Part shown: positions 1-20,859 of the stretch, one piece after another | How the letters are laid out: the number at the start of each line of letters is the position of its first letter | How positions within the stretch are numbered: the stretch's first letter is position 1 | DNA from: a virus | IMG/VR virus record: IMGVR_UViG_3300047668_001624 | Coordinates: 1 to 20,859 of that record | Strand: one strand, 5' to 3' | Length of the DNA: 20,859 nt | Program-made: the position numbers and the translations under genes | The notes under the pieces: model-generated | The model's database searches: none | The model's input: only the letters and a program-made list of their open reading frames with translations | What the model was told of the DNA's origin: nothing

Positions 1-1
1 C

Positions 2-904
2 GCCCAGGGCGCCATGTCGACTGCCGGCGCCAAGATCATAATGACCGGCAACCCGACCCGGTCGACTGGGTATTTCTACGACGCCTTCCACGGCGCGAAC
101 GCCGAGCGATGGCACAAAATGACGGTGAGCTGCGCGGACAGCACCCGGGTGAGCCCGTCGTTCATATCGGACATGGTCCGCCAGTACGGGGAGAATTCGA
201 ACACCGTTCGGGTTCGTTGTTTGGGAGAATTCCCAGAGGGCGACGACGACACGGTCGTGCCGCGCCATCTGGCTGAGGCTGCCACGCGACGCGACGTCGA
301 GCCGTCTGAGACTTCCCCGATAGTCTGGGGACTGGATCCGGCTCGGTTCGGTGCCGACCGCACCGCCTTAGCCAAGCGCCAGGGTAACGCGGTCACTGAG
401 ATAAGAAGTTGGTCCGGCCTTGACCTGATGGAGACGGCGGGACGCGTCAAGGCCGAGTACGACGACATGCGCTGGGATGCCCGCCCCGCGGAGATACTGA
501 TAGATTCCATTGGGTTGGGCAGTGGCATCCTGGACCGGCTGCTGGAACTGGACCTGCCGGCCCGCGGCATTAACGTCGCTGAGTCCAGCGCCATGGGCGA
601 GCGGTTTGTCCGCCTACGCGACGAGCTCTGGTGGAGCGCGCGCGAGTGGCTAGAGGAACGAAACTGCGTCCTACCGGACGACGATATCTTGGTCAACGAA
701 CTGTGTCTGCCGCGGTATTCCTACACCAGCGCCGGCAAGATCAAGGTCGAGAGCAAGGACGAGTCAAAGAAGCGCTACGGGAATAAAAGTCCTGATCTGG
801 CAGACGCGGTGGTGTTGACATTCGGGTCATCCCAGACCGCGATCACCGGCAAGGGCTACAAGTGGTCCAAGCCGATCGAATATACAGCCACGGGGATAGT
901 ATAG
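2..904 (+). CDS. terL: Terminase large subunit, C-terminal part (5' truncated by window edge)
   Basis: This is the DNA-packaging motor and nuclease; it cuts concatemeric DNA and pumps it through the portal. The frame is open to the left edge, so the methionine at 14 is probably internal. The first residues (KIIMTGNPTR) match the coupling motif at the end of the terminase ATPase domain, so the Walker A and B motifs lie outside the window. The rest is an RNase H-like nuclease. Its likely metal-binding aspartates are in GLDPARFG (Asp codon at 335), ILIDSIGLG (Asp at 503) and SPDLADAVVLTFG (Asp at 794 and 803). The order and spacing fit the Terminase_6C type of nuclease domain. The stop TAG is followed directly by the next ATG. 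The family call is strong; the packaging strategy (headful or cohesive) cannot be read from this fragment. Confidence 0.95.
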   Translation, partial: AQGAMSTAGAKIIMTGNPTRSTGYFYDAFHGANAERWHKMTVSCADSTRVSPSFISDMVRQYGENSNTVRVRCLGEFPEGDDDTVVPRHLAEAATRRDVEPSETSPIVWGLDPARFGADRTALAKRQGNAVTEIRSWSGLDLMETAGRVKAEYDDMRWDARPAEILIDSIGLGSGILDRLLELDLPARGINVAESSAMGERFVRLRDELWWSAREWLEERNCVLPDDDILVNELCLPRYSYTSAGKIKVESKDESKKRYGNKSPDLADAVVLTFGSSQTAITGKGYKWSKPIEYTATGIV

Positions 905-3900
905 ATGGCCTACGCGGACGAGTACGGCAGAGCGACGGGACTGTTGGGGCGACCGGCCCCAGGCCGCGCGCGACGCCGGAGCCGCGTGGCGGGGTTGCTT
1001 GCAGATGGGTTTGTCGGCCGACCTGAAGCGGGAACCGTCGATGAGATGGGCGGGGGCGTCGCCCCAGGACTGTCAGCAACGCGGGGTGCCGAGGGCATTT
1101 CACCAATGGACCCAAGTCAGGCGCGTGGACCCAATCTCCCCAGAATGCTAGCGGTGGGCGGGTTGATGACTGTGCCGGGCGCCGGCACGATGGACGCGGG
1201 TGGCGTGTATCCTGACCCAATAAACGAGGGCAAATATCTGCCGTCTATGCGAGCAAACTTGAACAAGGGAAAATATTTGGACGCGAGCCTTCAGGCACTG
1301 GGCCAAGCGGGTGATGCGGCCTCTGGTTTCGGCCTCCCCGGGGCCTTGGCTGGCGCGGTCCTCGGAGGTCCTAGAGCGATCCAACAGGCGCTGCGCGCTG
1401 CCCGTGGGCTTTCGCCCGTCCCTACGTTTAAGGCTGCTGACGGTGCGCCCCGAGCGGTGCAGTCACCCCCTGATGCATCCATTCCGGCATCCAGTCGTGG
1501 GGTCTTGAGATCGGACAACGAACCATTCAAATCAGTCAAAAGCGACGCCGAGGACCAAATTTCCGGCGATAATCTTTTGCGGAACCCCGATGGGACAACC
1601 GCCAGCACGCGATTGCAGAAAGCGAAGGCCAGTGACCTCCGCTGGAAAGAACAACACCCAGGCCAGGATCCTTGGGTAGAATTTACACCGGAGAACGCGG
1701 AGAATATTTCCGACGTTATGGTCACCGAGGCGTTGCAAGCGGCGAATCAGGGAGAAAACGCAGCGCAGTGGTATAGCTCCACCCTCGATGGCGCAAACCG
1801 CGTGGTCGCTAAGATGTTCCCCGAAATACTTGGCGATCCAATCTCGCGCTCGAACTTCGGCGTGATACAGGCTATCACCAGCAATGGGAAAACCGTCGAG
1901 ACCAACGCGCGTATGACGCACAAATTATATTCCGAATTTAAGCAAACCGGGCGGTTCCCAGAGTCTGTGCCGGAGGGCGGCGTCGAAGGCCGGCAGATGG
2001 AACAGGCATTCCGGCAGATGAACCAGCTGGTCGATCGTCTTGGCGGCGGCGAGGTGGGTTCCGAGAAAGCCATGCAGTTGCTCAACACCGAGTTCACGGT
2101 GGCGGAGCTCAACAAATTGATGGGGCCTTATGGGTTCCAGGTATCCGGTGAGAAGACTAATGCATTGGTAATGGGGTCTGCTATTTTTGGCCCCAAAATT
2201 GGCGCGGGATTTTATCAGAACCTGATGGGGAATTTCAATCCGCTGACAGCCGATCGTTGGTGGATGCAGACCTGGGGGCGGATCACTGGTGCGTCTCATC
2301 TGCCGATGGATGGACCTCAGAGAGCAAAACAGGGCGCGGCTCTGCTGGCTGCGCTCCGCGCTAGCAAGGACAAGAAGCCGGGCGGGTATACGCTGAAACA
2401 GCTTGAAAAAGACCCGGATAAATTGTTGGCGGTGGCTAGGACGTTCAACCGGCGATATGCGAATGGCGGTTATGAAGATAAATCGCCTGTTCACTTGGCG
2501 TCGAAGGGGTTGGCTGAAGGGCAGGACCGCGTCGCGGAGGCGCCGACAGGCGGAGCACACCGGGCATTCATGCGTGAGGCGGTCGATAAGACGCTGACTA
2601 AATTGCAAGCCGCCGGCCTTGATATTTCGCGGGCGGATCTCCAGGCGTTGCTGTGGTTTCCCGAGAAAGACATCTCTCGGGCTCACGGCATCGGGAATAA
2701 GGGCGCGGCCCCGAACGATTACAAAAAAGTCTTTTCGCAGATAGCTAGAGAGCAGGGCGTTTCAGAGGCGGCAATTAAGGAGGCCGTTGGCGGCAAAGCT
2801 CTTGCGGCCAAGGTTTCCCCGCTCCCCGATCGAAGCGCGACGATGGGGCTTCTGTCCCCTCCAGTGAGGGTCAGTGAAACGATAGAGGCGGTTCCGAGCA
2901 CGAGGGCGCGCGGTGGTGGATCTCCTGACCTTGAGGGGATGCATTTGGCGCCGGATTCCGTTAGAGCGAACTTCAGCGAAGAAGTAAGCGCCGCGCTGCG
3001 ACCTAGTGGCAGCGATGTCATGCTGGAGAGCCAAGGCATACCGAACACAGCGAGCATGGGGCAGGGAGCGTGGATTGGTCATGGCGGCGGAATAGAAAAC
3101 AACCCGTTAATGGTCGCTTCGCACAACCAGGATCTTAACGCCTCGGGGAAGATCCCCGGTAGCGCCGTGAAGGCTCATCGGGCTAGTGCCGCGTTGAAAG
3201 GTTGGGGATTAGTCCAAGACGGATCTCCCTGGCATGGCATTATGGCGGATCCAATAGGGACATCTCGTCGTTATCCAAAAGACCCCGGGGTGACATCCGG
3301 AGAAATTAACGCGGGCGTTAGAGCCAACCCTAATCTGGATGCATACCCTCTCGTGGACACTGACGAGGGTGTGAATTTGCTGGATCTGGACTTCGGAGAC
3401 GGGATAACGCCCGGTCAATACAACGCCATTGAAGGCGCCATAAACCCCACCTTGACCGGCGTTCCTTCCAGAAACATGACGCCCCCGAACAAGGGCTACA
3501 TCGACATGTCTGATGCGATCCAATCCCCACAGGGGTCTGGAGATATGACGCGGGAGATGTTCAAGGATGTTGATAAACTCTCGCCGGCGGCGCGGAAGAG
3601 GTTGGAGTCGCCAGAGGTAAGAGCGGCGATGCGGGGCGTGATGGACGCTCGGGAGCGGGCCGGCCAGTTACCGGACATCGGAGCGCCGAGCGCGGATGTT
3701 CAAAATGGGATACGGATTTTTGTAGAAGAAGGATTCGAGGGTCTTAGGAAAGCGCTAGGTAATAAAGGCTTCATTCAAGGTGTCGCAGCATTGGGCCTAA
3801 CGGGGCTTCTCGCCAAACAAATGCAGGAGAGGGGCGGTCTCCTCGCCCCTGTCCCGTCATCGCCCGCCGAGAAAGAATTATATGTAACAGTTCGGCCTGA

Positions 3901-3946
3901 AGGCGAATCCAGGCAAAAAGAAGATATCAGAATGCGCGCCAGATAA
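905..3946 (+). CDS. Large putative virion-associated protein with possible HhH-GPD (DNA glycosylase-like) domain
   Basis: This 1013-aa protein starts on the base after the terminase stop. I do not recognise it as a whole. The N-terminus is basic and Gly/Pro/Arg-rich (about residues 15-60) and is followed by a hydrophobic Gly/Ala stretch (about 140-160). Residues about 240-470 look like a folded domain that may belong to a phage domain family of unknown function (possibly DUF7178, name not checked). Within it, a helix around GVIQAITSN (319-327) is followed about 100 residues later by a GPK turn with Lys431, and Asp450 lies 19 residues after that lysine, next to two tryptophans. This order and spacing resemble the catalytic Lys and Asp of OGG1-type HhH-GPD glycosylases. 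A second compact region spans about 670-850, and one hydrophobic helix lies near 955-970. Its length, linkers and place beside terminase suggest a protein carried in the virion, but this is inference. Confidence 0.85.
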   Translation: MAYADEYGRATGLLGRPAPGRARRRSRVAGLLADGFVGRPEAGTVDEMGGGVAPGLSATRGAEGISPMDPSQARGPNLPRMLAVGGLMTVPGAGTMDAGGVYPDPINEGKYLPSMRANLNKGKYLDASLQALGQAGDAASGFGLPGALAGAVLGGPRAIQQALRAARGLSPVPTFKAADGAPRAVQSPPDASIPASSRGVLRSDNEPFKSVKSDAEDQISGDNLLRNPDGTTASTRLQKAKASDLRWKEQHPGQDPWVEFTPENAENISDVMVTEALQAANQGENAAQWYSSTLDGANRVVAKMFPEILGDPISRSNFGVIQAITSNGKTVETNARMTHKLYSEFKQTGRFPESVPEGGVEGRQMEQAFRQMNQLVDRLGGGEVGSEKAMQLLNTEFTVAELNKLMGPYGFQVSGEKTNALVMGSAIFGPKIGAGFYQNLMGNFNPLTADRWWMQTWGRITGASHLPMDGPQRAKQGAALLAALRASKDKKPGGYTLKQLEKDPDKLLAVARTFNRRYANGGYEDKSPVHLASKGLAEGQDRVAEAPTGGAHRAFMREAVDKTLTKLQAAGLDISRADLQALLWFPEKDISRAHGIGNKGAAPNDYKKVFSQIAREQGVSEAAIKEAVGGKALAAKVSPLPDRSATMGLLSPPVRVSETIEAVPSTRARGGGSPDLEGMHLAPDSVRANFSEEVSAALRPSGSDVMLESQGIPNTASMGQGAWIGHGGGIENNPLMVASHNQDLNASGKIPGSAVKAHRASAALKGWGLVQDGSPWHGIMADPIGTSRRYPKDPGVTSGEINAGVRANPNLDAYPLVDTDEGVNLLDLDFGDGITPGQYNAIEGAINPTLTGVPSRNMTPPNKGYIDMSDAIQSPQGSGDMTREMFKDVDKLSPAARKRLESPEVRAAMRGVMDARERAGQLPDIGAPSADVQNGIRIFVEEGFEGLRKALGNKGFIQGVAALGLTGLLAKQMQERGGLLAPVPSSPAEKELYVTVRPEGESRQKEDIRMRAR

Positions 3947-3966
3947 TGATCGACGCTCCCGCGGTT

Positions 3967-4251
3967 TTAGCGTTTCTTCCCGCCGTACATCCCCTTGATG
4001 TTCTGCCGGAGAAGGGCCTCGTTGCTGGCCTTGAGGATGTGATGGGGCGGAGGTTGCCAGCATGTGGCCCTCATCGACACCCCACAGTCTTCCCCGGTTT
4101 TGGGATGCCTGAACCGGATTGTCGCGAAGACGTTCTCGCCGGTTTCGCCGGTGGACAGTGTCTTGGTCTCAATCCTAAGGTCGGTGACCTCGGCGAAGAA
4201 CACACCAAGATCGACCTCGATGGTTCCGTTGTCGTTGATTATGTCTGCCAT
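3967..4251 (-). CDS. 94-aa protein of unknown function, the only reverse-strand gene
   Basis: This short gene runs against every other gene in the window. Three things make it credible. On the minus strand TAGGAGAG (4256-4263) lies 6 nt before the ATG, counting from AGGAG. A sigma70-like promoter lies just upstream. The translation has ordinary globular composition with a lysine-rich end (GGKKR) and GC-rich third codon positions like its neighbours. The N-terminal half reads as alternating beta-type sequence (IEVDLGVFFAEV, then ENVFATIRF), followed by a Cys/Trp/Pro patch and a helix. No family is recognised. The plus-strand frame over the same bases is rich in Pro, His and Cys and looks like a shadow. 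The gene is convergent with the 1013-aa gene and divergent from the 51-aa gene. It could be a separately expressed accessory gene (moron). Confidence 0.78.
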   Translation of the reverse strand: MADIINDNGTIEVDLGVFFAEVTDLRIETKTLSTGETGENVFATIRFRHPKTGEDCGVSMRATCWQPPPHHILKASNEALLRQNIKGMYGGKKR

Positions 4252-4255
4252 GATG

Positions 4256-4263
4256 CTCTCCTA
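4256..4263 (-). promoter_or_regulatory. Shine-Dalgarno site of the reverse-strand gene
   Basis: Minus-strand TAGGAGAG ends 4 nt before the ATG at 4251, with 6 nt between the AGGAG core and the ATG. It is one of the better ribosome-binding sites in the window and is the main reason to prefer the minus-strand reading here. Confidence 0.75.
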
Positions 4264-4275
4264 TTTCCTGCTTCT

Positions 4276-4305
4276 TTGACCGTCGTCGGTCAGGCCCAAG
4301 ATAAT
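4276..4305 (+). promoter_or_regulatory. Sigma70-like promoter facing the 51-aa gene and portal cluster
   Basis: Plus-strand TTGACC (4276-4281, 5 of 6) and GATAAT (4300-4305, 5 of 6) are 18 bp apart. The -10 shares its AT-rich bases with the -10 of the minus-strand promoter, so polymerase could bind in only one direction at a time. The predicted start near 4312 leaves a leader of only about 11 nt, which makes this the weaker of the two calls. Confidence 0.4.
4277..4292. promoter_or_regulatory. Candidate operator dyad or leader hairpin (TGACCG-N4-CGGTCA)
   Basis: A perfect 6-bp inverted repeat with a 4-base centre lies over the plus-strand -35 element. It also covers about the first 3-18 transcribed bases of the minus-strand gene. 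As DNA it could be a repressor site acting on both promoters; as RNA it would be a small hairpin at the 5' end of the minus-strand transcript. Its length alone is not rare in 20 kb; its position is what suggests a role. Confidence 0.35.
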
Positions 4306-4329
4306 ATCAATGAGGCTTAGAAATGTCGA
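4301..4329 (-). promoter_or_regulatory. Sigma70-like promoter with extended -10 for the reverse-strand gene
   Basis: On the minus strand TCGACA (4324-4329, 5 of 6 match to TTGACA) is separated by exactly 17 bp from TATTAT (4301-4306, 5 of 6 match to TATAAT). TG at the extended -10 position precedes it (TGATATTAT). Transcription would start near 4294, giving a leader of about 43 nt that contains a hairpin and the Shine-Dalgarno site. The -35 element overlaps the start codon of the plus-strand 51-aa gene. It was found by eye and there is no expression evidence. Confidence 0.55.
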
Positions 4330-4478
4330 ACGCTAAAACCTACTACACTCGGCGCGCTATCGGCCCGAAACCGATGAGCATTTGCGGCCGGTGTGAAAAG
4401 CCTCGGCGGTGTGACCGCCATCAAAAATGTATGGCGGCGCCGATCGTGAAGCGCTCCAAAACGAAAGTGAGCGACTGA
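4323..4478 (+). CDS. 51-aa Cys-rich (zinc-knuckle-like) small protein
   Basis: This small gene encodes a basic protein of 51 residues with a cysteine cluster: CGRC, then Cys six residues on, then Cys six more (Cys21, 24, 30, 36, with His33 between). Such a pattern could bind one zinc ion. The N- and C-termini are rich in Lys and Arg (TRRAIGPKP; KRSKTKVSD), so nucleic-acid contact is possible but unproven. GAGG at 4312-4315 lies 7 nt before the ATG. The stop TGA shares its A with the ATG of the next gene, a coupling junction seen repeatedly in this window. I know no named family for it. The good flanking signals make it more likely than not to be real. Confidence 0.65.
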   Translation: MSNAKTYYTRRAIGPKPMSICGRCEKPRRCDRHQKCMAAPIVKRSKTKVSD

Positions 4479-5170
4479 TGGCAACGGATCTCGGTTTTAC
4501 CCTCGGCGGGATAGATTTCATTCCGGCGCCAGCCAACGTCGACCCCAACGAGAACATCATTCGTCCGGAGCTCCAGGACGGCCCGCTGGCGATAGACGAA
4601 CTGATGAACATTCTGAAATTGTTTGCCGGCGGGAATGTGGGCGCCGGGGTTCAGAATTTATCCGGGAACCTGGATCCGAACACCACCGCGTCGCAGGTTC
4701 AGATCAGCCCCGTCATCCCGTCTGGAGTGTTTACTCCCGCTGGGGACAACGCTAACCCCGATACGAATACCCAGGCGCCACAGGCGGCGCCAGGGAAATT
4801 CAACTTGAGCCACATGTTCGAAATTCAGAGCGCCCTGGACCAGATGAACCCCGGCATGATCGATCGCATGAACGCGGGACAGATTTTCAAGAGCGCCGGC
4901 CTGGACGCGAACGGACGCCCGACGATGGATTTCAAAAAAGGCAACGCCATGAGCGCAGAGTTCATGGGACCTTCCGGCGGTCTGCTGACGACCCTCGACC
5001 ACCCCCAGACGGGTAACAGGTGGACCGTTGACCAGATGGTACGCCAAGCGGCAGCTAACATCGGCAACCTCGACTTTTCCGGGGGAGATAGCGGCGGCGA
5101 CTCTGGCGCGCAGGGCGGGGGCTCAGGCGGCGGCGGTGGCGGTGAGAATGACACGGGGGACGCTTGGTGA
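4478..5170 (+). CDS. Unknown phage protein with poly-glycine C-terminal tail
   Basis: This 230-aa protein lies directly upstream of portal and is not recognised. I chose the ATG at 4478, coupled to the preceding stop, over an in-frame ATG at 4427 that has no ribosome-binding site and would run through the 51-aa gene. The N-terminus (TLGGIDFIPAPANVD) is followed by a predicted helix (IDELMNILKLFAGG), a Pro/Asn/Thr-rich linker (about 75-105), a compact region with several Met and Asp residues (about 108-205), and a tail of Gly, Ser and Asp ending in GGGGGGENDTGDAW. The place between terminase and portal suggests a head or packaging accessory role, but the sequence does not prove it. Its TGA overlaps the portal ATG. 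Confidence 0.85.
   Translation: MATDLGFTLGGIDFIPAPANVDPNENIIRPELQDGPLAIDELMNILKLFAGGNVGAGVQNLSGNLDPNTTASQVQISPVIPSGVFTPAGDNANPDTNTQAPQAAPGKFNLSHMFEIQSALDQMNPGMIDRMNAGQIFKSAGLDANGRPTMDFKKGNAMSAEFMGPSGGLLTTLDHPQTGNRWTVDQMVRQAAANIGNLDFSGGDSGGDSGAQGGGSGGGGGGENDTGDAW
5081..5147 (+). repeat. Low-complexity Gly/Ser/Asp-coding tract
   Basis: GGC/GGT/GGG codons broken by Ser and Asp codons encode a flexible tail at the end of the 230-aa protein. Simple-sequence tracts like this are prone to length change. Confidence 0.7.
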
Positions 5171-7269
5171 TGATCGACGACGACGAGCTTTCGTCCATAG
5201 TTCAGCGCGAGGCGGAGCAAGCGCTGAACTACAGCGACGCGACGTACAGCGACGAACGAATCAAGGCGCTGGAATATTACCACGGCGAGAAATTCGGCAA
5301 CGAGGAGGTCGGCCGATCCCAGGTGGTCAGCCGGGACGTCGCCGACGTAATTGATCACATGATGCCTCAGTTGATGAGGATATTCGCGTCATCCGATTAC
5401 GTTCGTTTCGCGCCACGCGGTCCCGAGGATGTCGGCGCCGCTGATCAAGCCAGCGACCTAGCGAACTACATTCTCGACACCGAGAACCACGGCTTCACAT
5501 TGATGCACAACTGGTTCAAGGACGCGCTCCTGAACAAGGCCGGCGTCATCAAGGTTTACTGGGACGAGCGGGAGAGGGTCGAGGAGCGGACCTTCGAGGG
5601 GCTGACCGATCAGGAACTCCAGGCGCTCCTGGCCGACGACACCGTCGACATAATCAGCCAGGATATCCGAGTAATTCAAGAGGCTGAAATCGAGCCCATG
5701 ACCGAAAAGGTTGTGGCCGAGGCGGTCAACGAATTTGACGTGACCATCAAGCGCCGCATTTCCGATGGGCGAGTAAAGCTGGATCTGATCCCGCCGGAGG
5801 AATTCCTGATCGACACCCGGGCCAAAAGCCTGGAAGACGCGCGTTTTGTCGCGCATCGCACCCTGGTCACCGTCAGCGACTTGGTCGCGATGGGATACGA
5901 TCGCGACGAGGTCGAGGAGCATGCGGGCGGCGCGGACGAGCGACACGCTCAAGAGCGGCAGGGCCGCTTCCAGGACCTCGATGGAGGCCTTGAGAATGAC
6001 GCGGCGGATGACACCCTCGCCGAGGTTGTCTACACCGAGGCGTTCCTACAGGTCGACGCGGACGAGGACGGCATCGCCGAAACCATGCGGGTCTGCACTA
6101 TCGGCGAGGATTACCACGTCGTCCGGTCGGAGTATTCCGACGCGGCGCCGTTTGCTCTGCTGTCGCCAGTCCTGATGCCGCACCGCGCGGTGGGCCAGAG
6201 CATCGCCGAGAAATTGTTCGACATCCAGCTAACGAAGAGCGCGCTGCTCAGGAGCACGCTCGATAATGTGTACCTGACAAACAACTCCCGCGTCCTCGCA
6301 CTGGAGGGGGCCACCAACCTCGATGACCTGATGACCAATCGCCCTGGCGGTATCGTCCGGGTGCGTCAGATGGGCGCCGTGCAGCCGCTCACCGTGCCCC
6401 AGGTTGGGCGCGACGCGATGGCGGCGATCCAGTACATGGATCAGGTCAAGGAAGAGCGCACCGGCATCTCGAAGGCCAGCATGGGCCTGGATCCAGATGC
6501 GCTGCAAAGCGCGACCGCCACGGCTGTCGCGGCGACGGTCAGCGCCGGCCAGAGCCAAATCGAGATGATCGCGCGCGTGTTCGCGGAAACGGGGATCAAA
6601 GACCTGTTCCGACTGATCCTGCGATTGATCACGCAATACCAGGACGAGCCGAAGCTGATCCGGCTGCGCAACGAATTCGTGCCGATCGACCCACGCGGCT
6701 GGGACGCCGAGATGGACGTGACAATCAACGTCGGTCTCGGCACTGGTCAGGCGCAAGAGAAGATGCAGTTTCTGGCCCAGATCGCCGGCAAGCAGGAGCA
6801 GCTGCTCCAGACCATGGGACAGAACAATCCCATGGTGACGCTGCCGCAATATGCCGCGACGCTGGAGAAAATGATCGAGGCGGCCGGGTTCAAAGACACC
6901 GAGACGTTTGTCAATCGACCGTCTCAGGTAACGCAAATCGCTCAACAAATGGCTCAACAGGCCGCTCAGAACAAGCAGCAGCCGCAACTCGACCCGGTCG
7001 CTCAGGCGGAACTCCAGATGAAGCAGATGGAGGCCCAGGCACGGATCGAGGACAGCCGGGCAAGGCTGGAGATGGAGCGGGAGAAAATTACGGCCGAGAT
7101 GGAATTGGCGCGCGCCAAGATGGAGGCGGAGATCCAGTTGAACCGCGAGAAGGCTCTCGCACAGATTGATCTCAGGCGAGCCGAGCTCGCCGAGGAAGCG
7201 CAGCTTGAGGCCATCAAAATGAGTGCTAATCTTCCTGGGGGCCAGGGCAACATCAACATGAACAATTAA
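5170..7269 (+). CDS. Portal protein (P22-like)
   Basis: The portal is the dodecameric ring at one capsid vertex through which DNA enters and leaves, and it is the docking site for terminase and the head-tail adaptor. The protein is 699 aa, close to the about 725 aa of P22 gp1. The N-terminal part has the usual pattern (GRSQVVSRDVADVIDHMMP, about residues 47-65, then a conserved RIFAS), followed by an alpha/beta body with PPEEFLIDTRA near 214-224. From about residue 590 it is almost pure helix (Gln, Glu, Lys, Arg, Ala and Met), matching a long C-terminal barrel. The ATG at 5170 overlaps the previous stop (TGATG). In-frame TTG at 5164 and GTG at 5167 are less likely starts. The next gene starts two bases after its stop. 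Confidence 0.94.
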   Translation: MIDDDELSSIVQREAEQALNYSDATYSDERIKALEYYHGEKFGNEEVGRSQVVSRDVADVIDHMMPQLMRIFASSDYVRFAPRGPEDVGAADQASDLANYILDTENHGFTLMHNWFKDALLNKAGVIKVYWDERERVEERTFEGLTDQELQALLADDTVDIISQDIRVIQEAEIEPMTEKVVAEAVNEFDVTIKRRISDGRVKLDLIPPEEFLIDTRAKSLEDARFVAHRTLVTVSDLVAMGYDRDEVEEHAGGADERHAQERQGRFQDLDGGLENDAADDTLAEVVYTEAFLQVDADEDGIAETMRVCTIGEDYHVVRSEYSDAAPFALLSPVLMPHRAVGQSIAEKLFDIQLTKSALLRSTLDNVYLTNNSRVLALEGATNLDDLMTNRPGGIVRVRQMGAVQPLTVPQVGRDAMAAIQYMDQVKEERTGISKASMGLDPDALQSATATAVAATVSAGQSQIEMIARVFAETGIKDLFRLILRLITQYQDEPKLIRLRNEFVPIDPRGWDAEMDVTINVGLGTGQAQEKMQFLAQIAGKQEQLLQTMGQNNPMVTLPQYAATLEKMIEAAGFKDTETFVNRPSQVTQIAQQMAQQAAQNKQQPQLDPVAQAELQMKQMEAQARIEDSRARLEMEREKITAEMELARAKMEAEIQLNREKALAQIDLRRAELAEEAQLEAIKMSANLPGGQGNINMNN

Positions 7270-7271
7270 CC

Positions 7272-7538
7272 ATGACCCTTGACGAAGAACTGGACCGCGG
7301 AGCAAAAGCCGAGCGCTTGATGCGCGACCCTATGTTGATCGAGGCATTTATCCAGCTAGACGAGTACTACACCGAGGCGTGGAAAGACTCCCCCCTGGAT
7401 GGGAAGAAAGACCGCGAGACTATATTTCTATACCTTTCAGCGCTGCGCGAGGTTCGCGCGCACCTGACCCAGATCGCCAAGACCGGCGAGCTTGCGGCTA
7501 GTCAACGCGATGCGATGACAAGAACCGCGATTTCTTAG
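7272..7538 (+). CDS. Small conserved phage protein between portal and scaffold
   Basis: This is an 88-aa, mostly helical, charged protein. Small proteins with the same pattern (an RGAKAERLMRDPMLIEAF-type start, a Trp followed by an Ser/Asp-rich turn, then REtiflylsalreV and a closing helix) are common between portal and scaffold genes in podophages and siphophages. Their function is not established as far as I know. It starts two bases after the portal stop without a clear Shine-Dalgarno site and is probably translated by coupling. A 42-bp gap follows, with a weak hairpin and the scaffold ribosome-binding site. Confidence 0.82.
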   Translation: MTLDEELDRGAKAERLMRDPMLIEAFIQLDEYYTEAWKDSPLDGKKDRETIFLYLSALREVRAHLTQIAKTGELAASQRDAMTRTAIS

Positions 7539-7580
7539 GCCACGCCCCCTGGCAGCCTGAGCCCATAATGGAGACTATAC

Positions 7581-8534
7581 ATGGCTGAAGCCACGCCCGA
7601 TGAGGGCAGCTTGTCGCTAAATGACGCAGCGAGTCTGCTGGACCCTGTAGAGGATAATCCGGTAGAGGATGTTGAGACCGACGATGATGACGCGGTCACA
7701 GCGGATTCTGATGAGCTCGACAGCTCAGAAGATGACGTTGAAACTGCCGACGACGATGACCTGGAGCCTGACGAAGACGAGGAACCCGCCGAGTACATTG
7801 ATGTAACCATTGATGGACAGACCGAGCGCGTCACCCTTGACGAAGCAGCAAAAGGTTATCAGCGCGAGGCAGATTACCGGCGCAAAACGATGGCGCTCGC
7901 CGATCAGAGAAAAGCTCTGGCGGCGGAGGCAGATCAGGCGGCGGCCGAGCGTCAACAGTACGCCCAGGCGATGCAGTTGATCCAAAACCAGATAGCACAA
8001 GGGGAGCAAGAGCCCGACTGGGCACGCCTCAAGCAGGATGATCCGTTCGAGTACCTCACCAAGCGAGATGAGTGGCGGGAGAAACGGGATCAGGTACAGA
8101 TGTTGCAGCGGCACCAAGTTCAGTTGCAGCAGCAACAGCTGTCGGAGCATCAAGCCACCCTCGGAAGAGAGCTTGATTCTCAGCGCGACAATTTGCTTGA
8201 ACGCATCCCATCGTGGAGAGACGCCGAGACCGCGAGTAGCGAGCGAGGCAGCCTCTCTGAATATGCTCAGACCGTCGGCTTCACCCAAGAGGAGGTCGAC
8301 ACCGTAATCGACGCCCGGGCTGTTGAACTGCTCCACAAAGCGTGGAAATTCGACAACCTCATGAACAAAGGCGCCGAGGCCAAACGGGTCAAGCGGCCCC
8401 CCCCATCCGCTAAATCTGGTCAACCTGGATCACGAAAAACCAAGGCGACGCGTCAGAGCCAGCGGGCTCTCGACAGACTCTCAAAAACCGGGAAAATTGA
8501 CGATGCTGTCGATTTTCTTTTATCCAATAAATAA
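7581..8534 (+). CDS. Capsid scaffolding protein
   Basis: Scaffolding proteins guide capsid protein into a closed procapsid and then leave or are degraded. This one is 317 aa and sits directly before the capsid gene. Its N-terminus is strongly acidic (about residues 20-70, long Asp/Glu runs). A short conserved block follows (VTIDGQTERVTLDEA, then YQREADYRRKT, about 75-105). A Gln/Glu-rich helical region (about 110-215) looks like coiled coil. A basic C-terminal part (VKRPPPSAKSG, then RKTKATRQ) ends in a short helix, like the capsid-binding tail of P22 scaffold. GGAG lies 7 nt before the ATG. The call rests on architecture and position rather than on a catalytic motif. Confidence 0.88.
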   Translation: MAEATPDEGSLSLNDAASLLDPVEDNPVEDVETDDDDAVTADSDELDSSEDDVETADDDDLEPDEDEEPAEYIDVTIDGQTERVTLDEAAKGYQREADYRRKTMALADQRKALAAEADQAAAERQQYAQAMQLIQNQIAQGEQEPDWARLKQDDPFEYLTKRDEWREKRDQVQMLQRHQVQLQQQQLSEHQATLGRELDSQRDNLLERIPSWRDAETASSERGSLSEYAQTVGFTQEEVDTVIDARAVELLHKAWKFDNLMNKGAEAKRVKRPPPSAKSGQPGSRKTKATRQSQRALDRLSKTGKIDDAVDFLLSNK

Positions 8535-8549
8535 CAGGAGACCATTCCC

Positions 8550-9524
8550 ATGGCTACAGCAGCAGCGGCGCTGTTTGACAGCGGCAAGGGCGGCGGCACC
8601 GCCATCGGCGAACGCGAACAGCTTTCGTCGGTAATTAATCGCATCGATCCCGTGGAGACCCCTCTCTACAGCAATGCCAAGAAAGAGGTCGTCAAAGGCG
8701 TGTTCCACGAGTGGCAGGTCCAGGATCTCGCGGCGGCGGCCGAAAATGCCGTCAACGAGGGCGCAGACGCGAACTACGCGGCGGCGACCCCGACCACGAG
8801 GCACGGCAATTATTGCCAGATCGGCCAGAAGAGCGTGTCCGTTTCTGACACCCTCGACGTGACCGACAAGGCGGGACGAGACCGTGAGGTCGCGTACCAA
8901 AAATCCTTGAAAGGCATGGAACTCCGCAAAGACATCGAGAAGTCCTTGGTGTCCGATCGCGCGCGCAGCGGCACCGATCCTCGGTATGCCGGTACGTTCT
9001 CGTCGTGGATTACCAACGCCTCGATCTCGACGGCTGGCACCACCTCGGCCTTGCCGGCTGGGACTGGGGCTGATATCCCAACCTTCGCCGGTAATGACCG
9101 CGCGCTGACCCTCGCTCTTATCGATGAGGCAATGATCGCGGCGTATAACGACGGGGGCCAGCCGGACATGCTCGTCCTCAGCCCGAGTAATAAAGTAAAT
9201 TTCTCAGACCTATCTTCGGGCTCTGTAGCGACTAATCAGATCAATTATACTGCTCCACGCGAAGCAGCTATCGTTGGTTCGGTCAGTCTTTACTTGAGTG
9301 ACTTCGGCGAGTTGTCGGTGGTTATTGACCGGGCCATGGCTAACGATCGTGCCTTCCTGATCGATAGCGATCATTACTCGATCGGCGCGCTGACCGGCCG
9401 CAATTTTAAGGTCAACACGATTGGGAAAACGGGTGACTCCACCCAATTCCAAATCGTTAACGAGTGGACCATGAAATGCACCCCCAAGGCTCACGGTGCG
9501 GTCTACGATCTGTCTGGCTCCTAA
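8550..9524 (+). CDS. Major capsid protein (SU10/DUF5309-like, HK97 fold expected)
   Basis: The main shell protein has 324 aa. Conserved features of the SU10-type family are visible. The start is followed by a segment ending in IDPVETPLYSN (about residues 31-41), then FHEWQVQDLAAA (about 52-63), a segment around NYCQI and KSVSVSDTLDV (about 88-106), and a helix (KGMELRKDIEKSL) that would be part of the HK97 spine. The C-terminus (IVNEWTMKCTPKAHG) also fits. AGGAGA lies 8 nt before the ATG. No N-terminal cleavage site is obvious. A palindrome covers its stop codon and a terminator follows, as expected for a highly expressed gene. Confidence 0.94.
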   Translation: MATAAAALFDSGKGGGTAIGEREQLSSVINRIDPVETPLYSNAKKEVVKGVFHEWQVQDLAAAAENAVNEGADANYAAATPTTRHGNYCQIGQKSVSVSDTLDVTDKAGRDREVAYQKSLKGMELRKDIEKSLVSDRARSGTDPRYAGTFSSWITNASISTAGTTSALPAGTGADIPTFAGNDRALTLALIDEAMIAAYNDGGQPDMLVLSPSNKVNFSDLSSGSVATNQINYTAPREAAIVGSVSLYLSDFGELSVVIDRAMANDRAFLIDSDHYSIGALTGRNFKVNTIGKTGDSTQFQIVNEWTMKCTPKAHGAVYDLSGS

Positions 9525-9533
9525 ATTTAGGAG
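9518..9533. repeat. Perfect 16-bp palindrome over the capsid stop codon
   Basis: CTCCTAAATTTAGGAG reads the same on both strands and includes the capsid stop TAA (9522-9524). In RNA it could fold into a 6-bp stem with a 4-base loop. Its right half carries an AGGAG sequence with no start codon behind it. About 0.3 such palindromes are expected by chance in a window this size, so only the location is notable. Confidence 0.6.
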
Positions 9534-9546
9534 TTAATCACTACCG

Positions 9547-9575
9547 CGCGGGCACCCTCGGGTGTCCGCGTTTTC
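9547..9575 (+). terminator. Rho-independent terminator after the major capsid gene
   Basis: A 10-bp stem (CGCGGGCACC with GGTGTCCGCG, one G-U pair) closes a CTCG tetraloop and is followed at once by TTTTCCTT. It lies 22 bp after the capsid stop. It probably ends part of the capsid transcript, so tail genes downstream would be made at a lower level from read-through. Confidence 0.88.
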
Positions 9576-9580
9576 CTTCC

Positions 9581-9594
9581 GCATCGTGAGATGC
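9581..9594 (+). other. Small GNRA-type hairpin downstream of the terminator
   Basis: GCATC and GATGC pair around GTGA, a GNRA-class loop. The stem is short (5 bp) and lies between the terminator and the next gene. It could protect a processed 5' end, or mean nothing. Confidence 0.35.
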
Positions 9595-9620
9595 ACATTC
9601 CCTCAGATGGAAATTCTCCT

Positions 9621-9941
9621 ATGGCCGTTCCGCACATAATTACGTCGCGTCCAGACATCGGCTACGAAAGCCGTCTGGAGTACGACGAGGACCTCGGTGT
9701 CGTCGGCGTGCAGCGCCAGAATGTCGACGCGATCAAGGAGAGCGCCAACGCCGAGCGGAACGCCTGGGCGCCCACGGCCATGAAAAATACCCAGGACCAC
9801 CGGGAGAAAGTCGCGGACATCCCCGCGGTGATGTATTACGAATTGCTGGGCCGATTTGGCCGCCCTGATCAGAACCCCACCGCATGGTGGAAATGGGTGC
9901 GCGAGAATAACGCGTTCGCCACGACCCGACGGGTGCTCTGA
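9621..9941 (+). CDS. Small conserved phage protein upstream of the head-tail adaptor
   Basis: This 106-aa protein has no proven function that I know of. Its second half carries a pattern I associate with podophage genes next to the adaptor: a segment like KVADIPAVMYYELLGRFG, then WWKWVRENNAFATTRR. It may be a neck or structural protein. I prefer the ATG at 9621, which gives MAVPHI, over an in-frame ATG at 9591 that lies in the hairpin region. GGA lies 8 nt before 9621, and the ribosome site is weak. Its stop TGA overlaps the adaptor ATG (TGATG). Confidence 0.8.
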   Translation: MAVPHIITSRPDIGYESRLEYDEDLGVVGVQRQNVDAIKESANAERNAWAPTAMKNTQDHREKVADIPAVMYYELLGRFGRPDQNPTAWWKWVRENNAFATTRRVL

Positions 9942-10576
9942 TGGCGATCACTACCTACGCCGAACTGAAAACCGCCGCGGCGACGTGGCTTAATCGCAGC
10001 GATCTTACCGACAGAATTGACGAGTTCATCGATCTCGCCGAATCTCACATGGATCGAGTGCTGAGGTCGTCCGTACTAATCAGTCAGGCTGAGGCCACCG
10101 TCGACGAAGAATACGAGGATTTGCCGAGCGACTACGCCGCGATGATCCGCCTGTACATTTCCAATCTCAACCCTGTGATTGACCTCACCCCACTATCTCC
10201 TCAGGGGCTGATAAACCAGTACCCGAGCACGACGACTGGACGGCCAGTAAGTTACGCGGTGGTTGGTGATCGCCTCCAATTTCGACCGATCCCAGACGGC
10301 AGCGCTTACACGAGCTCCCTGTTGTATTACCGCAAGACCACGGGAATGTCGCTGTCTGCGACAAACACGATAAACGTGGTGCTCACGGCGCACCCGGACA
10401 TTTACCTGTACGGGACGCTTTGCGAGGCCGCGCCCTTTTTAATGGATGACAAGATGCTGACCCGCACGATTGCTCTACGATCTCAGGCTATCGACGCGGC
10501 AAACAATTCGACATCGGAGGCGTTGGCGCCGGCCACCGCCCTGGTAATGCAGCACGGACTGAGGATGATCGCATGA
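9941..10576 (+). CDS. Head-tail adaptor (T7 gp11 / P22 gp4 / SU10 adaptor type)
   Basis: The adaptor forms a ring below the portal and holds the nozzle and fibres. The protein is 211 aa, a usual size. The N-terminus (TTYAELKTAAATWLNRSDL) and the acidic helix with FIDLAESHMDRVLR are typical. A beta-rich middle follows (GDRLQFRPIPDG, then a LLYYRK strand). The C-terminal helical part starts at HPDIYLYGTLCEAAPFL and continues with repeated helices. These parts occur in this order in adaptor proteins of short-tailed phages. The start and stop both overlap the neighbouring genes, so translation is probably coupled. Confidence 0.88.
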   Translation: MAITTYAELKTAAATWLNRSDLTDRIDEFIDLAESHMDRVLRSSVLISQAEATVDEEYEDLPSDYAAMIRLYISNLNPVIDLTPLSPQGLINQYPSTTTGRPVSYAVVGDRLQFRPIPDGSAYTSSLLYYRKTTGMSLSATNTINVVLTAHPDIYLYGTLCEAAPFLMDDKMLTRTIALRSQAIDAANNSTSEALAPATALVMQHGLRMIA

Positions 10577-11331
10577 CCACAACTTGGAGCACCGTATCTG
10601 GCGCTGTCGTCCAATCGGTCGCTGACGCCGCGGCGACAAGTGCCACGGCATCGGCCACCAGCGCCACCGCAGCCGCCGCCAGCGCCACAGCCGCCTCAAG
10701 CAGCGCGACCAGTGCAGCGTCTGAAGTGGCCCTTGCGACTGCCCAGGTGGTTCTAGGAACGGCTCAGACAGCCCTCGCGACCAGTCAGGCAAGTGCCTCT
10801 GCTACCTCAGCCACTGCGAGTGCGGCCTCTCTTGCCGAGTTCAATGGCCTATATTATGGCTCAAGTGGCACGGCTCCGACCACGAGCATCGCGGTAGGCG
10901 ACATATATTTCAACAGCTCAAGTAATCAGCTCCAGGTATACAATGGATCTAGCTGGCAAGCCGGAGTAACCGACACGGCAGGACTTCAGAGTGTCGACGC
11001 TGGACTCACTAGTATTTCCAACCTAACCACCGCCGCCGACAAAATGATCTACACGACTGCCAGTGATACATACGCCGTATCTTCGCTAACTGGAGCTGCA
11101 CGAGCGCTTCTGGACGATGCTGATGCGGCAGCACAGCGCACCACGCTAGGACTCGGAACCATGGCGGTGGCAGCGACTTCCGATTATTTGGCTAAATCCG
11201 GCGGCACCATGACCGGGCAAATCGTCGCTCACTCCACCGGGGTGCAATTCTCTGACGGTACGAGCCAGACGACAGCTCCCGTGGCTGGCGTCACACTAGG
11301 CAAAGCCATCGCATTTTCACTCGTTTTCTAG
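10573..11331 (+). CDS. Tail fibre-like protein with Ala/Ser/Thr-rich stalk
   Basis: This 252-aa protein is probably trimeric. Residues about 15-90 are almost only Ala, Thr and Ser with short repeats (SATASATSAT), a typical fibre stalk. Next comes a segment with GDIYFNSSSNQLQVYNG (about 112-128), which occurs in phage fibres as a beta-structured unit. Near the end are TTLGLGTMA and AKSGGTMTG, common fibre repeats, and FSDGTSQTTA. It ends without a long receptor-binding head, so the tip may be supplied by the proteins encoded next. The ATG overlaps the adaptor stop (ATGA). The stop TAG lies inside the next ribosome-binding site. Confidence 0.82.
   Translation: MTTTWSTVSGAVVQSVADAAATSATASATSATAAAASATAASSSATSAASEVALATAQVVLGTAQTALATSQASASATSATASAASLAEFNGLYYGSSGTAPTTSIAVGDIYFNSSSNQLQVYNGSSWQAGVTDTAGLQSVDAGLTSISNLTTAADKMIYTTASDTYAVSSLTGAARALLDDADAAAQRTTLGLGTMAVAATSDYLAKSGGTMTGQIVAHSTGVQFSDGTSQTTAPVAGVTLGKAIAFSLVF
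10618..10840 (+). repeat. Low-complexity Ala/Ser/Thr-coding tract
   Basis: GCC, ACC and AGC codons repeat in short imperfect units and encode the stalk of the fibre-like protein. No exact long tandem repeat is visible. Confidence 0.65.
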
Positions 11332-11335
11332 GAGG
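11330..11335 (+). promoter_or_regulatory. Perfect AGGAGG ribosome-binding site overlapping a stop codon
   Basis: AGGAGG shares two bases with the stop of the upstream fibre gene and lies 8 nt before the ATG at 11344. It fits the 16S anti-Shine-Dalgarno core better than any other gene start in the window. The 115-aa protein may therefore be made in larger amounts than its neighbours. Confidence 0.75.
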
Positions 11336-11343
11336 CCACAGCA

Positions 11344-11691
11344 ATGGCTGAGCCAAATATTACTGCGGTCAGCTCGATACTGGGCAAGATGGCTGTTCTC
11401 GTAGTAACCACCAGTCCAGTAGCAATACTTACAACTGCAACGAACCATGTGTCTAAGTGTAATTCACTAATAATAGCAAACGTCGATGGCACAAACGCTG
11501 CGACTGTTGATGTAGATATTTATCGAAGCAGTGTCGCGTACAGTATTGCTAAAACAATTACTGTTCCAGCCGACGCCTCGCTCGATGTTCTGAGTAGTCA
11601 CATCTATTTGCAGGAGGGTGACGCCCTCCGGATCACAGCCAGTGCCACTGGCGATCTCCAAGCGGTGTTGAGCTACGAGGATATCTCCTAA
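11344..11691 (+). CDS. Small beta-rich virion protein of unknown function
   Basis: This 115-aa protein has a pattern I associate with small proteins in fibre regions of marine and other phages: a conserved N-terminus, a LIIANVDGTNAATVDVDI strand pair, then TITVPADASLDVL and a close with YLQEGDALRITASA and LSYEDIS. It looks like a small beta-sandwich. It may be a fibre-tip or capsid-decoration protein; the sequence does not decide. It follows the best ribosome-binding site in the window. Its GC content is low (52 of 120 bases in 11461-11580 by hand count), unlike the flanking head genes, which suggests it was exchanged recently. The stop overlaps the next ATG. Confidence 0.82.
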   Translation: MAEPNITAVSSILGKMAVLVVTTSPVAILTTATNHVSKCNSLIIANVDGTNAATVDVDIYRSSVAYSIAKTITVPADASLDVLSSHIYLQEGDALRITASATGDLQAVLSYEDIS

Positions 11692-12698
11692 TGCGCGGGC
11701 CTGGCGGCATTATTGGTCCCGTCAAAATTCCGGCGGCGACAGGGGCGGGAGTCAACAGTGAAGCGACCGGCATTTGGTCTCTGTCGGAGGCTCGATTAAA
11801 TAAAGCCCAGTCCCTATGGCCGATCGCACCTGATCCGGGCACACATTACGCTTATCTCCAAGTCGGCGGCGGCGGTTCAGGCGGATATGGAACTTACGTT
11901 GGCGCTGGCGGTGCCGGTGCTGGGGGCTATGTTGCCGTCGGCGATACGGCGTCAGGCTCTATGCTTGGAAAGGTTTTTACCTTTACAGTTGGCGCTGGCG
12001 GGGCTGTAAACGAGGTTTATCCGAAAGGGGGTTTGAATGGCGGCAATACTGTTGTCGCGGCAGATTCGACAGGCGGTGCTTTTACGACTGTGACGATGAA
12101 CGGGGGTGGCGGCGGTGCTGGAGCATATGGCAGCACCGCCGCCAACAACGGGCAAGCTAATGGCAACGCTTCAGGCGGCGGTGGTAACGGTTACGGTTCA
12201 GCACCTGGGTCTGGCGGTGCCAATGGCAACGCTGGTGGCACGACGTCAGGAGCTTATCCTGGGTCTGGCGGCGGCGGTGCTGGAGCGGCGGGAGCCGCCG
12301 CTGCTGGCGCCCCAGGTACGACGCCCGAGGTCGGTGGCGCTGGGGGTGTTGGATTGGCCTGGGGATTAAATTCTGTTTACTACGCAGGTGGGGGCGGCGG
12401 CGGGCTTTACTACGGGACAGCTGTGGGAGCTGGCGGAAACGGCGGCGGCGGTGCTGGCGGCGGCGCTAACGCTCGGGGCGTAAATGGGGCTGTGGGCTCA
12501 GGCGGCGGCGGCGGCGGTTCTGGACAGGACCACCCCCCTTCTTTAAGCGTGGCGAACCAAGCGACCGGGGGTTCCGGCGTAGTTATTTTTGCAATTAAAG
12601 ACGGCATTGCGAGTTTGACGACGGGGAGCCCTACTGTTGGTTCTACCGGATCTTATACGACTTACACGTTCGCATCGTCGGGAAGTTTAACAATATGA
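11691..12698 (+). CDS. Glycine-rich tail fibre/adhesin protein
   Basis: This 335-aa protein has a central region (about residues 55-280) dominated by glycine runs with Ala, Asn and Ser. Its N-terminus contains GIWSLSEARLNKAQSLWP, a start I associate with phage fibre proteins of this type, which may anchor it. Before the C-terminus comes GGSGVVIFAI, a motif typical of glycine-rich phage adhesins. The final part is beta-rich (TVGSTGSYTTYTF). Glycine-rich phage adhesins can fold as packed polyglycine type II helices with variable receptor-binding loops; here that is inferred from composition. The start overlaps the previous stop (TAATG) and the stop overlaps the next start (ATGA). Confidence 0.85.
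   Translation: MRGPGGIIGPVKIPAATGAGVNSEATGIWSLSEARLNKAQSLWPIAPDPGTHYAYLQVGGGGSGGYGTYVGAGGAGAGGYVAVGDTASGSMLGKVFTFTVGAGGAVNEVYPKGGLNGGNTVVAADSTGGAFTTVTMNGGGGGAGAYGSTAANNGQANGNASGGGGNGYGSAPGSGGANGNAGGTTSGAYPGSGGGGAGAAGAAAAGAPGTTPEVGGAGGVGLAWGLNSVYYAGGGGGGLYYGTAVGAGGNGGGGAGGGANARGVNGAVGSGGGGGGSGQDHPPSLSVANQATGGSGVVIFAIKDGIASLTTGSPTVGSTGSYTTYTFASSGSLTI
11861..12528 (+). repeat. Glycine-codon repeat region of the adhesin gene
   Basis: Many GGC, GGT and GGG runs are spaced by GCT, AAC and TCA codons (for example near 12100-12190, 12260-12300 and 12430-12530). Such tracts recombine easily and can change adhesin length or specificity. Confidence 0.7.
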
Positions 12699-13060
12699 CG
12701 CATTTTGCACAGATTGAGGACGGCGTGGTTACAAACGTAATCGTTGCTGAACAGGATTTCATCGACAATCATACAACAGGCACATGGGTGCAAACCTCGT
12801 ATAATACTCGCGGCGGGGTGCATTATGCGCCTGACTCGAATACGCCAGATGGCGGCGTGGCTTTGAACAAGAACTACGCTGGGATAGGGTTTATCTACGT
12901 CGACGGTGTAGGATTCCACGCGCCACAACCGTACCCATCTTGGACGCTGGATTCGGACACATATTTTTGGGAGCCACCCGTCCCCATGCCAGATGACGAT
13001 AAAATATATCGTTGGGATGAAGACACGACGAACTGGGTCGCGATTGAGATCGGAGAATAA
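12695..13060 (+). CDS. Conserved phage protein of the fibre region (possible fibre accessory or structural protein)
   Basis: This 121-aa protein is rich in aromatic residues. Its pattern is one I know from many marine and cyanobacterial phages: MTHFAQIEDGVVTNVIVAE at the start, WVQTSYNTRGGVHY in the middle, NKNYAGIGFIYVDG, then QPYPSWTLD, a WEPPVPMPDD segment and a final W. These proteins usually lie beside fibre genes. Both structural and chaperone roles have been suggested, and I cannot choose from sequence. The ATG overlaps the preceding stop, and the next gene starts 3 bases after its stop. Confidence 0.85.
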   Translation: MTHFAQIEDGVVTNVIVAEQDFIDNHTTGTWVQTSYNTRGGVHYAPDSNTPDGGVALNKNYAGIGFIYVDGVGFHAPQPYPSWTLDSDTYFWEPPVPMPDDDKIYRWDEDTTNWVAIEIGE

Positions 13061-13063
13061 ATT

Positions 13064-13945
13064 ATGACGTCTACCGCGACAACCATACTGGGTCTTCAAA
13101 AACAGGGGACAGGTGACAATAGTAACAGCTGGGGAACGGTATTAAACACGCAGCTGGATCTCATCGAGGAGGCTGTCGCGGGCACCGTGACGATCTCCCT
13201 GGCGGCGGGTGACGTGACACTGACCACCACAGACTACGCGGCAAATCAGTCGCGCCCAAGTCATTTGCTTTTGAATGGCGCCATCGTCGCTAACCGCACG
13301 GTGACGGTGCCGGCGGCGAGCAAGATGTGGTGTGTGACCAATTCCACCACGCAAACGACGGACTACACCTACACGACGGAAGTGAAAACATCCGGCGGGA
13401 CCGGCGTCAAAATAGCAGCGAGTTCGAACCCGGTATGGGTGCGCTGCGACGGCACAAACGTGGTTGAGGTAACTGGGCTGCCGTCTGCTCACACCGCAAC
13501 GAGCACGGATGTCAGCGTCTCGACAACTGTGATACAGCTTCCGATTGCGTCCGCCGACATTGTTAGCGATCCGTATGGGATGGTTTCCGCCGCTGGGAAC
13601 ACGATAATCATCCCGGTGGGGGTTGAGCTTGTGCAAATCCAGCTAAATTTGCAGTCAGGCATTCAAGACGACACCACCGCGCTGGCTGCTGTTATTTTCG
13701 CAAATGGGTTTGGAAACACACCAGGATCGGCAAACCTCCCAGCGTACTGGGAATCCAGCACCCTCTCCGCGCGCGCCACAGGAAATGTAAAGACCGCCAA
13801 TGTGGTCGCCTTAATTAACATGACATTGATGCCATTAGCCGACAACGGCGGGAACCGAGGCCGGACAATTAGTTTTGGCTCGCGAATTAGCACTGGAACG
13901 GCCACCGTTAACGCTTACACAATTGACGCGGTGGTCTTACGATGA
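13064..13945 (+). CDS. Putative tail/fibre structural protein
   Basis: This 293-aa protein begins with a segment I associate with phage structural proteins (GLQKQGTGDNSNSWGTVLN, about residues 10-28). A beta-rich region with an SRPSHLLLNG and NRTVTVPAAS pattern follows. The middle (about 110-160) has more strands and Thr/Ser-rich stretches. The last 130 residues are again beta-rich with hydrophobic strands (NTIIIPVGVELVQIQLNLQ) and could be a jelly-roll tip domain. GGAG lies 10 nt before the ATG. The stop overlaps the nozzle ATG (ATGA). A fibre or tail-tip role is likely; the receptor is unknown. Confidence 0.8.
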   Translation: MTSTATTILGLQKQGTGDNSNSWGTVLNTQLDLIEEAVAGTVTISLAAGDVTLTTTDYAANQSRPSHLLLNGAIVANRTVTVPAASKMWCVTNSTTQTTDYTYTTEVKTSGGTGVKIAASSNPVWVRCDGTNVVEVTGLPSAHTATSTDVSVSTTVIQLPIASADIVSDPYGMVSAAGNTIIIPVGVELVQIQLNLQSGIQDDTTALAAVIFANGFGNTPGSANLPAYWESSTLSARATGNVKTANVVALINMTLMPLADNGGNRGRTISFGSRISTGTATVNAYTIDAVVLR

Positions 13946-15750
13946 CGATCGTCGCTCTCCAGCCGCGCGCCGGGATTTTCACGGACGACGCCGAGGGCAG
14001 CAACGACCGGCCTCTCAAATTCGTCGACGGGAATCTAGTGCGATTTGTCTCTGGGAAGGCTGAGACCATCGGCGGCTGGCAAGCCAAAACGGCGAGTCAA
14101 TTTTCTGGAAAAGTTCGCGCTCTGATGAGCTCCAGCCAGTTGGACGGCACACGCAATATTTTTGCTGGGTCCCACTCCCATCTCCAGGTGCTGACTGGCG
14201 GCACAATTGCCGACATCACGCCAGTATCGGGGAGTCCGGTCGCGATCGGAACCGACGGCGTGTCAGTGACCAGCGGCAGCCCCACGGTTACGGTAACGTC
14301 CAGCGGACACGGCTTGGTCGTCGGGCAGCAGGTCGTCGTGGCTGGCGCTTCAGGTACGGTAGGAAGTCTGACTATAAACGGCGCACACACGGTGGTGACG
14401 TCAGCAGATTCTTCCACCTACACTTACACCGATGGATCAAATGCCTCGGCCTCGGCGACTGGCGGCGGAGCCAGTATGACCGGGCAGAAAATTCTAGAGC
14501 CGGGCGCCGCAATCGGCACTTTTGAGTATGGTTACGGGGTCCTCGGATACGGTGAGAGCACCTGGGATACAGCCCGATCCAGTAGCGACGTGATACTCGA
14601 CCCGCGTGTTTGGTCGATCGAGAGCTACGGAGAGGACGCGCTGGCGTGCCCTGGGGCCCAAGGCGCTGTGTACCACTGGGACGCGACGAATGGGACGACC
14701 ACTCGCGCGGTCGCAGTAACCGGAGCGCCGCCGTGCAATTTCATCGTGGTCAACCCGGCCAGCCGCCACCTGATCACGTTTGGCGCGGACGGCGACCCAA
14801 TGAAGATCCGCTGGGCGTCGCAGGGGACGTTGACGACCTGGACGGCCTCGGCGACAAATGACGCGGGGGATATTCGGCTCCTGGACGGCTCGGAAATACG
14901 GGCGGCCAAGCGGCTCAAAAGCGAAATTTTAATATGGACCGACACGTCGGTGTACTCGTTCCGGTACGTCGGCGGGACGTTTGTTTTCAGCCTGACCAAA
15001 CTTGCAGACGCAGCCCCGGTGCTCGGGCAGCAAGCCGTCGCCGGCTCGGACGCGTTTGCTGTCTGGATGAGCGACGGCCAATTCCAGGCCTACGACGGGA
15101 CTGTCAGGTCTCTGCCGTGCCCGGTGTTGCGGCATGTGTTCGACGCGGATCGCGGGCCGGGGATAAACCTGACCCAGCGGGATTTAATCATTGGCTTTAG
15201 CAACGCCGAATACGGCGAGGTCGGGTTTTTCTACCCGTCGGCGGGCTCCGATGAAATCGACCGGGTCGTCGTCTGGAATTTCACGTCTGGCCCCGACGTC
15301 TGGTGGATCGGAGAACTGTCACGCACCGCGTACATCGACCGCGCCATCGAGTTGCAGCCCACGGGCGTTGATGCAGACGGCACGGTGTACGATCACGAAA
15401 TCCCGGGAGCCGGCGACAACGGTTCGCCGATCGCCTATTCGGTGCAGACAGGTGGCGCCTTTGTTCAGCAAGGCGAAGACCTTTATCACGTTCGACAGGC
15501 CATCCCCGACTTTGTGCTGACCGACAGCAACGCCTCAAACGCGCTGTCCTTACAGTTTTTTGCGCGGATATTTCCGCAAGGCCCAGAGACGAGTGATTCT
15601 CCGAGTTCCATAATTTCGACCACCGAGGTGATCGACACGAGGATTACCGGCCGCCAGATCGCATGGCGCGCAAGTTCAAATTCAAACCAGTTGCAATGGA
15701 GGCTCGGGACAATCCGATTTGATGTCGAGCAGCTGGACGCGGCGCGATGA
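13942..15750 (+). CDS. Tail nozzle / DNA-stabilisation protein (P22 gp10, SU10 nozzle type)
   Basis: This 602-aa protein is the best candidate for the ring below the adaptor that closes the head and forms the tail tube. The start (PRAGIFTDDAEGSNDRPLKF, then NLVRFVSGKAETIGGW) is typical of P22 gp10-like proteins. From about residue 195 it shows repeated beta blades: WSIESYGEDALA, HLITFGADGDPMKIRW, SEILIWTDTSVYSFRY, FAVWMSDGQFQAYDG and VWWIGELSRTAYID. This suggests a beta-propeller body. Residues about 107-180 form an apparent inserted Thr/Ser/Gly-rich beta domain (SGHGLVVGQQVVVAG). The final strand (QWRLGTIRFDVEQ) is also usual. Both ends overlap neighbouring genes by ATGA. Confidence 0.88.
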   Translation: MTIVALQPRAGIFTDDAEGSNDRPLKFVDGNLVRFVSGKAETIGGWQAKTASQFSGKVRALMSSSQLDGTRNIFAGSHSHLQVLTGGTIADITPVSGSPVAIGTDGVSVTSGSPTVTVTSSGHGLVVGQQVVVAGASGTVGSLTINGAHTVVTSADSSTYTYTDGSNASASATGGGASMTGQKILEPGAAIGTFEYGYGVLGYGESTWDTARSSSDVILDPRVWSIESYGEDALACPGAQGAVYHWDATNGTTTRAVAVTGAPPCNFIVVNPASRHLITFGADGDPMKIRWASQGTLTTWTASATNDAGDIRLLDGSEIRAAKRLKSEILIWTDTSVYSFRYVGGTFVFSLTKLADAAPVLGQQAVAGSDAFAVWMSDGQFQAYDGTVRSLPCPVLRHVFDADRGPGINLTQRDLIIGFSNAEYGEVGFFYPSAGSDEIDRVVVWNFTSGPDVWWIGELSRTAYIDRAIELQPTGVDADGTVYDHEIPGAGDNGSPIAYSVQTGGAFVQQGEDLYHVRQAIPDFVLTDSNASNALSLQFFARIFPQGPETSDSPSSIISTTEVIDTRITGRQIAWRASSNSNQLQWRLGTIRFDVEQLDAAR

Positions 15751-15971
15751 GATTTCCTGATCCGCCGGCGGATCCTGCTCTGATGACATCCTGGGCGACG
15801 GACCTAGTCCGGGCGCTCAACCAGCTGGTTGAAAACGACGCGGCACGGGTCGCCGGGGAATTTACCGCGACGACGACGGCGACTAGCCGGTCTCTTGACG
15901 TGTCGACAGCCACCCTGGCCGAACTTGGAAACGTAGTCGGAACCCTGGTCACGGACCTCCAGGCGAGATGA
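15747..15971 (+). CDS. Small conserved protein between nozzle and ejection genes
   Basis: This is a 74-aa protein: a short Pro-rich start, a helix (WATDLVRALNQLVEN), a Thr-rich strand, then the closing motif DVSTATLAELGNVVGTLVTD. I know this C-terminal pattern from small proteins in the same place in many podophages, but its function is not established. It starts by ATGA overlap with the nozzle gene and ends by the same kind of overlap with the next gene. Confidence 0.8.
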   Translation: MRFPDPPADPALMTSWATDLVRALNQLVENDAARVAGEFTATTTATSRSLDVSTATLAELGNVVGTLVTDLQAR

Positions 15972-16327
15972 TCGACCCAGAGACCTGGGCGGCGGCGAAG
16001 CCGCTTCTTGAAGAGGCGCTGGAGCACCAGGACACGCACTCGATTATAGACGTGTACCGCGCGCTAGAGGAGGGCGACGCCCAGCTTTGGTGCGCGGATA
16101 AAAGCTGCCTTGTGACGGAGATTTTGGAGCACCCCCACAAGAGGGTGGCGCGGATCTGGCTGGCAGCCGGGAACCGATTTGAACTGGTGTCCAGAATGCT
16201 GCCGGACATTGAGAATTGGGCTAGAGACCTCGGGTGCGACAGCGTCGAGGTGGTCGGTCGAAAAGGCTGGAAGAAAGTCCTGTCGGATTACACGCAGCCT
16301 CACACAATATTGGAGAAATCGTTATGA
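15968..16327 (+). CDS. GNAT-fold-like internal virion protein candidate
   Basis: This 119-aa protein has helix 1 (LLEEALEHQD), then a helix-turn into EGDAQLWCADKSCLVTEIL, strands (KRVARIWLAAGN), a long helix (IENWARDLGCDSVEV) and an ending GRKGWKKVLSDY. The last elements match the C-terminal half of GNAT-type acetyltransferases and of small phage proteins sometimes compared with T7 gp13 (internal virion protein A). The usual acetyl-CoA pyrophosphate-binding loop (Q/RxxGxG/A) is not visible, so the fold is probably structural here. It is flanked by the nozzle block and the ejection proteins. Start and stop overlap neighbours by ATGA. Confidence 0.8.
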   Translation: MIDPETWAAAKPLLEEALEHQDTHSIIDVYRALEEGDAQLWCADKSCLVTEILEHPHKRVARIWLAAGNRFELVSRMLPDIENWARDLGCDSVEVVGRKGWKKVLSDYTQPHTILEKSL

Positions 16328-17454
16328 GTAAGGGCGGTGGAAGCAAGACGGCGACCTCGACGAGTCGAGTGCTGCCGGAGTACGAGAAATTTGCTAACGA
16401 GAATTTGTCCATCGCCGGGACAATGGCTAACACCCCTCACATGGGCTACAAGGGTGAGAGGTTAAGCGATTTCTCCGACGACGAGATGGCGGCATTCGAG
16501 CGGATTCGCCAGATCAATCCGAACGCCCTGGGGCTAGGTCATGGCGTCGCGTCGCAGGTCTCACAAGCGGCCGCCCCCCTGATGAACGCGGGAAACGTCG
16601 CCGGCACCGCGCAGCAGTTGATGAACCCATACCAGCAGAATGTCGTCGACACGACGATGTCGGAATTGCAGCGACAGAATCAAATGGCGCTCAATCAGGT
16701 CGGTCAAGGCGCGGCGGCAGCCGGAGCCTTTGGCGGATCGCGGCACGGTGTCGCGCAAGGCGAGACCAATCGCGGGTTCGCCGACGCGGCCGCGAGGGCG
16801 GCCGGACAGCTTAATCAGTCCGGGTACCAGCAAGCGATGGCTGATTCCATGAACATCGGGCAGCGAAACCAGGGGGCCGCTGACGCGAACCTTAACCGGC
16901 AATTACAGGCTGCCCAGCAGATGCAGTCGTCGGGGCAAGCCAGAATGGAGCAGGACCTGGGGTACGCGGGTGCCCTGGCCGGATCGGGCGCCTCTCAGAG
17001 GGACCGCGACCAAGCGGTCAAGGACCTCAATTTGGCCGATTTTTATGAGCAGCAAAACCATCCGCTGGACATGCTCTCCCTCCGGCAGCAAGCGCTCGGG
17101 CTGACCCCGTTGGGGTCTGTCCAGAAAATCCCAGTCCAACGATCCGGGCTAAATTTTGGGTCTCTGCTCGGCGGCCTCGGATCTCTCGCGGGGGGGCTGG
17201 GGGGCACGGCCGGGCTACTGTGTTGGGTCGCGAGAGCGGTCTACGGCATACATAATCCGCGGTGGCTAATTTTTAGGCAATGGATGCTCCACGAGAGCCC
17301 CGCATGGTTCCGAGCGCTGTACCTGAAGCACGGCGAGAAATTTGCCGAGTGGATCGCCGACAAGCCGCTCCTCAAGAGGCTGATACGCGCGGCGATGGAC
17401 GTGGTGGTGGACCGCAAAATCCGGGAGAGTAACGATGTCGCTGCTGTCGCGTAA
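16324..17454 (+). CDS. Internal virion / DNA ejection protein
   Basis: This 376-aa protein is the first of three likely ejection proteins. I chose the ATG at 16324 (GGAGA 7-8 nt upstream, ATGA overlap) over an in-frame ATG at 16234 inside the previous gene. Residues about 100-145 contain MNPYQQNVVDTTMSELQRQ and GAFGGSRHGVA, a block I know from many podophage and marine-phage ejection proteins. Residues about 150-240 are helical and rich in Gln, Ala and Met. A Gly/Leu-rich stretch (about 277-297) could be membrane-active. From about 298 a separate domain begins at CWVARAVYG and continues with FRQWMLHESPAWFRALY and two basic helices. The protein probably leaves the head before DNA. Confidence 0.86.
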   Translation: MSKGGGSKTATSTSRVLPEYEKFANENLSIAGTMANTPHMGYKGERLSDFSDDEMAAFERIRQINPNALGLGHGVASQVSQAAAPLMNAGNVAGTAQQLMNPYQQNVVDTTMSELQRQNQMALNQVGQGAAAAGAFGGSRHGVAQGETNRGFADAAARAAGQLNQSGYQQAMADSMNIGQRNQGAADANLNRQLQAAQQMQSSGQARMEQDLGYAGALAGSGASQRDRDQAVKDLNLADFYEQQNHPLDMLSLRQQALGLTPLGSVQKIPVQRSGLNFGSLLGGLGSLAGGLGGTAGLLCWVARAVYGIHNPRWLIFRQWMLHESPAWFRALYLKHGEKFAEWIADKPLLKRLIRAAMDVVVDRKIRESNDVAAVA

Positions 17455-18844
17455 TAACCGAGGGCTGCTCGGGCAAGGGCCGTTGGCGGTAATGCAAGCG
17501 GCCCAGCAACGTCGCGCCGCGATGCTAAAGCCCCAGGCGCCTCGCGTGATCCCTGCCGGCACGACCGTGATACGGGAGGCCGATCCCTTGAGGGGTTTTA
17601 GCGAGGGCATGGCGAAACTGGCGACTGGCCTGTTTGGCGATCCCAAGGTGCGCGCCAACCGAGAGGCGATGTCAGCAGCTATGGCGCCAGAGGACGTCAC
17701 CAATACGGTCACCACCCCGGGCGGGTTCCGCGTTCCAGGCCCCGCTGGGGCGACCCCGGTGTACCAAGACGTGGTAGATCCGGACGACCCTAATGCGGCG
17801 AGCCTCCGACAGACCCTCAAGGACCCTGCTATGGCGCAAAGTGCCGCGGAAATGACAGGCACGAGATACGTCCCCGACAAGGAGAGTCAGGTCACGACCC
17901 AGGCTCCCGCGTCCTACAGCACCGTTGTTGCGCGGCTAAACGAGGCTGGACGCCCCGATTTGGCGCGATCTTACCTGTCTAGCAAGGCCGCCGAGGCGTC
18001 GCTCAGTTCCAACGAAAGGGACCGGTTGACGGCTGAGAGAGATCAGGAAATCCGGCGAGAGGCGTCCATTTTGTACGCGGATAACAAAACACAGGAGGCG
18101 GTCGCGAAGCTCTTGCAATTGAGCGGCAACAACGCAGTCACGCAAGCCGTCGCTCAGAGCCTCAACAAGCCGCCCAAGCAGCCCAAGCGGTACATGCAGG
18201 GGGCGCTCACGTTCGACGCAGACGGGACCCCCGTGATTAACAAAGAGGTGCTTGCTATTCAAACGAAAATGAATGAACAAAAAGCCGAGAACAAGGCCAT
18301 GACTGAAGGACAAGCGAAGGCAGCGGGGTACGCTATTAGGATGAACACGGCCATGGGGATCATCGACGAACTCGGGGATTTTGGCACCACGGCCCGAGGC
18401 GGCGCGGAGGCGGTGGCATCAGACTGGGGGCTGGGCTCTATGACGTCTGAAGATTCTCAAGTCTACCAGCAAGCGAAAGCCAATTTCATAAACGCAGTGC
18501 TGAGAAGAGAGTCAGGCGCAGTAATCAGCGACACGGAATTCGCCAAGGGCGACAGGCAATATTTTCCCAAGTTCGGGGACAAGGAACAGAACATCCGCAA
18601 CAAAGCGCAAAACCGCGCGGACACGCTGGCAGGATTGATGGTGGGAGCGGGGAAGAGTTTTAGGCTGCCGCCCCGAGTTCCGAGGTACAGGGTCGTGTCT
18701 GAGACGGGCTCACGCGCCTCCTCTACCGCCGGCGAACCCTGGAAACGAACTAAGTCATTTTCCTACGAAGATGAGGCGAAGGCGGGATTTGACGGCGTCG
18801 AGCTAGACGAGCGCGAGCTTCGAGCCCTCAACAGGAGCAACTGA
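17435..18844 (+). CDS. Internal virion protein with conserved RRESGA segment
   Basis: This 469-aa protein overlaps the previous gene by 20 bp and has GGGAG 7 nt before its ATG. The N-terminus is basic and hydrophobic (LLSRNNRGLLG, then a helix with QAAQQRRAAML). A Pro/Thr-rich linker region follows (about 80-155), then a helical repeat-like part (about 165-240). The best-conserved block is near 345-385: ANFINAVLRRESGAVISD with Glu359, then YFPKFGDKEQNI. This block occurs in large internal proteins of many short-tailed phages. It recalls a lysozyme-like helix, but I see no complete transglycosylase motif set. The C-terminus has FSYEDEAKAG. A role in ejection is inferred from position and from this block. 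Confidence 0.84.
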   Translation: MSLLSRNNRGLLGQGPLAVMQAAQQRRAAMLKPQAPRVIPAGTTVIREADPLRGFSEGMAKLATGLFGDPKVRANREAMSAAMAPEDVTNTVTTPGGFRVPGPAGATPVYQDVVDPDDPNAASLRQTLKDPAMAQSAAEMTGTRYVPDKESQVTTQAPASYSTVVARLNEAGRPDLARSYLSSKAAEASLSSNERDRLTAERDQEIRREASILYADNKTQEAVAKLLQLSGNNAVTQAVAQSLNKPPKQPKRYMQGALTFDADGTPVINKEVLAIQTKMNEQKAENKAMTEGQAKAAGYAIRMNTAMGIIDELGDFGTTARGGAEAVASDWGLGSMTSEDSQVYQQAKANFINAVLRRESGAVISDTEFAKGDRQYFPKFGDKEQNIRNKAQNRADTLAGLMVGAGKSFRLPPRVPRYRVVSETGSRASSTAGEPWKRTKSFSYEDEAKAGFDGVELDERELRALNRSN

Positions 18845-18845
18845 G

Positions 18846-20810
18846 ATGAAATTGGAAATCGAAGGTCTGGGCGTTGTCGAGATAAACATGTCTGAATCTC
18901 AATGGGCTAACCTTCCGGAAACTCAGAAAAACATGGTGGTCTCTGAACTATACGCGTCGAGATCCTCGGCGCCAGATGAGCCCCAGGGGGACGGCTACAA
19001 CACCCTATCGACCGCCGCGCGCACGCTCGGTCAAGGCGCCAGTTTCGGCTGGGGGGACGAGCTAGAGGCGGGCGTCCGGTCGCAATTTTCCGATCGCAGC
19101 TACGAGGATATCCGCGACGAACTGCGCGGCGATCTGAAGGAATTCTCCCAGGACAACCCTGGGACCGCGCTAGCGCTGGAGATAGGCGGCGGGTTTTTAG
19201 TTCCCGGCGCCGGGGTCGCTGCCGGCGCGCTGAAGGGCGCCAAGACGATCGGCGGCCGGATGGCTAGATCAGCCGGCTTAGGCATGGGATCCGGCGCGGC
19301 GTCGGGATTGGGATCCAGCAACGCATCTGACGTTGGCGGGTTAGCTGTCGACACCGGGATAGGCGCAGGAATGGGTCTCGGTCTCGGCGGGGTAATCCCC
19401 GGCGCGGCGGAACTGGCGGGCCGCGGCGTCCGACGAGTGGGGAATAGCCTAGGGATTGGCGCTGAAAATTTTGCAGATCGGAAAATGCTGCGCGCGCTCC
19501 AGCAGGGCGGAATGACACCCGAGCAAGCTGCGAGAGAGCTCCAAGCCGCGAGATCGCAGGGCGTGGAAGATTACATGCTGGCAGACACATCCAAGCAAGC
19601 GAGGGACCTGTCGTACTCCGCTCAAGCGGTGCCTAATCCAAATCAGGAGAACGTCGCCGAAAAATTAGCGGAGCGGTACGACACCCAGGCGGCGTCGATA
19701 TCCAACAAGGTTTCGGACACGCTCGGAACGAAAGCGGACACCGCTCTAAATTATATCGATGAGCTAGCAGAGTCGCAGAGCATTATGGCTCGGGCAGCGT
19801 ACCCGGAGGCCTATAAAAAGCAGCTGTCAGCTGTCCCGTTTCGCAAGTTTGTCGAGAGCGACTTTTTTAGAAAAGCCTACGAACAGGCGCGCGTGATCCA
19901 GGACGCTCGAAATATTATGGACCCCACGTCCATCAAGGTCCCCCCAATTGATGCGATTAATAACGCGCAATTCATTCCGACGGAATTACTGCACACGATC
20001 AAGCGTGGCATGGACGAGGTGGTCGAGTCGGGGCGTGACAGCATCACCAAAAAACTTGACGGTAAAAGCGAGGCTTTCAATCGTGTGAGGGTCGGGTTCA
20101 ACGACTTAATCAAAGAAATGAACCCGGACTACGCTCGCGCAAACGCACAATTCGCGGATTTCATGACGCTGCGCTCCGCAAACGAAATGGGCGAGGCGTA
20201 CCTGCGCACGCCGATAAAAGACCTCTCCCGCATGATGATGGGGTGGAAAGGGTCCAAAAGTGCTGGCGAGCTTGAGGCTTTTCGGGCGGGGCTGGTCAAC
20301 CGAATAATGGATCGGGCGTCGACGATGTCGGACGGCGCAGATTTCACCAAGGAGGTTTTTGGCAGCCCCCGAAAACGCGACATTCTAAAGCTGGCTTTCC
20401 CAAGCGGGAATGATTTTGACGAGTTTGTGACGTTTATCAAACGGCAAAAATCGATGGTGCGGACAAACCGAGCAATAAGCGGAGGATCCCAGACTGCTCC
20501 TAGGGAGGTGTCGCAAGCTGCCGCGGGGATCGACCCCGGCATGATCCTCGATGTCGCCACCAGCCCTGGGGTCGGATCGGCCACCCGGACGATGCTGCCC
20601 AGGCTCATGGGGCGGGCGTCAGGACTGTCGGAGAAGTCTGCTGACAGGATTCTTCAGGGCATGACCGAGACCGATCCTCGAAAGCAGATGGAGGTCCTGA
20701 AACGATTGCAAGCGCTCGGGAACAAACCGCCGTCGCGCGCGCTGAACCCCGATCTATATTCCACCTCGGTCGGGAATATTAGCGGCCTCCTCTCTGGATA
20801 CGATCAGTGA
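18846..20810 (+). CDS. Large internal virion protein with glycine-zipper hydrophobic region
   Basis: This 654-aa protein has AGGAG 7 nt before its ATG and starts one base after the previous stop. After a short beta-type N-terminus comes LGQGASFGWGDELEAG (about residues 60-75), a motif I know from phage internal proteins. Residues about 111-195 are Gly/Ala/Leu/Val-rich (GGGFLVPGAGVAAGALKG; AGMGLGLGGVIPGAAELAG), suited to entering a membrane. The remaining 450 residues are largely helical and charged, with several long amphipathic helices. This layout (short head, glycine zipper, long helical body) is common in proteins that build the trans-envelope channel in short-tailed phages. No enzyme motif is seen. 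Confidence 0.85.
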   Translation: MKLEIEGLGVVEINMSESQWANLPETQKNMVVSELYASRSSAPDEPQGDGYNTLSTAARTLGQGASFGWGDELEAGVRSQFSDRSYEDIRDELRGDLKEFSQDNPGTALALEIGGGFLVPGAGVAAGALKGAKTIGGRMARSAGLGMGSGAASGLGSSNASDVGGLAVDTGIGAGMGLGLGGVIPGAAELAGRGVRRVGNSLGIGAENFADRKMLRALQQGGMTPEQAARELQAARSQGVEDYMLADTSKQARDLSYSAQAVPNPNQENVAEKLAERYDTQAASISNKVSDTLGTKADTALNYIDELAESQSIMARAAYPEAYKKQLSAVPFRKFVESDFFRKAYEQARVIQDARNIMDPTSIKVPPIDAINNAQFIPTELLHTIKRGMDEVVESGRDSITKKLDGKSEAFNRVRVGFNDLIKEMNPDYARANAQFADFMTLRSANEMGEAYLRTPIKDLSRMMMGWKGSKSAGELEAFRAGLVNRIMDRASTMSDGADFTKEVFGSPRKRDILKLAFPSGNDFDEFVTFIKRQKSMVRTNRAISGGSQTAPREVSQAAAGIDPGMILDVATSPGVGSATRTMLPRLMGRASGLSEKSADRILQGMTETDPRKQMEVLKRLQALGNKPPSRALNPDLYSTSVGNISGLLSGYDQ

Positions 20811-20859
20811 CACACGCGGTTTTGGTGATCGCCACAATGGTTATTTTGGGGCTATCGTC
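20807..20859 (+). CDS. Start of a membrane protein gene (3' cut by window edge)
   Basis: A GTG at 20807 overlaps the preceding stop (GTGA) and opens a frame that stays open to the window end. The 17 complete codons read MTHAVLVIATMVILGLS, a hydrophobic stretch typical of an N-terminal membrane anchor or signal. In this position podophages often have holin, spanin or other lysis genes, but too little is visible to name it. An in-frame ATG at 20837 is an alternative start. Confidence 0.5.
   Translation, partial: MTHAVLVIATMVILGLS

Follow-up and report, generated by a model that had tools for sequence, protein, structure and literature searches.

The question raised by this locus is whether a phage protein encoded beside the terminase gene carries a base-excision enzyme and, if so, how closely such an enzyme resembles OGG1. 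The window, that is, the whole stretch of DNA analysed here (record IMGVR_UViG_3300047668_001624, positions 1 to 20,859; a viral contig of 20,859 bases), includes a 1013-aa open reading frame (ORF) located between a partial terminase large subunit gene and an SU10-type portal gene, and scans of the whole protein against Pfam, PHROG and NCBIfam gave no match. An initial annotation had placed an OGG1-like DNA glycosylase/AP-lyase core at 1855-2300; the residues that it named do lie inside this interval, but the functional unit is longer, extending over about 1679-2788 (residues 259-628). The features on which the argument draws are the following.

2..904, plus strand: terminase large subunit, 3' part, the record beginning inside the gene (phrog_2, E 6e-29)
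905-3946, plus strand: ORF of 1013 aa that carries the domain, frame open throughout
~1679..2788, plus strand: conserved all-helical domain, residues 259-628 (tblastn in phages, 172 family loci, hhalign to DUF7178)
1877..1888, plus strand: T325-S326-N327-G328 loop, placed like SSNNN (147-151) of human OGG1
2189..2197, plus strand: G429-P430-K431, predicted hairpin with the predicted catalytic Lys (invariance, L143 model, HhH-GPD alignment)
2252..2260, plus strand: D450-R451-W452, predicted catalytic Asp and aromatic residue at D+2 (D450 and W452 in 84/84 relatives)
2297..2629, plus strand: variable insert between the predicted catalytic Asp and the Gln/Trp helix
2642..2665, plus strand: Q580-A581-x2-W584-x2-E587, candidate base-recognition helix, counterpart of Gln315/Phe319 of OGG1
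5164..7269, plus strand: SU10-type portal protein (PF23899, E 6e-210)
8550..9524, plus strand: SU10-type major capsid protein (PF17236, E 5e-73)
16234..17454, plus strand: DNA ejection protein homologue near the right end, ORF start uncertain (phrog_4287, E 2e-17)
17435..18844, plus strand: protein with a homologue directly 5' of the domain gene in relatives L041 and L043

Elsewhere in the window, a 94-aa ORF on the minus strand (3967-4251), without a family match, separates the domain gene from the next plus-strand gene; a 21-bp tandem repeat of ~3 copies (10626-10706) lies inside an Ala/Ser/Thr-rich tail-region ORF; and a 654-aa protein at 18846-20810, which corresponds to phrog_5880 (function unknown), adjoins the ejection genes.

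The residues at the heart of the proposal are exactly where it had put them. Lys431 (codon 2195-2197), in GPK, and Asp450 (codon 2252-2254), within ADRWW, are 19 residues apart, and the GVIQAITSN segment said to precede Lys431 by about 100 residues is located at residues 319-327, ~104 upstream, with a distance of 105 residues from S326 to K431. Taken alone, the K-x18-D spacing is uninformative and not above chance, as ~2.7 such pairs are expected from the composition of the 1013-aa protein and 2 are observed; the pattern [GP][GP]K-x18-D with a W/H no more than 3 residues further on, which was chosen post hoc, occurs in 28 of 5000 shuffles. It is conservation among homologues that raises the Lys/Asp pattern above chance.

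Such homologues were found by tblastn in phage records, where three podophages match residues 259-628 with ~30% identity inside proteins of about 2800-3200 aa, and by scans of viral contigs, which gave 161 relatives first and later at least 575 stretches encoding a relative; genome contigs contributed 12 further loci, and the family amounts to 172 loci in the gene-order survey. Among the fetched loci, neither the N-terminal nor the C-terminal third of the 1013-aa protein had a relative. One candidate relative, the 'tail protein' of Pseudomonas phage Pavpe01, was rejected as a chance match (E 0.7), and a near-identical copy of the domain (95%; L088, JAQCLD010000108.1) is binned in an Acidobacteria metagenome-assembled genome, which is either a hint at the host or a binning artefact.

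Within a set of 84 non-redundant relatives (<75% identity), GPK, D450, W452, Q580, W584 and E587 are identical in all 84 sequences, as are W289, Y290, S326, G424, the whole of GPKIG (429-433), F436, N439, L440, R459, A581 and Y606; T325 is kept in 80/84. The Lys-Asp spacing is 19 in 83/84 relatives and the Gln-to-Trp spacing 4 in 84/84. Because the second viral-contig scan (the one with at least 575 stretches) used a GPKI pattern, selection explains part of the invariance of GPK, but D450, Q580 and W584 owe none of theirs to the search pattern; in the first scan, whose pattern contained neither residue, K431 and D450 were each found in 40/40 sequences. Both proposed catalytic residues are therefore invariant among homologues, and on this point the claim stands; their distance also agrees with the HhH-GPD superfamily, where an invariant catalytic Asp follows the hairpin (Lys) position by about 18-20 residues.

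Comparison with 21 OGG1 sequences (a human sequence identical to the PDB chains, to which 20 bacterial ones were added) extends the correspondence beyond these two residues, in that five OGG1 positions (K249, D268, H/W270, Q315 and F319) have invariant counterparts in the family (K431, D450, W452, Q580 and W584). In OGG1, Lys249 and Asp268 serve catalysis, Gln315 and Phe319 (Trp198 in MjaOGG2, Trp222 in AGOG) bind the base, and the His/Trp at D+2 contacts phosphate (PMC3397491, PMC9638937). K249, D268, Q315 and F319 are present in 21/21 OGG1 sequences, and D+2 is Trp in 20/21 and His in 1/21. The spacings from Ser to Lys (S148-K249 93-113 in OGG1, 93-109 in the family), from Lys to Asp (19 in 21/21 OGG1 sequences) and from Gln to Phe or Trp (4 in 21/21) are alike; that from Asp to Gln alone differs (27-47 in OGG1, 118-202 in the family), the greater length in the family being due to the insert. 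The placement of Q580/W584 on Gln315/Phe319 rests on motif and order rather than on a significant alignment, none having been obtained between the C-terminal Q/W segment alone and OGG1.

More broadly, the domain shares with OGG1, OGG2 and AGOG the Lys-Asp distance of 19, a His/Trp at D+2 and a Ser/Asn loop 93-113 residues before the Lys (PMC3397491), as well as a Gln (or Asp) followed 4 residues later by an aromatic residue on a C-terminal helix; it differs from them in its other helices before the hairpin, in its long insert, and in giving neither a significant PF00730 match nor a Foldseek match among those listed. Its resemblance to Nth, MutY and AlkA consists of the register of hairpin Lys and Asp in profile alignment, and its TSQGETVxSN segment resembles SAQATDVSVN of Nth; however, no iron-sulphur cluster cysteines were seen in the domain, and its profile scores are far under those of true members.

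The closest named relative is DUF7178 (PF23802), which is matched weakly by 21/83 family members (best E 3.2e-5), the members examined in detail scoring 21.6 and 20.8 bits, i.e. below the Pfam gathering cut-off of 27 bits. Against a DUF7178 profile built from proteins fetched from phages and viral contigs, hhalign gave the domain a probability of 96-97% (E 3e-9 to 1e-10), in a register in which the WY, the S/T-S loop, the Lys and the Asp are all aligned. As judged by these profiles, residues 259-628 appear to be a distant branch of DUF7178. Both show the same order of a WY start, an S-P-Q or T-S-N/Q loop, K, D, W/H at D+2 and Q-A-x-x-W, and all of 24 DUF7178 sequences keep the Lys, the Asp, the Gln and the Trp, with a Gln-Trp spacing that is always 4. 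Unlike the domain, DUF7178 proteins are about 200 aa long and mostly stand-alone, are devoid of the ~80-aa Asp-Gln insert of the window family (D-to-Q 41-55), and vary in K-D spacing between 17 and 34, compared with 19 in the window family. Several records of DUF7178 phage proteins were deposited as N-glycosylase/DNA lyase, N-glycosylase, glycosylase or endonuclease; these are third-party names for which the records give no basis and which presumably derive from remote-homology searches. Other names, such as 'portal protein' (Tunturi_3; L212, 1402-1998) and 'glycosyltransferase' (Jflix2; H54, OQ938594.1), are probable misannotations, and a bacterial genome (L202, G097) has a DUF7178 domain, probably within a prophage, in a 3606-aa open frame that also encodes a zincin-like HETVGH motif.

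How far the likeness to HhH-GPD glycosylases exceeds chance was assessed with profiles. Compared directly with Nth/MutY and with AlkA, the family aligned off the catalytic residues at hhalign probabilities of 0.1-0.2%, whereas Nth compared with AlkA reaches 97% and true HhH-GPD members score 97-99.9%. The comparison became informative only once the OGG1 sequences and a merged profile of 69 OGG1/Nth/MutY/AlkA sequences were brought in, with 300 column-shuffled decoys as the null. Against OGG1 alone, the window family places its Lys and Asp in the catalytic register, with 1/300 decoys as good; when the window-led alignment is compared with the merged profile, K431 falls on the catalytic Lys and D450 on the catalytic Asp (probability 14%, E 0.0019, 0/300 decoys), while a broader alignment (A3) is beaten by 1/300 decoys and DUF7178 by 2/300. 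DUF7178 also places its Lys on K249 and its Asp on D268 of human OGG1 (probability 37%, E 4e-4) and, against Nth/MutY/AlkA, scores better than every decoy (0/300 as good). Several profiles were tried, the shuffled-column null is lenient, and absolute probabilities to HhH-GPD are low (0.1-14% overall and 0.4-14% where the register is correct, reaching 37% only for DUF7178 against the one human OGG1), so that the register is taken as support rather than proof. Family members matched neither Pfam HhH-GPD (PF00730) nor, above chance, any NCBIfam glycosylase; sequence searches of the PDB with single sequences and family profiles gave nothing relevant, and no Ogg-HhH (PF22175) was found in 145 genomes.

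Predicted structures add local detail. The AlphaFold2 model of the window's own sequence, made from 37 sequences, has a pLDDT of 81.6; it is all-helical, and one of its helices passes through GPK (local pLDDT about 75), where no hairpin is formed. That of a short relative, L143, made from 83 more diverse sequences (pLDDT 95.3, pTM 0.90), contains a helix (192-196), a hairpin at GPK199 and a second helix (200-208), followed by Asp218, which N-caps helix 219-229, and by Gln346/Trp350 on helix 342-359; as modelled, this arrangement is locally that of HhH-GPD proteins. From the TSN loop to the hairpin, the helices are unlike those of Nth, and the N-terminal twisted β-sheet A-domain of OGG1 is absent, both models being nearly all-helical. 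Foldseek searches of the PDB with both models, in which no remote HhH-GPD member served as a positive control, had no HhH-GPD structure among their listed matches, and matches in BFVD are other phage polyvalent proteins. A local fit to the proposed core, at the hairpin, is seen in the more confident model and not in the weaker one.

The lack of a PDB fold among the listed matches and the low absolute profile scores would suit an unrelated all-helical enzyme, such as a nuclease or transferase, whose OGG1-like Lys, Asp, Gln and Trp arose by convergence or chance. We regard this as unlikely, in view of the decoy-controlled scores in catalytic register, the spacings that match at three intervals and the hairpin of the L143 model. 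Instead, we favour the reading, with a probability of roughly 0.6, that residues 259-628 are a divergent HhH-GPD-type DNA glycosylase/AP-lyase domain, of the DUF7178 branch, in a probably ejected polyvalent-type protein. The idea of an OGG1-like core survives in the invariance of its Lys/Asp pair and is supported, short of proof, by the link to DUF7178, by the profile register and by three further OGG1 counterparts; the domain is not OGG1, whose A-domain it lacks.

The chemistry that we infer for such an enzyme would begin with probing of the DNA by the TSN/TSQ loop, after which a flipped base would be held by Gln580 and Trp584; Asp450 would help the base to leave, and the lysine of the GPK hairpin, Lys431, would attack C1', giving a Schiff base and then a strand nick. 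A domain of glycosylase descent could also have become a non-catalytic, DNA-binding or structural HhH-like element that holds DNA inside the particle or as it is ejected. HhH proteins that have lost catalysis are known, and the family occurs in morphogenesis/ejection blocks, beside many non-catalytic LPD domains; but even very divergent members all retain the Lys, Asp, Trp, Gln, Trp and Glu, as is typical of an active site rather than of a DNA clamp, which makes this reading unlikely.

The setting of the domain in its relatives bears on where a glycosylase would act. ART-PolyVal, LPD22, LPD38 and LPD39 share one polypeptide with it in relatives, its branch forming part of ART/LPD proteins that range in length from roughly 1000 to 3700 aa or more, while in the 1013-aa protein itself Pfam recognised no other polyvalent domains. 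In relatives the domain gene lies upstream of the SU10-type portal gene or directly after a homologue of ORF 17435-18844. Very long phage proteins that likewise join such domains are known as polyvalent proteins, and those bearing ART/LPD domains are regarded as injected along with the DNA (Iyer et al. 2017, PMC5512222). Gene order and company lead us to infer that the 1013-aa protein probably resides in the virion and is ejected together with the DNA. The earlier suggestion that the activity is tied to packaging drew only on adjacency to the terminase, i.e. on gene order, and is not supported beyond that; the relatives suggest proteins of the polyvalent kind, probably ejected. An ordinary repair gene that encodes an active glycosylase outside the virion and merely happens to be in the late region would agree with the DUF7178 relatives of Gordonia, Mycobacterium and Streptomyces phages, small stand-alone proteins whose genes lie among other small ones of unknown function; the fusion of the window branch into large ART/LPD proteins within an ejection/portal block renders that explanation very improbable.

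If delivered with the genome, a glycosylase/AP lyase could be used to remove damaged bases from the incoming DNA, or to nick host or competing DNA. The at least 575 viral-contig stretches show that the domain is widespread, no Pfam model scores it above the model's cut-off, and the words 'glycosylase' and 'base excision' are absent from the text of PMC5512222, so that the domain appears to be unlisted there. Should it be active, phages would deliver to the cell, along with their DNA, an enzyme for base excision, which that catalogue of polyvalent domains does not name. Bacteria were recently found to use glycosylases, such as Brig1, against phage DNA (PMC11078745), and an active domain would link phage entry to these anti-phage enzymes. 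It is possible, as a tentative extension, that the family represents a large and so far unlisted class of base-excision/AP-lyase effectors delivered by the virion, the viral equivalent of the glycosylases that bacteria direct against phages. Such effectors might produce abasic sites or nicks in host DNA or in modified-base DNA of rival phages or plasmids, or might repair the phage's own genome at entry.

Among the loci with polyvalent-type proteins, Limnohabitans phage DC33 (L003, PQ492659.1; 39 kb), which has a giant ORF of this type, is filed as Inoviridae, and its relatives by this protein are tailed podophages.
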